From positions 1 through 63,261 of IMG/VR virus record IMGVR_UViG_3300026156_000001: a DNA stretch of 63,261 nt; one strand, given 5' to 3'. Below are positions 1 through 63,261 of the stretch, piece by piece (position 1 is the stretch's first letter; every line of letters starts with the position of its first letter). Source of the stretch: a virus. A model generated the notes under the pieces. It was not told the DNA's origin. It worked only from the letters and a program-made list of their open reading frames with translations, and ran no database searches. The translations under genes and the position numbers were made by a program.

Positions 1-26
1 ACTAAGCAGGGTTTAGATAGTGAATA

Positions 27-320
27 TCAATTTTTGATTTCTTGGATAATATTGGGGAAACTATTGTTGTAATAATCAATTTGAAAGTGATAATCATTAT
101 CTAAATTATTAACGATCAAAGCATAGTTTTTGATTGATTCAATGCCCTCAAATATTGAACATATAAAATCTAAAGGCTCAAGATTATCCGCTTGGTCAAT
201 CGTTACATTTTTTTTGTTGTTTGATTGAATGAATTTAAGGCGGTTATTTTTATGGTTTGTAGCTGGGAAAAATTTAACTCTTATTTGTAGCGTGTTTTTT
301 AATCTTTTTGGTGTGTTCAT
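27..320 (-). CDS. Hypothetical protein, 97 aa
   Basis: I do not recognise this protein. It starts with a strongly basic stretch (about residues 1-40, many Lys/Arg/Asn) and continues into an acidic, aromatic-rich half, with no membrane segment or catalytic motif. It is the last of four consecutive minus-strand genes, each preceded by a near-identical AT-rich leader. It has its own promoter (-33 at 397-400, -7 at 370-377). That arrangement fits an early accessory gene expressed as a single-gene unit. Real gene likely; function unknown. Confidence 0.6.
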   Translation of the reverse strand: MNTPKRLKNTLQIRVKFFPATNHKNNRLKFIQSNNKKNVTIDQADNLEPLDFICSIFEGIESIKNYALIVNNLDNDYHFQIDYYNNSFPNIIQEIKN

Positions 321-340
321 GACTTGTTGTTATTTAATTG

Positions 341-364
341 TTATTAAGTTACGTTTGTTAATTG
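341..364 (-). promoter_or_regulatory. Repeated 5' leader motif, copy 1
   Basis: Read on the minus strand this is CAATTAACAAACGTAACTTA and following bases, just upstream of the ATG at 320. Versions of it precede all four genes of the left cluster (also 899-925, 1447-1468, 1783-1806). It lies between promoter and start codon, so it is probably part of the mRNA leader and may act in translation initiation or mRNA stability. Confidence 0.5.
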
Positions 365-369
365 TTTTG

Positions 370-400
370 TAAAGGTAAAAAAGTTTTTTAATTATACAAG
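370..400 (-). promoter_or_regulatory. Bacteroidota-type promoter, repeated cassette copy 1
   Basis: Minus strand: -33 box CTTG (397-400), 19-bp spacer, -7 box TACCTTTA (370-377), close to TAnnTTTG. The surrounding ~45 bp is repeated at 931-961 before the next gene, with only a few changes. Confidence 0.65.
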
Positions 401-418
401 GAAAAAATATAATTTTTT

Positions 419-880
419 TTATTTTAAAGTTATTTTATCCGCTTGTCTTTCTGTTATTTCGTCGTTTCTGTGTAGTACGTCTATGTATTCGCAGAAAAGC
501 ACTCTAGTGTCTATACAATATTCATTTTGATCCTGTGGTTTACCATTTTTATACTTTCTTTTTAAATTGTAAAGTTTGAAAAAATTATCGCGGATCTGTT
601 TGAATGTTAGTTTTTTTGATTTTGTGCTCATGACGTTGTTGTTTAGTTTCGTTTTAATTTTCTTTGCTGTGTTTTTAAGGTCACGGGAACCAATAACAAA
701 ACCGCCTCCGAACCATTTACCCCTATATATCTTAGCTCCCATACTCAATGCTTTTTTGTGAGCTTTGTTGTAGTCTGTATCTAATTCTAAAAAATGGAAT
801 ACATAGCGAGGATTCATGTTTGTGTCGTTGTTGACTCTGTAAAAATCAATATTTGAAATTGTTTCTTTTCTTGTGTGCAT
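419..880 (-). CDS. Hypothetical protein, 153 aa
   Basis: No recognised domain. The first half has a small Gly-rich patch (GGGF near residue 60) in a mixed alpha/beta-looking context. The middle (about residues 68-95) is very Lys-rich, and the C-terminal part contains isolated cysteines. It is a single-gene unit: promoter cassette at 931-961, repeated leader just upstream of the start, and the next promoter cassette right after its stop. It could be an early host-takeover protein by position, but nothing in the sequence proves that. Confidence 0.6.
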   Translation of the reverse strand: MHTRKETISNIDFYRVNNDTNMNPRYVFHFLELDTDYNKAHKKALSMGAKIYRGKWFGGGFVIGSRDLKNTAKKIKTKLNNNVMSTKSKKLTFKQIRDNFFKLYNLKRKYKNGKPQDQNEYCIDTRVLFCEYIDVLHRNDEITERQADKITLK

Positions 881-898
881 GATTATTTTATTTAATTG

Positions 899-925
899 TT
901 ATTATTTAGTTTCGTTTCTTAATTG
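899..925 (-). promoter_or_regulatory. Repeated 5' leader motif, copy 2
   Basis: Second copy of the AT-rich leader shared by the left-hand genes, just upstream of the start at 880. It is somewhat diverged from the copies at 341-364 and 1783-1806. Confidence 0.4.
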
Positions 926-930
926 TTTTG

Positions 931-961
931 TAAAGGTAAAAAAGTTTTTTGATTGTGCAAG
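931..961 (-). promoter_or_regulatory. Bacteroidota-type promoter, repeated cassette copy 2
   Basis: Minus strand: -33 CAAG complement (958-961), 19-bp spacer, -7 TACCTTTA (931-938). Nearly identical to 370-400. Confidence 0.65.
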
Positions 962-976
962 GAAAAAATAAATTTT

Positions 977-1438
977 TTATCCTGTTTTAAATAAATTTTC
1001 TAAAGTGTTGAACATGCTGGAGTTGTAAGGGCTATCAATATGCATGGCGTTAATGATAAACTTATAAAAACCACTTATACCGTTTTTGGATTTTATTTGA
1101 GTTTTTTGGATTTTATATGTGTATTCGAAGCTCTCAACTATTTTGATTTTTTTGCTGTTCTCTGTACTAATTGTGTTTTTTTCAAAATCAAAATACAAAT
1201 ACATGTATTTCGTTGGTATTCCATAAATGTTATAAAATACATACAAAATTTTTTCAAATTCGTTAAATTGTTCATTTTCTTCACAATTTTGTGAACATGT
1301 TAGATTTCTGTTTTTCTCTCTCAATGTTGTGCTTATATCGGAACGTATGTCTTTTTGACTTTTTGCAACAAAAGTTAAATAATCTTCGCCGAATGTCTCT
1401 GAAAATTTTACATATTCCCCAATTCTTGATATTTTCAT
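977..1438 (-). CDS. Hypothetical protein, 153 aa
   Basis: Unrecognised soluble protein. The middle is rich in Tyr, Phe and Ile, and a CSQNCEEN segment near residue 50 holds two cysteines four residues apart. No signal peptide or membrane helix. Its start lies 23 bases below the stop of the YD-repeat gene, and a variant of the repeated leader sits in that gap, so it may be co-transcribed with the gene at 1462-1779. Confidence 0.55.
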   Translation of the reverse strand: MKISRIGEYVKFSETFGEDYLTFVAKSQKDIRSDISTTLREKNRNLTCSQNCEENEQFNEFEKILYVFYNIYGIPTKYMYLYFDFEKNTISTENSKKIKIVESFEYTYKIQKTQIKSKNGISGFYKFIINAMHIDSPYNSSMFNTLENLFKTG

Positions 1439-1446
1439 AGTATTAT

Positions 1447-1468
1447 TATTAGTTAAGTTTGTTAATTT
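1447..1468 (-). promoter_or_regulatory. Repeated 5' leader motif, copy 3
   Basis: Third copy of the AT-rich leader, in the 23-bp gap before the gene starting at 1438 and overlapping the stop of the gene before it. Confidence 0.35.
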
Positions 1469-1779
1469 AGTTTATTACCCTGTAAAAGTTTGTTATTTTC
1501 ATCGTATATGAATTCAAAGCCGTTAGAATCTTTGTACGTTCTTGTGTTGTTGTTTTTGTGATAAGTGTAATTGAATGAGAATCCAGTTGAGGATTTTAAA
1601 CTCAAGGGTTTACCATTTTTGTGGTATTTGATTTCGTAAAATAAGCCGTCAGAATCTTTATAGGTTAAAGTTTCACCGTTTTCGTTAAAACTTTCTTCAT
1701 ATATAACGCCTTCTTCTTCATACTTATGAAAAGAAACTATGTTTGAGTGTTTGTGATAAGTTTTTAGTATTGTGTTCAT
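1462..1779 (-). CDS. YD-like repeat protein, 105 aa (paralogue of 55143-55529)
   Basis: Begins [13 protein letters not shown] and then carries imperfect ~14-20-residue repeats of the type Y-K-D-S-D-G...Y-x-Y-H/D-x-N-G. The pattern resembles RHS/YD or antitoxin-like WXXY-type repeats that form extended beta hairpins. The paralogue at 55143-55529 has the same N-terminus ([13 protein letters not shown]) and repeat plan. I chose the inner ATG because it aligns with that paralogue and because the longer frame would start inside the -7 promoter box at 1816-1823. Function unknown; the repeats suggest a protein-binding surface. Confidence 0.65.
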   Translation of the reverse strand: MNTILKTYHKHSNIVSFHKYEEEGVIYEESFNENGETLTYKDSDGLFYEIKYHKNGKPLSLKSSTGFSFNYTYHKNNNTRTYKDSNGFEFIYDENNKLLQGNKLN

Positions 1780-1782
1780 TTT

Positions 1783-1806
1783 GTTATTAGTTACGTTTGT
1801 TAATTG
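1783..1806 (-). promoter_or_regulatory. Repeated 5' leader motif, copy 4
   Basis: Same leader family as 341-364, between the promoter at 1816-1846 and the ATG at 1779. Confidence 0.45.
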
Positions 1807-1815
1807 TTTATATTG

Positions 1816-1846
1816 CAAACATACGGTAAGAATTTACACTTGTCAA
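1816..1846 (-). promoter_or_regulatory. Promoter of the left minus-strand cluster, overlapped by an operator
   Basis: Minus strand: -33 TTG (1844-1846), 20-bp spacer, -7 TATGTTTG (1816-1823), an exact TAnnTTTG. A 13-bp palindrome (1848-1860) abuts the -33 box, a typical position for a repressor or activator site. Confidence 0.7.
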
Positions 1847-1847
1847 C

Positions 1848-1860
1848 TGACAATTTGTCA
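1848..1860. promoter_or_regulatory. Operator-like palindrome 1
   Basis: TGACAATTTGTCA, a perfect 13-bp palindrome around a central T, flanked by CAAC and GTTG. It abuts the minus-strand promoter. Related sites lie at 1928-1940 and 1961-1972. Confidence 0.55.
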
Positions 1861-1927
1861 GGTTGTAGCTAAAGTGTTGATAATTATAAGGGTAAAGCAT
1901 GAAAAAAATTTAAATTTATTTTGAACC

Positions 1928-1940
1928 TGACATTTTGTCA
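1928..1940. promoter_or_regulatory. Operator-like palindrome 2
   Basis: TGACATTTTGTCA, one base different from site 1. It lies 80 bp away in the same orientation. Confidence 0.5.
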
Positions 1941-1960
1941 TGCTTTAAGTAACTATTTGG

Positions 1961-1972
1961 TACATTTTGTCA
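1961..1972. promoter_or_regulatory. Operator-like half site 3
   Basis: TACATTTTGTCA keeps the right arm TTTGTCA of sites 1 and 2 but has a degenerate left arm. It lies 33 bp from site 2. Confidence 0.4.
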
Positions 1973-2011
1973 TCTATGCAAACAAAGTTTGTATAAGTTT
2001 TTGCTATACAG

Positions 2012-2180
2012 ACCTTAACGTGGTAAAGTTTGGGGGTAAAAGTATTTTTTTCTTTTGTATGAGTAGCAGGAGAAAGATTGGCGTCTGAATATCGTGTACG
2101 TTAATCGTTACGCTATACAAACGACCAACCAACAAACGAAACACTTTTCTTTTATTGGTTGAAAATCAATACGTTAAGGT
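2012..2180. repeat. Separated 10-bp inverted repeat
   Basis: ACCTTAACGT (2012-2021) and its exact complement ACGTTAAGGT (2171-2180) are about 150 bp apart. They flank a segment that also holds two copies of GCTATACA. Could be paired protein-binding sites. Confidence 0.4.
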
Positions 2181-2784
2181 GTGTCTATTATACTAGATTG
2201 CTGGAGTGCTTACAGAATTAACGCCGACCAAATAAAAGTTGAAAAGTATTTGACAAAAAGAAAAACACAGACCCCCCTCCCCCAAATTCAAAACCCGTTT
2301 CCTTTTTGCCTGATTACTAATATATTATACATAGACCCTACTCCCTGAATTTTTGACAAAATTTTTTATAAGCTCATAGAGTACCCTTTTTTCAATTAAA
2401 ATGACACGAGTGGTATCAATATACCAAAAAACAAAAAGAGTTGAAAAAAACCACCTCTATGGGGCTAGAAACAGCATTGTAGCAATATATTAATTACCTA
2501 TCTCGCACCGCCGCCCCCAGATTGTACTTAAAAGATCGAAAACCCTCCTTACGTCGGTTTCCTATCGATTTACTAACTCTTGATTTAATAATTTATTCTC
2601 AATTCTAATTGAAGTTCAGTGAGGGTTACTAAATCCTTTTCTCACTCCAGTGCTGAATACCTCAATTTTGAGCGTTTTTTTACAATTTTTCGTTTTTGCA
2701 CAATTACTTTTTTATAGATATATATTAATTAGATTTATTTAATAACTATACTGAACGTATATACCCTCTTAGAACTACATAATA

Positions 2785-2829
2785 TCTAAAAGACATTAAT
2801 CTAAAAGACATTATTTCTATTAGACATTA
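2785..2829. repeat. Three iteron-like direct repeats
   Basis: TCTAAAAGACATTA at 2785-2798 and 2800-2813, and TCTATTAGACATTA at 2816-2829, with periods of 15 and 16 bp. An AT-only tract follows. Direct repeats next to an AT-rich tract are a common origin layout. Confidence 0.5.
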
Positions 2830-3111
2830 AACGAGTTAGACTTAACCATTAAGACTAATATTATTATACATAAACTATTATTAATATTAACCTCTATTAT
2901 ATAATTATTTATTATATAAATAAATGTATATTAAGGTTTCTATTAAGAAAAAATACACTTTTTTTACAAACTACCAAATTGAATCAAAAAACTAACTTTC
3001 AACAACTTAATAAACCACCTCATCATAAAAAATTACCAAACCATCCAAAAAATAACGAGGTAACCCCTAAATCAACACCATCTCTAAAACACTTAAAAAC
3101 CCAGTACTTTT

Positions 3112-3594
3112 ATGCAAAATATTGACATAACCAAACTAATAAATTATCTTTGTAAAAAACCAAAACAAATGACAGTTTTAGAAACAGTAAATAACCTACC
3201 ATACTCCGATAAGTTCGACTTATGGATGCAGTACTACATCTCACAATTAGAAGTAAAATACCACAACGTGTACGTCAGGATTTATGATCAATTTGATGAT
3301 TTAGAAATAAAATATTTAGGGAATCAACTTTCATATAGCACTAGTCCTGTAGATAAACTGTGTAAAACAGTAAGTAGTCTAAACGGCTGGGGGAACACAC
3401 CTTACACTCAAACGTATGGTTTAAGAATATATGAAGTCGGTAGGAATATACCAATCCTATCATTCGAAGAGTTCTATAAAGTTAATGAATCAATAGATCG
3501 GGGAGAAAACTGGAAAGAGAAAGGTTTTGCACAAAGACACTCTGTACCTTTCTCAGAAGCATCAAATTATTACAATAGATTTACTCTTGTATAA
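3112..3594 (+). CDS. Hypothetical protein, 160 aa
   Basis: First rightward gene after the control region. I do not recognise it. It is a soluble protein with a Tyr/Asp-rich centre and no membrane segment or signal peptide. The 20 bp before the ATG show no Shine-Dalgarno sequence. It could be the first early gene of the rightward unit. The serine recombinase follows after its own promoter, so the two may be controlled separately. Confidence 0.65.
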   Translation: MQNIDITKLINYLCKKPKQMTVLETVNNLPYSDKFDLWMQYYISQLEVKYHNVYVRIYDQFDDLEIKYLGNQLSYSTSPVDKLCKTVSSLNGWGNTPYTQTYGLRIYEVGRNIPILSFEEFYKVNESIDRGENWKEKGFAQRHSVPFSEASNYYNRFTLV

Positions 3595-3617
3595 TTAAAA
3601 AATTCATTTTATATTTG
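3586..3617 (+). promoter_or_regulatory. Promoter of the recombinase operon
   Basis: -33 CTTG (3586-3589), 20-bp spacer, -7 TATATTTG (3610-3617), an exact TAnnTTTG. It shows that the in-frame TTG at 3615 is not the start codon of the recombinase. Confidence 0.7.
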
Positions 3618-3650
3618 TACACATATAACAATTTTAAAACAAAACATATT

Positions 3651-4355
3651 ATGAACAATTACGTAGGATACTACAGAGTATCAACAGAAGAACAAGGTAA
3701 TTCGGGGTTGGGTTTACACGCACAGAAAGCATCAGTTTTAGATTTTGCATCTAAAAATGGTTCTTTATTATCAGAGTATCGTGATGTAGAATCAGGATTA
3801 TCCGAATCAAGAAAAGGTATAGAGAAAGCAATTCAAGATTGTAAAATGTACGGCGCTACTCTTTTAGTAAAAGAATTATCTCGTATAACCCGAGGTGGGT
3901 TCAAGTACAGACAGATGTTAGAACAAGAAAAAATCAACTACATCGAGGTTAATTCCCCACATGATCCACAGTTAGTAAAAGAAATTAAATTTTCTTTAGC
4001 TAAAGAAGAAAGAGATAAGATTAGTGCTAGAACTAAAGACGCTCTTGGTCAGATCAAATCGAAATTAAAAAGAGGGGAGAGACATGTATCAAAAGCAGGG
4101 AACGTTATTAAATCATTAGGTACACCCTCTAACCTAACAGATGAATCCAGAAAGCGTGCTATCGAAGTAAGAAAGAGAAATGCAATGACTAACACTAACA
4201 ACATGAAAGCTGGTAAGTATATTGTTGCATTAAGAAAGTTAGGTAAAACATTTGACGAAATTACTAAAGAGTTAAACGACGCAGGGTTTAAAAGTAGTAG
4301 AGGAGGTAGTTTTAACAAAGGGCAAACATTCAGACTATATAAAACATATAATTAA
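3651..4355 (+). CDS. Serine recombinase (resolvase/invertase family), 234 aa
   Basis: N-terminal resolvase catalytic domain: YYRVSTEEQ holds the nucleophilic Ser near residue 10, followed by the GLGLHAQ segment and KELSRITR with the conserved basic residues. A short C-terminal DNA-binding part (about residues 165-234) has a helix-turn-helix-like end. The length fits small resolvases, not large phage integrases. The start is the ATG at 3651, since the longer frame begins inside the promoter. Possible jobs: resolving genome multimers, inverting a segment, or site-specific integration. No excisionase or repressor is visible nearby, so lysogeny is not supported. Confidence 0.85.
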   Translation: MNNYVGYYRVSTEEQGNSGLGLHAQKASVLDFASKNGSLLSEYRDVESGLSESRKGIEKAIQDCKMYGATLLVKELSRITRGGFKYRQMLEQEKINYIEVNSPHDPQLVKEIKFSLAKEERDKISARTKDALGQIKSKLKRGERHVSKAGNVIKSLGTPSNLTDESRKRAIEVRKRNAMTNTNNMKAGKYIVALRKLGKTFDEITKELNDAGFKSSRGGSFNKGQTFRLYKTYN

Positions 4356-4361
4356 AAATAA

Positions 4362-4811
4362 ATGATAATTCAACACAAAGAAAACGAAGATGGTTTAATA
4401 GAGGGTGTATCTTTTAAAAACGGAGTTTTAGAAACGTACGGAAATATGTACATATTTGGAGAAAACCTAGAGAACTTATACTCCTTGTTAAAGGATTACT
4501 ACATCCGAATGGAATCATTAAAAGAGTTAGAAAAACAAGTATGTTTAGACGATTATGATTTTGAAGAAGGATATAACACAATAGAAAAAGAAGTTAAAAC
4601 ATCATATGGTTTATTGAGAGTTACTTTAGTAGTACATTATAACTTTACAGGAACACCTTTTACAGATGACGATAACAGTTCAATAACACACCTAGAGGAC
4701 GTTACTAAAATTGAGTTTTATGATGCAGATGGAAGGATGATGAAAACAGATATAACAAAAGATGATGTAGCGTTTGTATTAGGTGATATAATTAATAAAA
4801 GACTTTTTTAA
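4362..4811 (+). CDS. Hypothetical protein, 149 aa
   Basis: Starts 6 bases after the recombinase stop and ends 4 bases before thyA, so it is part of the same operon. It is acidic, with a central hydrophobic beta-like stretch (LLRVTLVVHYNF, about residues 87-98) and many Asp/Glu near the C-terminus. No known family recognised. Confidence 0.7.
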   Translation: MIIQHKENEDGLIEGVSFKNGVLETYGNMYIFGENLENLYSLLKDYYIRMESLKELEKQVCLDDYDFEEGYNTIEKEVKTSYGLLRVTLVVHYNFTGTPFTDDDNSSITHLEDVTKIEFYDADGRMMKTDITKDDVAFVLGDIINKRLF

Positions 4812-4815
4812 GACA

Positions 4816-5940
4816 ATGGCACAAATAGATAAAACATACCACAAACTAGTAAATAAAATACTAAAAGAAGGGTTTTCATATGAAGACCCTAACCGTAAAG
4901 GTGTTAAAAGACTACAGATACCTAGCTATACTTTTAAACACGAATTTAAAGATGGATTTCCAGCCATCACAACTAAAAAGTTATATTGGAAAGGGATAGT
5001 AGGAGAGTTACTATGGTTTTTAAAAGGGGATACTAATATTAAATATTTGGTAGACAATGGTATTAATATTTGGAATAAGGATGCTTATAATTACTATTTA
5101 AATATAGCAAAAATACACAAAAACGAACGCAATCTTTTTTCATTACGTGAATTTTCAACCTATATAAAAGACCCAAGAACATTGCCAGTAGAAGGAAGAA
5201 TTTCAAATCAAAATCCAGATTACAAATTAGGAGACCTTGGCAAAGTATATGGTGCTCAATGGAGAAGATGGAGTTCTTTTAAAGAAGAAGATAATGGATT
5301 ACTTGGTGTAATTAATTATGAAAAATATTCAGATCAGCTATCTAATCTTATTAAAGGATTAAAAGAAACTCCTATGGGTACAAGGCATATTGTTACAGCT
5401 TGGAATCCTGCCGAATTAGATGATATGGCTTTACCACCTTGCCATTGGAGTTTTGAGATATTGGTTGAGCCTTTGAATAGATTAAAATATTGTAAAGAAA
5501 ACAATATCGAATTACCAGAACTTGAAGCAGGATTAGAAAACGCTGGAGACTGTCTAAACTCTTATGAGATACCAAAATACCAATTTACTTTAAAATGGCA
5601 TCAGCGTTCAGTAGATACATTCTTAGGTCTTCCATTTAATATAGCATCTTACGCCTTATTAGCCCACATACTAGGTAAAATGACCAACATGATACCTAAA
5701 GCTATCGTAGGTGATTTATCTAATGTACATATCTATGAACCTCATTTAGACGCTGTTAAAGAGCAATTAAGTAAAGATGTTAATAAGTATGGTAGTTGTG
5801 AGTTAGATATGAATAATAAGTTAGTTTATCAGGAATCTGTTAATAAGTGTATAGACCTAATGAAAATATCAGATTTTAGACTAAAGAACTATGAATCATA
5901 CCCGAGTATAAATGCCGAAATGTTAGCGTATAATAAATAA
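4816..5940 (+). CDS. thyA: Thymidylate synthase, 374 aa
   Basis: Makes dTMP from dUMP using methylene-tetrahydrofolate. Family signatures are clear: RKGVKRLQIPS near the N-terminus, GDLGKVYGAQWRRW, the catalytic Cys in LPPCHWSFE, and LKWHQRSVDTFLGLPFNIASY binding dUMP and folate. At 374 residues it is about 100 longer than the common ~265-residue enzyme. The extra length sits in two places: before GDLGKVYG (about residues 95-135) and between the catalytic Cys and the HQRSVD motif (about residues 220-255). It works with the dNMP kinase downstream and with Dut and NrdAB on the other strand. Confidence 0.95.
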   Translation: MAQIDKTYHKLVNKILKEGFSYEDPNRKGVKRLQIPSYTFKHEFKDGFPAITTKKLYWKGIVGELLWFLKGDTNIKYLVDNGINIWNKDAYNYYLNIAKIHKNERNLFSLREFSTYIKDPRTLPVEGRISNQNPDYKLGDLGKVYGAQWRRWSSFKEEDNGLLGVINYEKYSDQLSNLIKGLKETPMGTRHIVTAWNPAELDDMALPPCHWSFEILVEPLNRLKYCKENNIELPELEAGLENAGDCLNSYEIPKYQFTLKWHQRSVDTFLGLPFNIASYALLAHILGKMTNMIPKAIVGDLSNVHIYEPHLDAVKEQLSKDVNKYGSCELDMNNKLVYQESVNKCIDLMKISDFRLKNYESYPSINAEMLAYNK

Positions 5941-5945
5941 TAGAT

Positions 5946-6182
5946 ATGATTAAAAGCAGTGTTGAAAAACTATCCGAGACTATCGGATTTGAAATAGGAA
6001 CTAGCGATGATGTAACACAAGCATTATTAATTAATGGATTTTGCAGAGGGTTAAATAACTCTATACTACAAAAAACAAATTTAGATATGCAGTTATGTCA
6101 CATAGCAGATAAATTAAACGAAAAGAGTGAAAAAATTTTGATCGAATTAGTAGAATTTATTAAACTAAAAAATGAAAAATAA
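5946..6182 (+). CDS. Hypothetical protein, 78 aa
   Basis: Small, mostly helical-looking protein 5 bases after thyA in the same operon. It contains isolated cysteines and a C-terminal amphipathic helix but no recognisable domain. Likely co-expressed with thyA. Confidence 0.6.
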   Translation: MIKSSVEKLSETIGFEIGTSDDVTQALLINGFCRGLNNSILQKTNLDMQLCHIADKLNEKSEKILIELVEFIKLKNEK

Positions 6183-6183
6183 A

Positions 6184-6291
6184 ATGAAACAAGAAAAAAC
6201 AATAGAAGAGATAAAAAAGAGTTATTTGATGATTTTAAATCAAATAAGAACAACTCAGAAAATAGTAGAACATATAGAATCTAATAAATAA
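6184..6291 (+). CDS. Short helical peptide, 35 aa
   Basis: ATG one base after the previous stop, ending 5 bases before the next ATG, so it fills the gap exactly. MKQEKTIEEIKKSYLMILN begins one long amphipathic helix that continues almost to the C-terminus. Tight packing supports translation; function unknown. Confidence 0.5.
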   Translation: MKQEKTIEEIKKSYLMILNQIRTTQKIVEHIESNK

Positions 6292-6296
6292 AAACC

Positions 6297-6626
6297 ATGA
6301 GCGGAGGACATTTCGAATATAATCAATATAGAATCAATGATGTAGTTGACTCTATAGAAGAACTGATACAAAAAAACGGTAGATTAAAAACAAAAGAAGA
6401 AAAAAAAGACGAGGGGTGGTATGACCCAGACTTCTATGAAAAATACCCCGAAGAAAATTACCATACAAAATATTCTGATAAAGTAATAGAAGAATTTAAA
6501 AAAGCTGTTTTTTATTTAAAAAAGGCTAGTATCTACACACAAAGAATAGATTGGTTTATTAGTGGTGATGATTCAGAAGAAAGTTTTCACGAAAGATTAA
6601 AAGAAGATTTAGAAAATGAAAAATAA
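6297..6626 (+). CDS. Conserved phage protein of the MSGGHFEYNQYRI type, 109 aa
   Basis: The N-terminus MSGGHFEYNQYRI is a signature I know from many phage hypothetical proteins. The rest is acidic and helical with many Tyr and Glu. No function is established to my knowledge. It overlaps the dNMP kinase start by 11 bases, consistent with translational coupling in the nucleotide-metabolism operon. Confidence 0.75.
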   Translation: MSGGHFEYNQYRINDVVDSIEELIQKNGRLKTKEEKKDEGWYDPDFYEKYPEENYHTKYSDKVIEEFKKAVFYLKKASIYTQRIDWFISGDDSEESFHERLKEDLENEK

Positions 6627-7179
6627 TCTAATAGGTATTTCAGGACGTATTGGTTCAGGTAAAGACACTGTAGGTTATATTATTCAATCTTTACACCCCG
6701 ATTATCAAATCAAAAAGTTTGCTGATAAACTCAAACAAAGAATAGCTTTAACATGGGGTATAGACAGAATAAAACTAGAAGATAGAGGATTTAAAAACTC
6801 AATAATACCTCAATTAGGAATCACTTGGAGAAAACTAATGCAGTTAGAAGGAGAGAAGATGAGGGAAATTAATAAAGATTATTGGGTTAACGCTTTATTT
6901 TCCGATTACTCTGATTTTTACAACAGTATGTTTTCAGTTAGAAACGGTTATAAAGAACCTAAAAACAAATGGATAATTACTGACGTTAGATTCCCTAATG
7001 AAGTCAAAGCTATTAAAGATAGAGGTGGTATTGTGATCAGGGTTAATAGAAACACTAGTGAACTTAGTAACCACGAATCAGAAACAGCTCTAGATAATGC
7101 TAAATTTGATTATATTATTGACAATAATTCTGATATTCGATCTCTTATAGAAAAAGTAAAAAATTTGGATATTATATAA
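6616..7179 (+). CDS. Deoxynucleoside monophosphate kinase, 187 aa
   Basis: P-loop kinase of the phage dNMP kinase type (T4 gp1-like). Walker A is GRIGSGKDT at about residues 9-17. The downstream motif ITDVRFPNEVKAIK and NHESETALD near residue 155 are typical of this family. It phosphorylates dNMPs, including dTMP from the neighbouring ThyA, to dNDPs. It overlaps the preceding gene and closes the operon: a 132-bp gap with a structured leader follows. Confidence 0.85.
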   Translation: MKNNLIGISGRIGSGKDTVGYIIQSLHPDYQIKKFADKLKQRIALTWGIDRIKLEDRGFKNSIIPQLGITWRKLMQLEGEKMREINKDYWVNALFSDYSDFYNSMFSVRNGYKEPKNKWIITDVRFPNEVKAIKDRGGIVIRVNRNTSELSNHESETALDNAKFDYIIDNNSDIRSLIEKVKNLDII

Positions 7180-7256
7180 TATTTAATTATCTTTACAATC
7201 AAGATTTAACGATAATACTATAAATCAAATAGTTACACACTCGTTTTATAACATAT

Positions 7257-7301
7257 TAAAGGAAAACTTACTTTTGTGGGTAAGTTTAACATCCTTTAAA
7301 A
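7257..7301 (+). promoter_or_regulatory. Promoter-like box within a stable hairpin before the 95-aa gene
   Basis: AAACTTAC pairs with GGTAAGTTT, and outer AAAGGA pairs with TCCTTT, giving a long hairpin. Its loop side holds TACTTTTG (7269-7276), which fits TAnnTTTG. It could be a promoter or a stabilising mRNA leader. The two readings exclude each other only if transcription starts downstream of the hairpin. Confidence 0.5.
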
Positions 7302-7311
7302 ATTTTATAAA

Positions 7312-7599
7312 ATGGGAAAAGTACAAAGAGCTATAAGCGAGTTCAGAAATGTTGTAGTAAACAACAACGTAGCACAAATATCAGCACCTATTGATGCTCA
7401 TGCGGCTATCTTAGGTATGGTAGAAGATTTTGAAAGCGACTACTTCAAAGATCCAAGTATCGCTAATTTAGCAGCAGCTACTGTTTTAAGAACAGGAAGA
7501 CAGAATAGTCAAATTCATGTTTTCACAGTAACTACTACTTTCGCTACAGGAACGTATTCAATTCAATACGTTGAAACAAAACCTAACGCAAAATCTTAA
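7312..7599 (+). CDS. Small abundant-looking protein, 95 aa
   Basis: I do not recognise the family. The protein is balanced, Ala/Thr/Val-rich and well folded in appearance (beta strands around HVFTVTTTF). It has no membrane segment. It stands alone between a promoter/hairpin leader (7257-7301) and two tandem terminators (7633-7714), so it is a monocistronic unit with unusually complete signals. That pattern suits a protein needed in high amounts, such as a DNA-binding, decoration or early takeover protein (inference). Confidence 0.7.
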   Translation: MGKVQRAISEFRNVVVNNNVAQISAPIDAHAAILGMVEDFESDYFKDPSIANLAAATVLRTGRQNSQIHVFTVTTTFATGTYSIQYVETKPNAKS

Positions 7600-7632
7600 C
7601 GAGTTTGTGTAAAAATTTCCAGTTATGTTTTA

Positions 7633-7655
7633 GATCACGCCCGTGATCGTTTTTT
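7633..7655 (+). terminator. Rho-independent terminator 1 after the 95-aa gene
   Basis: GATCACG and CGTGATC form a 7-bp stem with a CC loop, followed by G and a run of T. Confidence 0.8.
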
Positions 7656-7683
7656 CATAGTTGTAGTTTTTTAATTGTTATGT

Positions 7684-7714
7684 AAAACCCCTTGCTTCTG
7701 TGAGGGGTTTTTTT
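7684..7714 (+). terminator. Rho-independent terminator 2
   Basis: AAAACCCCT pairs with AGGGGTTTT across a 10-nt loop, followed by a T-run. The next promoter's -7 box begins immediately at 7715. Confidence 0.85.
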
Positions 7715-7722
7715 TATATTTG
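7691..7722 (+). promoter_or_regulatory. Promoter of the winged-helix gene, nested in a terminator
   Basis: -33 CTTG (7691-7694) lies inside the terminator hairpin, with a 20-bp spacer and -7 TATATTTG (7715-7722). Transcription is reset exactly here. Confidence 0.7.
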
Positions 7723-7738
7723 TTAAAAATATAATAAG

Positions 7739-8398
7739 ATGGATGAAAAAACTATAAAATGGCACGAACAACAAATCCGTATAAAGAAGTTAGCCAACAG
7801 AGGTAAGTTAGACTCTCTTGAAGGTCAAGATAAGATAGATGCGTTAAAATATGCGAAGAGGTACAAGTCAAAGGCTAATAGAACACTAAGACCAATTAAT
7901 AGATATTACCGTGTAGATAAACAACCAAGAGCTTATTCTATAAGTAGAGAATATGATTTTTTGAAATATTTACCATTGGTTTTTTCATGGGCACTCAAAC
8001 AAAAACCAGATTTAGGAAGACTTGATTTAGAGGCATTAATATACCTATACGGTCATGGTCATTTTTTAGTTGAAGAATTTAAACTATTTATTAAGGCTTT
8101 TAGAGGTACTACTCCAAGTTGTGATAAGATGCTACAAAGTTTAGTAGATAGAGGTTATGTAAGGTTAGTTAGGAAAAAAACATACAGCACTAAAGAAATT
8201 TATGGATTAACAGACTCATGTAGTCTTTTTATAGGTAAAATTCACAAGTACTGCTGCGGTGTTGAAAAAATACCAAGACAGGACATGACATTTAATAGAA
8301 GAGTTGAAAGACAGAAAACCACCTATGCGAAAAACAAAAACCGAAAATTATTGAATCTAATTGCACGCATGGATAAAGATATAGACAATAGAGATTAA
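7739..8398 (+). CDS. Winged-helix DNA-binding protein, 219 aa
   Basis: A basic N-terminus (about residues 1-60) is followed by a region that looks like a winged helix. DLEALIYLYGHGHFLVEEF leads into a recognition-helix-like CDKMLQSLVDRGYVRLVRKK and a beta wing (about residues 100-155), much like MarR-type proteins. It heads the morphogenesis half of the genome behind its own promoter. It may be a late regulator; a small terminase subunit is an alternative. Domain assignment is from pattern only. Confidence 0.6.
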   Translation: MDEKTIKWHEQQIRIKKLANRGKLDSLEGQDKIDALKYAKRYKSKANRTLRPINRYYRVDKQPRAYSISREYDFLKYLPLVFSWALKQKPDLGRLDLEALIYLYGHGHFLVEEFKLFIKAFRGTTPSCDKMLQSLVDRGYVRLVRKKTYSTKEIYGLTDSCSLFIGKIHKYCCGVEKIPRQDMTFNRRVERQKTTYAKNKNRKLLNLIARMDKDIDNRD

Positions 8399-8634
8399 CG
8401 ATTCCCTTCTCCTCTTCTACCACGATTGGTAGAACTTTTAACAAACCTTTTGGTTGCGTGATCGTAGTCTTTACCTGCTATGCTTTTACCGTTCTTTTTA
8501 GCTTCCTTACGCTTTCTACCACATTCTGTTCTTTTTTTTATTTGTTCAGGACGTGCGTTAATCTTTTTATCTGTTTGAGCCTTTTTCTTACGAGCCTTAG
8601 GATTCTCCTGATAATATTTAGTACTTTTACCCAT
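8395..8634 (-). CDS. Basic phage protein of the MGKSTKYY type, 79 aa, antisense to its neighbours
   Basis: The sequence MGKSTKYYQENPKARKKKA, the middle basic segment and the end SSTNRGRRGEGNR match a small, highly basic protein family I know from many tailed phages. About one third of residues are Lys/Arg, so nucleic-acid binding or virion packing is likely. It is the only minus-strand gene within the 39-kb rightward block and overlaps the end of the winged-helix gene by 4 bases. The plus-strand frame over the same bases encodes no familiar protein. Confidence 0.75.
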   Translation of the reverse strand: MGKSTKYYQENPKARKKKAQTDKKINARPEQIKKRTECGRKRKEAKKNGKSIAGKDYDHATKRFVKSSTNRGRRGEGNR

Positions 8635-8673
8635 TTCATTTTTATCTAAAAAGTGATCAATGATCTTTGTATT

Positions 8674-8681
8674 TATATTTG
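8674..8681 (+). promoter_or_regulatory. Promoter of the fibre-like gene
   Basis: TATATTTG, exact TAnnTTTG, 20 bp before the ATG at 8701. No clear -33 box. It lies inside the longer in-frame ORF, which supports the shorter start. Confidence 0.6.
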
Positions 8682-8700
8682 TAAATATAAAGATTATTCA

Positions 8701-9768
8701 ATGACTTATAAATTTGAAATATTGAATGACTGTATATTAGTCATCACCAATACAGATACCGGAGAGATAGTCTTAGACAAACCTAAGAGACTTGTTTACT
8801 ATAACGAAAAGTATTTAACCAACGAAAATAGGATCGTACTACACGACACACAACTCCCTCATAGAAACATCATAGATGAGAATATTAGGATTGAGTTTGC
8901 TGTTGATAGCACAGATACACCTTTTACAGTAAACTCTTTTCAAACATTCGCTAGAGAAAATCTAGGGATTGAGTGCGGAGGTGCTGAATGGGGAGGTATT
9001 GCAGGAGATATAGCAACACAAAGCGATTTAACCTTACAGAATGTATCTGATATAGGTAACACGACTACTAATGATATAAGTATAGGTAGCCCTGACACCC
9101 CCACCGCTAAACTTTCAGTAATAGGTACAAGCCCGGGGCAGGATTTGTTTGATGTAACGGATGATGCGGGTAATGAAATTGTTAGAACTAATAGTAACGG
9201 AACAACTTTTTTAAAAAGTTACACCTCCTCTGCTGCATTACTCGCAGAAAACACTCTTGGATTTGGTCAAGTCATTCAAATTTGGAGAGCAGGAGGGGTT
9301 GAAATAGCAAGATTAGACGGATCTGGCGTTTTTGATATGAAAGGTGGGTTTGGAGCTATTAGAGGACAACGTCTACAGTTTAATCAAATAGGTAGCCCAT
9401 TTTTTCCTAATATTTCACTAGGAGTTTCTGCTGGAGCTCCTAATATTTATTTCACAAGCGGTAATAATATTGGTTTTAGTAAAAATTCAATACAACAAGT
9501 TTTAATTAATGAGTTTGGTTTAGGTATTGGCAGAAAACAAACAGGAACAACTGGGGGTGGAGACCCTATTTTTTCTTTTGCATCAGCGACCGCTAACACA
9601 GCGTTTGTAGTTGAAAGCGATGATAAAGGAGCAAGACCAAGACCAAGAATGACCGAAGCTCAAAGACTTGCAATAGCAAGCCCAGAAATAGGAGACGAAG
9701 TATATCAAACAGACGGTACAGAGGGGGTTTATGTAAACAAATCAACAGGGTGGGTTCTCGCATATTAA
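8701..9768 (+). CDS. Tail fibre or receptor-binding protein with N-terminal anchor, 355 aa
   Basis: Residues 1-95 (MTYKFEILNDCILVIT...) match the whole 87-aa protein at 10187-10450, a likely anchor domain. The rest is low-complexity beta-structured sequence with Gly/Ser/Asn and repeated short strands. It ends in a fibre-tip-like stretch (RPRMTEAQRLAIASPEIGDEVYQTDG) common in phage fibres and C-terminal chaperone-like domains. The ATG at 8701 is preferred because it aligns with the paralogue and follows the promoter at 8674-8681. Likely virion surface protein involved in adsorption. Confidence 0.7.
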   Translation: MTYKFEILNDCILVITNTDTGEIVLDKPKRLVYYNEKYLTNENRIVLHDTQLPHRNIIDENIRIEFAVDSTDTPFTVNSFQTFARENLGIECGGAEWGGIAGDIATQSDLTLQNVSDIGNTTTNDISIGSPDTPTAKLSVIGTSPGQDLFDVTDDAGNEIVRTNSNGTTFLKSYTSSAALLAENTLGFGQVIQIWRAGGVEIARLDGSGVFDMKGGFGAIRGQRLQFNQIGSPFFPNISLGVSAGAPNIYFTSGNNIGFSKNSIQQVLINEFGLGIGRKQTGTTGGGDPIFSFASATANTAFVVESDDKGARPRPRMTEAQRLAIASPEIGDEVYQTDGTEGVYVNKSTGWVLAY

Positions 9769-9790
9769 TAAACAAATAAATCAATAAAAA

Positions 9791-10180
9791 ATGTTAGCAT
9801 CAATTATAACAGACAATGAACATGCTTTTAACTCACTTGAAAACAAAAATACAAGGTTTGTAAGGGCAATTAAAAACGAAGGGTATAGACCAACTTCCAA
9901 AGGTGCTATTGTGTATGTTTATACTTACGCATTAGTAGTAGATGAGGAAGGGAATGAAAGTCTAGTTTTAGCAAAAGATCACATGAGTACAGTTCCCTTG
10001 TTTTATACAAATGCAGAGCTTGATGCTTTTTTCTCAAGTTTTAACGACCCTATTGAGCCATCGGAAAGTTACACAGCGGAGTTCAAAAAAATACTAGAAG
10101 CGGTGCTCCTTCAAGACACTATTTCTAAAGGTTATTTTAGTGGTGATACTTGCCAGCCATATAACTATACAGGTAATTAA
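9791..10180 (+). CDS. Hypothetical protein between fibre genes, 129 aa
   Basis: Unrecognised soluble protein with a beta-rich centre (GAIVYVYTYALVVDEEGNESLVLA). It sits between two genes sharing an anchor domain, so it may belong to the adsorption apparatus or be a fibre chaperone. Nothing else is visible. Confidence 0.6.
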   Translation: MLASIITDNEHAFNSLENKNTRFVRAIKNEGYRPTSKGAIVYVYTYALVVDEEGNESLVLAKDHMSTVPLFYTNAELDAFFSSFNDPIEPSESYTAEFKKILEAVLLQDTISKGYFSGDTCQPYNYTGN

Positions 10181-10186
10181 AACACC

Positions 10187-10450
10187 ATGACTTATAAGTT
10201 CGAAATAGAAAATAATTCACTTCTCATAACAGAAGGTTCAAATCTTGTTTTGGATAGACCTAAACAACATATTTACTACAATAGTAAATATTTGTCTAAT
10301 GATATTGTAGTACTACACGATTTACAATACCCAGATAAAAACATTGTTTTATTCAAATCGGATTTAGAACACTGTGTGGATTCAACTAACACACCATTCA
10401 CTAAAAATGGATTTGTTAGTTTCGTTAGGGAAAATCTAGGGAGAAAGTAA
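10187..10450 (+). CDS. Stand-alone fibre anchor domain, 87 aa
   Basis: Homologous over its full length to residues 1-95 of the fibre protein at 8701-9768. Shared elements are MTYKFEI, the YYNxKYL segment, VLHDxQxPxxNI, VDSTxTPFT and the ARENLG/VRENLG end. It carries no fibre part. It may occupy the same virion site as an adaptor or cap, or be the remnant of a second fibre gene that lost its tip. Confidence 0.7.
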   Translation: MTYKFEIENNSLLITEGSNLVLDRPKQHIYYNSKYLSNDIVVLHDLQYPDKNIVLFKSDLEHCVDSTNTPFTKNGFVSFVRENLGRK

Positions 10451-10473
10451 ATAATAACATAAAAATAATAAAC

Positions 10474-10755
10474 ATGAAAAATTTACCAATTGATAAAAAA
10501 CTACACGCAATAGTAGGATCTTATATAGGTCTGATAACCTACTTAATTATTAAAGATTTAGGTGGAATACAAGACTTATACGTAGGTGCATCGGTAGTAT
10601 TAGTTTTCCTAGCAGGTGTGGGGAAAGAACTATATGATAAAATATCTAAAAAAGGTACTCCTGATAGAAAAGACGCAGCTTACACTATTTACACTGGATG
10701 GGCTTCGATTTTACTATATCATGGATTTACAATATTAAAACAGTGGATTTTTTAA
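10474..10755 (+). CDS. Small membrane protein, possible holin, 93 aa
   Basis: Two to three predicted membrane helices (about residues 10-28, 34-50 and 72-88) separated by a charged loop, GKELYDKISKKGTPDRKDA. The loop pattern DKxxH...GKExYD...D occurs in small phage and bacterial membrane proteins. It starts the lysis cassette, so a holin role is plausible but unproven. Confidence 0.6.
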   Translation: MKNLPIDKKLHAIVGSYIGLITYLIIKDLGGIQDLYVGASVVLVFLAGVGKELYDKISKKGTPDRKDAAYTIYTGWASILLYHGFTILKQWIF

Positions 10756-11189
10756 AAATAATACTGACCTTTATAATTAATGTTTTGTTATTATATATAG
10801 CAATCATTATATTACGTTTCCTTCTTTTACCTTCTATTGTAGTTGTTTTATTCGTAGCTTTTTTCAGGAGGAAATTCTCACAAGCGGTTACTAACATCGG
10901 TAACTACCTATTTAAGATCGCTTATTCAATAGATCAGCTAGGAAACGTTGTCTGCTCCGAGTTATTTAACTTAACACTCATAAAGTACAAAAAAAACTCT
11001 TATAAATTCGGTAATCCAGATGAAACCATATCTAGTGTTTTAGGCAAAAACAAACAACGAAAAACCCTCACAACACTAGGAAAATGGTTGTCGAAATTCT
11101 TGAATTTCTTGGATCGAAATCATGTAATAAAATCGATAGAAGAAGATGAAAAGGACGATAAAAATTTAAAATTAATCATCAAAAAATAA
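10698..11189 (+). CDS. Membrane-anchored conserved phage protein, 163 aa
   Basis: One or two N-terminal membrane helices (about residues 18-55) precede a soluble domain with YSIDQLGNVVCSEL and the FGNPDETISSVLGKN segment. I recognise that pattern from phage proteins of unknown function. The ATG at 10698 overlaps the preceding gene by 58 bases. A GTG at 10743 would remove most of the overlap and start directly before the membrane helix, so the true start is uncertain. Confidence 0.65.
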   Translation: MGFDFTISWIYNIKTVDFLKIILTFIINVLLLYIAIIILRFLLLPSIVVVLFVAFFRRKFSQAVTNIGNYLFKIAYSIDQLGNVVCSELFNLTLIKYKKNSYKFGNPDETISSVLGKNKQRKTLTTLGKWLSKFLNFLDRNHVIKSIEEDEKDDKNLKLIIKK

Positions 11190-11195
11190 AAACAA

Positions 11196-11309
11196 ATGAA
11201 ACATTCAAAACCATCAAAATCAACTACTTACCCAAAATCAAAAACAGGTGTAACACCACCAAAAAAGTCTGCGACTAAAAAAAGCAGATGTTCCTCTAAG
11301 AGGAAATAA
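11196..11309 (+). CDS. Short Lys/Ser-rich basic peptide, 37 aa
   Basis: MKHSKPSKSTTYPKSKTG followed by more Lys/Ser and a CSSKRK end. The stop codon overlaps the next ATG (TAATG at 11307-11311), so it is translationally coupled. It resembles the small basic proteins at 41802-41993 and 42005-42109. Likely real; nucleic-acid or envelope binding is a guess. Confidence 0.5.
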   Translation: MKHSKPSKSTTYPKSKTGVTPPKKSATKKSRCSSKRK

Positions 11310-11677
11310 TGAACAAAAAACTTCTAATAACGGTACTAAAATTCGTTTTTTTCGTGCCGTTATTCCTCTCTTTATTCTCCGACATATTAACACATTCCAT
11401 TTCAGAAGATAGTTATTTTTATCTTTTCTTTGTTCTGAATTATACCGACATACTCATTAAAGAAGTCGGTTTTTTCATATACGCACATATCTTAAAACTC
11501 TGTAGATTAACTAAATACACTATAGGTTTGGTGTGTATAAAGACATCCCTTTTGTTAATGTGGTCTATATTTGGTTATTGTGATGAATATTTAGACGTAA
11601 CTATAGGGTATTTTAACCTCGTAATTATATCTATAATCATATATTCATTAACCAAATCTTTTAAAAATGGAAATTAA
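11309..11677 (+). CDS. Polytopic membrane protein, 122 aa
   Basis: Three to four hydrophobic helices (about residues 5-25, 35-60, 70-90, 95-115), few charges. It lies in the lysis cassette before the endopeptidase. It may be a holin or antiholin; no family recognised. Confidence 0.6.
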   Translation: MNKKLLITVLKFVFFVPLFLSLFSDILTHSISEDSYFYLFFVLNYTDILIKEVGFFIYAHILKLCRLTKYTIGLVCIKTSLLLMWSIFGYCDEYLDVTIGYFNLVIISIIIYSLTKSFKNGN

Positions 11678-11879
11678 AGTTTTTTTATCCTGTGTTTTTT
11701 TGTTATCTCTTATCGTAATCATACTCAAAAAGGTATATAACTTGTTTAAGAGTATATTTGTATTCATAAATAAAATGGATAAGTTGTATAATTTGTTTTT
11801 TCCAAATGGTATTAGCAGTGAAGGCGAATGTATTAATAATCTTAAAAATACCCTAGAGAAACAATCAGTGAAAAATTAG
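11667..11879 (+). CDS. Single-pass membrane protein, 70 aa
   Basis: N-terminal membrane helix (about residues 5-25) followed by a short helical soluble tail. It overlaps the previous gene by 11 bases. Size and topology would suit an antiholin or an inner-membrane spanin, but there is no decisive motif. Confidence 0.55.
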   Translation: MEIKVFLSCVFLLSLIVIILKKVYNLFKSIFVFINKMDKLYNLFFPNGISSEGECINNLKNTLEKQSVKN

Positions 11880-11880
11880 T

Positions 11881-12225
11881 ATGTTACAACTAAAGGAATT
11901 TTTCGATACTATTTTTGAATTTTTAAAACCCTATGTTATTTATATTTCTGGAGGTTCTATGGGTGCTATAATGAGGGTTTTTAGGTTTAAAATGAGTTTT
12001 AAAGAAATCATCGGATCTGTTATCATTTCTATTTTTGTAGGTTTTAGTTTTGGGATATTAGCCGAAGAATACTTTAAGATAGATAAACCAGAAGTCATAT
12101 ATATTATATGCAGTATATCTGGGACGTTTAGTAAAATTATTCTCGACGAATTAGAAGAAATCATAAAAGGGTTATCTGACTTTGTTAGATCCTATTTAGA
12201 CACCAAATTTAAAATAAAAAAATGA
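11881..12225 (+). CDS. Candidate holin, 114 aa
   Basis: Three hydrophobic segments (about residues 14-32, 40-60, 70-88) with charged ends and a SGGSMGAIMRVFRFKMS motif. The layout resembles class I phage holins that have a GGxxGxxxR loop. It is directly upstream of, and overlaps by ATGA, the M15 endopeptidase, the usual holin-endolysin order. Best holin candidate in the cassette. Confidence 0.6.
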   Translation: MLQLKEFFDTIFEFLKPYVIYISGGSMGAIMRVFRFKMSFKEIIGSVIISIFVGFSFGILAEEYFKIDKPEVIYIICSISGTFSKIILDELEEIIKGLSDFVRSYLDTKFKIKK

Positions 12226-12644
12226 AGTACGAAACAAGACTCACAGAAAATTTTAAACTTTCTGAGTTTTTATACTCTCGTTTTTATGATGACGTTTCAC
12301 AACAGCGTGTTTTAGAAGAGTTTGAGAGAAATAAAGAATGGTTACTACCTAATATTATAGGGTTAGCTAAAAACCTTCAAATGTTAAGTTATTATATATG
12401 TTTTCCGATTATTATAAACATAGGGTATCGACCAACATTTTGGGAGATAATGCAAGGCAGAACAGGTAATAGTTTTCATGTTTTGGGTAAGGCTGCGGAT
12501 TTTCACATAGAGGAAGTATCAACAAACGATATTAAGGAAGCTATCGAGTTTTTAATTGATCAAGATTCTATGACAGAAGGAGGTTTAGGGGTGTATTCAA
12601 ACTTTGTTCATTACGATAATAGAAAAGTCAAAAAGAGATGGTAA
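12222..12644 (+). CDS. M15-family peptidoglycan endopeptidase (endolysin), 140 aa
   Basis: Zinc peptidase of the M15 family that cleaves peptide cross-links of peptidoglycan. GYRP precedes the zinc motif SFHVLGKAADFH (His and Asp ligands, about residues 86-97), and the third ligand is in FVHYD (about residue 129). Total length equals a bare catalytic domain with no wall-binding module, usual for phages of Gram-negative hosts. No signal peptide, so export depends on a holin. Confidence 0.85.
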   Translation: MKYETRLTENFKLSEFLYSRFYDDVSQQRVLEEFERNKEWLLPNIIGLAKNLQMLSYYICFPIIINIGYRPTFWEIMQGRTGNSFHVLGKAADFHIEEVSTNDIKEAIEFLIDQDSMTEGGLGVYSNFVHYDNRKVKKRW

Positions 12645-13264
12645 ATCTAAAAAAGTTAAACAGTACGAGTATTTTTTTGTTTGTTATTTTTTCTATACTG
12701 TTATGGGACAAGTTCATAAAACCTTCTTTCGAAGAAGAGGTCGAAGAAAAAACAATTACCATAGAAGAAAAACAAGGTAGTACAGGTAAAGAGATAGTTA
12801 AAGAATATATCCCTTACCCTGTTTATTCTCATGATAAAAAAGAACAATATACAGTAGATAAAAAATTAAAAGAGGAATATGAAAAATTAAACGATTCCTT
12901 AGCTAAATACAAAAAATACTTAGAAGCGATAAAGATTAACAAATACGAGAAAACGCTAGTAGATAACGACACCATAAATATAAAAGGTAAAGCTACTACA
13001 CAAGGTAAATTACTAGACTACTCTGTCGATTACAAGATAAAATCTTTTGATTTTGAATACAAACCAGAGGTAGTTAAACGATTACCAACATTATCATTAG
13101 GTTTAGGACTAGAGACATCTATACCTACACCTACAAGCAATCAATTAATCTTTAAACCAGAATTATCTATAACCAATAGAAAAGGACACGAAATAAGTAT
13201 TGCTTATGACACAGATAACAGAGTATGGTTAGGATACACCAAACATTTCAAAATCATTAAATAA
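12638..13264 (+). CDS. Membrane-anchored periplasmic protein, possible unimolecular spanin, 208 aa
   Basis: N-terminal membrane helix (about residues 10-26), then a highly charged coiled-coil-like region (about residues 30-105), then a beta-rich domain ending in amphipathic strands (about residues 110-208). The periplasmic domain pattern (DTINIKGKATTQGKLLDYSVDY) recurs in Bacteroidota phages. Position right after the endopeptidase and an envelope-spanning topology suggest a spanin that disrupts the outer membrane. No lipobox seen. Confidence 0.6.
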   Translation: MVNLKKLNSTSIFLFVIFSILLWDKFIKPSFEEEVEEKTITIEEKQGSTGKEIVKEYIPYPVYSHDKKEQYTVDKKLKEEYEKLNDSLAKYKKYLEAIKINKYEKTLVDNDTINIKGKATTQGKLLDYSVDYKIKSFDFEYKPEVVKRLPTLSLGLGLETSIPTPTSNQLIFKPELSITNRKGHEISIAYDTDNRVWLGYTKHFKIIK

Positions 13265-15042
13265 TGGCAAGAATAAATAACACGAATAGATACCCTTTTG
13301 ATACTAACGTAACAGTAGAAGACTTCTTAATCGGTTCTGATGCAGAGATTAGTCCAGATGGAAAGTATCTAAAAACTAAGAATTATAAGATCGGAGATAT
13401 AATTTCTCTCGTTCCGACTGAAAATACAGATTCTTTTAACTATGGTTACAGATACAGTAACACTGTTGACGTAAATACCAACCCCGCTTACTTTACAATA
13501 ACGGGATCAGATGAACAAATAGAAAACATTACTTCACTAACCTTTAATAAAGTAAACAGTGAAGGTAAAGACATCTCTGATTTTTTTACTTCTATTACAG
13601 GTAATGAAAGCAATATCGTTTTTAACATTACCGACGGAACAGAAGATAACTTTGGATTTTTCAAACCTGTAGCAGTAACTAATCCCACCACCGACACGTT
13701 TAACGTAACAGTAACACCCATAGGTTCACTTCAAAAAGGATCTTTAACAGAAGGTCAAATATACACCTCTACTTTCGCAGTAAACGGTGCTTCTGGTGCT
13801 GGATCAACTGACTATGTTTCTAATGTAGCTTTTGATGGTAGTAATTTGAACTTTACAGGAGTTGGTAATGCTTTTGGGTCATCTGTCGATTTGAGTTCTT
13901 TAGATAACAACAACTATATATCCAATGTAAATTTTAATACCTCTACGAATAACCTTGAATTCACAGGAGTAGGTAGCGGATTTAATGGAAACGAAAGTTT
14001 AGCATCTCTATTAAACCCTTGGGATAATATCGACGGAACACCCGCTAATCAATCTAGTACAGATATTAATCATAACGGGGGTAACGTAGGGATTGGTTTA
14101 GCTGTTTCTACAACTCCAGACGCAGATCTCCATATTAAGTCTAATAGCGTAACTGTTACCGATTTAATTCTTCAAACAGAATTACAAACAGGAGAAATTT
14201 CTCTAAAGGTTGATAATAACGGTAGTGTTTGGAATAGTGGTAAAACAGGAACCGTAGGTAATACTTTCTTTGGTTTTGATTCTGGTACACCTACAAGTTT
14301 TAGTTGTAGTTTTTTTGGATTCAGGACAGGTGTAGTAAATAGTACAGGGAATAATAACTCTTTCTTTGGTACTAGCTCAGGAAGCGATAATACTACAGGA
14401 AGTGGTAATAGTTTTTTTGGTGATTTATCGGGAACTAATAACACAATAGGAAACAATAATAGTTTTTTTGGAAGTAAAGCAGGTAAGGATAATATAGGTG
14501 GTTTTTTTAACTCTTTTTATGGTTATTTTTCAGGTTCTAGTAATACATCGGGACAGTTTAATACTTTTTATGGAGGTAATTCTGGATTAAATAATGTAGA
14601 TGGTAATAATAATACCTTTTTAGGTTTTCAATCCTCAGACTTTTTTACAACTGGTAGTAATAACATAAGTATAGGTGCTAATGCTGCTCGTCAAGATAGT
14701 TTGTTAGTAAACTTAACTAGCGCTAACCAATCAATATTCCTAGGTAATAACACCAAACCATTAGCTAACGGAGGAACTAACGAAGTAGTTATCGGATACA
14801 ACGCAGTAGGGAACGGCTCTAACACAATTACTTTAGGTAATACATCAAACGTAAGAACTTATAATAAAGGTGTAAACAACGTATCAAACGCATATACAGT
14901 AACGACACTACCAACAGGAGTACGTGGAGATGTTGCATACGTAACAGATGCTAATTTTATCTCATATAGAGCAACAGCTTCTGGCGGTGGATCTGACACA
15001 GCTTTAGTTTTCTTTGACGGAACGAATTGGATATATCATTAA
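13264..15042 (+). CDS. Tail fibre/spike with repeated NxFxGxxSG beta repeats, 592 aa
   Basis: The central part (about residues 345-465) consists of at least six imperfect ~20-residue repeats of the form NNSFFGxxSGxxNTxGxxN, typical of trimeric beta-roll or autotransporter-head-like fibres. The N-terminal ~250 residues are beta-rich with two repeats around YISNVxFxxSxNNLEFTGVGSGF. The C-terminal ~60 residues contain RGDVAYVTDANFISYRA, common at fibre tips. Likely adsorption fibre. It overlaps the spanin-like gene by one base. Internal repeats make it prone to length variation. Confidence 0.8.
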   Translation: MARINNTNRYPFDTNVTVEDFLIGSDAEISPDGKYLKTKNYKIGDIISLVPTENTDSFNYGYRYSNTVDVNTNPAYFTITGSDEQIENITSLTFNKVNSEGKDISDFFTSITGNESNIVFNITDGTEDNFGFFKPVAVTNPTTDTFNVTVTPIGSLQKGSLTEGQIYTSTFAVNGASGAGSTDYVSNVAFDGSNLNFTGVGNAFGSSVDLSSLDNNNYISNVNFNTSTNNLEFTGVGSGFNGNESLASLLNPWDNIDGTPANQSSTDINHNGGNVGIGLAVSTTPDADLHIKSNSVTVTDLILQTELQTGEISLKVDNNGSVWNSGKTGTVGNTFFGFDSGTPTSFSCSFFGFRTGVVNSTGNNNSFFGTSSGSDNTTGSGNSFFGDLSGTNNTIGNNNSFFGSKAGKDNIGGFFNSFYGYFSGSSNTSGQFNTFYGGNSGLNNVDGNNNTFLGFQSSDFFTTGSNNISIGANAARQDSLLVNLTSANQSIFLGNNTKPLANGGTNEVVIGYNAVGNGSNTITLGNTSNVRTYNKGVNNVSNAYTVTTLPTGVRGDVAYVTDANFISYRATASGGGSDTALVFFDGTNWIYH

Positions 15043-15073
15043 AAATAAATATAAACTTTAAATTAAATAAATC

Positions 15074-15262
15074 ATGATTACATTAAAAGATCTTATCGTT
15101 ACAGCTCTTGCTGTACTAGGAGGAATTAGCGACATTAATTGGATAGACGTACCTTATTGGGTTTATGCCGTGTTGTTCGCAACATACACTATTAGTAGAG
15201 TATCAGGAAGAACAAAGAAGATCAAAGACATCAAAGGGGACACTTTACTAGGTTCTAAGTAG
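15074..15262 (+). CDS. Small membrane protein, 62 aa
   Basis: Two short hydrophobic segments (about residues 5-20 and 26-42) and a basic C-terminal tail (SGRTKKIKDIKGD). It follows the fibre gene by about 30 bp. Could be a small lysis accessory; no family recognised. Confidence 0.55.
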   Translation: MITLKDLIVTALAVLGGISDINWIDVPYWVYAVLFATYTISRVSGRTKKIKDIKGDTLLGSK

Positions 15263-15286
15263 ATCATAAACCATAAATCAAATAAA

Positions 15287-15535
15287 ATGAACGATATAAG
15301 AAAAATATCGGTTGGTAAAGACTACCCTAATAGTTCTATACACTTCCAAGTAGGTAAAAAAATAAGGTTACAGTACAAAGAATACACCGTCCACGAGATA
15401 TCTATCAATGAAGATTTACTGAAAGAAGGCTCATACGCTTATGATATTTACTTACGCGATGAAGATGCAGTTGTGTTCTGGAAGACTATCAAAGATATGC
15501 CTGTTGTTATTGAAAATAATATAAATTTTGAATGA
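15287..15535 (+). CDS. Hypothetical protein, 82 aa
   Basis: Soluble, mixed-charge protein with a beta-like centre (IRLQYKEYTVHEISI). Its stop overlaps the start of the GroES-like gene (ATGA at 15532-15535), implying coupled translation. Unknown function; possibly an assembly factor by position. Confidence 0.6.
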   Translation: MNDIRKISVGKDYPNSSIHFQVGKKIRLQYKEYTVHEISINEDLLKEGSYAYDIYLRDEDAVVFWKTIKDMPVVIENNINFE

Positions 15536-16107
15536 GAAGTATAAATTATATTATCGTAGAATTAGACACACCTTATTTAAACGAAGTAGAATTATCAGAT
15601 GGTAGTTCTTTTATAGTAAACTCTACGATAGAAAACGTGGATTATATTAATCGTGTAGCTACCGTTGCAGAAGCACCAGATTATACGATACTAAAAAAAG
15701 GTGATAAAATAATAGCTCATCATAATATTTTCAGATTAAGAAACGGAATCAAAGGTGAAAGATTAGATAGTAATTTTTTCATAGAAAACAATAAATACTT
15801 TGTACCATTAACTGAAATATTCATGTATGATTCAGGTAATGGTTGGGAAGCTATTGATCCTTTTTGTTTTGTAAAACCAATTAAAAAAGAATTAGAAGGT
15901 GAGTTTCAATTATCACTTTCCGAATGTAGTTATAAAGGTAATGTAAATCAACAAGGTATTTTGTGGTTTACTAACAATAGTCTTAGAGAACAAGGTGTTA
16001 AAAAGGGAGATAGGGTATTTTTTCGTAAGTATAGCGAGTATGAGTTTACTATAGATGGAGACATGTACTATAAAATGAAAACAACAGATATATTAGTGAA
16101 GAAATGA
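15532..16107 (+). CDS. Possible tandem GroES-like protein, 191 aa
   Basis: The first half reads like a GroES barrel: INYIIVELDTPYLNEVEL, a variable loop, then RVATVAEAP, LKKGDKIIAHHNI and a later FVKPI strand. The second half (about residues 128-191) again shows GILWFTNNSL, VKKGDRVFFRKYS and a closing TDILVKK strand. It looks like two co-chaperonin-type domains fused head to tail. It sits just before the terminase. Together with GroEL (52209-53816) and the clear GroES at 26957-27178 it could serve virion protein folding. The family link is from pattern only; another small beta-barrel is possible. Confidence 0.5.
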   Translation: MRSINYIIVELDTPYLNEVELSDGSSFIVNSTIENVDYINRVATVAEAPDYTILKKGDKIIAHHNIFRLRNGIKGERLDSNFFIENNKYFVPLTEIFMYDSGNGWEAIDPFCFVKPIKKELEGEFQLSLSECSYKGNVNQQGILWFTNNSLREQGVKKGDRVFFRKYSEYEFTIDGDMYYKMKTTDILVKK

Positions 16108-18797
16108 AAGGATTATCAAAAGAAATAGAGTTAGCATTAAATACTATTATTGAAGGTCTTAATTATAATTTCTTTTCTTCTGATGGAACTAATAAATCTC
16201 AAAAGGCTTCTGATATAGCAGACTATGTAAAAGAATTAGAACCAGAGAAGATGAAAAAGATTATGGAATCTAAAACATCTTCTTTTAATTCTGCTAAGAA
16301 AATACTAGACAAATGGATAGGATCTCCCAATGCCCCTAGTAAAGAAACTATTCGTAAATACATCAACAGTGTTATTAAAGCAGGAGAATCAGCACTTAAA
16401 ACATTAAGAATAGCATTATCTGTAAATATAGATTTTGATGAGTTAGACGCACATAAACATGACGCTGCAATCAAAGCAAAACCTATTATCTTAGAATCTA
16501 TATTTGATTTATCCTCTTCTATAGATGAATTAAAAGGAAAAATAGAATCTGACGACCTTACGTTTACAGAATCGGAGTTTGAAGTAGGTTTCCCTGAAAA
16601 ATTTGCCAGAGGTGAACTTATCCCTTTAAATGATTATCATAAAAATTGGTACAATGAAGAAAAAGACGCCGTGAGAATATGTCCTTTTTCTACAAAAGGT
16701 AATATAATCACCATTCATAATTTAAACATTCAACTACCCACATTACCTAAAAAGAAATCAGATATTCTTTTTTATAAAAAACCAAAAGAGAAACAGTTTT
16801 GGCAAAGACTAGAAGTACCTAAGATAAGTAATGATAACAAAGAGCAATGGATTGATTACATAAAAGAAGAGTATAGAAGAAGAAAAGAAGGTGTTTGGTT
16901 TTATAATAACGGAGAACCTGTTTACCTAACTGGTAATCATTACTTTGCATTACAATGGTGCAAGATGTTAGATACAGGTACGTACATGGATTTCAGATAC
17001 GCACAACTGAATATGTTTTACCACCTAGAAGCCTGTATTGTCGATAGTAGGTGTCTAGGACAACTATTTGTCAAATCCAGACGTACAGGGTTTACTTTTT
17101 CAGTTCTCGCTATCATGCTGAATAGTTCTACGTCCACTAGGAATAACAACTTCGGAATGACTTCTAAGTCCAATACCGATGCATCCAAAGCGTTTTTAAA
17201 GTATAGGTATATGTTATTAAACCTACCATTCTTTTTTCTCCCTTTGATCAAAGGTAAGTTAGATTCTCCTAACATGTTTGAGTTTTCTATGCCTGCCGAT
17301 AGCTCAAAAGAAGCTAAGAAAAAAAGAGAGAGTAATACTGACTTGTTCCTTAATAATTTAGTTGATTATCAGCCAACTACTAACGATTCTTATGATGGTC
17401 AAGCCATGTTTATGTATCTTGGGGATGAAGCTGGAAAATGGGAAAAGCCACATGATTACCTAAGTCACTTGGGTCAAATAACTCCTACTATGTTACAAGG
17501 AGGTAACGTTGTAGGAAAAGCATTCATTGGTTCTACGGTAGGGGGTATGAAAAAAGGAGGAGAACAATTTAAAGAAATATATGAATCATCTAATGTAAGA
17601 GAAAGAAATAAAATTACACAAATGACAAGTTCGGGTTTGTATAGTTATTTTTTACCTGCTCAGGACAATATGGAAGCATATACAGATATATATGGTGTTT
17701 GTCATAAAACCAAACCTAAGAACAAAACACTTAACGCAAAAGGTGTAGAAATAAAATCTGGCTCTGTTGATCATCTTTTATCAGAGGAAAAACAAAAGAA
17801 AAAACAAAATGACATATCTCTAAATGAACAATTTAGAGCGTATCCTAGAACTATCGAACACGCATTCAGAGATGAAGCAAGCAACAGTCCTTTTAATATT
17901 ACTAAAATATACGAACAATTAGAATATAATAAATCTTTACCAGATACAGAGAAATATACAGTTGGTAATTTTGATTGGTCTGATGGTATAGATTCAGACG
18001 TGGTATTTCACCCCAATAGTTCGGGTAGGTTTAAAATATCATGGTTACCTTCCGAAGTAGATGGTACACTACACTTTAGAAACAACGTTAGAGAACACAA
18101 TGGTTATTTTTATCCAAATAACAAAGATTTAGTAAGGTTTGGTGCCGACCCGTTTTCGTACAAATCAACACACGGTAAAGGTTCAAAAGGGGGCATACAC
18201 GGTAAAACATTACTTTTGTCAGAAGGTAATGCACCTAATAATAAGTTTGTTGTGGAGTATATAGCAAGACCCCCAGACGAAACAATATTTTTTGAAGATG
18301 CAATCAAGTGTGTTAGGTTTTATGGATCACCTATTCTTGTGGAAAGCAACAAGAAAGATTTACTAAGACATATGCTTAATAGAGGTTATAGAGGTTTTTG
18401 TATGAATAGGTTAGACAGACCAAAACATAAATTAAACCCTGACGAAATAAAGTATGGTGGACAAATGATGGCAGGTAAAGATATACTAGACTCTCATATA
18501 TCTGCTATAGGTACATGGATTCAAAATTATGTTGGTGTTTATAATGACGACATTAATAAAGTTAGAAATAACGGAGACATGGGTGATATGCCTTTTGAAG
18601 AAACATTAAAAGATTGGCTAGCTTTCGATCCAGACAAAAGAACAGATTTTGACGCTACTATATCTAGTGGTTTAGCAATTATGGCTTGTATGGAGTTTAA
18701 GTATAAAGGAGATAAAGAAAAACATAAGAAGAAGATAGATATTAGCTCTTATATTAAAAAGTACGATAACACAGGTAATATCGGTAGATTAATATGA
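16104..18797 (+). CDS. Terminase large subunit, 897 aa
   Basis: DNA-packaging motor. The ATPase domain has a Walker A-like KSRRTGFT near residue 324 and a Walker B MFMYLGDEAG near 440. The C-terminal nuclease begins around RFGADPFSYK (about residue 682) with further acidic motifs to ~residue 850. It is long: roughly 230-300 residues of charged helical sequence precede the ATPase domain, an extension seen in Bacteroidota podoviruses. It overlaps the preceding gene by 4 bases. The free-standing GIY-YIG nuclease follows directly. Confidence 0.9.
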   Translation: MKGLSKEIELALNTIIEGLNYNFFSSDGTNKSQKASDIADYVKELEPEKMKKIMESKTSSFNSAKKILDKWIGSPNAPSKETIRKYINSVIKAGESALKTLRIALSVNIDFDELDAHKHDAAIKAKPIILESIFDLSSSIDELKGKIESDDLTFTESEFEVGFPEKFARGELIPLNDYHKNWYNEEKDAVRICPFSTKGNIITIHNLNIQLPTLPKKKSDILFYKKPKEKQFWQRLEVPKISNDNKEQWIDYIKEEYRRRKEGVWFYNNGEPVYLTGNHYFALQWCKMLDTGTYMDFRYAQLNMFYHLEACIVDSRCLGQLFVKSRRTGFTFSVLAIMLNSSTSTRNNNFGMTSKSNTDASKAFLKYRYMLLNLPFFFLPLIKGKLDSPNMFEFSMPADSSKEAKKKRESNTDLFLNNLVDYQPTTNDSYDGQAMFMYLGDEAGKWEKPHDYLSHLGQITPTMLQGGNVVGKAFIGSTVGGMKKGGEQFKEIYESSNVRERNKITQMTSSGLYSYFLPAQDNMEAYTDIYGVCHKTKPKNKTLNAKGVEIKSGSVDHLLSEEKQKKKQNDISLNEQFRAYPRTIEHAFRDEASNSPFNITKIYEQLEYNKSLPDTEKYTVGNFDWSDGIDSDVVFHPNSSGRFKISWLPSEVDGTLHFRNNVREHNGYFYPNNKDLVRFGADPFSYKSTHGKGSKGGIHGKTLLLSEGNAPNNKFVVEYIARPPDETIFFEDAIKCVRFYGSPILVESNKKDLLRHMLNRGYRGFCMNRLDRPKHKLNPDEIKYGGQMMAGKDILDSHISAIGTWIQNYVGVYNDDINKVRNNGDMGDMPFEETLKDWLAFDPDKRTDFDATISSGLAIMACMEFKYKGDKEKHKKKIDISSYIKKYDNTGNIGRLI

Positions 18798-19240
18798 CGT
18801 GTGTTTATCAACATAGGCGATTAGATACAGGTAATATATTTTACGTAGGTATTGGTCAACTTAAAAATAGATCTATATCAACCAAAAGTAGAAACCCTTA
18901 TTGGAGGAACATTGTCAGAAAAACAACAGTTGTTGTAGAAATTATTGGCACTTTTGAAAAAAGAGAAGACGCTTGCTTACTAGAAAAAAAATTAATTAAG
19001 CAATATAAAAAAATTTCAGAGGGGGGAACACTTTGTAATATAACAGACGGAGGAGATGGAGGGGTTATACCGAGACTATGTAAAAAGGTAGAATGTTTTG
19101 ATCGAAATATCTCTTATATAAATACTTACGATACTATAAGATTAGCGTCAAGAATAAAAGGAGTAGATCATAGTCATATAATAGATGTTTGTAAAGGAAG
19201 ACGAAAGACAGCAGGCGGATATATTTGGAAATATAAATGA
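18794..19240 (+). CDS. Free-standing GIY-YIG homing endonuclease, 148 aa
   Basis: Nuclease core at the N-terminus: VYQHRRLDTGNIFYVGIG (GIY-YIG), a catalytic Arg in the next helix and the Glu in LLEKKLIKQY. After a short linker comes a DNA-binding module of the NUMOD/intron-nuclease type (CFDRNISYINTYDTIRLAS...GGYIWKYK, about residues 98-148). It is inserted between terminase and portal and overlaps the terminase stop by 4 bases, as SegA-like genes do in other phages. It is not inside an intron or intein, so its target is probably a cognate allele lacking it. Confidence 0.85.
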   Translation: MTCVYQHRRLDTGNIFYVGIGQLKNRSISTKSRNPYWRNIVRKTTVVVEIIGTFEKREDACLLEKKLIKQYKKISEGGTLCNITDGGDGGVIPRLCKKVECFDRNISYINTYDTIRLASRIKGVDHSHIIDVCKGRRKTAGGYIWKYK

Positions 19241-19249
19241 TAAAATAAT

Positions 19250-21706
19250 ATGTCATTAAAAAAAGAAGACATTTTTTCATTCGGAGGACTACCAGATCCT
19301 TTAGCATCAGATGAAGAAAAAAACAAAGAATCCTACGGATTACAAATGGGTAAATACATTGAGCAGGAATGGTTTTATAGACCAGAAAGTTCTAGTGCAG
19401 GAAAGTGTTTGTATTACGACAAAAGGGATCGTTACCACAACCTAAGGTTATACGGTAGAGGAGAACAAAGCACTCAACCATACAGAGACTTACTTAATAT
19501 TGGAGAAAATACATCATATACAAACTATGATTTGAGACCTATTCAAGTAATTCCTAAGTTTGTTAATCTGATTGTAAATCAAATGAGCGAGAGATTGTTT
19601 GATATAAAAGCAGAAGCTACAGATAAATTTTCAACCGATTTAAAAAACAAACAAAAAGAAAAACTAGAAGATTTAGTTTACTCACGACCTATTACAGACT
19701 TAGTTAAAAAAGAACTAGGTGTAGATTTACAACCTATTGGTTTTGAAGACTATCCTCAAACACAGGAGGAGATCGATCTACACATGAAGCTGAAATACAA
19801 ACCAGCTATTGAAATAGCGACAGAAGAAGCATTGAGTTTCACGCTGGAATGTAACGACTATTCAGACATACAGAGTGACGTTATTAAGGATATAACCGAA
19901 ATAGGGTTAGGTGCTATAAAACACAAAACAGATAGGTCTAAAGGCATATGTATAGAATATGTTGACCCAGCAAACACAGTATATTCTTATCCTTTACATA
20001 GAGACTTCAAAGATGTCCATTACTACGGTGAGGTTAAGAGAATGACCATCATGGAGTTACAACGAATATCTAATAACAAGTTTACCAAAGATGAGCTTGA
20101 AGACATGGCTAAAATGACTTCGAGCTGGAACAGTTATCATAGATCTAATACATCGAACAATAGCTTCGAAGATGATGATTTATCTAACTTCATAGTGGAT
20201 GTACTATTCTTTAATTTTAAAAGTACCAACGCACTTTCTTACAAGAAAAAATATACTAAGAATGGTGGGTACAAAATGACAAAGAAACAGAGCACATTTG
20301 AAAAAAAGAATAAAGAATACGATGGATATGAAGCGGTAAAGAAAATGATTGATGTATGGTATGAAGGAGCATTGGTGTTAGGAACAAATAAAATATTCAA
20401 TTATAAGTTATGTGAAAACATGATTAGACCAAAAGGTTTATTGAATAAAACAATGCCTAATTATTTGTTTTTCGCTCCTGAACTATATCAAAACAGAACA
20501 AAGAGCTTACTAGAACGTATTATACCTTATGTGGATCAAATGCAACAGATTCATATAAAAATACAACAAATTGTAGCTAAAGCAAGACCTAACGGTGTTT
20601 ACATCGATGTAGCAGGACTTAATGAAATCACAATAGGTGATTCTGGATCATTAGACCCTATGGAAATTATGAGGATTTATGATGAGACAGGTAATGTACT
20701 AGGTAGTTCAGTTACACAGGAAGGTGACTTTAATCATGGAAGACAACCCATACAAGAACTTAAAAATGGTGTAGTAGATGGCTTAGATAGACTAATTAAC
20801 CTTTATAACCACTACATGAATCTTGTAAGAGACTCTATAGGTATTCCACAAGGTGCTGATGCGAGTATGCCACACCCTGACACGTTGGTGGGCGTACAAG
20901 AACAAGTAGCGTTAAACTCAAATACAGCCACTAGACATATTTTAGATGGTATGTTAAATATCACCGAAAGACTAGGGGAAGCACTTAGTCTAAGATTATC
21001 TGATATATTTGAGTATTCTGAACTCAAAGAAATTTACACCAATGCTGTAGGTAAGATTAACATGAGGAGCTTAGAAGCTTTGAAAAAATACCATCTACAT
21101 GACATAGGTGTAAACATAATACTTAAACCAGACACACAAGAAAAACAATATTTAGAGTCAAATATTAATCAAGCACTAGCTAAAGATTTAATAACATTAG
21201 ATGATGCAATTGATGTTAGAAATATCAATAACACAAAATTAGCGAATGAGCTTTTGAAAACTAGGAGAATAAGAAGAGAGAAATCAAGAAAAGAAGAAGC
21301 AATGCAGATGGAGCAAATGAAAGCAGAAACACAAGAAAGATCGATAATGGCTTCTGCACAAGCAGAACAACAAAAAGCACAGATCAAAATACAATCCGAT
21401 TTAGCAGTTGTTAAAGCCAAGTCAGATGCAAAGATGGCAGAGTTAGAGAAAGAAGCCCAAGTTAAGTCTCAATTAATGGAGAAAGAGTTTAACTATAATA
21501 TGGCTCTACAAGGTCAAATGAAATTAAAAGACGTAGAAAAAGAAAAATATAAAGAAGACCGTAAAGATAAAAGACAAGCTGATAATAACTCACAAGCATC
21601 TAAAATGATTGAGCAAAGAAATTATAACTTACCAGCTCAAAAGTTCGAATCATCAGAAGATACGATTACCGGAGGAGCTGACTTAGGAGATTTTGAACCT
21701 AGTTGA
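19250..21706 (+). CDS. Portal protein, 818 aa
   Basis: Placed between terminase and scaffold/capsid, with size and composition matching the ~800-residue portals of crAss-like phages. The C-terminal ~130 residues are a long charged coiled coil rich in Glu, Lys, Gln and Met (from about residue 665), also typical of that group. It forms the dodecameric DNA channel at one head vertex. No identity could be computed, so the call rests on order, size and architecture. Confidence 0.85.
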   Translation: MSLKKEDIFSFGGLPDPLASDEEKNKESYGLQMGKYIEQEWFYRPESSSAGKCLYYDKRDRYHNLRLYGRGEQSTQPYRDLLNIGENTSYTNYDLRPIQVIPKFVNLIVNQMSERLFDIKAEATDKFSTDLKNKQKEKLEDLVYSRPITDLVKKELGVDLQPIGFEDYPQTQEEIDLHMKLKYKPAIEIATEEALSFTLECNDYSDIQSDVIKDITEIGLGAIKHKTDRSKGICIEYVDPANTVYSYPLHRDFKDVHYYGEVKRMTIMELQRISNNKFTKDELEDMAKMTSSWNSYHRSNTSNNSFEDDDLSNFIVDVLFFNFKSTNALSYKKKYTKNGGYKMTKKQSTFEKKNKEYDGYEAVKKMIDVWYEGALVLGTNKIFNYKLCENMIRPKGLLNKTMPNYLFFAPELYQNRTKSLLERIIPYVDQMQQIHIKIQQIVAKARPNGVYIDVAGLNEITIGDSGSLDPMEIMRIYDETGNVLGSSVTQEGDFNHGRQPIQELKNGVVDGLDRLINLYNHYMNLVRDSIGIPQGADASMPHPDTLVGVQEQVALNSNTATRHILDGMLNITERLGEALSLRLSDIFEYSELKEIYTNAVGKINMRSLEALKKYHLHDIGVNIILKPDTQEKQYLESNINQALAKDLITLDDAIDVRNINNTKLANELLKTRRIRREKSRKEEAMQMEQMKAETQERSIMASAQAEQQKAQIKIQSDLAVVKAKSDAKMAELEKEAQVKSQLMEKEFNYNMALQGQMKLKDVEKEKYKEDRKDKRQADNNSQASKMIEQRNYNLPAQKFESSEDTITGGADLGDFEPS

Positions 21707-21764
21707 TACAAATAGTAATATAATTTCGATAATTATCTAAAAACGCACGTACTTATATTAACTA

Positions 21765-21772
21765 TATATTTG
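21765..21772 (+). promoter_or_regulatory. Promoter of scaffold-capsid unit
   Basis: TATATTTG, exact TAnnTTTG, 28 bp before the scaffold ATG. The 94-bp gap before the scaffold gene is one of the few in the structural block, so capsid expression is boosted independently of the portal. Confidence 0.65.
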
Positions 21773-21800
21773 CAAAATAGATAATTAAAATATAAATAAA

Positions 21801-22961
21801 ATGCAATTGAAAGTTAGATCGTTCGCAAAAGAAAATAACGAACAAACAGACAATGTACCAAATGCTAACGCAGATGCTACAAATGTAGAACAAAATATTG
21901 AAACAAACAAAGAAGTTTCTGAAAATACTACAGAAATTCCTGTTGAACCTAGTGAGAGTATTACTAAACAAACAGAACCACAAGTAGTTACAGAAACAAA
22001 AACAGAACCAGAAAGTTCTTTGACATCCGAATCGGTTAACCAAGTTACTCAACCACAATCTTTCAACCCAAAGGAAGAAGAACTATTAAAACACCTAAGC
22101 GATAAGCTAGGAATGGAATTAAATAGTTTGGAAGACTTGAAACCTAAAGAGGTAAATATTGACCCACAGGTAAAGGCGTTGAATGAATGGAAAGAAAAAA
22201 CAGGGAGACCGATTGAAGATTTTTTCAAGTTTAACAAGGACTACTCTAGTGTAAGCGATATTGATATTGCGAGAGAGGCTCTCAAATTAGAATATCCGAC
22301 TTTATCTAAAGAAGACATCGAGCTAGAACTATCAACTAAATTCATTTCAGACGAAGATGATTTAGATATAGAAGTAGCTAGAAAAAACCTAGAACTGAAA
22401 AAATATGCTACTAAAGGTCGCCAAGCACTAGAACAGATGAAAGGAGACTTAGGGAAACCTAACGAAAATATTTTATCTCCAGAAATCAAAGAGCAAGTAG
22501 AATTTGCTAAAGAAATAAAAAAGCAGATTCAAGCAAATAAAGAGCATCAAGAAAACTACACTAAAGGTATCGTTAACGCTACCAACACTGTAGAATCTCT
22601 CTCTTTAAGTTTAGCAGATGATTTTAAAATCGACTACAAAGTATCTCCAGAGGATAGAAAAACATTACCTGATTTTATTCAGGAAATGCCACACTGGATA
22701 AACCAAGATGGTAGTACAAATCATCAAGAAGTTGTGAAAGACTCTATTAAGATTAAGAACTTTGACAATATTGTTAAACTAGCTTATGAACAAGGACTTA
22801 GTGCAGGTAAAGACCAAGTAATAAAAGATGCAAAGAATACTACTATAGATCAGAGTAATAATATGAATGCTCAACAAAGCACAGGCAAGAAGAAACCGAT
22901 TTACGAAAACGAACCAAAAGGTTTGGGCGGATCAAGAATGTCTGTAAAGTTTAACAAATAA
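21801..22961 (+). CDS. Scaffold protein, 386 aa
   Basis: Directly before the major capsid gene. It is highly charged and helical, with a low-complexity Thr/Glu/Asn N-terminus (about residues 10-85), heptad-like helices in the middle (about 180-260) and a basic C-terminus ending in MSVKFNK. These are the usual features of internal scaffolds. No protease domain is seen. Confidence 0.75.
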   Translation: MQLKVRSFAKENNEQTDNVPNANADATNVEQNIETNKEVSENTTEIPVEPSESITKQTEPQVVTETKTEPESSLTSESVNQVTQPQSFNPKEEELLKHLSDKLGMELNSLEDLKPKEVNIDPQVKALNEWKEKTGRPIEDFFKFNKDYSSVSDIDIAREALKLEYPTLSKEDIELELSTKFISDEDDLDIEVARKNLELKKYATKGRQALEQMKGDLGKPNENILSPEIKEQVEFAKEIKKQIQANKEHQENYTKGIVNATNTVESLSLSLADDFKIDYKVSPEDRKTLPDFIQEMPHWINQDGSTNHQEVVKDSIKIKNFDNIVKLAYEQGLSAGKDQVIKDAKNTTIDQSNNMNAQQSTGKKKPIYENEPKGLGGSRMSVKFNK

Positions 22962-22974
22962 ATAATTTTTTAAA

Positions 22975-24336
22975 ATGCCTTTAAACGCAACACCAACCTA
23001 TAACGTGCAGCCTTCTTCACAGAAAGTTCCGTTAGCAACTAACTACATCTCCGAATTTGATTATTCAAATCAGTACGATGCAGAAAAACACGATGAACTA
23101 AAGAGAATCTATGGTTCACAATCCATTGCTGGTATGCTATATATGCTACAAGCAGAATCCTCTATGGCTTCAGATAAATTTATCTGGTCAGAAGAAGGAA
23201 GACTACACACTGTTTACACAGATGTAACTAGAGTAAACAATGTATTTACTAAAGCCAATCACGTATTTAGAGTTGGTGAAACTGTTCATTTGTCTGGTAC
23301 AGGTGCGGCAGCCGCTATCAAAAGACGTGGTGTGATTTCAGCTGTTGATGCTAATACTTTTACAGTAGAAGCTTACAAAAACGCAGGTTTTGCTGCATTG
23401 GGTGCTGCTGATATTGTAGCATTTGTGGACGGTTCTGAATTTGGAAAAGGTAGTGATGAAATGAACGGTAGTCTTTCTACAGATTTTACAATCTTAGAAA
23501 ACAAACCAATCATTTTGAGAGATACCTTTAAGGTAAATGGTTCTGATACCGCACAAATATGCTGGATAAATCACCCAGATGGTGGTTACCTATGGTTTTT
23601 ACATGACCAAAGAAACACACGAAGACGTTGGGAAGACCGAATGGAACTTTCAATGTTGAACGGAGAAGCAGCAGAAACTGGATCAGCAGCAGAGGCTAAT
23701 GGTACTACGGGTACAGAAGGTCTTTTTGAAGCTATTAAAACGAGAGGTAACTCTTTCCAAGGTCTTGCTGATGATATTACTGACTTTGATGATATCGTTA
23801 GACGATTCGACGCACAAGGTAAGATCCAAGATTATATGTTCTACGTAGATAGAGATCAGTCCTTGGCTATTGATAATATGTTAGGTGCTTTGAATGCTGG
23901 TTACAGTGGAGGTATTTCTTACGGTATTTTTGATAACGATAAGGATATGTCTGTAAATCTAGGATTTAAAGGATTTACTAGAGGAACTTATAACTTCTTC
24001 AAAACAGATTCAAAATTGTTTAACGATCCTACTACTATGGGTGCTGTAGATCCTGCATCTAAAATTAGAGGTGTACTTATTCCTGTTGGAACTAAAGAAG
24101 TTTACGAAGGTTCATATAACGGTAACGGAGCAGGTAGCAAAATCACTACTCCTTTCTTACAATGTATGTATCGTGCATCAGAGGTAGAAAACAGAAAATA
24201 CAAAACTTGGATCACAGGTTCTGTTTACGGTGGAACACCTACTGATGGAAGTGATGTAATGAAAGAACACCACTTATCCGAAAGAATGCTTAACACTGTA
24301 GGTGCTAACAACTTTATGCTTTTTGAAGGAGCATAA
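22975..24336 (+). CDS. Major capsid protein, 453 aa
   Basis: Order (scaffold, then this gene, then terminator), size and sequence fit a crAss-like/Cellulophaga podovirus capsid protein of the HK97 fold. Residues 75-165 contain an inserted beta domain (RVGETVHLSG...ADIVAFVDGS). A strong terminator follows at 24357-24387. Residues 312-331 (GGISYGIFDNDKDMSVNLGF) are encoded a second time, with 58 bp of perfect DNA identity, at the end of the gene at 51877-52209. This protein is the likeliest substrate for the phage chaperonin. Confidence 0.85.
   Translation: MPLNATPTYNVQPSSQKVPLATNYISEFDYSNQYDAEKHDELKRIYGSQSIAGMLYMLQAESSMASDKFIWSEEGRLHTVYTDVTRVNNVFTKANHVFRVGETVHLSGTGAAAAIKRRGVISAVDANTFTVEAYKNAGFAALGAADIVAFVDGSEFGKGSDEMNGSLSTDFTILENKPIILRDTFKVNGSDTAQICWINHPDGGYLWFLHDQRNTRRRWEDRMELSMLNGEAAETGSAAEANGTTGTEGLFEAIKTRGNSFQGLADDITDFDDIVRRFDAQGKIQDYMFYVDRDQSLAIDNMLGALNAGYSGGISYGIFDNDKDMSVNLGFKGFTRGTYNFFKTDSKLFNDPTTMGAVDPASKIRGVLIPVGTKEVYEGSYNGNGAGSKITTPFLQCMYRASEVENRKYKTWITGSVYGGTPTDGSDVMKEHHLSERMLNTVGANNFMLFEGA
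23911..23968 (+). repeat. 58-bp segment of the capsid gene duplicated at 51882-51939
   Basis: Perfect match in inverted genome orientation to 51882-51939. With one mismatch it extends a few bases further left. It encodes the same 20 residues in frame in both genes. Confidence 0.9.
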
Positions 24337-24356
24337 TAACTTTCAAATAAAACACT

Positions 24357-24387
24357 GAATGGGAGCATGAAACCTCCCATTCTTTTT
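24357..24387 (+). terminator. Terminator after the capsid gene
   Basis: GAATGGGAG (24357-24365) pairs perfectly with CTCCCATTC (24374-24382) across an 8-nt loop, then TTTTT. Confidence 0.85.
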
Positions 24388-24417
24388 ACACATTAATTAA
24401 AATTAAATATTATTAAA

Positions 24418-25209
24418 ATGACCAAGTTAAAAAAAGTTTGGACGGCTAAAACTTACCGTCTTAAAGACAACAGATCAGGTGAAACATTCACCATCAAAGT
24501 AGGAAAAAAAGGAAACCTTATTTACACAAATGAAAAAGAGCAAGTAAGTAGAGCAATTCGTCATTGTCCTAACCAACGATCTATTTTCGTGGATGAACAA
24601 GATAACTTCGCACTAGTTGAAACAATTGTGTTTAGAAAAGGTTATTTAGAAGTACCTGCTCATAGACAAATTACACAAGAGTTTTTAGACCATCACCCTT
24701 CAAATGGTTTATTGTTTGAGGAAGTAAACGATGAGATGGAAGCTAAAGAAAGTATGGAGAATGAAGAGTTGGTAATGGATGCCAAAGTTGCTGTTAGAGA
24801 AACTTCTAAAGATAAAAATGGTATTCATAAACTCAAAGCTGTTGTATCTGTACTAAAAGGTTCTGTTGAGCAAGCTAATAAAATGGGTATTGAAGAGTTA
24901 AAGTCTGTACTATACAACGAAATCGAATACGATGTAAGCAGGTTTGTTGATGAAAATGGACACGTAACTATGTTTGAAGATGACTACATTTTAACTAAAT
25001 ATCAAATACTTAGAGCATTGAGAGAGGGAGTTATTAGAAAAAGCCCTAATGGAAAATCAATATTGTGGAGTAAAGATAAAACAGTTATCGCAACAGCACC
25101 AAGAAGCATAGACGTAGTAGAGTTCTTCACAGAATACCTTACTACAGACGATGGTTTACTAGTAGCAGAGGAAATCACTAGACGACTAACTACAAAAAAA
25201 ACCAAATAA
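24418..25209 (+). CDS. Structural-region protein after the capsid gene, 263 aa
   Basis: I do not recognise a family. The N-terminal third is beta-like and basic. The middle (about residues 95-165) is acidic and helical, and the end is helical with a Lys-rich tail. It is flanked by terminators at 24357-24387 and 25231-25262. The position after the capsid gene suggests a head accessory, such as a decoration or minor head protein. Confidence 0.65.
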   Translation: MTKLKKVWTAKTYRLKDNRSGETFTIKVGKKGNLIYTNEKEQVSRAIRHCPNQRSIFVDEQDNFALVETIVFRKGYLEVPAHRQITQEFLDHHPSNGLLFEEVNDEMEAKESMENEELVMDAKVAVRETSKDKNGIHKLKAVVSVLKGSVEQANKMGIEELKSVLYNEIEYDVSRFVDENGHVTMFEDDYILTKYQILRALREGVIRKSPNGKSILWSKDKTVIATAPRSIDVVEFFTEYLTTDDGLLVAEEITRRLTTKKTK

Positions 25210-25230
25210 ACTTAGTTAGTAGATAAACTA

Positions 25231-25262
25231 AACCCTTAGATTTATTTCTAGGGGTTTTTTAT
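25231..25262 (+). terminator. Terminator before the collar genes
   Basis: AACCCTTAGA pairs with TCTAGGGGTT (10 bp with one G-T), 6-nt loop, then a T-run. Confidence 0.8.
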
Positions 25263-25299
25263 TTAAAATCGTTATAATCAGTCAATCGTATTTATTTAG

Positions 25300-25307
25300 T
25301 ATATTTG
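25300..25307 (+). promoter_or_regulatory. Promoter of the collar/tail unit
   Basis: TATATTTG, exact TAnnTTTG, 21 bp before the ATG at 25329. No clear -33 box. Confidence 0.6.
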
Positions 25308-25328
25308 TATTTACTAAATAATAGATAA

Positions 25329-26063
25329 ATGTTAGATACTATATACAAAACATTACTAACAATTATAAACAAGGAAAATCAAGGTTATATTAACCCTACT
25401 GAATTTAACTTGGTGGCTAATAATGTTCAGCAAGAAATATTTAGAGGGTATTTTGGAGATGAGAACAAAGATAAACTAAAGAAAAACAGTAACTCTACAA
25501 GTAGAGGATATAGTAACCTAGCATTCAATGAACGCCAAAGGATCAATCAGTTTTCAGAGATAGCTACAATAATTAAAACAGGTAATTCTTTTTTACTACC
25601 AGAAAATCTTTTCTTTTTGGAGGACGACGGTGTTACATCAATAAGTTCTACAGAAACTAATGGATTAGTAAACAGAGTTATAGAAGAAGTAGAAAGAAGT
25701 CAAATGGCTTATTTATCTATATCAGAAGCAGGAAGTACAGAACAATTCCCTATTTACGAAAGATACTCTAATAATATTTTAGTATCACCAGATACTATTG
25801 ACGAAATACAAATAAGATATATAAGAACACCGAAACAACCCAATTGGACTTATTTTGAGTTAAGTAGCGGAGACCCTGTTTTTAACCCAGCAAACCCTAG
25901 TTATCAAGATTTTGAACTACACGAATCAGAATTTACAAATATAGTTCTGAGAATGTTATCATATTTCGGAATAAACCTAAGGGAAGCCGATGTCATTAAC
26001 GTAGCAGAAACTTTAAAAGACAAGATGACAAGGAAAGATCAAATTAACGGTAGAGACGCATGA
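25329..26063 (+). CDS. Collar (ring/adaptor) protein 1, 244 aa
   Basis: Helical N-terminus (LDTIYKTLLTIINKENQGYINPTEF), a beta-rich middle and a helical C-terminus. By length and position it matches the ring proteins that sit under the portal in crAss-like podoviruses. It overlaps the next gene by 4 bases. Confidence 0.7.
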   Translation: MLDTIYKTLLTIINKENQGYINPTEFNLVANNVQQEIFRGYFGDENKDKLKKNSNSTSRGYSNLAFNERQRINQFSEIATIIKTGNSFLLPENLFFLEDDGVTSISSTETNGLVNRVIEEVERSQMAYLSISEAGSTEQFPIYERYSNNILVSPDTIDEIQIRYIRTPKQPNWTYFELSSGDPVFNPANPSYQDFELHESEFTNIVLRMLSYFGINLREADVINVAETLKDKMTRKDQINGRDA

Positions 26064-26938
26064 AACTAAACAACCAAGATTTACTAAAACCATCTATCGA
26101 TTATTACGAAAACAGAGAGGTACATGGTGATTATCAATACATTACATTAGAGGAAATAGTTAATAACTACATGATGTCTCGTGATGACGATGACTACACA
26201 GCTAATGTTCCTAGATTCAAAGTTTTATATCACGCAAGGAGAGGATTTAGAGAATTGTATTATGATGTTATAAGAGAAATACGACACATATCTTTAGAGT
26301 TATCCCCCACACTTCAGGTTACTTTACCTCCTGACTTTGTTAACTATGTTAGGATTTGTTGGATTGACGATATGGGTCAATTACACCCTATGGCTATAGA
26401 TAAAAGAATGGATATATCTAGAGAGTATTTACAAGATCATCAATATGAATTTTTATATAATGATGAAGGGAATATATTGATAGGAGATAGAACTAACAAA
26501 GATTACCATCCTAATGTTTTAGGTTGTAATTATAGAAAATATTCCATCTGTAACACAGGCTTTAATCCTAATGTAGATGCTAGTAGGCTTTTTGCAAACG
26601 GTAGGTACAACATTAACAAAACAGAAGGTATTATTCAGTTTGGTTCAGAGGTAAACGGTAGAGAAATATCACTAGAATATATTTCAGACGGTTTATTTAC
26701 TGGAAGTGAAGGAATACCAGAAAAAGAAATAAGGATTCATAAATTTGCCGAAGACACTATTATAAATTACATTTCTTACGAATTAATCAAGAATCGTAGG
26801 AACATTCCAGCGAATCAAAAAATGATGTCTAGGAAAGAATATTACAATAGTAGAAGACTATGTAAACTAAGAATCAACACGTTAAGAAAAGACGAACTGT
26901 TACAGTCTTTCAGAAAATCGACCATGTGGATTAAGTAA
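26060..26938 (+). CDS. Collar (ring/adaptor) protein 2, 292 aa
   Basis: Second head-to-tail connector candidate. It contains LEEIVNNYMMSR and a beta-rich region with YHARRGFRELYYDV and VRICWIDDMGQLHP, a pattern shared by tail-tube/collar proteins of Bacteroidota podoviruses. It is followed within 20 bp by the small GroES gene. Assignment is by pattern and position. Confidence 0.7.
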   Translation: MKLNNQDLLKPSIDYYENREVHGDYQYITLEEIVNNYMMSRDDDDYTANVPRFKVLYHARRGFRELYYDVIREIRHISLELSPTLQVTLPPDFVNYVRICWIDDMGQLHPMAIDKRMDISREYLQDHQYEFLYNDEGNILIGDRTNKDYHPNVLGCNYRKYSICNTGFNPNVDASRLFANGRYNINKTEGIIQFGSEVNGREISLEYISDGLFTGSEGIPEKEIRIHKFAEDTIINYISYELIKNRRNIPANQKMMSRKEYYNSRRLCKLRINTLRKDELLQSFRKSTMWIK

Positions 26939-26956
26939 TAAATTAAATATAATATA

Positions 26957-27178
26957 ATGCAACCGTTAAACAATTACATTGTCTGTAAAGACTTACAAAA
27001 ACAAAAAAGCGAAGGGTTTGTCATAAAAACCAATAATAGATTCGTAGAATTAGAAGTGGTATCTTCATCACAGGACAATGTCAAAGTAGGCGATATTGTT
27101 AAAGTTTCAGCGAACGCTGGGGAGAAGGATGAGGATTACACCATTATTAGATCAACCGATATAATTTATATACTATGA
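26957..27178 (+). CDS. Phage GroES co-chaperonin, 73 aa
   Basis: Caps a GroEL cage. It aligns by eye with bacterial GroES: QPLNNYIVCKD for the PLxDRVxVK start, KSEGFVIK for the mobile loop KSAGGIVL that binds GroEL, VKVGDIVKV for the conserved VKVGDxV, and STDIIYIL for the final SDILAIV strand. At 73 residues against about 97 it lacks most of the roof loop. It sits among tail genes, while its presumed partner GroEL is at 52209-53816 on the other strand. T4 gp31 is a known precedent for a phage co-chaperonin devoted to capsid folding. Confidence 0.8.
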   Translation: MQPLNNYIVCKDLQKQKSEGFVIKTNNRFVELEVVSSSQDNVKVGDIVKVSANAGEKDEDYTIIRSTDIIYIL

Positions 27179-27348
27179 AAGGTGAGTCAATAGAACCAAA
27201 AATACAAATGGTTAGACAGTATATATATGACAAAAAGGGCGTTGATATAAAAAACATCATCGTAAAAACACATGATGATTTAATGAAGTTAAATCATTGT
27301 TATAACGTAGCTAAAGATTTTTACTTCAAACAAATGGGTTTCGTATAA
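27175..27348 (+). CDS. Short protein after GroES, 57 aa
   Basis: ATG overlaps the GroES stop (ATGA at 27175-27178) and the frame runs to a stop just before the tail gene. The product MKGESIEPKIQMVRQYIYDK... is helical and ends FKQMGFV. No family recognised; the coupling supports a real gene. Confidence 0.6.
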   Translation: MKGESIEPKIQMVRQYIYDKKGVDIKNIIVKTHDDLMKLNHCYNVAKDFYFKQMGFV

Positions 27349-27366
27349 ATCCAAAAAGAATACCAA

Positions 27367-30300
27367 ATGAAACTTAAAAATACCTTTATAGACAGCAAGA
27401 TGAATAAAGACGTAGATGAACGTCTTGTGCCTAAAGGTCAGTATCCGCACGCAGAAAATATAAGGGTTTCTAATAGCGATGGTTCGGATGCAGGTTCAGT
27501 TGAGAATATAAAAGGTAATGAACAATTAACAAATTTAGGACTTACTAACGCTAAATGTATTGGTGCTATTGGTGATAACTCAAATAGAAAAATATATTGG
27601 TTTGTAACTTCTGATGAAAAAGATTTAGTATTAGAGTACGATAAAACAAAAGACATTGACCCTTTAACAACACTACTAGAATCTACAAACCCTAATGGTG
27701 TATTAAACTTTAGTAAAGATTTCTTAATTACGGGTGTTAATAAGTTAATAAACGACGACTCAAACGATGATCTGTTATTTTGGACAGATAACCGAAACCC
27801 ACCAAGAGTAATTAATATAGAACGCTTCAAAGGCTCTTTACCTGATTCGTTCGCAGAAGCAGATATATCGGTGATCAAAGCACCACCCCTAAAAGCACCA
27901 GAGTTTACTTTTTCACTAACTCTTGAATCATCTATTGATTCGTTAGATGATAAATTCCTAGCGTTTGCATATCGATACAAATACTTAGATGGGGAGTATA
28001 GTGCTTTATCGTCTTTTACAAACTATGCGTTTTCACCTAGTGGATTAGACATTGACTTCGACACCCTTGAAAACAGAGGGATGCGTAATTCATTCAACGC
28101 GTTGAATATAACTTTAAATTCTGGAGGTAAGAATGTATCAGAGGTTCAGCTTTGTGTGAAAGAATCTAATTCTAATAATGTTTACATTGTGGAAGACTTT
28201 ATTAAGGATGAGGATAATATAGTTGATAATAGTAATATAGTGTATAATTTTATCAACGATAAAACACTAAGGGTTTTACCTGACGATGAATTATTAAGAG
28301 CTTATGACAACGTACCCAGACTAGCCAAAGCACAGGACATAATTGGTAACAGATTAATGTATGCTAATTACGAAGAGGGTTTTGATGTTGGTAAGGTTGA
28401 TTTTAGTTGTGATATTGTTTCTAACAGTATAGAAGGTGAGGAGTTACCTATAAGGTTAGTTAATTCAGATGCAAATATCGAGATTGATTTAGCTAATTTA
28501 CCGTTGGTTAAGAATACTAGGTTAGATATAGGAATCACTATGTTAGGTAAATTACCTAGTAATGTTGATGATCAGGGTTCTGCTTCAAATTTCGCATACA
28601 CATTTTCTTTTATTTTAGAAAGAGACTACACTGATTTAACAGATTTAACTTCTAGTACAGAGTTTTTTAATTTCATAACAGGTACTCCTCCTTTAGACCC
28701 TGGTGTAATGGTTAGGGTTTTCGATTCTATTGAAAATTCAGAACCTCCTGTTGGTACAGATTCTACTGCCCGTAATCCTTTTACTTATTTTTTATCTGGT
28801 ACGATATTAACTATAAACTCACCTTCGCAAGAACATACAGACAGTACAATACCACAGACTATTGTTTATAATTGGGAATTTTCGGAATCTACCGACGCTA
28901 GTTTTTTATTAGAGGCATCCACAGCTTCTTTAAAGACCAATCGAAACCTAGAAGTAGGATTAATATATTTAGACGATTATGGTAGAAAATCAACAGTTTT
29001 ATTATCAAACACAAATACTGTTGATATACCACAGTCTCTTTCAGAATTACAAAATAAATTAAGAGTTACCATACCACAAGGAATATTAGCTCCAGAAGAA
29101 GCTAATAACTATAAATTTGTAGTAAAACAAAATAAGGGGTTTTATGATAACATTATTACCACTAAATTTTTTATAGATGGTAACTTTGTTTGGTATAAGT
29201 TAGAACAATCAACCAAAGATAAAATAAGAGAGGGAGATACATTATATGTAAAAAGAGATGTCAATGGAACATTACCGATTCCGATTAAAGTAACCGTTTT
29301 AGAAATCTCCAATAAAGAACAAAATTTCATAGATGGTAATTTCTTTGATCAGACAACGGGTCAAATAACAGAGGGTCCAGAAAATTTACCAAATGTTGTA
29401 GAGATAATTGAACCAGCAGGGACTTACTTTAAAGTTAAACCATTAGGTTTCGCAGCCACATTTAGCCCTGATGCGTTTTTTATTAGAAAGTATTCCGCCA
29501 GAAGAGATAGTAGAGGAAGACAACCCGTAGCTACTGTTACAGGTTTGAGAAATGACACAGAATATTTTCCTATTAATCAAGGTGGTAAAGTCACAATAGA
29601 AATATTCGGACTGAGAAAAAGAGCAGAAGGCGGAGGTTTATTTGGAGGAGCTAGTGATGCTATATACACGGCAAAAAATACTTACCCTGTTTCAGAGGAT
29701 TATCAGAATCTATATGATTTTTATGAGAAAGAGGTGGGTTTTGGTAATATCGAGTCTGATTTTAAGAATGACGCTGCGGACATTTTTTTCAATGCGGGTA
29801 TAACAGAAGTCACAGGTGATAACATAACAAAAACGTTGTCTTTTGAAAGCCCTATGGGGGGAGGAGGTGTAGGTAGTAGAAGATCAGTTATAGACGTTAC
29901 AGTAACCATTGAAAACTCTAACGGTCTAACCGTATTTGAAACAATACCAGAAACAAACCTATCAGAAATATACTACGAAACATCAGAGACATTTGATATA
30001 ATAAATGGTTATCATATTGGTAAAGAACAATCTCAAACACCAACACAAGACGCTATTCACACATTAGATTTTTATAATTGTTATGCTATGGGGGAAGGTG
30101 TAGAATCCATATCTTTCCTAGATGTATTTAATAAACCAAATCTAAATATTGATCTAAGACCTTCGTCAACATCGGTAGAAAAGTTTAGAAAAATAAGAAG
30201 AAGAGCAGATATTACTTATAGTGAGGTATATAACGAGAACTCTAATATCAACGGACTAAACGAATTTAATTTAGCTAGAGCAAACTTCAAAGAAGATATT

Positions 30301-31446
30301 ACCAAAGAATTTGGATCAATACAAAGAATTTATTCAAGAGACACAGACCTAGTAGTATTTCAAGAAGATAAAGTATCTAAAGTACTCTATGGTAAAGACT
30401 TATTGTTAAACGCAGATGGAACATCAAATGTGTCATCTATACAATCTGTATTAGGGCAACAAGTTCCGTACACAGGCGAATATGGAATTAGCTCTAACCC
30501 TGAAAGTTTTGCGTTTAATGGCAATAACATCTACTTCACAGACGTTAAAAGAGGTTGTGTTATGAGACTAGGTTTGAACGGATTAACTGAAATATCTAAA
30601 TACGGAATGCGAAGGTATTTTATTGATAGCTCACGAGACAACTTTACTTTACCTAAATTAGGAGTATTTAACCCTTACGATGATGAGTACGTATTAAACA
30701 CAGGTGTAAAAACATTGTCTTTTAATAACCCTAATCAAGGATGGGTTTCATTCTATTCGTATCAACCTGATTACATGATAGGTATGAATAATAATCTTTA
30801 TTCTTTTTATCAAGGAGATCTGTATTTGCACGATAGTGATAACGTTAATCGTAATACTTTTTATGGTGTACAATACCCTTCTCGTATTAGTCTTATGGTG
30901 AACGATAGCCCCTCTGAAATTAAATTACTACAGTCTGTATCGTTAGAGGGTAATTATCAATGGGATACATCAATTAAGGCATATATAGATATGACTACAA
31001 ATTCTATAAATAGCTCTATATTTGAATCTGAATATTTACAAAAAGAAGGTGTTTGGTTTGCTTACGCCAGACGTAACGAAGATACACGACATTTTGATTC
31101 TAAATCTACTTATGGTATCGGTGAAATAACATCTATAACACCTACAAGTATTGTGGTTAATGGGTTTAGTAACTCTTTAACAGCAGATGACAAAATTATT
31201 CAAGGTTCTTCTGAAAACATCATAGGTACAATTCAAAACTCCTCTACTGTAATGTGGGTTACTACAATAACCATGGATACTACAGCAGGATTAAATATAG
31301 GGGATTTCATATTAGGATATAAAAACCCCAGATACGAAGGAGGTAACCTAAGAGGATATACTATGAGAATGGACTTAAACGTTACTAAAAACGATAAAGT
31401 AGAGTTATTTGCAGTAAACTCTGATATAATAAAGAGTTACCCTTAA
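27367..31446 (+). CDS. Large tail stabilisation/hub protein, 1359 aa
   Basis: The start LKNTFIDSKMNKDVDERLVPKGQYPHA...IRVSNSDG is the signature of the large tail stabilisation proteins annotated in crAss-like phages. The rest is almost all beta-structured with many Asp/Asn/Thr and Tyr and probably forms a tail hub or propeller-like assembly around the nozzle. It contains SRDTDLVVFQEDKVSKVLYG and a LNADGTSNVSSIQSVLGQQV stretch near residue 1000, also typical. It is followed by ejection-type proteins. Confidence 0.8.
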   Translation: MKLKNTFIDSKMNKDVDERLVPKGQYPHAENIRVSNSDGSDAGSVENIKGNEQLTNLGLTNAKCIGAIGDNSNRKIYWFVTSDEKDLVLEYDKTKDIDPLTTLLESTNPNGVLNFSKDFLITGVNKLINDDSNDDLLFWTDNRNPPRVINIERFKGSLPDSFAEADISVIKAPPLKAPEFTFSLTLESSIDSLDDKFLAFAYRYKYLDGEYSALSSFTNYAFSPSGLDIDFDTLENRGMRNSFNALNITLNSGGKNVSEVQLCVKESNSNNVYIVEDFIKDEDNIVDNSNIVYNFINDKTLRVLPDDELLRAYDNVPRLAKAQDIIGNRLMYANYEEGFDVGKVDFSCDIVSNSIEGEELPIRLVNSDANIEIDLANLPLVKNTRLDIGITMLGKLPSNVDDQGSASNFAYTFSFILERDYTDLTDLTSSTEFFNFITGTPPLDPGVMVRVFDSIENSEPPVGTDSTARNPFTYFLSGTILTINSPSQEHTDSTIPQTIVYNWEFSESTDASFLLEASTASLKTNRNLEVGLIYLDDYGRKSTVLLSNTNTVDIPQSLSELQNKLRVTIPQGILAPEEANNYKFVVKQNKGFYDNIITTKFFIDGNFVWYKLEQSTKDKIREGDTLYVKRDVNGTLPIPIKVTVLEISNKEQNFIDGNFFDQTTGQITEGPENLPNVVEIIEPAGTYFKVKPLGFAATFSPDAFFIRKYSARRDSRGRQPVATVTGLRNDTEYFPINQGGKVTIEIFGLRKRAEGGGLFGGASDAIYTAKNTYPVSEDYQNLYDFYEKEVGFGNIESDFKNDAADIFFNAGITEVTGDNITKTLSFESPMGGGGVGSRRSVIDVTVTIENSNGLTVFETIPETNLSEIYYETSETFDIINGYHIGKEQSQTPTQDAIHTLDFYNCYAMGEGVESISFLDVFNKPNLNIDLRPSSTSVEKFRKIRRRADITYSEVYNENSNINGLNEFNLARANFKEDITKEFGSIQRIYSRDTDLVVFQEDKVSKVLYGKDLLLNADGTSNVSSIQSVLGQQVPYTGEYGISSNPESFAFNGNNIYFTDVKRGCVMRLGLNGLTEISKYGMRRYFIDSSRDNFTLPKLGVFNPYDDEYVLNTGVKTLSFNNPNQGWVSFYSYQPDYMIGMNNNLYSFYQGDLYLHDSDNVNRNTFYGVQYPSRISLMVNDSPSEIKLLQSVSLEGNYQWDTSIKAYIDMTTNSINSSIFESEYLQKEGVWFAYARRNEDTRHFDSKSTYGIGEITSITPTSIVVNGFSNSLTADDKIIQGSSENIIGTIQNSSTVMWVTTITMDTTAGLNIGDFILGYKNPRYEGGNLRGYTMRMDLNVTKNDKVELFAVNSDIIKSYP

Positions 31447-31492
31447 TTTTCTGTATATTTACATATATAATCAATTCATAAAATAATCTAAT

Positions 31493-32104
31493 ATGTTAGG
31501 AATAATTTCTGGCGGAATAAGTGCTATATCAGGTGCAGCTAAGTTCTTTGAAGGTCGTAGGATGAAAAGAAAAGAACAAGAAGCAATGTCTCAATTTGAA
31601 TGGCAAGAATTAGAAAACCCTTACGAATCTTTACAAGTTAGTACTTTAGGTGCAGATCTAGCAAGAGAAGAAATGAGTAGAACAACAGCTACAAGTGTAG
31701 ATGCTCTAAGAGAAGCAGGTACTAGAGGTCTTGTAGGAGGTTTAGGTAGGGTACAAAGAGAGAACACATTAATGAATCGTGAGATTGGTGCTGACTTAGA
31801 TATGCAACAAAGACGTATTGATGAAATGAGAGCAGGTCAAGATGTGATGAATCAGAATATGTTTGAACAAAGACAAACTACTGAACTACAAGGTTTAGGT
31901 AAGATGATGGATACTGGTATTGATATGAAGTATGGAGGTTTTGCAGATATAGCTACTGGTCTTGAATCCGCTGCAGCAGGAATAGGTGGTTTAAAAAAAG
32001 ACAATAACCCAACGATCTCAAAAAAAGGTGGTTTTTCTTATGAAAAAACTAAACCGTTACCTACAGCAGGACAGATGTACGGAGGTTTAACATGGAATAA
32101 TTAA
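31493..32104 (+). CDS. Internal virion (ejection) protein 1, 203 aa
   Basis: Hydrophobic Gly/Ala-rich N-terminus (ISGGISAISGAAKFFEG), then a Gln/Glu/Arg-rich helical centre (about residues 22-125), then a Gly-rich tail. Size and composition resemble T7 gp14-like proteins that enter the cell with the DNA. It starts a three-gene set of ejection candidates. A weak promoter-like TATATTTA lies at 31454-31461. Confidence 0.65.
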   Translation: MLGIISGGISAISGAAKFFEGRRMKRKEQEAMSQFEWQELENPYESLQVSTLGADLAREEMSRTTATSVDALREAGTRGLVGGLGRVQRENTLMNREIGADLDMQQRRIDEMRAGQDVMNQNMFEQRQTTELQGLGKMMDTGIDMKYGGFADIATGLESAAAGIGGLKKDNNPTISKKGGFSYEKTKPLPTAGQMYGGLTWNN

Positions 32105-32121
32105 TAAAGTTTAAAATAATC

Positions 32122-33738
32122 ATGGCAAAAGTAGGTACTGGTGCAGCTGGTTTACAGTTATCATATAACGACAGTAAGATGCCTCAAATCACTCAATATT
32201 GGGGTGGTAAAGGTCTTGAAGAACAAGCTAGAAAAAAAGCAGGTAAAGCAGCAAAACAAGCAGCTAAAGCTAAGAAGATAGACGAATGGAGTAAGAAATT
32301 TAAACCAGAGGATATAGCTGTTGAGTTTTCAAAATATGGAGATTATGACAACGCTATATACGGTTTTGGTGAAAAAGTAGCTAACGAATACGCTAGAGTA
32401 CACAGGTCTGCCATGTACGGTTCAGAAGAAGATAAAGCGGATGCTAGGTTGAAAATGAATAAATTAAAACGAGCTGTTAACTTAGTTAATTCTGGAACAG
32501 AGTTACTAGGTACTAAATTTGCAGAATACCAAAAGGCTGACGACGCGGGTAAAGTTTCAGGAGCTGATAGATTTGGTAGAATTTTAAAACCTATTACAGT
32601 AGATGGAAAAATAGTCATAGAACTTGATGAAAATTATGAACCTGTTGGGTTAACAGAAGACGAAGAAGGTAATAGATTTAATATGCCTTATGTGGGTCTT
32701 ATAGATGGTAGTTTTTCACCTATGGAAAGTAACGATATGCTGAAAGATACTAACGAGATATTGGATTTAGTTGGTACAAACGTAAGCGGATTAGTAAACG
32801 ATGATAAATCCATAGAGTCAAAACAATGGGGAGAAAGACAAAGAGAACAAGCTAATAGACTTATTGATATAAAATTAGATAATGACGAAATCATGTCTGA
32901 TTATTTATATCAAATTACCATGAAGACCGGAGAACCTATTGTTAAATACGGCGGTTTTACCGATGATGAACGCAAATTAGTTCGTGAAACGTTATATAAT
33001 AGTGTAAAAGGAGGATATGATAAATACTTCAAAGAAAAATCTTTACCTAAAGACGATAGAACTTATGGATTTGGTTATAGTAAGGACGGCGGTACACTGA
33101 TTTCCCCTATTTTCGATGAAGAAACAGGAATGTTATATGTAGAAACATTCGATGTTCAAACAGACACAAAGCACCAAATGAACACTGCTACAGGAAAACT
33201 AGAAGAAATACCTGTTAAGAATACAATACAAGGTTTGTCTTTAAAACTATCCCCTACTATATTAAACAAAACCAAAGATATTTTAGACTTAGAACCCAAG
33301 TCTAAAGTTTCAGATTTAATAAGAGGTAACAACGGAGATTGGTATGCTAAGATTGTTGAACAAGGAGCAGGTAGTAGAGATGTAGATGGTGCAGAAGAAG
33401 GTACAAAAAATGTTGCAGGATCATTTACAACAAGAAAACCCGTAAAAAAACTAACAGAATACAGAAAGTTAAACAAAAGTAATTTAACTGGTATATCTAT
33501 GATACTCGGTGGAGAAACATCTGTAGATTTAGAAAACTATGCTGTTAATGAATTTAGTCAATATAAGCTACCCGATGTTTATAACGCTAGTCCTCAATCT
33601 ACAGTATACGCTCCAGAAAAATATCAAGGAGATTTAACACAGAAGCAAATACAAATGGCTAGGGATGAACCTGATCGAAAAGCACAACAAAGATCAACCC
33701 CGAATATACCAGATGAATATATAAACTCTTTAGATTAA
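32122..33738 (+). CDS. Internal virion protein 2, 538 aa
   Basis: Ala/Lys-rich N-terminal coiled-coil segment (about residues 28-60), then a mostly charged, mixed alpha/beta protein. No enzyme motif seen. It lies between ejection protein 1 and the polyvalent protein with short gaps, so it is probably part of the same internal-protein set. Confidence 0.6.
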   Translation: MAKVGTGAAGLQLSYNDSKMPQITQYWGGKGLEEQARKKAGKAAKQAAKAKKIDEWSKKFKPEDIAVEFSKYGDYDNAIYGFGEKVANEYARVHRSAMYGSEEDKADARLKMNKLKRAVNLVNSGTELLGTKFAEYQKADDAGKVSGADRFGRILKPITVDGKIVIELDENYEPVGLTEDEEGNRFNMPYVGLIDGSFSPMESNDMLKDTNEILDLVGTNVSGLVNDDKSIESKQWGERQREQANRLIDIKLDNDEIMSDYLYQITMKTGEPIVKYGGFTDDERKLVRETLYNSVKGGYDKYFKEKSLPKDDRTYGFGYSKDGGTLISPIFDEETGMLYVETFDVQTDTKHQMNTATGKLEEIPVKNTIQGLSLKLSPTILNKTKDILDLEPKSKVSDLIRGNNGDWYAKIVEQGAGSRDVDGAEEGTKNVAGSFTTRKPVKKLTEYRKLNKSNLTGISMILGGETSVDLENYAVNEFSQYKLPDVYNASPQSTVYAPEKYQGDLTQKQIQMARDEPDRKAQQRSTPNIPDEYINSLD

Positions 33739-33747
33739 TAATACGAC

Positions 33748-36700
33748 ATGGATGAATTTGAAAAACTATATAACGTAGTTAGTGAAACTAAATTATACAG
33801 TAAATCTTTTGATGAATTTAAAGAGAAGTACTCGAACGAAGAAAACATAAATAAACTATATAACGTAGTTAGTGAAACTAAATTATACAGTAAATCTTTT
33901 GATGAATTTAAAGATAAATACTTTAATCAACAATCATTAACACCCCCTGTGTCAAAAAAAGCACAAGCCGTACCGAGTGGGGGATCAGAATCAGTATCGG
34001 CAAATATTACTTCTTCATCGGAGTCCGTAGATCCCAACAACGCTATAAAACTACAAGAAAGAGCGACTAAAGAAATCATTCAAGAGTATGAGAAACAAGG
34101 TGTAAAAAACTATAACATTACACCAGAAGAAGTCAATGAAAGAGCGACCGTAATACAGCTCAAAGATCAAACTACACCTGTATTCGATAGAAACTCATTA
34201 AACCTACCAGACAAAGATTATCAAGGTTTGGCTGCTTATGAAGCAACACAAAAACCAGACTATGAGAAATTTACTGTAGAAAAACAGAAAAAGAATTTTG
34301 AAGAATTAGCTAATAGAGATACTTTTAAGTACAAGAAAAGTATTATAAACGAACCTATAGATTACGAAAATACGGTTTTGAACTTTACTGATCAACAGAA
34401 AGAAGATATAGGTGTTCAAAAACCAGAAACCGTTAGTAAAATATATGGAGGTGATTTAGATCAATACGGTATAGATTTTGAAGATTTTAATGGTTATATA
34501 GAAGGTGGTAATAACAGAATCAAAAAATTGTACAAAGATGGTTATTTCACAGATGACACAACAGATTTTTTCAAATCTGAATCAGATGAAAAACTAATTA
34601 GAGAGGTTGCTAAAAACAATACTTTATCAGGATATGTTAAAGATAGGGTGGATTACTTAAACGGTAAATACCTAGGGTTAATCAATACAAACAATTTAGA
34701 AGGTGCTAGAAAAGTAGAAGACGAAATTAAAAAAATTACCAAAGGTTATCAACAATATGTTAATGATAAACTACCCACTTATAAAAAAGCAATCGACGAT
34801 AAGTTAGTAAAAGAATATGACGAATACAAAAACCAAAAGACACTAGGTGGTATTAAGAAAGAGAGAGGAATTACTGACTTACACAAAAAACTAGGTGATA
34901 TTACATTCGGTAATTTCTTCGGGGGTATTGGTAAAGCAACAAGTAACATAACCTCTTTCGCTTTAGACTTAGTAGGTTCAGAAGGGGAAGCGGAATATCA
35001 AAGAATGATACAAGAAACCAACGATGAGTTAGACCATAATTCATTAACCTATGGTGTTGTATCTGGTAAAAAAGTAAATCATAAAGGTAAAAACTTAATT
35101 GTTAGTAGTAAAGGTAGAATAATAGATACTGACGAAAGTAAAGATATTACATCAATTGCTGATAAAATAGGGATTGACAGAGATACTGTTTTAGAAAAAG
35201 CAAAACAATCAGAAGAGGAAGGTACTACATATAGCCTCATGGGGTTAATTAGTATGGGTGCTTCTACACTTGGTGATTTAGCAGTTCAACTAGCTACCAC
35301 TAAAGGTTTGTTAGGAGGAGCTAATAAAGTTAGTAAACTTAAAGCGTTAGGTACATCTATGGCTGTTCAGTCAGGTATGGTTACGTCATCTGTTTATGAA
35401 GACACATTATCACAACTTAGAAAAGCCAATATAAACGACGAAAAAGCTATAGGGGAAGCACTAGATTTGTCTTTTAATGCTGGGTTATTAACAGCAGGAT
35501 TATCTATTATATCCCCTGATACGAAAGCGTTAGGCGTGTCTTTAAAAGGTGTCGATAAAAAATTCTCAAAAGAATTAGCAGAATCCTATGTTAAGTTTGG
35601 TAAAGAAGGGTTTAAAAGAACGTTTGCTAAAAAAGCAGCAGAGAAAGGTATAGACTTGACATCAGAAGGTGGTAAGCAAGTATTAGAAGAATTAGGAGAA
35701 AATATAGGACAAAAAAAACTAAACGAAGGTGTCAATGAAGAAGTCGGAAAAGACGTATTAGACACCAAAATTACAAAAGGGGAAATCATCGAAACAGGAT
35801 TACTTTCTTTTTCTACTATTGGTTTAGTAACAGCTTTGAATAGTAAGTCTCCAAGCATCAATAAAGATAGGTTCGGAATGCTTGAATACTTTGCACAAGA
35901 TGTAGAGACTTCTAAAGAATTTATCAATAACTTCAAAGAAGAAGGTGCTATATCTGAAAGTAGTGCAAACGATATTATTAAAGATATCGAAACCTACGCT
36001 AAGTATTCAAACAAAATACCAGAGGATACACCTATAGAGAAACTAGACCCTTTACTAAAGGCTGTAGATAAACGTAACGAACTAGAGCTAAAGAAGAAAA
36101 ATCAAGATAAGGCTTTTCATAAAGAAATTAATGAAGAGATTGAAAAAGTAGATGAGGAAATAGCTGAAATAAGAAGTAGTAAAGTAGATGAAGAAATTAC
36201 TAAAGATCAAGAAACAGATGTAGATAATAAAACAGAAGATGTTTTATCGGATCAGGAGTACGAAAAAATGTTGGATGATTATAATACTGCAGTTGAGATT
36301 GGCGCTATTGACGAAAGTGCCATTACTGAATTGGAGTTAGCCGACCGCCGTAACGCAGAAGAGGGAGAACTTTTACAGGAAGAGTTAGAACTTTTAGACT
36401 CTACTGAAAAACAAACAGGAGATAAGTACGCGTTTATCCACAAAAACTTGAGAGGAATCAGATCTCAAGATTATGGAGGTATTGCTGGAGATAATAACCT
36501 AAGGAAAGATAATAAAAGTTTCAATATTTTATACGCCAATAAAAAAGCAATACCTTTGGATGGACAAGCACAGGTAATGTCCCAAAAATTTGGTGATGAG
36601 ATAACACCACAAGATATAATTGATTACGTGGAAGACAGGGAAAGAAACCCAGAAAAATATAAAACATCTAAAGACAAAAGAAAAAAATTAGAAAAAGCCA

Positions 36701-39700
36701 TTGAGATAAATTTTGATTTAGAATCTTCTACAGACGCATACAAAAGATATATGAATTTAGATGATTCTAAAGAATCTTTTGAAGCACTTGATAAATTAGA
36801 AGATAAGGTTTTAACAAATGAGCAAATCAGTATAATAAAAAAATATTTAAAACAAAAAGGAGATGTTAAAAAACAACTTAAAACCAACAAAACAACAAGT
36901 AGAGGTGTACAACAACTTGATGAGACTACTCAAAGAAGCGAGAGAAGAAATGAAGGAAAAGAAGAAAACAAAGGAGTAGAGAAAGTAGCTGGAACATCGG
37001 GTACTAAGACAAAAAATATAAAAGGTTTATATGATGTAAACCGAAAGATATTTAATCTAAATAGAGTTCAAGCATTAGCATCATCCGTTATTCAAGATAG
37101 AATGATTGGACAGATGGCTAAACGCGCAGGTATTTCTAAAGAAAAAATGTATGATAAGATTGAGTTTAAGAAAGGGGATAAAAACACTTTAAAAGATTTA
37201 CCAAAAGGTATTAAGTTTCAAATAGACGCTTTTCATGGAAGTCCTTATCAGTTTGATAAGTTCCAATTATCTAAAATAGGCACAGGAGAAGGTTTACAAG
37301 CATTTGGGTGGGGTTTGTACTTTACTGATTTAGAATCCATTGCAAGACATTATGCAAATGTTTTGTCAGAATACTCATTTTATATAAACGGTAAAAACGT
37401 AGATAATGTTAAGAAAGAATATCCATCTATTTATGTTGTTGGATTTGATTTACTTGGAGCAAAATCAAAACAAGATGCAATAAATGCAGTCAAAAACAGC
37501 AAGATAGCATCTAATAAACAAAAATCAAAAGCTATTGAATTATTAAACTCATTAGAGAGTTTTAGTTCCAAAAAAGATAGTCGGTTTTTATATGAAGTAA
37601 CCCTTTTTAAAGGTAAAACACCTGACCAATACACTTGGTTGGAGTGGGATAAGGAGTTAACAAAAGAACAAAAGCAAAAAATAGCAGAGCAAGCAATTAA
37701 AGAAGGTCTTACCAAAGTTGCTTACACAAATGAAAGTGGAGTGAATGTTTTAAACACTTCAAATAACATAACTGGTGAAACTTATTACAAAGAATTACAA
37801 AAATCTTTTTTACTTGGAAGCGACAAAGAAGTATCTTTATTTCTTTTAAGAGCAGGCATCGATGGCATAAAATACCCTGCCGAAAGCATATCAAGAGGAG
37901 CGACAAGTGATACGGCAAGAGGATTCAACTATGTTGTATTTGATGAAAATGCTGTAAGTATAGAAGAGGTAATCAAGTTTCAAAAGGATGCCGAAAAAAC
38001 TAGAGGTGCTGCTATGGTTAACATGGATGGAACAGCTATCATCTACGCTTTAACAGACCCTAACGTATCTACGCCACTTCACGAAATGGCACACGTTTAC
38101 GAGCATTATTTAAACGAATCAGAAAAAACAGCTATTAAACAATGGGCTAAAACTAAAGAGTGGACTACGGAAACATCAGAGAAATTCGCTAGAGGTTTTG
38201 AAAAATATTTAGCAGATGGTAAAGCACCTACTTCTGATTTAAGAAAAATGTTTGAGAGATTTAAAAAATGGTTAACTGATATTTATAATGGTATTAAAGA
38301 TAGTGAAATAGATCTTAAACTTAATGATGAAATGAAGACCATATACGATAAGATGTTAGGAGGAGATCAAGTAGAAAAACAGTCAGGATTAATAGAAAAA
38401 CAGTCAGGATTAACTAAAACAAAAAAACCAACTAAAAAAACAAAAACTTCTATTGATGAATCGAAAATAGAAGATGTAGATTTTGAAGAAGTCGATGGTA
38501 AAAAAGAAAAACCAAAAGATAAAGTAAGACCCGAAAAAGTTATTCATGAAGAGTATGTAGATAACGACGGTAACGAGTTAATTGCTACCACGACTAAAGA
38601 CGGAACTAAAACTTTCTACTACAAACAAAAAGGTAAATCATTTAGTTTTGGTACAGGTAAAAAGAAAACAGCTACACAACAAGAATTAGTCGATAACGGT
38701 ATTCTTTCAACTTCTACAACCCCTATTAAGTCTTACACTAGTTTGGATGCAGGTAAAGGTAAATCTTTTGAAAACGATTTAAAACAATTACTACAAGATA
38801 GAATTAAAGAGATCAAAACTCAAATAAAAGAAGAGAAGAAAGAATCGAAGAGATCTGTACTAATAGAAGAATTAAACAACAAAAAGAAACAGTTATCATC
38901 TTTAAACAAGGACACGACTAGAACAAACATGAGTCAAGAGTTAGATGAACAACTAGACGAGGTTATTGAAGAAATTAGTAAAAAAGAATCTGAAAAAGAA
39001 ACAAAACTCACTCAATTACAAAAACTTAATAAGTTTATATCTGGGGGTAGAAAAAGGGTATTTGGTTTTGTTAATAAAACCACATTACCTATAGTTTCTG
39101 AAATAGAGTTAATAGGTTCTAAGTTGTCTGAATTACAGATGATTTCAAAAGAGAATGCTAAAAAGTATAAGACCACATATAAAAAAGCATTAGAAAATTA
39201 CATTTTCAAAAGTAAATTAGACAAAGAAACAGCTAAGGTTAATCTAACAGGGATGGTTAAAGACCTAATGACACCTGTTGATAGGAATACAAATTCTAAA
39301 GATGCGTATGACCAACTTAGTAAAGTATCTAAAGATTTAGCCGATACAGTAATCGGACTAAGATCACACATCGATTCCTTCTCTAAAATAGTTACCGAAG
39401 ACCCTGCTTTTGAAAGAATGTCAGAAGAATCTAAACAAAACATATTAGACAATTTAGGGGATTATGTACATCAGACATATCTGTATTTTAAAGAAAAAGA
39501 TTACAACCCCTCAGAAGGTTTAATCAACGAAGCAATACGAGAAGAAGCTAAACAAATAATGATCGATGAAGGTATCGGTTATAAAAAAGCAATAGACAAA
39601 GCTACTAAAACAGTAAACGATTTACTAGAGAAATGGGACGATATTAGAAATCCTAAAAATACTTATTCTAGTATCAACACCTCTACAAACACTTTGTCCA

Positions 39701-41802
39701 TGAGTGATGATTCACTTAAAGCTAAGGTACGGAAAGCTAAAAACAAAAAACTATGGGATCAAGCAGTAAAAGAAGCATCTGAAAAATACCCTAAGTTTAA
39801 GAAAAACCACAAAATGGTTTTAGATGAAGCTATTTCTATTTATGAAGGTTTAGGTGGTTTATTTCAACCAATGCCCGACCATATTAAAAAGTTACTAGGG
39901 GATATTAAATTACCAGAAGATCAGTACTTATCTACAATGATGGCTGTTGGTAAAATGGTTTATAAAGCACAAGCGTTAAAAACAATAAACGATAGATTTT
40001 TTGGTGAGTTTATATTCAATGAAAAACCTACAAAAAACGCTAAAGAATACGTTCAGGTAAATGATAAATCTAGTCCGCTGCACGGTAAGTGGGTTAATGA
40101 GTTTATAGCTAAGGAGTTTGAACAAGAGCCTATCTATAAAGCTAATACTACAGTAGGTCAAATTTACTTCAATGCTTTGACAGCAATGCGTAAGTCTAAA
40201 ATCCTACCTACTTCGAGTACATGGTTTAAAAACATAACTGGTTTAGCTGTATTTGGTCAAATATTGAATGGTAACTTTATTCTTTTAGAAGACCCTAAGG
40301 CATTTTTTCAATCTGTTGCAGGTAGAGGTAAGATGATGTTTACTGGAAACAGAACCGATTTCACAAAACAAATATTTGCAGACGCAGCAGAAGCAGGTGT
40401 ATTATCTACAGATATAAACCTAATTACTATGGGTTATATAGATGATATGTACAAACAAATGAGTTTAGGGAATGAATCAGCAGCAATAAATAAATTCGAT
40501 AAACTACAGAAAACAATTAGAAGAGGAGCTGGAAAGTTAGATAAAGAACTCGGTCAGAGATATGCACAAGTAGATGATTATGGTAAAGCTATGGCTGTTT
40601 ACGCACAAAAAGGATCAATGGCTAAAAAACTATATGGTAAAGAATATAAGGATTTAACAGAAACAGAAAGGATCGATGTACTACGTCAAACAGGAAACGA
40701 TGTTAAGTTAGGAAACCCTACTTTTTCAAGATTACCTAGTTGGTTTAAAGACGTAGCTAGATTCCCTACAGGTGATTACGTTTCTTTTCAAATAGAAGCT
40801 ACTAGATCGTTTGTAGGTGCTATTGCGATAGCGTACAATGATATTAAAACAGTTTCTACAGGTGTTGATTTTAGAGGGAATAAGATCAACGATGTTCAGA
40901 GAAAAGCCTATTTAAAATCTTTCGGTAAAAGGTCAGCAGGAATTAGTCTAATTGTAGGGTTCAATTTACTACTGAAACATAGCATAGAATCTATTTATAG
41001 ATATTTTTCTGATGACGACGAAGAGGAAATAATATTGAAAAAAGAAGCCGTTAACCTAAGACCTTTTTGGGTTGATGATAATCTGATTATAGAAAATATA
41101 GATGAGAAAGGTAATGCTAAATTCATAGATTATTCTGGTCAAGACCCTTACGCTAAAACAATAGGTATGATGCATTTGGATTATAGTAGTGTCAAAGGAT
41201 TATTTGAGCCAAATATGCTAATAAGTTTAATACGTGAAGCGTATGGAGGTAAAACAGATTTTGGTCAGCAATTATACACTAAAGAAGAACACCCTTTCTT
41301 TAAATTTTTAAAAGGAGTAAAACATATATTGGTAGGAGGTTACACCCCTCCACAAGCAGTATCTATGATATACGGTGCTAAAAAAGCGAAAAAAGAAGAT
41401 GAGAATTGGGGGTCTGTTGGGGATTGGTCAAGATTAGCGGCGAGTAGAGCGGCTTTTAGAAAGTATGACTTTAATATCTACGCAAGCGCAACTAGTTTGG
41501 TATGGGATGTTACAGATGATGATTCTGCACCAAAATTAGGGTATAGTAAAAATGAAAGCCAAATGATATTTAGAATACAGAATATTAAAAAGGTAAGGGA
41601 TGCGGTTAACGTACTCAATATGCACTACTATAAGAACAAAAATAAAAATACCAACGAAGGTGTTTCTAAATTTCAGAATGCCTTAGTTAGAAATTTTAGC
41701 TCATGGGAGAGAAACAATTTAATCAGTGTTTCAGAAGAGGAGTTTATAAGACAAGTTGAAGACCTAAAAAAGAATCCACAAAAAGCAATAAAACAAAAAT
41801 AA
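33748..41802 (+). CDS. Giant polyvalent virion protein with ART and zincin domains, 2684 aa
   Basis: Multidomain protein, likely packaged and delivered with the DNA. In order: two 30-residue N-terminal repeats (LYNVVSETKLYSKSFDEF, residues ~5-35 and ~35-65); a segment with possible membrane-active character (about 490-570); an ADP-ribosyltransferase of the polyvalent type (FHGSPYQFDKF...GTGEGLQAFGWGLYF near residues 1158-1200, ending near 1405 with NYVVFDENAVSIEE); a zincin with HEMAH near residue 1443; long Lys/Glu-rich helical linkers; and a C-terminal large polyvalent-protein-associated domain (about 2145-2500). Such proteins are thought to shield or reprogram the incoming genome's surroundings. 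Roles of the enzymes here are inference. Confidence 0.75.
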   Translation: MDEFEKLYNVVSETKLYSKSFDEFKEKYSNEENINKLYNVVSETKLYSKSFDEFKDKYFNQQSLTPPVSKKAQAVPSGGSESVSANITSSSESVDPNNAIKLQERATKEIIQEYEKQGVKNYNITPEEVNERATVIQLKDQTTPVFDRNSLNLPDKDYQGLAAYEATQKPDYEKFTVEKQKKNFEELANRDTFKYKKSIINEPIDYENTVLNFTDQQKEDIGVQKPETVSKIYGGDLDQYGIDFEDFNGYIEGGNNRIKKLYKDGYFTDDTTDFFKSESDEKLIREVAKNNTLSGYVKDRVDYLNGKYLGLINTNNLEGARKVEDEIKKITKGYQQYVNDKLPTYKKAIDDKLVKEYDEYKNQKTLGGIKKERGITDLHKKLGDITFGNFFGGIGKATSNITSFALDLVGSEGEAEYQRMIQETNDELDHNSLTYGVVSGKKVNHKGKNLIVSSKGRIIDTDESKDITSIADKIGIDRDTVLEKAKQSEEEGTTYSLMGLISMGASTLGDLAVQLATTKGLLGGANKVSKLKALGTSMAVQSGMVTSSVYEDTLSQLRKANINDEKAIGEALDLSFNAGLLTAGLSIISPDTKALGVSLKGVDKKFSKELAESYVKFGKEGFKRTFAKKAAEKGIDLTSEGGKQVLEELGENIGQKKLNEGVNEEVGKDVLDTKITKGEIIETGLLSFSTIGLVTALNSKSPSINKDRFGMLEYFAQDVETSKEFINNFKEEGAISESSANDIIKDIETYAKYSNKIPEDTPIEKLDPLLKAVDKRNELELKKKNQDKAFHKEINEEIEKVDEEIAEIRSSKVDEEITKDQETDVDNKTEDVLSDQEYEKMLDDYNTAVEIGAIDESAITELELADRRNAEEGELLQEELELLDSTEKQTGDKYAFIHKNLRGIRSQDYGGIAGDNNLRKDNKSFNILYANKKAIPLDGQAQVMSQKFGDEITPQDIIDYVEDRERNPEKYKTSKDKRKKLEKAIEINFDLESSTDAYKRYMNLDDSKESFEALDKLEDKVLTNEQISIIKKYLKQKGDVKKQLKTNKTTSRGVQQLDETTQRSERRNEGKEENKGVEKVAGTSGTKTKNIKGLYDVNRKIFNLNRVQALASSVIQDRMIGQMAKRAGISKEKMYDKIEFKKGDKNTLKDLPKGIKFQIDAFHGSPYQFDKFQLSKIGTGEGLQAFGWGLYFTDLESIARHYANVLSEYSFYINGKNVDNVKKEYPSIYVVGFDLLGAKSKQDAINAVKNSKIASNKQKSKAIELLNSLESFSSKKDSRFLYEVTLFKGKTPDQYTWLEWDKELTKEQKQKIAEQAIKEGLTKVAYTNESGVNVLNTSNNITGETYYKELQKSFLLGSDKEVSLFLLRAGIDGIKYPAESISRGATSDTARGFNYVVFDENAVSIEEVIKFQKDAEKTRGAAMVNMDGTAIIYALTDPNVSTPLHEMAHVYEHYLNESEKTAIKQWAKTKEWTTETSEKFARGFEKYLADGKAPTSDLRKMFERFKKWLTDIYNGIKDSEIDLKLNDEMKTIYDKMLGGDQVEKQSGLIEKQSGLTKTKKPTKKTKTSIDESKIEDVDFEEVDGKKEKPKDKVRPEKVIHEEYVDNDGNELIATTTKDGTKTFYYKQKGKSFSFGTGKKKTATQQELVDNGILSTSTTPIKSYTSLDAGKGKSFENDLKQLLQDRIKEIKTQIKEEKKESKRSVLIEELNNKKKQLSSLNKDTTRTNMSQELDEQLDEVIEEISKKESEKETKLTQLQKLNKFISGGRKRVFGFVNKTTLPIVSEIELIGSKLSELQMISKENAKKYKTTYKKALENYIFKSKLDKETAKVNLTGMVKDLMTPVDRNTNSKDAYDQLSKVSKDLADTVIGLRSHIDSFSKIVTEDPAFERMSEESKQNILDNLGDYVHQTYLYFKEKDYNPSEGLINEAIREEAKQIMIDEGIGYKKAIDKATKTVNDLLEKWDDIRNPKNTYSSINTSTNTLSMSDDSLKAKVRKAKNKKLWDQAVKEASEKYPKFKKNHKMVLDEAISIYEGLGGLFQPMPDHIKKLLGDIKLPEDQYLSTMMAVGKMVYKAQALKTINDRFFGEFIFNEKPTKNAKEYVQVNDKSSPLHGKWVNEFIAKEFEQEPIYKANTTVGQIYFNALTAMRKSKILPTSSTWFKNITGLAVFGQILNGNFILLEDPKAFFQSVAGRGKMMFTGNRTDFTKQIFADAAEAGVLSTDINLITMGYIDDMYKQMSLGNESAAINKFDKLQKTIRRGAGKLDKELGQRYAQVDDYGKAMAVYAQKGSMAKKLYGKEYKDLTETERIDVLRQTGNDVKLGNPTFSRLPSWFKDVARFPTGDYVSFQIEATRSFVGAIAIAYNDIKTVSTGVDFRGNKINDVQRKAYLKSFGKRSAGISLIVGFNLLLKHSIESIYRYFSDDDEEEIILKKEAVNLRPFWVDDNLIIENIDEKGNAKFIDYSGQDPYAKTIGMMHLDYSSVKGLFEPNMLISLIREAYGGKTDFGQQLYTKEEHPFFKFLKGVKHILVGGYTPPQAVSMIYGAKKAKKEDENWGSVGDWSRLAASRAAFRKYDFNIYASATSLVWDVTDDDSAPKLGYSKNESQMIFRIQNIKKVRDAVNVLNMHYYKNKNKNTNEGVSKFQNALVRNFSSWERNNLISVSEEEFIRQVEDLKKNPQKAIKQK
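33763..33914 (+). repeat. Tandem 62-bp perfect repeat (90-bp period) in the polyvalent gene
   Basis: 33763-33824 and 33853-33914 are identical over 62 bp, spaced 90 bp, giving two 30-residue units. Perfect DNA identity implies recent duplication or strong homogenisation. Slipped-strand changes could alter the unit number. Confidence 0.9.
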
Positions 41803-41993
41803 TGCCAACAAAGAAAACACCACCGAGTAAAAAGTACGCTAACGGTACTAAATACACTGATCCAGACGGTAAGACAAGGACTAGAAAGTCATACCCAAAA
41901 GGACACCCTAAACAAAAAGCATATTGTGCTAGGAGTGCTAAACAAAAACAAACAGAGAAAGTAAAGGTTAGACGTAAAGCATGGAAATGTTAA
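41802..41993 (+). CDS. Small basic phage protein ending RRKAWKC, 63 aa
   Basis: Starts at the stop of the giant gene (1-base overlap). It is Lys-rich, with a C-terminal pattern YCARSAKQ...VRRKAWKC that I know from a family of short phage proteins. Highly basic, so nucleic-acid association or virion packing is likely. Cysteines near the end might bind metal or form disulfides. Confidence 0.7.
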   Translation: MPTKKTPPSKKYANGTKYTDPDGKTRTRKSYPKGHPKQKAYCARSAKQKQTEKVKVRRKAWKC

Positions 41994-42004
41994 ATTAATC
42001 AATC

Positions 42005-42109
42005 ATGAAAAAAGCAACACAAAAATCCTGTTGGAAAGGATACGAAAAGAAAGGTACTAAAATAAAATCAGGTAAGAGAGTGAATAACTGTGTTAAAAAG
42101 AAAAAATAG
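42005..42109 (+). CDS. Short basic protein of the CWKGYExxGxK type, 34 aa
   Basis: MKKATQKSCWKGYEKKGTKI and the ending GKRVNNCVKKKK match a short motif, CWKGYe...GkxVxNC, found in many phage and marine-virus proteins. Too short for detection in standard gene calls. It directly follows the RRKAWKC gene and ends just before the exported-protein promoter. Confidence 0.6.
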   Translation: MKKATQKSCWKGYEKKGTKIKSGKRVNNCVKKKK

Positions 42110-42112
42110 TTT

Positions 42113-42120
42113 TATATTTG
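42113..42120 (+). promoter_or_regulatory. Promoter of the exported small protein
   Basis: TATATTTG, exact TAnnTTTG, 23 bp before the ATG at 42144. It confirms the inner ATG, because the longer frame would start upstream of the promoter. Confidence 0.65.
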
Positions 42121-42143
42121 TTGTTAATTCAAAATTCAATATT

Positions 42144-42398
42144 ATGAAAAAACTATTATTTATCGGATTACTAACACTAGGAATCTCAACATCGGTACAA
42201 GCACAATCACATAAAATGAAGATGTATTGTACAGGTTTTACAACAGGGTTTTATGATGGTTTTTGCTATACACAAGCACCATGTTATGAGCCAGTAGTTC
42301 CTGTATGTCCTACACCACATCGTCCAGATTTTACTTACATGGATGGATATCAAAGAGGTTTTACGCAAGGTAGAACAAAAGCTATTTATACGTTTTAA
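42144..42398 (+). CDS. Exported Cys-rich small protein with signal peptide, 84 aa
   Basis: MKKLLFIGLLTLGISTSVQA is a textbook signal peptide with cleavage expected after Ala 20. The mature ~64 residues carry four Cys and two related Gly/Phe-rich segments (TGFTTGFYDGFCY and DGYQRGFTQGRTK). It has its own promoter and is followed by the promoter of the structured RNA. An envelope protein made from a separate unit at the end of the late region suggests a superinfection-exclusion or lysis-related role, but there is no homologue I can name. Confidence 0.7.
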   Translation: MKKLLFIGLLTLGISTSVQAQSHKMKMYCTGFTTGFYDGFCYTQAPCYEPVVPVCPTPHRPDFTYMDGYQRGFTQGRTKAIYTF

Positions 42399-42403
42399 TT
42401 TTG

Positions 42404-42411
42404 TATCTTTG
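42404..42411 (+). promoter_or_regulatory. Promoter of the structured RNA
   Basis: TATCTTTG, exact TAnnTTTG. Transcription would start near 42418, a few bases before the first helix (42422). It overlaps nothing coding. Confidence 0.65.
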
Positions 42412-42417
42412 ATTTAA

Positions 42418-42760
42418 CAGTACCTACTATGCCTCTGATCCGTAATAAACAAGCATACTAGAGTAGGTCTTTTAAGGTAATCGATCTTTACGGGGAGAGA
42501 TAAAACCTTTCAAGTTAGGTGAGAAGACGTTCAAGCAAACCTTGATAAATTTTTTAAATAGAAATTAAATAGTTAATTAGCAGGTCAATATTACATTAAA
42601 AATGTATAACTAGCTATAGCAAGGAGAAATGATGTTGACCAACAACCTTGTGTGCGTCCTGAGTTGGAAGACTATTTTTTATATAGGTTTTTATAGGTCT
42701 TATAACTCGCACCAAGCGGGGGTTTCCAGTATTGGAACGGGACTTATAAGAACTTTTTTT
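42418..42760 (+). ncRNA. Unrecognised structured RNA with own promoter and U-run, ~340 nt
   Basis: No plausible gene. Helices seen by eye: 42422-42428/42462-42468 (7 bp) continuing as 42429-42432/42453-42456; 42474-42478/42505-42509 enclosing 42484-42487/42498-42501; 42583-42588/42635-42640 with two inner hairpins (42593-42596/42602-42605 and around 42610-42619); and a three-way junction closed by 42699-42705/42744-42750 with hairpins 42706-42710/42716-42720 and 42724-42728/42733-42737. A run of T at 42754-42760 follows, as in a terminator. It does not match tRNA, tmRNA, RNase P RNA or a self-splicing intron core that I can identify. It lies end-to-end with the LeuRS gene. Confidence 0.55.
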
Positions 42761-42769
42761 ATTTATGAC

Positions 42770-44020
42770 TTATTTAGTTATAATGTTCGGCATATATATC
42801 TCTAGTAATTTATAGAGTTTGTCTTTAAGTTCGATCTTTAGTTTTTTAGATCTATTTTGTTTTAATAAGATCATAAAGGAGCTAACTACTTTGTTGAATT
42901 TGAAAGACTCTGTATAAGAAAAAATCATTTTTTCAAAACTATCATAATCAATAGAATCTTCACCAGTTTCTGTAAGCCAATTGTTCCAACCCCTGATAAA
43001 TCTTTCAATACCTTTTATGTTTTTATCACTCCAACTCCCACCATCAAAATAATGTCCTATGAACATTAAATAGAATCGGACTACATCACTATCGTAGTTA
43101 TCAAGACTGACAACATTTCCTTTACTCTTACTCATTTTTTCACCATTGTTTAAAATCATCCCTTGATGAATTACTTTTTTAAATGGTTCTTCAAAATCTA
43201 TAAAACCAATATCGTTAAGAAACATAGTTATAAACCTTGAATAAATTAAGTGCATACAAGCGTGTTCTTTTCCACCAACGTATAAGTCAACAGGCTTAGG
43301 TTTAATTCCTTTTTTTAAGCAGTAAATAATAGTATAAATACTACTATCTACAAAAGTATCCATTGTATCATTTTCACCATCCAAAGGTATTTTACAACCC
43401 CAATTTCTTTGCCGACTAACGCACCAATCGTGTTGATTTTCTAACCAGTTTCTTTGAGCGTTAATGGTGCTTTTGGGGTAATCGATGGTATCAAGATTTT
43501 TAATCAATCTTTCTTTATAATCTGTTATTTTAAAATACCATTGATTAAGTGTTTTTTTAGTAGTAATATTTCCGCATCTCTCACATCTTTTTTCTTTGAT
43601 TTGTTCACGAGCCAAAACAGTATCGCACTCATTACAAAAATCTACTTCTGCATTTTTTTTGTACGCTAATCCATTTTTATAAAGTTGGGTAAAAAGCCAT
43701 TTTGAATGTTTTTGATAATCCTCATCGGAAGTGATAAGTAATTCTTCAAATTCAGTATTCATTTGTCTTATCTGAACTCTAAATTTATCAATGTTTTCAT
43801 AAGTAACATCTTTAGGATTTCTCCCTACTTTCTTCGCATAATTTTCAGCAGGTAATCCAAAAGAATCATACCCAAAAGGCTGGAAAACTTCATTACCTAT
43901 AAATCTTTGGTATCTACAATAACTATCTATTAACGCATAGTTATACCAATGTCCACAATGTAATCCGTTACCAGACGGATAAGGGAACATCGCTGTTATG
44001 TATTTATAATCCTTATTCAT
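42770..44020 (-). CDS. Leucyl-tRNA synthetase without editing domain, 416 aa
   Basis: Class I synthetase core of LeuRS. The HIGH motif appears as HCGH (residues 21-24) and KMSKS is intact (295-299). Four Cys (129, 132, 146, 149) form a zinc site, and WCVSRQRNWG, TFVDSSIY and YVGGKEHACMHLIYSR follow the LeuRS order. The whole CP1 editing domain (~180 residues) that normally separates QRNWL from the SRQRxWG motif is absent: residues 191-201 join directly. The anticodon-binding end is also short and the C-terminal domain is missing. Normal LeuRS is about 860 residues. The active-site motifs argue for an enzyme still able to activate leucine; its acceptor is uncertain. Confidence 0.85.
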   Translation of the reverse strand: MNKDYKYITAMFPYPSGNGLHCGHWYNYALIDSYCRYQRFIGNEVFQPFGYDSFGLPAENYAKKVGRNPKDVTYENIDKFRVQIRQMNTEFEELLITSDEDYQKHSKWLFTQLYKNGLAYKKNAEVDFCNECDTVLAREQIKEKRCERCGNITTKKTLNQWYFKITDYKERLIKNLDTIDYPKSTINAQRNWLENQHDWCVSRQRNWGCKIPLDGENDTMDTFVDSSIYTIIYCLKKGIKPKPVDLYVGGKEHACMHLIYSRFITMFLNDIGFIDFEEPFKKVIHQGMILNNGEKMSKSKGNVVSLDNYDSDVVRFYLMFIGHYFDGGSWSDKNIKGIERFIRGWNNWLTETGEDSIDYDSFEKMIFSYTESFKFNKVVSSFMILLKQNRSKKLKIELKDKLYKLLEIYMPNIITK

Positions 44021-44023
44021 AAC

Positions 44024-44662
44024 TCATATTATATTCAATTTCAAAAACACTTCGTAATGATCACTAATTTCTTTAGCTGTATCATCAACCATTTTAACAA
44101 CTTCTTTAATTTTCTTTTTAGTAATCTTCTTGTCAATTGATAAGAACTTATCACCTAAAACCAACTTCTCTCTTTTAAAAAGATTCCCTTTCCTTTCTAT
44201 TAATATAACAGATGCTTTCTTGGGTAATACACCCAACTCTTGTTCTAAAGCAGCAGCGTAGATATATAGTTGAGAATACTCCTCAGAAATATAAACATCT
44301 TCTTTATTCATGTCTCCTGTTTTGTAGTCGATAATCTTTTCGATCTTACCATCTTTTGAGGTGTTGGTATCGATATAACCGATCACGTAGAAGTCTTTAC
44401 GGATGAGTCTCACCTCTCTTTCAAAAACATCATGGCGAGGGATACTCCTAAGTAACTCTTGTTCTTTATCGGAAAAGGTACTAAAGTCATTCTTCTCTAA
44501 TGCTTCTCCAATACGTTTACCAAACTCTGTATAACCATTACCTTCAAACTTTTCTTTGAGGAAATATTGCCTAATGTAGTCTCTACGATTCTTTAGAAAA
44601 CTACTTATTTGTGAGTAGGATAGGTATTGATTACCCTGTTTATCTTTTTTTGGGAGGATCAT
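44024..44662 (-). CDS. PD-(D/E)XK exonuclease (RecB/Cas4-like), 212 aa
   Basis: Nuclease core around GYIDTN...IIDYKTGD (about residues 94-118) gives the D...D/ExK pattern, with a following Gln/Tyr motif (EYSQLYIYAAAL) as in RecB-type nucleases. Starts with SYSQISSFLKNRRDY, common in this family. It is 3 bases upstream of LeuRS, so both are probably on one message. Role: recombination, replication, or host DNA degradation. Confidence 0.8.
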   Translation of the reverse strand: MILPKKDKQGNQYLSYSQISSFLKNRRDYIRQYFLKEKFEGNGYTEFGKRIGEALEKNDFSTFSDKEQELLRSIPRHDVFEREVRLIRKDFYVIGYIDTNTSKDGKIEKIIDYKTGDMNKEDVYISEEYSQLYIYAAALEQELGVLPKKASVILIERKGNLFKREKLVLGDKFLSIDKKITKKKIKEVVKMVDDTAKEISDHYEVFLKLNII

Positions 44663-44714
44663 TATGATGTTTTAACAAGTTATTCATTATGGATTAACTA
44701 TTACAGTTTATATG

Positions 44715-44762
44715 TAATTAGATTGTAAGTTATTGGTAACTAAGCATTGTCGTTTTATTAAG
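44715..44762 (-). repeat. Upstream repeat cassette, copy A
   Basis: Similar over ~47 bp to 54545-54591. Minus strand begins CTTAATAAAACGA and continues with AATAACTTA and CTAATTA. Both copies lie just upstream of minus-strand genes, so they are probably regulatory. Confidence 0.5.
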
Positions 44763-44778
44763 GGGGTTGTGTGTAATG

Positions 44779-44952
44779 CTACTTATCTCGCCAAGTCCAT
44801 CCTAAACACCATTTGCAAAACAATCGGTTTATTAACTTAGGTTTTTTTGTAAAAGCAAATTCAATAGTATTTACTTTTGTTCCTGTAATTTCGTAACTAC
44901 CTACAACTTTAGGTGTTTTAATTTGATTTGATATAAATGTGTTATTTTCCAT
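44779..44952 (-). CDS. Hypothetical protein with C-terminal CxxC, 57 aa
   Basis: MENNTFISNQIKTPKVVGS... with a basic middle and the end LFCKWCLGWTWRDK, whose CKWC could bind zinc. I chose this ATG instead of the frame start at 45021 because the longer version would overlap RtcB by ~50 bases. Function unknown. Confidence 0.5.
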   Translation of the reverse strand: MENNTFISNQIKTPKVVGSYEITGTKVNTIEFAFTKKPKLINRLFCKWCLGWTWRDK

Positions 44953-44968
44953 TTTAATTAAGTTTGTG

Positions 44969-46372
<1,404 letters not shown>

Positions 46373-46454
46373 AAAATTAATAGCCTTATGATTCTTAGTT
46401 TTTTAATTGATTAGTTCATTACTTAGGCTACTAATCTTAGCCAAACCGTTAACA

Positions 46455-46856
46455 TTAATAGTACTCAGAATCAACATCAAGCAATATAAAATCTACTGAT
46501 TCAGAGTAGTATCCGTTACTTTCACCAAACCATCTAATATCTACATATCCTTTAATTGTTGCGAACTTATAGTAAGTCCAAGTACAAGAACCCCAATCTT
46601 CTAATTCTCTGGTTCGTTCAACATCTTCTTCTGAAGTTGGTTCGTAATTAGAAACCTCTTCCGCTTTTAATATTGGGCTTCCAACCAAGTCTTGTAAGTC
46701 ACCAACTATATCTTCAATAGTTACACTTTCGCAACATTCTTGTACGTGATACATTTTATATTGTTTTTCATCTTCACAAGTAAATATTATCTCGTCATTG
46801 TCGTTTTTTTCTACTTTAGTAAGTGTTTTACCAATCAATTCTTTTAATCTATTCAT
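46455..46856 (-). CDS. Conserved phage protein, DUF7448-like, 133 aa
   Basis: N-terminus [39 protein letters not shown] followed by [17 protein letters not shown] matches a family I know as DUF7448-like, common in phages, with the YHxQxCCExV signature. Beta-rich; function unknown. Just over 130 bp of leader separates it from RtcB. Confidence 0.75.
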
Positions 46857-46876
46857 TTTATTTAAGTTTTGTATTT

Positions 46877-46905
46877 ATAATTCCGTACTAATGCTAACAA
46901 CGCCT
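46877..46905 (-). repeat. Shared leader element, copy 2
   Basis: Similar to 46345-46372 in the core TAGTACGG and the GTTGTT/GTTAGC part. It overlaps the end of the gene at 46894-47163 and sits ~20 bp before the ATG at 46856. Confidence 0.4.
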
Positions 46906-47163
46906 ATCGTCAGCACTTCGTATATACTCAACGTTGCAATACTTACGTATCAGTTTAAAAGTTTCATTTATATCTGTGAAACAAAAAGACTTATCTATAC
47001 GTACAGGTAAAAATGCTATTGTAAATCCGTGTTCGGATTTGTATCGTTCTTTTACTAATTGTCCGTTAATCTTGTATAAGTATACCCAAGGGAAGTTTGC
47101 CACAAACTGAACTCCTATTCCTATTTTATCAAGCCTTCTCCCTAGTGTCTCTAATTGTTCCAT
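46894..47163 (-). CDS. Conserved phage hypothetical protein, 89 aa
   Basis: MEQLETLGRRLDKIGIGVQF...NFPWVYLYKINGQLV...SEHGFTIAF. I recall this pattern from phage proteins of unknown function. I start at the ATG at 47163, just after the exonuclease stop; an upstream ATG at 47184 overlaps it by 14 bases. It ends in a Cys after a basic segment. Confidence 0.6.
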   Translation of the reverse strand: MEQLETLGRRLDKIGIGVQFVANFPWVYLYKINGQLVKERYKSEHGFTIAFLPVRIDKSFCFTDINETFKLIRKYCNVEYIRSADDRRC

Positions 47164-47170
47164 ATTTTGT

Positions 47171-48127
47171 TTAACCCACCTCATTTTTCAACTCTTTCAA
47201 ATGAGCCTTAGTAAACTTAGTTACTTTACCTTTAGCTGTAGATGTAACAGCACTAAGGATTGTAAATGCTTTTTCTTTTTCGTCTTTTGTCATCTTAGAA
47301 ATCCTATCCACTAACTCTTTTTTAATTTTTATGGTGTATCTCCCACCATTCATAAGAGCTTCTAACAATCCTTTATCTATATTTTCTTTTTTCTCAATAC
47401 TACCTCTTATAGAAAACCTATTAACAACAGGTGCGTTGTTTGATTTAGGGTGAGGTTCTAAGGTCTTTAGTTTATCAAATACTTGATAAGTAGCGAAAAC
47501 ATCTCTTTCACAATACCTAGTTATTTGATCGATATTTTTTTCAGGGTCTTCCCAAAAGAATTTAGGGACGTTTGAGCCTTGTAAATCTTCTTTGGGTGAT
47601 TTAATACCTAGTGTTGTACAAAGACTTAATAAAGATGATGAGTTGAAGGAAGTACCCCTCCATAAATCTTTAGTATCTAGTATATGATCTAACTCCCATG
47701 GCTTAAGTCCAGATGTATCCAATAACTTATGTGGTGTTAACCCAAAAGAGTAACCTCTTTGTATGATATAAGGTATATCGAATTGTTTAATAGAATGCCC
47801 GCAAACAGAACCATCGTGTCGATCTAAACAATTATAAAAATCTATAAGTAATTGTTTTTCATCTAAATTATTGAACGTTTGTGTTATGAAGTTATCTTTT
47901 ACAAGTTTACCAACAGTGATACATACAATTCTACCAAATTCTGAATACAACGCCGCTTCTTTAGAATACGTTTCGATTAATTGATTATTAATTAAATCAT
48001 CTTTTTTCTTCTTGTATTCCCATGCGTCAAACAAAGGAGTGTCTAGTTCTAATTCTTTTACTCGTGTTGACGTTTCTATATCTAGGAATAGAATATCTTC
48101 AATGTTAATGTTTTTTAGTAGTCTCAT
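47171..48127 (-). CDS. 3'-5' exonuclease of the PolB-associated DnaQ type, 318 aa
   Basis: Exonuclease motif I in ILFLDIETS (near residue 13), motif II in GHSIKQFDIPYIIQRG (~113), and motif III in CERDVFATYQVF (~208). These residues coordinate the two catalytic metals. The protein is a separate exonuclease although the PolB at 49796-51880 carries its own; it could act in repair, proofreading of ends, or recombination. It overlaps the methyltransferase by 23 bases. Confidence 0.8.
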   Translation of the reverse strand: MRLLKNINIEDILFLDIETSTRVKELELDTPLFDAWEYKKKKDDLINNQLIETYSKEAALYSEFGRIVCITVGKLVKDNFITQTFNNLDEKQLLIDFYNCLDRHDGSVCGHSIKQFDIPYIIQRGYSFGLTPHKLLDTSGLKPWELDHILDTKDLWRGTSFNSSSLLSLCTTLGIKSPKEDLQGSNVPKFFWEDPEKNIDQITRYCERDVFATYQVFDKLKTLEPHPKSNNAPVVNRFSIRGSIEKKENIDKGLLEALMNGGRYTIKIKKELVDRISKMTKDEKEKAFTILSAVTSTAKGKVTKFTKAHLKELKNEVG

Positions 48128-49031
48128 TTTTTAAATTTTTGAATATGTGTGCAATTACATCTACTGTCCAGCTATCCCCTAGCACGCAAGCAGCTTCATT
48201 TTGTGTTAAGTTGTCTGTGTAACCCTTTGGTATATTTTGACAAGATTCACGCTCTCTGTTGTTCATATATCTAACACCTTCGTAAAGGCTCAAATCCATC
48301 CCTTCAACTAATTGGTTAATTTCTTTAGCGTTCTTGCCTTTGAAGTTTTTATTAAAGTGTTCTTTTATTTTATCGAAATGATCTTTATTTTTGAAAATCA
48401 AAGTAGTAAATCCTGTGTTAAAATATCTATGACACATTTTTATAGGTGTGCTTAATGGTCTTGAATCACTTTCTAATAAAGTACGTGCCTTTTTCCTATC
48501 AGAATATCCATCAATAAGGAAATCGTTTAGTTCCAATTTTAAATCATTTGGTTGTTTTATATTTGGGATATTAGTCCAATAAAGTCTGTGTCTTAAATGA
48601 GGTGCCACTTTTTCCGAATTTATAACAATAGGGTCAAATTTTAAAACATTACTAATGAAATCCTGATGTTTTTTCTTCATCCTAACATTTTCAAGTAAAA
48701 ACCACTTAGGTTTCGTTTCCTGTAATAACCTAATATATTCAAAAAACAAGTTACTTTTTACACCGTATAGACCTAATCTTTCTTTATTAGCTGCACTAAA
48801 ATCTTGACAAGGACTACCACCAATTAATAAGTCAATTTTAGGTAAATCTGTGGATTTTATTTTTGTTATGTCTCCTAATCTATTATGGGTATCTTGTGGG
48901 TAATTTTTATTTGCTACTTTGATAGCTGAATTTTTTATTTCACTACTGTAATAATTAGTAACCGGTATATCGGCTTTTTGTAAAGCTATTCTACCACAAC
49001 TCATACCGTCAAATAAACTTAATACATTCAT
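48105..49031 (-). CDS. DNA cytosine-5 methyltransferase, 308 aa
   Basis: Motif I FDGMSCG, motif IV GGSPCQDFS with catalytic Cys near residue 76, motif VI ENV (LLENVRMKK), motif VIII RHRLYW and motif X near the C-terminus (NLTQNEAACVLGDSWTVDVIAH). No restriction enzyme is next to it, so it is an orphan methyltransferase, probably protecting phage DNA or altering its regulation. The short DNMT3/Dcm-like layout suits a small target-recognition region. Confidence 0.9.
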   Translation of the reverse strand: MNVLSLFDGMSCGRIALQKADIPVTNYYSSEIKNSAIKVANKNYPQDTHNRLGDITKIKSTDLPKIDLLIGGSPCQDFSAANKERLGLYGVKSNLFFEYIRLLQETKPKWFLLENVRMKKKHQDFISNVLKFDPIVINSEKVAPHLRHRLYWTNIPNIKQPNDLKLELNDFLIDGYSDRKKARTLLESDSRPLSTPIKMCHRYFNTGFTTLIFKNKDHFDKIKEHFNKNFKGKNAKEINQLVEGMDLSLYEGVRYMNNRERESCQNIPKGYTDNLTQNEAACVLGDSWTVDVIAHIFKNLKNETTKKH

Positions 49032-49033
49032 AA

Positions 49034-49204
49034 CTACAACCCTGTATCGTTTCTAATTATTCTTATTTGTTTACCTAACTCTTTCAATGTTGTTGTAACA
49101 TCTTCGTCTATATCATCCATCATATTTTCAAACAAATCATTTACTAAATCGTGTAGTAAGTTTGTTTTTTCGTTTGTGTAATTGATTCTCTCTTGTGTTA
49201 ACAT
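49034..49204 (-). CDS. Small acidic helical protein, 56 aa
   Basis: MLTQERINYTNEKTNLLHDL... then an Asp/Glu-rich centre (NMMDDIDEDV) and a basic amphipathic helix. It fits exactly between its neighbours, with 2 bases on each side. Missed by minimum-length gene calling. Unknown function. Confidence 0.6.
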   Translation of the reverse strand: MLTQERINYTNEKTNLLHDLVNDLFENMMDDIDEDVTTTLKELGKQIRIIRNDTGL

Positions 49205-49206
49205 AC

Positions 49207-49650
49207 TTATTTTAATTTATTTTTAATCAATATTTCAATAACTTGATCGCAATCTTTTTGATTTCTAGGCATGAATACCGCTGGAGGGTTTTTCATTTCA
49301 GACAAAAGTTTTAAAAACATTTTCCAACGTAAAGGAAACGATTCATTTGCTCTACCTTTGCATTCAATAACCCACTTAGGATTTTTTCTTTTATCATTAA
49401 AATCTATAGTGTATGATATTTTTCTAATATCTCTTTTATCTTTTAGTGTTAAACTTCTTTTTTGAGATCTGATATAACAAGGGAAATTTAATTTAATAGG
49501 TGGGTGAATTTCGTAAGTAATCCCCCCCCTTTCAAATTTAAAACCGTTGTTCTTTAGTTGTTTATACATATAAACCTCTAACCCAGAATCAAATTTTATT
49601 CCATCGTAAATCTGTTTTTTTGACCTTACTATTTGTCGTCCTTTTCTCAT
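49207..49650 (-). CDS. PD-(D/E)XK nuclease of the DUF1064/T7 endonuclease I-like group, 147 aa
   Basis: Pattern KKQIYDGIKFDSGLEVYMY, then YTIDF, then VIECKG gives E...D...ExK, and FPLRWKMFLKLL follows as in DUF1064. These proteins are predicted nucleases, likely acting on branched DNA during recombination or packaging. The start overlaps the stop of the 48-aa membrane protein (ATGA at 49647-49650). Confidence 0.75.
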   Translation of the reverse strand: MRKGRQIVRSKKQIYDGIKFDSGLEVYMYKQLKNNGFKFERGGITYEIHPPIKLNFPCYIRSQKRSLTLKDKRDIRKISYTIDFNDKRKNPKWVIECKGRANESFPLRWKMFLKLLSEMKNPPAVFMPRNQKDCDQVIEILIKNKLK

Positions 49651-49793
49651 AAAACTTTAATTGTTAACATGATCATAAACAAGACCAATACAATAAGAAA
49701 AACATTTAAGAACAATAGACCTTTATCTGTTATTTCCCAAATCTCTTTTATTGTCATTTTTTTAAGGATTCTAAGAAATTCTTTATTTGTCAT
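49647..49793 (-). CDS. Single-pass membrane protein, 48 aa
   Basis: MTNKEFLRILKKMTIKEIWE is amphipathic and basic, followed by a membrane helix (GLLFLNVFLIVLVLFMIML, residues ~25-43). It is coupled to the downstream nuclease by an ATGA overlap. Too short for usual callers. Unknown function. Confidence 0.6.
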   Translation of the reverse strand: MTNKEFLRILKKMTIKEIWEITDKGLLFLNVFLIVLVLFMIMLTIKVL

Positions 49794-49795
49794 TA

Positions 49796-51880
49796 TTAAT
49801 TGATCTTAACTTTAGGATTACCATATTTCTCAACCAACCAATCCTTAACATACATATCATATTGTTTTTGTGTTGGTTGTTTCATAATACAGAATTTAAT
49901 AAACTTCTCTTCTTGTTTTTCAATCTTCTCTTTTTCTTTCTTCTCTTTGGATTCTCTAGCTAACCTTTCCTTTGTACCATCTATTTTGTGTATGATTTTA
50001 TAACACTCCGCAATATAGTAATTATAATCGACTTTATAATCAGAAAATGAGTCTTTTTTTACATATTTGTTTAATAACTTGACTTTATTGCCTCCTGCTT
50101 CAACTTCAATAATTCTATGTCCGTATTTTTCACCTACATGATGCTTACGTAATGTTAGTCCTTCTGTAGCTATATAGTATCTATTTGTTTTTTGTGTGGG
50201 TATAGATTCATCTATTTCAGAAGAGTACAAATCACAATACCAATCCCCAATCGCTCTAAATGTTTTACAAAAATCATAAATGTTTGTACACTGTTTTATA
50301 GTGTCCTCTACGGGTATGTTTTCTAAGAAGTATTTGTGTAATGCTTCCGTTACTATTGTTTGAGATAGTGATTTATGATACTCCTCGTCTCTAATGGTTT
50401 CGGCGTAAGTTTTAAAAGCACCTTTTGATTTTACTTTACCATCTGTATCAAGAGCGATGTAATTATTCACATCTCTGATAATCATTTTTTTGTATAGTGC
50501 GTATTCTAATGTTAATCCTGTTTTATTCTCCCACTGCTTACAAAGCTCGTACAGTTTGTTTTTTTGATCTTTGGGTATTTTTACAGTTAGACCATCTGTG
50601 TTAATTTGTAGCATGGTTAAATCATTCATGTTACTCATTAACATTTCAGACAACATACATAGTGATAGCTGACCAGCTAAAGTGGTTTTCAATGTGTACA
50701 AAGGATCGTACAACCAACTGTACTCTGAATTACTTTTGCCATAAACGCTGTTCAAGGATAGCTTAAACCCAGTGTTCATTACTTTATCTCCGTTTTTCTT
50801 AGCTTCTAATCTAGGTTTTAATAATCCATATTCGTACACATCTAAAAACTCTTTACCTAAGTGTTTTGGGTAAAGCTTATTAACAATAGCTAAACTAGGG
50901 TATAAACTAGCGACATCAACATCTACAAGAATATGTGTATCTGTAGATTCGTACACCCCAGATTTAATACTACCGTGAATACCTCCTGTACCTAAATCGA
51001 ATATAAAACCTTTATAATTAAAACTATATTTGAAACTACCTTTTAATTCTGTTACTTTAATGGATGATAAATAACTAAGTAAGTCCTTAAAATTGTCTGT
51101 GGTAAAATTTATATACTTCGGAATACATTCTGAAAAATTAAATTCTTTTCTATGTGTTCTTTTTTTTCTAATAATTTTCTCATCAACCCCTAATTCACTA
51201 CAATATAACTTTAACGTTAAATCTTCTCCAATCTTACTATCTGGGAAATTCATACAGTTCAATCCGTATTTTTTGTGAATACCTCTTCTTAGTTCTATTT
51301 TACCTGTGGTTTTCAAGTAAAAATCTAGGGTGGAATCAACATCGTTAAGGTTATAGTCCAGTATCTCTTGAACTTGTTGTTGTGTAGTTATTGTATCCGT
51401 ATGCTTGTATGGCATATCTTGAACATTGTCATAACGCAGGGCGATCTGTAACTTCTTCAAGGAAGTCATTCTAGCGTAATTATCGTAGTGCCATATTTTG
51501 AATAAATCTAATTGTGGGATTTTAACATATTGATCTTTAATAGATGACCATTCTTCTTTGATGACAGATTGTGCTTTTTCGTAGATCGAATCGACCATTT
51601 CGTCAACAGTAAAACACTCCCATTCTGTGTATTCGTTTAATATATAATGTAATACAGGATAATCAAAATCTAAATTGTTAACACCTACCTGACCCCTGAC
51701 GGATTTTAAATGTTTTACTAAATCCTCTATATCGTTCCTTTCATCCTCAAGACTATAATACCAAATGACGTACTGAACTAATTCTTTTGTATCTATGTTT
51801 CGTGCAGTGTAAGTAAAACAGTTACTAAGTGTTTCGATGTCATACACCCATATTTGTCTGTTATTCATAATTAATTTCAT
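49796..51880 (-). CDS. Family-B DNA polymerase, 694 aa
   Basis: Replicative polymerase with proofreading. Exo I DIET (14-17), Exo II NNLDFDYP (68-75) and Exo III YNLNDVD (176-182) are intact. Polymerase motif A is DVDVASLYPSL (320-330), motif B KLSLNSVYGKSN (373-384), motif C NTDG (427-430) instead of DTD, a change known in other phage PolBs, and SKGAFKTY is the KxY element. At 694 residues it is short: the C-terminal tail is charged and coiled (about residues 645-665). It overlaps the upstream gene by ATGA. No terminal-protein regions are obvious. Confidence 0.9.
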   Translation of the reverse strand: MKLIMNNRQIWVYDIETLSNCFTYTARNIDTKELVQYVIWYYSLEDERNDIEDLVKHLKSVRGQVGVNNLDFDYPVLHYILNEYTEWECFTVDEMVDSIYEKAQSVIKEEWSSIKDQYVKIPQLDLFKIWHYDNYARMTSLKKLQIALRYDNVQDMPYKHTDTITTQQQVQEILDYNLNDVDSTLDFYLKTTGKIELRRGIHKKYGLNCMNFPDSKIGEDLTLKLYCSELGVDEKIIRKKRTHRKEFNFSECIPKYINFTTDNFKDLLSYLSSIKVTELKGSFKYSFNYKGFIFDLGTGGIHGSIKSGVYESTDTHILVDVDVASLYPSLAIVNKLYPKHLGKEFLDVYEYGLLKPRLEAKKNGDKVMNTGFKLSLNSVYGKSNSEYSWLYDPLYTLKTTLAGQLSLCMLSEMLMSNMNDLTMLQINTDGLTVKIPKDQKNKLYELCKQWENKTGLTLEYALYKKMIIRDVNNYIALDTDGKVKSKGAFKTYAETIRDEEYHKSLSQTIVTEALHKYFLENIPVEDTIKQCTNIYDFCKTFRAIGDWYCDLYSSEIDESIPTQKTNRYYIATEGLTLRKHHVGEKYGHRIIEVEAGGNKVKLLNKYVKKDSFSDYKVDYNYYIAECYKIIHKIDGTKERLARESKEKKEKEKIEKQEEKFIKFCIMKQPTQKQYDMYVKDWLVEKYGNPKVKIN

Positions 51881-52209
51881 ATAAATCCTAGATTTACAGA
51901 CATATCCTTATCGTTATCAAAAATACCGTAAGAAATACCCCCATTTAGTTTAGTAGAATTACTGTCACCTGTTATCATAGGTGTAGAACAAGCATTCAAC
52001 TTGGTTATTTCATTGTCACCGTTGAAAATAATATTAACTCTTAACTCTTTATTGTCTATGTATTTTATGATACTGACCCATGAAGCACTTCCATCACTAA
52101 AACCATCCGATTCTACTTTATATTCTGATTTAGACAACGATTGTTCTATTAAAGACCTCATTGTTACCTCTTCTGACTCTCCTTTTTTATTTTTAATGTA
52201 TATTTTCAT
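51877..52209 (-). CDS. Chimeric protein: unknown domain plus 20 capsid residues, 110 aa
   Basis: Residues 1-89 (MKIYIKNKKGESEEVTMRSL...) form a small alpha/beta domain I do not recognise. Residues 90-109 are exactly the capsid residues 312-331 (GGISYGIFDNDKDMSVNLGF), with DNA identical over 58 bp (51882-51939), then one Ile and the stop. The stop overlaps the DNA polymerase start (ATGA) and the start overlaps the GroEL stop by one base (TAATG). The gene is thus wedged between groEL and polB. Either a recombination scar or a functional capsid-peptide tag; see findings. Confidence 0.75.
   Translation of the reverse strand: MKIYIKNKKGESEEVTMRSLIEQSLSKSEYKVESDGFSDGSASWVSIIKYIDNKELRVNIIFNGDNEITKLNACSTPMITGDSNSTKLNGGISYGIFDNDKDMSVNLGFI
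51882..51939 (-). repeat. 58-bp copy of capsid gene segment
   Basis: Perfect inverted match to 23911-23968; the match stops abruptly on the right and has one mismatch before a few more identical bases on the left. Confidence 0.9.
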
Positions 52210-53816
52210 TATTTATCTTTAAAATCAGAGACAGTAGCCTCTGTGGTTAATATCATTGTTGCAATAGAAGCTGCGGATTCTAATGCGACTCTAGTAACTT
52301 TTTTAGGGTCTATCACACCAGCTTTCAATAAGTTTTCGTAATTATCTGTTTTGAGGTTATAACCTAAAGGATAAGAAGCGAAAGGTATATTCTTTAATAT
52401 TTTAGATGGTTTTAATCCAGCATTACTTAAAATCTTATCGATAGGGGACTTTAGAGATTTCAATAGAATATTCATCCCTTTCTTTATGTCTTTATTCTCC
52501 TCTTCCGTTATCGCATCGAACTCTAAAACAATAGACGCATCTAGTAATGCTATACCTCCTCCTGCGACAACACCTTCTTCTATAGCTGCTTTTGTTGCTG
52601 ATAATGCATCATCTATTCTATCTTTCTTTTCGTTCATCTCCACCTCTGTATTTGCACCAACATATATTACGGCTACACCTCCAACTAATTTGGCTATACG
52701 ATCTCTTAGGTCTTTTTCATCTACTTCGTGTTTGCAGTTTTCTGCTTGTTGTGTTAAATCATCAATTTGTTTTTTGATTAGTGTACTGTCCCCACCACCT
52801 TTTATGAGAGTGGTTCTTTCAGAATCAACTACAATTTTCTCTACCGAACCAAACATTGATTGATTAAATTTATCTACAGTATTCCCAGTATTCTCTGATA
52901 CTAATGTACTCCCTGTTAATACACATAGATCATTGACAAAATTAGTTCTTTTGTCTTGATAGGAAGGTGCTTTTATAGGTATAATCCTAGAGTTCCCTTT
53001 TAATTTATTATGTACTAGAGTTCCGATCACCTCTCCTTCAAAATCATGTGCTACAATTACTAGTGGTCTCTTTAGTTCTATAGATGCGTTTATGATAGGT
53101 AATATATCTTTTGCACTTGCTACCTTACCATCATAAAATATAATTAGTGGATTCTCATATTCTGCTGTTAATTTCTTAGGGTTTGTTACAAAATATGGTG
53201 ATAACAATCCATTGATGAATTGGGTTCCTTCTACCAATTCTACATAGGTTTTAGTATCTTTAGATTCTTCGACTCTGATTACCCCTTCTTTACCGACCTT
53301 ATCAAATGCTTTAGAGATAATCTCTCCTATGTACTCATCTCCGTTTGCTGAAATACAAGCTATGTTTTTCAAATCGTCTTTATCGGTTACTTTTTCAGAA
53401 ACAAAATCTAGTTCTTTTACTACGATATCCACAGCTTTATCGATGCCTCTTTTTAAATCCATAAGATTTACATGGCGAAAAAATGGTAGTTTAGATCTGT
53501 TGATTACTTTAATACCCTCATTAACAATACTTTTTGCTAGTACACAAGTGGTTGTTGTTCCATCCCCTGCTAGATCAACTGTTTTACTAGCTCCTTCGAT
53601 GAGTAATTGCCCACCCATGTTTTCTACAAAATCTGGTAGGGATATGCTCCTAGCTACAGTAACACCATCTTTAGTTACATGAGGATTACCGTAATTGTTT
53701 TGTAGTATTACGTTCCTACCTTTTGCACCAAGAGTTACTCCCACAGCATCGGCTACTTTATTAAGTCCTGTTTGTAGTTTTTTCCTAGATTCTTTGTTGA
53801 ATTTAATTTCTTTCAT
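52209..53816 (-). CDS. groEL: GroEL chaperonin, 535 aa
   Basis: Full-length ATP-dependent folding cage subunit. ATP-binding GDGTTTTCVLA (near residue 85) and the catalytic region (KKDRIDDALSATKAAIEEGVVAGGG, near residues 390-415) are intact. Apical-domain sequence is more divergent, which suits a special substrate or co-chaperonin. The C-terminal GGM tail of bacterial GroEL is missing. Phage groEL is rare; the usual partner gene groES is not adjacent, but a GroES is encoded at 26957-27178 and a possible double one at 15532-16107. It overlaps the chimeric gene by one base. Confidence 0.95.
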   Translation of the reverse strand: MKEIKFNKESRKKLQTGLNKVADAVGVTLGAKGRNVILQNNYGNPHVTKDGVTVARSISLPDFVENMGGQLLIEGASKTVDLAGDGTTTTCVLAKSIVNEGIKVINRSKLPFFRHVNLMDLKRGIDKAVDIVVKELDFVSEKVTDKDDLKNIACISANGDEYIGEIISKAFDKVGKEGVIRVEESKDTKTYVELVEGTQFINGLLSPYFVTNPKKLTAEYENPLIIFYDGKVASAKDILPIINASIELKRPLVIVAHDFEGEVIGTLVHNKLKGNSRIIPIKAPSYQDKRTNFVNDLCVLTGSTLVSENTGNTVDKFNQSMFGSVEKIVVDSERTTLIKGGGDSTLIKKQIDDLTQQAENCKHEVDEKDLRDRIAKLVGGVAVIYVGANTEVEMNEKKDRIDDALSATKAAIEEGVVAGGGIALLDASIVLEFDAITEEENKDIKKGMNILLKSLKSPIDKILSNAGLKPSKILKNIPFASYPLGYNLKTDNYENLLKAGVIDPKKVTRVALESAASIATMILTTEATVSDFKDK

Positions 53817-53879
53817 TTTTGTTTAAATTTTTGATTTTTAATGATGGTTGTTTTATAAAGAAGTTGTAAAGAATTAATA

Positions 53880-54197
53880 CTACTTTCTGCGTATTAAATC
53901 ACTTTCGATTCTCAATTCTTTCATAAACTCATACATCTTGTCCTTATCGTTCTTCTCATATATTTCTGTAAGTTTCTGCCAATTGTCAATATAGGGTTTC
54001 CAATACGGTAGATCTCTTGATATTTTTTGCAAATCTTGTTCTGTAATATTACACAGCTTTACAAATTTGTAACATCTACTAAAATCGTCAGGGTCATAAG
54101 GTTTATCTCCTGTATAATCAATCCCTTGTAATACCGCCCACATTGTTTTTGAGCTAATTCCAACACTACCGTTTAATATCCATTCATTTAAAGTCAT
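53880..54197 (-). CDS. Hypothetical protein, 105 aa
   Basis: Helical, Trp-rich protein starting MTLNEWILNGSVGISSKTMW, with several Lys/Glu-rich helices. Separated from GroEL by 63 bp. No recognised family. The WILNGSVGISSKTMW stretch resembles a DNA-binding turn but this is weak. Confidence 0.6.
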   Translation of the reverse strand: MTLNEWILNGSVGISSKTMWAVLQGIDYTGDKPYDPDDFSRCYKFVKLCNITEQDLQKISRDLPYWKPYIDNWQKLTEIYEKNDKDKMYEFMKELRIESDLIRRK

Positions 54198-54286
54198 TTT
54201 TTATTATATTTTCAGGGGGGTTATTTATTGTAGATTATGTATTGTAGTTTAATCGCAGTATTTATATACCTATTCGTTGTGTATAA

Positions 54287-54514
54287 TTAAACAACATTAT
54301 TAAAGTCATCTACACTTCTAATAACTCTATCAAAACATTGTTCGTCTTCATCTACTTCGTCTAGTTCATCGTACACGATGTAATTTCTAAAGTAACTTTC
54401 TTCAAAGTCAAGTAATATACTTGCTAGTTGTTCGTTTGTACATCTATAAACTTTACTTACGATTACCTCTAGTGCAGTTTCTCTATCTATGTCATAAGTG
54501 CTTTTTATTCCCAT
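54287..54514 (-). CDS. Small acidic protein, 75 aa
   Basis: MGIKSTYDIDRETALEVI followed by an acidic helical part rich in Asp/Glu. It could mimic nucleic acid or inhibit a host enzyme, but composition is the only hint. The repeated upstream cassette at 54545-54591 precedes it. Confidence 0.6.
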   Translation of the reverse strand: MGIKSTYDIDRETALEVIVSKVYRCTNEQLASILLDFEESYFRNYIVYDELDEVDEDEQCFDRVIRSVDDFNNVV

Positions 54515-54544
54515 GTTGTGTTTATTTAAAAGGTTATTAATTGT

Positions 54545-54591
54545 TAATTAGTTATAAGTTATTCGTAAACAAAGATTTTCGTTTTATTAAG
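54545..54591 (-). repeat. Upstream repeat cassette, copy B
   Basis: Similar to 44715-44762 (see there). Located 31-77 bp upstream of the start at 54514. Confidence 0.5.
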
Positions 54592-54606
54592 AAATCATAA
54601 GTAATT

Positions 54607-54701
54607 GAAAGTTGTGGTTGGAGTTCATCCCAACGTACCTCCGTCCCACGGGTTGGTTACCGTGCTAGGTGCTCCTATACTTTCTGAGCTACACAACTTT
54701 C
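54607..54701 (-). ncRNA. tRNA-like cloverleaf RNA candidate, 95 nt
   Basis: Read on the minus strand: a perfect 10-bp closing stem (GAAAGTTGTG / CACAACTTTC), then TA like positions 8-9 of tRNA, a 4-bp D-like stem GCTC/GAGC with an 11-nt loop, a middle arm closed by ACCT/AGGT and CACGG/CCGTG with an 8-nt loop TAACCAAC, and a 5-bp GTTGG/CCAAC arm abutting the closing stem, as a T arm would. Loops are not canonical: no TTCRANY T-loop and both loops have 8 nt. So it is not a normal tRNA. It fills the gap between dUTPase and the 75-aa gene. A tRNA mimic or processed element is possible. Confidence 0.5.
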
Positions 54702-54730
54702 ATAACTACTTATTTATATATTTTGAGTTT

Positions 54731-55162
54731 TTATTTACCTGTAGAACCAAAACCACCAGCACCTCTGTCTGTTTCTTCAAGCATTTCCACTTGATTCCAG
54801 CTGATTTTTTCGTGTTTGGCTATCACCATTTGAGCGATTCTGTCTCCATCGTTTATGGTAAACGGCTCATTGGAAAGGTTTACCAAAATGACTGCAATCT
54901 CACCACGGTAGTCTGCATCTATTGTGCCAGGAGCGTTAAGCACAGTAATCCCTTTTTTGGCAGCGAGTCCGCTTCTTGGACGAACCTGTGCCTCTGTTCC
55001 TATGGGTAGTGCTACAAACAATCCTGTTTTTACAAAGGTTCTTTCTAGCGGTTTGATAGTCAAAGACTCCTCTAAATTTGCTCTTAAGTCCATGCCTGCA
55101 GCTGCAATGGTTTCATAGCTTGGCAATTCGTGCTTTGATTTGTTAATGACTTGGATTTTCAT
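54731..55162 (-). CDS. dut: dUTPase, 143 aa
   Basis: Hydrolyses dUTP to dUMP, feeding ThyA and keeping uracil out of DNA. All five motifs: [41 protein letters not shown] and [10 protein letters not shown]. Length fits the homotrimeric family. The gene has clearly higher GC than its surroundings and its protein closely resembles flavobacterial chromosomal Dut, so recent transfer from a host is likely. It overlaps the YD-repeat gene by 20 bases. Confidence 0.95.
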
Positions 55163-55529
55163 TTTTTGTTATTTCAACTTTTATATCTTCAAGATTTACA
55201 GAGTTTAACTGACTTATAAAATCTTCATATTCTTCTTTTGAAACTTTTTTACCTTTTACCTTATAATAACCATCTGAATCTTTATAAGCTATTTGATAAC
55301 CATTTTTGTCTAGGGTATATTTATATGAAAAACCATCTGAATTTTCATAAGTTAAAAGATGACCTCTTTCATCTCGGGTGCATTCGTATGAATAACCATC
55401 TGAATTTTGAAAATTTAAAGGTTTACCATTTTCATCGTAATTTTCTTCACATAAAACACCTCTAAGTTCATACTTATGATAAGCTACTACGTCTGATTGT
55501 TTGTGGTAAGTTTTGAGTATTGTTTTCAT
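55143..55529 (-). CDS. YD-like repeat protein, 128 aa (paralogue of 1462-1779)
   Basis: [21 protein letters not shown] start, then five imperfect repeats of the type F/[22 protein letters not shown], about 20 residues each, and a Lys/Glu tail of ~30 residues. One repeat more than the paralogue. Its own consensus promoter lies at 55561-55591. Unknown function; a repetitive beta-hairpin ligand-binding surface is likely. Confidence 0.7.
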
Positions 55530-55560
55530 TTTGATTTTATTTATTTTAATTGTTGTACTG

Positions 55561-55591
55561 CAAATATATTAAAGAATATTAACAAAACAAA
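55561..55591 (-). promoter_or_regulatory. Consensus promoter, repeated cassette copy C
   Basis: Minus strand: -33 TTTG (55588-55591), 19-bp spacer, -7 TATATTTG (55561-55568), the best consensus match in the window. The ~45-bp segment is repeated at 55931-55961. Confidence 0.8.
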
Positions 55592-55624
55592 GATTTTTTC
55601 ATTTTTTGTTTTTTATTTTCATTA

Positions 55625-55903
55625 TTAAACCAAACGATCAATTCCTTTTTCAAGGCTTTCTACGCTCCATGCCCAAACTCCAAAGTCTTTTGATTTAGGA
55701 TATACTTCTTTTTTATCAGTTTCGCTGTATATGCGATTTTCAAAGTCTATACAAATTGGTGTTTCTTTTCTATAAAAGGCTTCAAAGTGGTTTCCATTAT
55801 CAACACTGTAAACATATCCGTTCTCATTTTCAAAAACCTTAGTAAATAGAGAGCCTTTTACATCTCCTTTGCCTTTAATTCTATTTGGAAGTTTTGTAAT
55901 CAT
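55625..55903 (-). CDS. Hypothetical protein, 92 aa
   Basis: MITKLPNRIKGKGDVKGSLF... with an aromatic-rich middle (YVYSVDNGNHFEAFYRK) and FGVWAWSVESLEKG near the end. No known domain. Promoter copy at 55931-55961 directly upstream, so a single-gene unit. Confidence 0.6.
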   Translation of the reverse strand: MITKLPNRIKGKGDVKGSLFTKVFENENGYVYSVDNGNHFEAFYRKETPICIDFENRIYSETDKKEVYPKSKDFGVWAWSVESLEKGIDRLV

Positions 55904-55930
55904 AGATAATATTGTTTTAAATTATTAATG

Positions 55931-55961
55931 TAAATATATTAAACAATATTAACAAAACAAA
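55931..55961 (-). promoter_or_regulatory. Promoter, repeated cassette copy D
   Basis: Minus strand: -33 TTTG (55958-55961), 19-bp spacer, -7 TATATTTA (55931-55938). Nearly identical to 55561-55591. Confidence 0.7.
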
Positions 55962-55968
55962 GATTTTT

Positions 55969-56199
55969 TTATTTTTTAATAAAAAAAATTCTACCATTGG
56001 AACACCTGAATTTATTAGCAGAGATATGAAAGTAATACTTATCTACCCCTCCATGATCCCTACAATAATATTCAGATTCGTTAATATCTTCTGTATCAAC
56101 ATAAATAAAATTATTTATTAGTATCAAAGATATAACTACAGATAATAGTATTAATAATACTGTATCCGATAAGCCTTTTGGTTTTGTTTCATTACCCAA
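55969..56199 (-). CDS. Single-pass membrane protein with two cysteines, 76 aa
   Basis: A short N-terminal cytoplasmic part, one membrane helix (VLLILLSVVISLILINNFI, ~residues 14-32), then an exposed domain with two Cys (YYCRDHGG and FRCSNGR) that may form a disulfide. Lies between NrdA and the next gene. Unknown function; could act at the envelope. Confidence 0.6.
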   Translation of the reverse strand: MGNETKPKGLSDTVLLILLSVVISLILINNFIYVDTEDINESEYYCRDHGGVDKYYFHISANKFRCSNGRIFFIKK

Positions 56200-56214
56200 A
56201 ACAAGGTTTATTAT

Positions 56215-57861
56215 TTAGCTTTCGCAACTATTGCAATTTACTAGGTTGGTTATGAACTCTTTAGAAACACTCTGACTTCTTTGGTAATAAAGTGTTTTTA
56301 TACCTAGTTTCCAAGCCTCAATCAACAATTTATTAACTTCTTTTATTGGTAGGTTGGATGGAATGTTAATGTTTAAACTTTGTGATTGATCTATGAATTT
56401 TTGTCTTATAGATGCTTGTTGTATGATTTCTAATTGGTTTATTTCTTTGAATGTTTTGAATACTAGTTTTTCTTCGTTTGTTAAACTAGTCAAATGTTGT
56501 ACGCTCCCGTGATTAAGCATTATACTACGCCATGTTTCGTCGTTGTTAATACCTTTATCTTCTAACAAATTAGTTAAGTATTTGTTCTTCCTCATGAAGT
56601 TCCCCTTAGCTAAACCTGCCTTATAGTAATTACTACTAAATGGCTCAATCCCTGGTGATGATTGACCTAATATTGCTGATGATGATGTTGTAGGGGCGAT
56701 AGCTAATAATGTGGTATTTCTTAGTCCGTATCCTTCTAACAATTTAGGTTCTCCATATATGCTAGCTAATTCTTTAGTAGCTTCGTCTGCTTTACATTTA
56801 ATGTCGGAGAATATACTGTGTGTTAATTGTTTAGCTTCCATACCCTCGAAAGGTATCATATTTTTTTGTAGATATGAGTGCCAGCCTAATACACCTAAAC
56901 CTAATGCTCTGTGGTTTCTTGCAAACCTATGAGCGGATTGAAGATAGTGATTGTTTTTGGTTTTATTAATAAACTCTTGCATTACCGCATCTAAAAAATA
57001 AGTGGCGGTTTTTACAGCATCTGTGTCCTTCCATTCGTCATATAATTCCAAATTCATTGATGATAAACAACAAACAAAAGATTCTTGTTCGTTTGAGGGT
57101 AAACATATTTCTGAACAAAGGTTACTAGCATTTATAGACATTGATTCATCTTTATATACTTGTGGTTTATTCTTATTCACATTATCTGTAAAAAAGATAT
57201 AAGGTAAGCCCTTTTCTTGTCTGCTTTCGAGTACCTTTGCCCAAACCTCTCTTTTGTTGTTATCCCCATCGATCATTTCTTTCATCCAATAATCTGGAAT
57301 ACAAACACCAAAGAATAAATTTTGTAATTTACTACCTATGTCTTTTATAGTTAAAAACTCTAAAATATCTGGGTGATCTATATCTAAATACGCCGCAAAG
57401 GCACCTCTTCTCACGCCACCTTGCGAGATGGTATCCATAGTAGTATCAAAAAGTTTCATAAAGGAAACAGCTCCACTACTTCTACCATTATCGGTTACTG
57501 TAGTTCCTCTACCTCTTAACTCTCCAAAATATCCTGAGGTTCCCCCTCCGATCTTAGTTTGCATGATTACCTCGCCGAGCTTGTGTGTAATCCCTTCTAT
57601 TGTGTCAGGAACATGAACATTAAAACAGGAGATAGGTAATCCTCTTTCTGTTCCCATGTTTGCCCAAACAGGTGAACTTAAACTCATCCAACCGTTTTCT
57701 ATTAGCTCGATGAATGAGTCTTTTAGTTCGGGTTTGAATAATCTTTTAGATGCTGCTGTAGCTACTCGCTCTATTGCACCTTGTACTGTTTCTCCATTTA
57801 GTAAGTAACCACGATTAAGCATTTGCTCACTTTCGTCATTAAACCACCATAACTTTTTCAT
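56215..57861 (-). CDS. nrdA: Ribonucleotide reductase large subunit, short form without ATP cone, 548 aa
   Basis: Reduces ribonucleotides to deoxyribonucleotides. Active-site residues are visible: C79 (ISCFN), N247/C249/E251 in NLCSEI, C264-C265, Y525-Y526 (TLYYQRS) for radical transfer, and the C-terminal redox pair CNSC (543-546). It lacks the N-terminal ATP cone and other terminal sequence of the ~760-residue E. coli enzyme, so activity control by dATP is absent, as in other phage class I enzymes. It follows NrdB by 20 bases. Confidence 0.9.
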   Translation of the reverse strand: MKKLWWFNDESEQMLNRGYLLNGETVQGAIERVATAASKRLFKPELKDSFIELIENGWMSLSSPVWANMGTERGLPISCFNVHVPDTIEGITHKLGEVIMQTKIGGGTSGYFGELRGRGTTVTDNGRSSGAVSFMKLFDTTMDTISQGGVRRGAFAAYLDIDHPDILEFLTIKDIGSKLQNLFFGVCIPDYWMKEMIDGDNNKREVWAKVLESRQEKGLPYIFFTDNVNKNKPQVYKDESMSINASNLCSEICLPSNEQESFVCCLSSMNLELYDEWKDTDAVKTATYFLDAVMQEFINKTKNNHYLQSAHRFARNHRALGLGVLGWHSYLQKNMIPFEGMEAKQLTHSIFSDIKCKADEATKELASIYGEPKLLEGYGLRNTTLLAIAPTTSSSAILGQSSPGIEPFSSNYYKAGLAKGNFMRKNKYLTNLLEDKGINNDETWRSIMLNHGSVQHLTSLTNEEKLVFKTFKEINQLEIIQQASIRQKFIDQSQSLNINIPSNLPIKEVNKLLIEAWKLGIKTLYYQRSQSVSKEFITNLVNCNSCES

Positions 57862-57881
57862 ATTTTTTATTTTATTTGATT

Positions 57882-59843
57882 TTAGAATAAATCGTTTGCA
57901 GTAATACTTTTGTCGTGTTTTGTGTACTCCACAGGTCTCTTAGCAAAAAAGTCATCAAGGGAATTAGCAAACACCTCTTCTTCAAACCATTGCATAGGTT
58001 TATATTCTTCCGAAGTAATATTAAATATTTTGTCTAATCCTATATTAGTTAAACTCTCATCTGCTCTAAACTTCATAAAATTTACTAAGTCTTTTTTACT
58101 AATACATTCAATTTCCCCTTTTTCAAAGATCCAATCCAAGATTTCTGATTCCACAGAAATGGAGTACTCTATAAGGTTAGAAATTTCTTGTTTGATGTTT
58201 TCATCAAAAAAATCAGGATTTTCATTCTTTATTTGGTTGATGATGTAGATGCCCGCATTGGCATGCACTTGCTCATCTACTGAAGTCCAAGCAATGATGT
58301 TGCTCACGTTTTTCATATAACCTTTGAAACGAGTAAATGATAGTACAATACCGAACTGGCTAAAAAGTGAAACATTCTCAATCAAAATAGAGAACAGAAT
58401 CAGTGAAAACACATATTTTTTAGGATCATCGGAATTACTGTGCTGTAATGCCTTGTTTAAATACTCTATTCTTTTTTTAATAACAGGCTCTTCCACCAAG
58501 TTTCTAAATTCGTCATCGTAACCCAATACAGATAATAATTGTGAGTATGCTTCTGAATGACGAAATTCACAATTACCAGATATTAAAACTTTGTTATTCA
58601 ACCTTGTAACTATACAACCTGTGGGAACGGTTACACAATGAATAGTTCCTTCATATTGCTCTTCGGTTATGTCAGATACGGTAGATGAAAAATTATCTCG
58701 TTTTAAAAAATTAACTTTATAAATATCATTATAAGTCTCTTTTCTTTTGTCTTCGTGTACTGTTAGATTCGATCTGTATGCTGCGAACATACCAATAGCT
58801 TGAACAATATCTGCGTTTTCTTTACTTGTGGTAGAATAAGAACCTGTACAAGTTTTATTATTATGTTTACCTATAAGATTATGTCCATCCCATTTCAAGA
58901 GTTCTTCAATAAATTCATTACACCAAACATGAGATTTATTTTCTAAATCTACCCACTCAAAAGACTTGTGAGAGTAGTCGGATTTAGGCATATCTACTTC
59001 AAATCTGGTAAGTTCTTTTTCTGATATATTGTATTCTCTATATGTAACACCTGTGTTTTTTAGTAACTCTCTTAACCTTTCTATTTTCTTTTCTTTTTTG
59101 AAAGTTAGTTCGTATGTGTTACAACCTGTACTAAGTCCTCTATTAATTCTTGTACCTTTTTTATTTCTCCAGAATCTTTCACATCCATCTGCTTGGATAG
59201 CTATCTTCAACCTATCCAAATCAGAAAGATTATCTACTTCTCCTGTTTTTCTACCGATATATGGTAACTTCATAGAGCTTGTTAGACTCTTTATGTCTTT
59301 GATTTTACGTTCTCTGATTATACCATGTAGGGTTTTATATATTATTCGGTGATTTGGAGTTAACATTGCAAAGTTACTACCGTTATCTATTTTGTAGATA
59401 GTACCTGTGTATTTCTCATTAACTATATTTGATGGAACTACTGTGCTATACTCACAAGTTTTAGTATCATATTGAATAACGCGATCTCCTTGTTTTAAAT
59501 CTCTAAAATCTAACCATCCTTCTGGTGTTAGTATTTCTGTTCCTTCTACATGACACTCTGCAAAAGTACTCCCTAGTCCATTAAATTCAGGCTTTGGGAG
59601 GTGTTTATATAGATCTCCCCAAAAAGACTTTACTGCTACTTCTATTTGTGCGATAGGTAGTAAACTTCTTTTGATGGCTTCTTTCTCGTGTGGTTCTAAA
59701 TGAGCATGAAAATCTTGAATGTCTGCTGTAAAATCTAGTTCAGAATGTACCCAAAAAGATTTGTTGATCATATCGGTAAACTTACTGATTTCTGGGTACT
59801 CGAAAGGTTTGTAGTTGGTTCTTTTTTTAAAAATATCTGGCAT
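57882..59843 (-). CDS. nrdB: Ribonucleotide reductase small subunit with intein, 653 aa
   Basis: Radical-generating di-iron subunit. Without the intein it is 325 residues: exteins 1-96 and 425-653. The C-extein begins CEFRHSEAYSQLL, so the intein interrupts the metal-ligand motif ExxH exactly before it. Flanking conserved sequence (FAE|C) and N at the intein end satisfy splicing chemistry. NrdA follows by 20 bases. Reduction by the phage enzyme is possible only after splicing, which may time activity. Confidence 0.9.
   Translation of the reverse strand: MPDIFKKRTNYKPFEYPEISKFTDMINKSFWVHSELDFTADIQDFHAHLEPHEKEAIKRSLLPIAQIEVAVKSFWGDLYKHLPKPEFNGLGSTFAECHVEGTEILTPEGWLDFRDLKQGDRVIQYDTKTCEYSTVVPSNIVNEKYTGTIYKIDNGSNFAMLTPNHRIIYKTLHGIIRERKIKDIKSLTSSMKLPYIGRKTGEVDNLSDLDRLKIAIQADGCERFWRNKKGTRINRGLSTGCNTYELTFKKEKKIERLRELLKNTGVTYREYNISEKELTRFEVDMPKSDYSHKSFEWVDLENKSHVWCNEFIEELLKWDGHNLIGKHNNKTCTGSYSTTSKENADIVQAIGMFAAYRSNLTVHEDKRKETYNDIYKVNFLKRDNFSSTVSDITEEQYEGTIHCVTVPTGCIVTRLNNKVLISGNCEFRHSEAYSQLLSVLGYDDEFRNLVEEPVIKKRIEYLNKALQHSNSDDPKKYVFSLILFSILIENVSLFSQFGIVLSFTRFKGYMKNVSNIIAWTSVDEQVHANAGIYIINQIKNENPDFFDENIKQEISNLIEYSISVESEILDWIFEKGEIECISKKDLVNFMKFRADESLTNIGLDKIFNITSEEYKPMQWFEEEVFANSLDDFFAKRPVEYTKHDKSITANDLF
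58572..59555 (-). mobile_element. Intein with LAGLIDADG-type endonuclease, 328 aa, in NrdB
   Basis: Residues 97-424 of the NrdB frame. N-terminal splicing block CHVEGTEILTPEGWLDFRDL with the nucleophilic Cys; block B TPNHRI with the conserved His; C-terminal block VLISGN followed by extein Cys. Between them lies a homing endonuclease with two LAGLIDADG-like segments (LKIAIQADGC and IEELLKWDGHN). Insertion at a catalytic motif is the usual intein strategy to make loss harmful. Confidence 0.9.
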
Positions 59844-59926
59844 GGTTTTGTTTTTTAGATTGAGCGTAAAGGTAATGAATATAAGTTCAAATCCAGTAAC
59901 AATTTAAGTGCTTAGTTACTAAATTT

Positions 59927-60613
59927 TTATACCTTCTCCAATTGTTTTTCGTTAAATATATGTAGCATACCAGCACTATTTTCTCTTTGGCTTCTTTCGT
60001 GTTCTACAACCAGTCTCACGTCTCCTTGTGAGTTGGTAAATACAGAAACTACCTCTCCTACAAACGCATAACCGTTAATTTTTTCTACCTTATCTCCTAT
60101 CTTAAATTTATAATCTGTTGTAGTTTTTGGTTCAGAACTTTTTCTATATTCTAACTCTTCTTTGAAAAGTTTTTTTAGTGATAGGAGACCTTCAACATAA
60201 CCATTATTTAGAATATTTTCAATATGGTCTGTCTCTAAGTCTTTTATTAATGTATATTTTGTTTCGGGTAACTTATTCATGTTTTTGTCATAATTTACCC
60301 CCCAAAAATAAATATCTCTAGGTTCAATAAATCCTTTTTCTATCAACCATTCTGTTTCTTCTTTATGAAACCAAAATCCAAGTTTGTTTTCGAATATGTT
60401 AAAATACAGTAGTACTTGTGTTAATCTTAAGTCTGGATGATTTAACCAAAACTTTTCTATCTCTTCCTCTTCAAAATATGTTAGAAACTCAGAACCACAA
60501 AATAAAATCTTACTCCGTAAGTTCGATTGATTACAATCCTCGTAAAACGCCATCCTAACTTCTGGTTTTCTAAATTGTTCTAATACAATAGGTATTCTTT
60601 CTTTTAATCTCAT
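59927..60613 (-). CDS. Hypothetical protein with C-terminal KOW/SH3-like domain, 228 aa
   Basis: The N-terminal ~160 residues are unrecognised. The C-terminal part (about residues 170-212, FKIGDKVEKINGYAFVGEVVSVFTNSQGDVRLVVE) reads like a small SH3/KOW barrel that binds nucleic acid or protein. It lies between primase-helicase and NrdB, so it may help in replication. Confidence 0.65.
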   Translation of the reverse strand: MRLKERIPIVLEQFRKPEVRMAFYEDCNQSNLRSKILFCGSEFLTYFEEEEIEKFWLNHPDLRLTQVLLYFNIFENKLGFWFHKEETEWLIEKGFIEPRDIYFWGVNYDKNMNKLPETKYTLIKDLETDHIENILNNGYVEGLLSLKKLFKEELEYRKSSEPKTTTDYKFKIGDKVEKINGYAFVGEVVSVFTNSQGDVRLVVEHERSQRENSAGMLHIFNEKQLEKV

Positions 60614-60635
60614 GTTTAAATTTTATTTATTTGTT

Positions 60636-60643
60636 CAAATATA
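60636..60643 (-). promoter_or_regulatory. Promoter-like box after the primase-helicase
   Basis: Minus strand TATATTTG, exact TAnnTTTG, 23 bp before the ATG at 60613. No good -33 box. Confidence 0.5.
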
Positions 60644-60655
60644 CAATGTTTTTTT

Positions 60656-62563
60656 CTAAAAAACGTCCTCTGGTTTCATTTTTTTTATCTGTACTAATTC
60701 TTTCGAAACATCTAGTTTTGCTACCTTAGCACGATACATAGGGTTATCTCCATTTTCGTCAAAATAACCTCTAAACCCTTCCCTTGTTTCGTAAGTTAAA
60801 GCAGTGTAGTCTCCATCTACGTGTACATTACCACCTGTCTCCCTCTCTTTTATTTTCTCCATCTTTATTTGCATTTGTGTTCTGACACTTCTTTCTGGAT
60901 GATTTATGATTCTATGCATGATGAAGAAGTCATCTACTCTATATGGAAAATCTGCACCCCCCTGAACATCATATTTACTAGGTGCTTTTTTAAACCCTTC
61001 ATTGTTATTAGGTTGTCTTGATGCTTGTGTCCCGGGATGACCTATTAAATAAACAGAACAATATTTTTCAGTGAATACTCTTAGTTCAGATAATATTTCG
61101 TTATTATGAGCGTGAGAGTTTGGTGAAGTAACCTTGAAGAAGTTATAAGGATCTACTAATAAAGCGTTTATACCATATATCTCATATAATTTCCTTCCTA
61201 TTTCGATAACTTCTTTTACCGTATAGTGTTTCTTATTCGCTATGATCTTAAAATTATCTCTAGATCTATCAATATATTTTTTAAGTAGGTCTGGTTTATC
61301 TTTAAAATATGTGATGTCTCTACCTGTTTCAACTTCTATCAACCTCCTTCTGTTGAGTTGGTTTCTGTTTTCGGGCATCATCATTCCCCACCTCCATCCA
61401 TGAAGAATATTAGTTGATTGAGCCATGGTCAAAGTGAATATAGATTTACCTATGTTGTCGTAACCTATCCCCATATTTAAAGAGTTTGGTTTGGCTCTAA
61501 AGTATTTATCTAGTTCTCTAAACCCCCAAGTAAGTCCTTGTGGGATATTATTTAGTCTAGCTTGATCTAGGTATTTGTTTTCTTCTAGTTCATCAGATAA
61601 AAACGATAGTGTTTCTACATCTGATTTCCATTCTTTTTTTTCTGATTCTTCCTCTGGTAATTCCTCAATATCTACACCATAACCCATTTCATAGAGTTTA
61701 GCATACGCTTTTGGGTAATTACCTTCGTGTTCTAACTCTGCATATATTGCGTGGTTATTATAAGGTCTACCTGTTTCAAATGTAGATTGAGAGGTACTAA
61801 ACACATTTAAAAATAGCCCTTCTTTATGGTAACCTGCGTGGTTATCTCCTGACTTTGTGTTAGGTCTAGTAAAGCTAATCCATTGAGGATCTTCACGATT
61901 TAGTTTTTTCCATCCATGTTTTTCTAGTAGCTCGATAGCTATTTGAGGATCGTTGTTGTAAGTTGGAAACTTATTAAACGCTATCAATTCTGATTTAGAG
62001 AATCTTTTTTTAGTATCTTTTATAATACATTGATCTAACTTTTGTGATTCTAAAAATAACTCAAACCTTTCTTCTTCTGTGATGTAAGGAATGTTTTCTA
62101 AACTACCTTGTACTATTTCATAACCGTATGATGGGGATACTATAACATATCCTCCTTCCCCTCGTGTTTCTATAATAGCCTGACCATCAGAATTTCTAGC
62201 TAAATGTTTTGATGCCGATATATTCAAACATCTGTACATTAGATGATAACCTCCGCTAGATGTTTTTTGAATTACTAACTTCTTTAATAATTTCTTTGGT
62301 AATCGGGATTTAAAATCTTTGATGAACGATTTTTTATCTTTCGATTTATAAATGTCTAAATCTATTACTTCTAAATTTTTAGATATATAACCTGTAGAAA
62401 TAGCTATAGCTTTAAAATCAAAAACGTTAATCTTTTCTTCTGTTGTTTTTTCTTTTGTGAATTGAGTGAAACCCTTGTCTGGGTTCTTAGTTCCTTGTGT
62501 AATAGAGATAGGGTTTAAATCTAAAGAGAGGTATTTTTTAGCTATTTCTTTGTAGTTAGTCAT
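60656..62563 (-). CDS. Primase-helicase (prim-pol plus RecA-type helicase), 635 aa
   Basis: N-terminal primase-polymerase-like domain: VIDLDI (near residue 69) and QKTSSGGYHLMYR (near 102) are the metal- and nucleotide-binding elements. C-terminal hexameric helicase of the DnaB/RecA type: WGFRELDKYF, Walker A GYDNIGKS (near 365), Walker B LLVDPYNF (near 465) and YLIGHPGTQ. It primes and unwinds DNA for PolB. The Walker A ends GKS, not GKT. Confidence 0.85.
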   Translation of the reverse strand: MTNYKEIAKKYLSLDLNPISITQGTKNPDKGFTQFTKEKTTEEKINVFDFKAIAISTGYISKNLEVIDLDIYKSKDKKSFIKDFKSRLPKKLLKKLVIQKTSSGGYHLMYRCLNISASKHLARNSDGQAIIETRGEGGYVIVSPSYGYEIVQGSLENIPYITEEERFELFLESQKLDQCIIKDTKKRFSKSELIAFNKFPTYNNDPQIAIELLEKHGWKKLNREDPQWISFTRPNTKSGDNHAGYHKEGLFLNVFSTSQSTFETGRPYNNHAIYAELEHEGNYPKAYAKLYEMGYGVDIEELPEEESEKKEWKSDVETLSFLSDELEENKYLDQARLNNIPQGLTWGFRELDKYFRAKPNSLNMGIGYDNIGKSIFTLTMAQSTNILHGWRWGMMMPENRNQLNRRRLIEVETGRDITYFKDKPDLLKKYIDRSRDNFKIIANKKHYTVKEVIEIGRKLYEIYGINALLVDPYNFFKVTSPNSHAHNNEILSELRVFTEKYCSVYLIGHPGTQASRQPNNNEGFKKAPSKYDVQGGADFPYRVDDFFIMHRIINHPERSVRTQMQIKMEKIKERETGGNVHVDGDYTALTYETREGFRGYFDENGDNPMYRAKVAKLDVSKELVQIKKMKPEDVF

Positions 62564-62641
62564 TGTTATGATTGTTATTGTTATAGAATAAGGGGTAAAT
62601 GTTTCATTTTTTGTAACGGAATAGGGGTTATTTTGTAGCCT

Positions 62642-62932
62642 TTAAAAACTCAATGTGAATTTTTTATCTGTTTTTTCATAAGTGTATCCGAAGTGCTTAC
62701 AAATTCCACTTACTCCATTTCTTGGACTGTATGATTGACATTCTTTACCGCATTCTCCACGTTCACCAGATTGTAGAAAATGCTTACAAAAAAATTGATC
62801 GCTTCTTACTTCACTTTTTGCTAGATATACATCCATTTCTTGGATATTATTTTCTTTCATATACTGCAAGTGGTATTCTAAATTGTAGCAATACTCATCA
62901 TCTTTTTGAAAGTATAGTTTTTTATTTTTCAT
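62642..62932 (-). CDS. Cys/His-rich small protein, 96 aa
   Basis: C-terminal half contains CKHF, CGKECQSY and CKHFGYTY (about residues 49-83), a possible zinc-binding arrangement that could bind nucleic acid. N-terminal half is Glu/Tyr-rich. No family recognised. Spaced 78 bp from the primase-helicase start. Confidence 0.6.
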   Translation of the reverse strand: MKNKKLYFQKDDEYCYNLEYHLQYMKENNIQEMDVYLAKSEVRSDQFFCKHFLQSGERGECGKECQSYSPRNGVSGICKHFGYTYEKTDKKFTLSF

Positions 62933-62933
62933 T

Positions 62934-63261
62934 TTATGATTGATTTATTTTATTGAAATGATTTTTTAATAGTACATCATTCACCATATCTTTATTATAT
63001 GGTTTTCCATTCCTCCATCCTGTAGGTTGTATAACATCACCTTTTTCATTAAGGATATGAAACATCTCGAATCCTTCTGGTGCGTCAGTAAACGTTTTTA
63101 GCTTCTTAGCCTTCTTTGACCAAACAGACCTCAACTTACCTTTCCAATCTAGTATTTTAGTCCCTCTACTATCCACCCATTCGTCTATATATCCAAAGTC
63201 ATTTGATACTGTGTCGTAGTATCTTACAAATTCATTACCGTCCACCACATAACCTATAGAT
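62934..63261 (-). CDS. Hypothetical protein, 5' end cut by the window edge
   Basis: The frame is open to the last base. The first in-frame start is a GTG near 63248, so the true start is probably outside the window. The visible ~104 residues are soluble: YYDTVSNDFGYIDEWVD, then a basic region WSKKAKKLKTF and a C-terminal helix. No recognised domain. Confidence 0.6.
   Translation of the reverse strand, partial: SIGYVVDGNEFVRYYDTVSNDFGYIDEWVDSRGTKILDWKGKLRSVWSKKAKKLKTFTDAPEGFEMFHILNEKGDVIQPTGWRNGKPYNKDMVNDVLLKNHFNKINQS

Follow-up and report, generated by a model that had tools for sequence, protein, structure and literature searches.

Recent copy of a capsid gene segment at the end of a small gene beside groEL in an uncultured phage

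The DNA analysed (hereafter the window) comprises positions 1 to 63,261 of the IMG/VR virus record IMGVR_UViG_3300026156_000001. On its minus strand, the gene for a phage GroEL (Cpn60; 52209..53816) is followed by a gene for a 110-aa protein, here called X (51877..52209), and by a DNA polymerase gene of phrog_1252 (49796..51880), downstream of which lies a Holliday-junction-resolvase-like gene. An earlier note had placed X between groEL and the polymerase with overlaps of 1 and 4 bases. The position and the 1-base overlap with groEL are as described, whereas the 4-base overlap with the polymerase holds only if the first ATG is used, and not if translation starts at 51868 (fifth codon, second ATG), probably the start conserved in relatives. 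Since these relatives align from the fifth residue of the polymerase, the ancestral start was probably at 51868, in which case X would end 8 bases upstream. The plus strand carries the gene for the major capsid protein (453 aa, phrog_13704, Pervagoviridae/elemo-like; 22975..24336) and that for a Cpn10-like (GroES-type) protein, which adjoins the terminase (15532..16107). Relatives of the capsid protein are found in Cellulophaga phage phi38:1 (Pervagoviridae, 56% identity), Maribacter phage Panino and the Flavobacterium elemo phages, and the phage, which is uncultured, is related to viruses of marine flavobacteria; groEL and GroES-like genes are also present in phi38:1 and elemoE.

The window is not a complete genome, since contig 3300026157_000009, identical to it over 1-26299, extends its left end by 2360 bp. 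Near this end two tandem genes of 153 aa (419-880 and 977-1438, minus strand) are accompanied by about 80 bp of near-identical sequence (338-417 and 899-978), and similar copies are present where contig G004 extends upstream; the first of the two genes matches the Pfam model Phage_TreK and the second does not. In addition, an ORF of 2684 aa (33748-41802) has an 81-bp direct duplication at its start (33763-33843 and 33853-33933).

The C-terminal residues 90-109 of X, GGISYGIFDNDKDMSVNLGF, are residues 312-331 of the major capsid protein, and the underlying DNA is identical over 58 bp (23911-23968, plus strand, and 51882-51939, minus strand), both as the earlier note had reported. The match is in fact longer, with 61 of 62 bp identical between the source segment (23907-23968, plus strand) and the copied segment (51882-51943, minus strand), which codes for residues 90-109 and one base of codon 110; its length is far above chance. 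The sole mismatch, at 23910 on the capsid side, concerns the third position of a glycine codon, and as a related strain has still another base there in its capsid gene, the donor allele may have matched X at 62 of 62 positions. The copy is in the sense orientation and in frame, which would occur by chance in 1 of 6 cases, and it sits exactly at the junction between X and the polymerase. Taking as dispersed repeats exact matches of at least 24 bp with copies more than 1 kb apart, the 58-bp repeat is the only one in the window. A survey of 7 further large contigs or genomes and of portions of 2 others, all with related capsid genes, showed no dispersed exact repeat of such length in protein-coding genes; what it returned were contig-end repeats, two repeats of 24-25 bp and, in phi38:1, repeats within its tRNA-rich region. 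The copy corresponds to the capsid allele of the phage itself at 58 of 58 positions, while the nearest other capsid genes differ from it at 6-16 of 60 positions. With no differences in 58 bp, the copy is recent. A second copy of the capsid peptide was found in none of the 24 relative records searched.

As the window is a metagenome-derived virus record, the copy could in principle be an assembly or sequencing artefact. Against this, IMG/VR contig 3300007984_000003 (42,092 bp), assembled separately, contains both copies with all their junctions and flanks in the same places and is collinear with the window over 42 kb, from which it differs by 17 SNPs and 2 one-base gaps, all lying outside both copies and none in X; misassembly is therefore very unlikely. 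The private mismatch at the left edge of the copy and the intact reading frame also speak against an artefact, to which we assign next to no probability. This contig and contig 3300026197_000127, which come from different metagenomes, both break at 52801-52808, inside groEL.

Upstream of the copied segment, X consists of a body (residues 1-78; 51976..52209, minus strand), a folded domain of two strands, a helix and four strands belonging to phrog_31941, and a linker predicted to be disordered (residues 79-89, ITGDSNSTKLN; 51943..51975, minus strand), which may be the native C-terminus of X or junction sequence. Residues 2-78 match phrog_31941 with E-values of 6e-6 to 9e-6, and the body shares 29-33% identity with the corresponding protein of Cellulophaga phages phi17:2 and phi4:1 (gp152). 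A weaker match was found to the C-terminal domain of a 208-aa protein of phage KTN4, which ends at the corresponding STP motif. In the AlphaFold model of X the body is fairly confident (pLDDT about 80) and the disordered end begins at residue 78. The best structural match obtained with Foldseek is the phi17:2 protein (E 1.1e-6), although this match is not fully independent, as the alignment behind the model contained the near-identical phi4:1 protein; no solved structure matched the fold of the body with E <0.1. X thus resembles gp152 along the whole body and in predicted fold, but the two differ in that their identity is only about 30%, gp152 has no capsid-derived tail and phi17:2 has no groEL.

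None of the X homologues (phi17:2/phi4:1 and KTN4) contains the capsid peptide, and all terminate at the position corresponding to residue 78 or no more than about 20 residues from it. The absence of the tail from the phi17:2/phi4:1 homologues indicates that it is an addition and not a feature of the phrog_31941 family, so that, as judged from these alignments, the tail does not appear to be part of the ancestral X protein. According to the earlier note, a role for the tail would be contradicted by relatives with the same function in which the protein has another end and does not match the capsid; in these last two respects the relatives do answer the description. A wider search for relatives of the body, in viral and bacterial contigs, returned only phi4:1-type phages, and no tail-less close relative carrying X was found. 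Matches of 36-39% to X residues 36-109, obtained with tblastn in other contigs, proved to be capsid proteins, and the part of the match outside the tail was taken as spurious extension. We propose that X is a small phage gene acquired horizontally.

The predicted model of the capsid protein (mean pLDDT 69) matches HK97-type capsids, the closest solved structures being VP1 and phicrAss001. In this fold the source segment is a conserved loop leading from a helix to a strand, which the monomer model leaves uncertain, and by conservation the copied peptide falls within the highest 1.6% of all 20-residue windows of the capsid protein. The synonymous sites of the segment are conserved to an ordinary degree (rank 113 of 434). 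This bears on the possibility that the 58-bp inverted repeat works at the level of DNA or RNA, either as a recombination site or as a regulator site common to both mRNAs, as its inverted orientation, its near-perfect identity and its location just ahead of the polymerase start might suggest. Such an element would not be expected from the ordinary synonymous conservation; moreover, no inversion isomer is seen, the separately assembled contig having the same orientation as the window through both copies, and inversion would break the capsid gene. We therefore rejected a role at the nucleic-acid level on the grounds of synonymous conservation and collinearity, and leave it only a small residual probability.

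The contents of the slot between groEL and the polymerase vary among relatives. In the closest syntenic phage (G019, 76.6 kb), groEL, a gene for a 123-aa MazG-type pyrophosphatase and a 66%-identical polymerase follow one another in the groEL-gene-polymerase order that the window also has. The same kind of pyrophosphatase precedes a 58%-identical polymerase in G006, in which groEL was not found. Neither of these two phages has X or the capsid insert, and the window has no MazG-type pyrophosphatase gene. In two further relatives (G017 and G018) a different polymerase directly follows groEL, and in phi38:1 groEL is followed by an exonuclease. Among the relatives sampled, the location of X beside groEL is thus peculiar to this lineage, and in none of them is X linked to groEL.

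The pyrophosphatase genes end just before or at the polymerase start, with the 3' sequences GGAGGTAAGAAATTTTAAT in G019 and GGAGGTAAAAAATTCTAATG in G006. The upstream edge of the segment copied from the capsid gene is GGAGGTA, which occurs only once in that gene and is also present in both pyrophosphatase 3' ends; matches of at least 7 nt to both ends are found for 0.7% of positions drawn at random from the window and for 1.5% of those in the capsid gene, in a test that is post hoc and with X today reading GGGGGTA. The downstream edge has just 5 nt in common, which is not significant. The shared GGAGGTA would be consistent with a template switch where the older gene ended. We also compared the linker of X by eye with the C-terminus of the pyrophosphatase, in search of a remnant, and saw no meaningful similarity beyond N-G-G.

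Taken together, the tail-less homologues, the variable slot, the 58/58 copy and its place at the junction, the predicted disorder of the tail, the lack of a second copy of the peptide in the relatives searched and the resolvase-like gene downstream of the polymerase favour the alternative that the earlier note had itself offered, a recent template-switch scar, and we consider it probable that the tail arose in this way, by recombination at the 3' junction as one gene replaced another. In the proposed sequence of events, X would have taken the slot between groEL and the polymerase that is held by the pyrophosphatase gene in G019, and about 60 bp of the phage's own capsid gene would have been copied into the 3' junction between X and the polymerase by template switching, that is, by patch synthesis at short homologies. 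This copy would have given X a new and probably disordered C-terminal tail of 20 residues. We infer that a single event may account for both the gene swap and the capsid copy, and that the tail probably has no function under selection. Among known processes, X comes close to phage mosaicism produced by illegitimate or microhomology-mediated recombination, in which templated filler DNA marks the joint. X is similar in having a short copy of a distant sequence at a new gene-gene joint, with a few shared bases at an edge, but here the capsid gene of the same phage supplied the filler, which runs in sense, keeps the reading frame and lengthens a coding sequence. In the literature, searches returned no specific account of templated insertions in phages. 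Some observations count against a scar, namely the conservation rank of the peptide, which a random scar would not predict, the sense and in-frame orientation of the copy, and the post hoc nature of the upstream microhomology together with the mere 5 nt downstream; nor was a close relative found that has X without the tail.

The conservation of the captured stretch is also the main argument for a different proposal, that the tail is a selected capsid mimic which would direct X to the phage GroEL, or would compete with unfolded capsid protein or sense it, and would so tie the use of the chaperonin to capsid supply. X directly follows groEL on the minus strand, the two genes overlapping by 1 base as members of one operon would, and the phage also encodes the Cpn10-like protein. 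There is in addition a precedent in T4, in which folding of the capsid protein gp23 needs GroEL and the phage protein gp31, and the N-terminus of gp23 was reported to direct proteins fused to it to GroEL (PMC3012670). The two cases share a phage capsid segment joined to another protein and the presence of phage chaperonin machinery, but the part of gp23 that targets GroEL is its N-terminus, whereas X carries an internal loop. Moreover, the homologues of X lack the tail, the groEL neighbourhood is not conserved, no Cpn60 match was found in phi17:2 or KTN4, both of which have X homologues, and the relatives that do carry groEL have no second copy of the peptide. The suggestion of the earlier note that X is a substrate mimic, a GroEL adaptor or a folding sensor thus draws on the conserved peptide and the T4 precedent, and finds little support in the context of groEL, the homologues or the varying slot; we regard it as unlikely.

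A conserved capsid loop could also serve in defence, as a decoy by which X binds or pre-empts a host sensor of that loop, in the manner of Lit/Gol or of a capsid-sensing TIR protein. Capsid segments are known triggers of such systems (the Gol peptide for Lit, and those of CapRel and TIR), and the captured loop is highly conserved. The T4 Gol peptide that activates Lit is, like the tail of X, a short internal capsid peptide, but no Lit-like sensor or activity is known here. As this capsid family has no known sensor, X has no match to any defence-related model and its homologues are tail-less, we see only a slight chance of a decoy. More broadly, it is conceivable, though unlikely, that one of the most conserved loops of the phage's capsid protein was recruited as a C-terminal tag on the small protein beside GroEL, where it would steer or meter capsid folding or act as a decoy for a capsid sensor.

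With the capsid segment in X, part of a structural gene has become the new end of a protein, in an unusually clean and recent example in which donor, target and probable ancestral locus are all visible; on the scar reading, it illustrates how coding scars can remain after a gene swap in a phage operon. A tail under selection would amount to a natural tag, made of a capsid peptide and encoded beside a phage chaperonin, and what GroEL recognises in a capsid protein would become directly testable.
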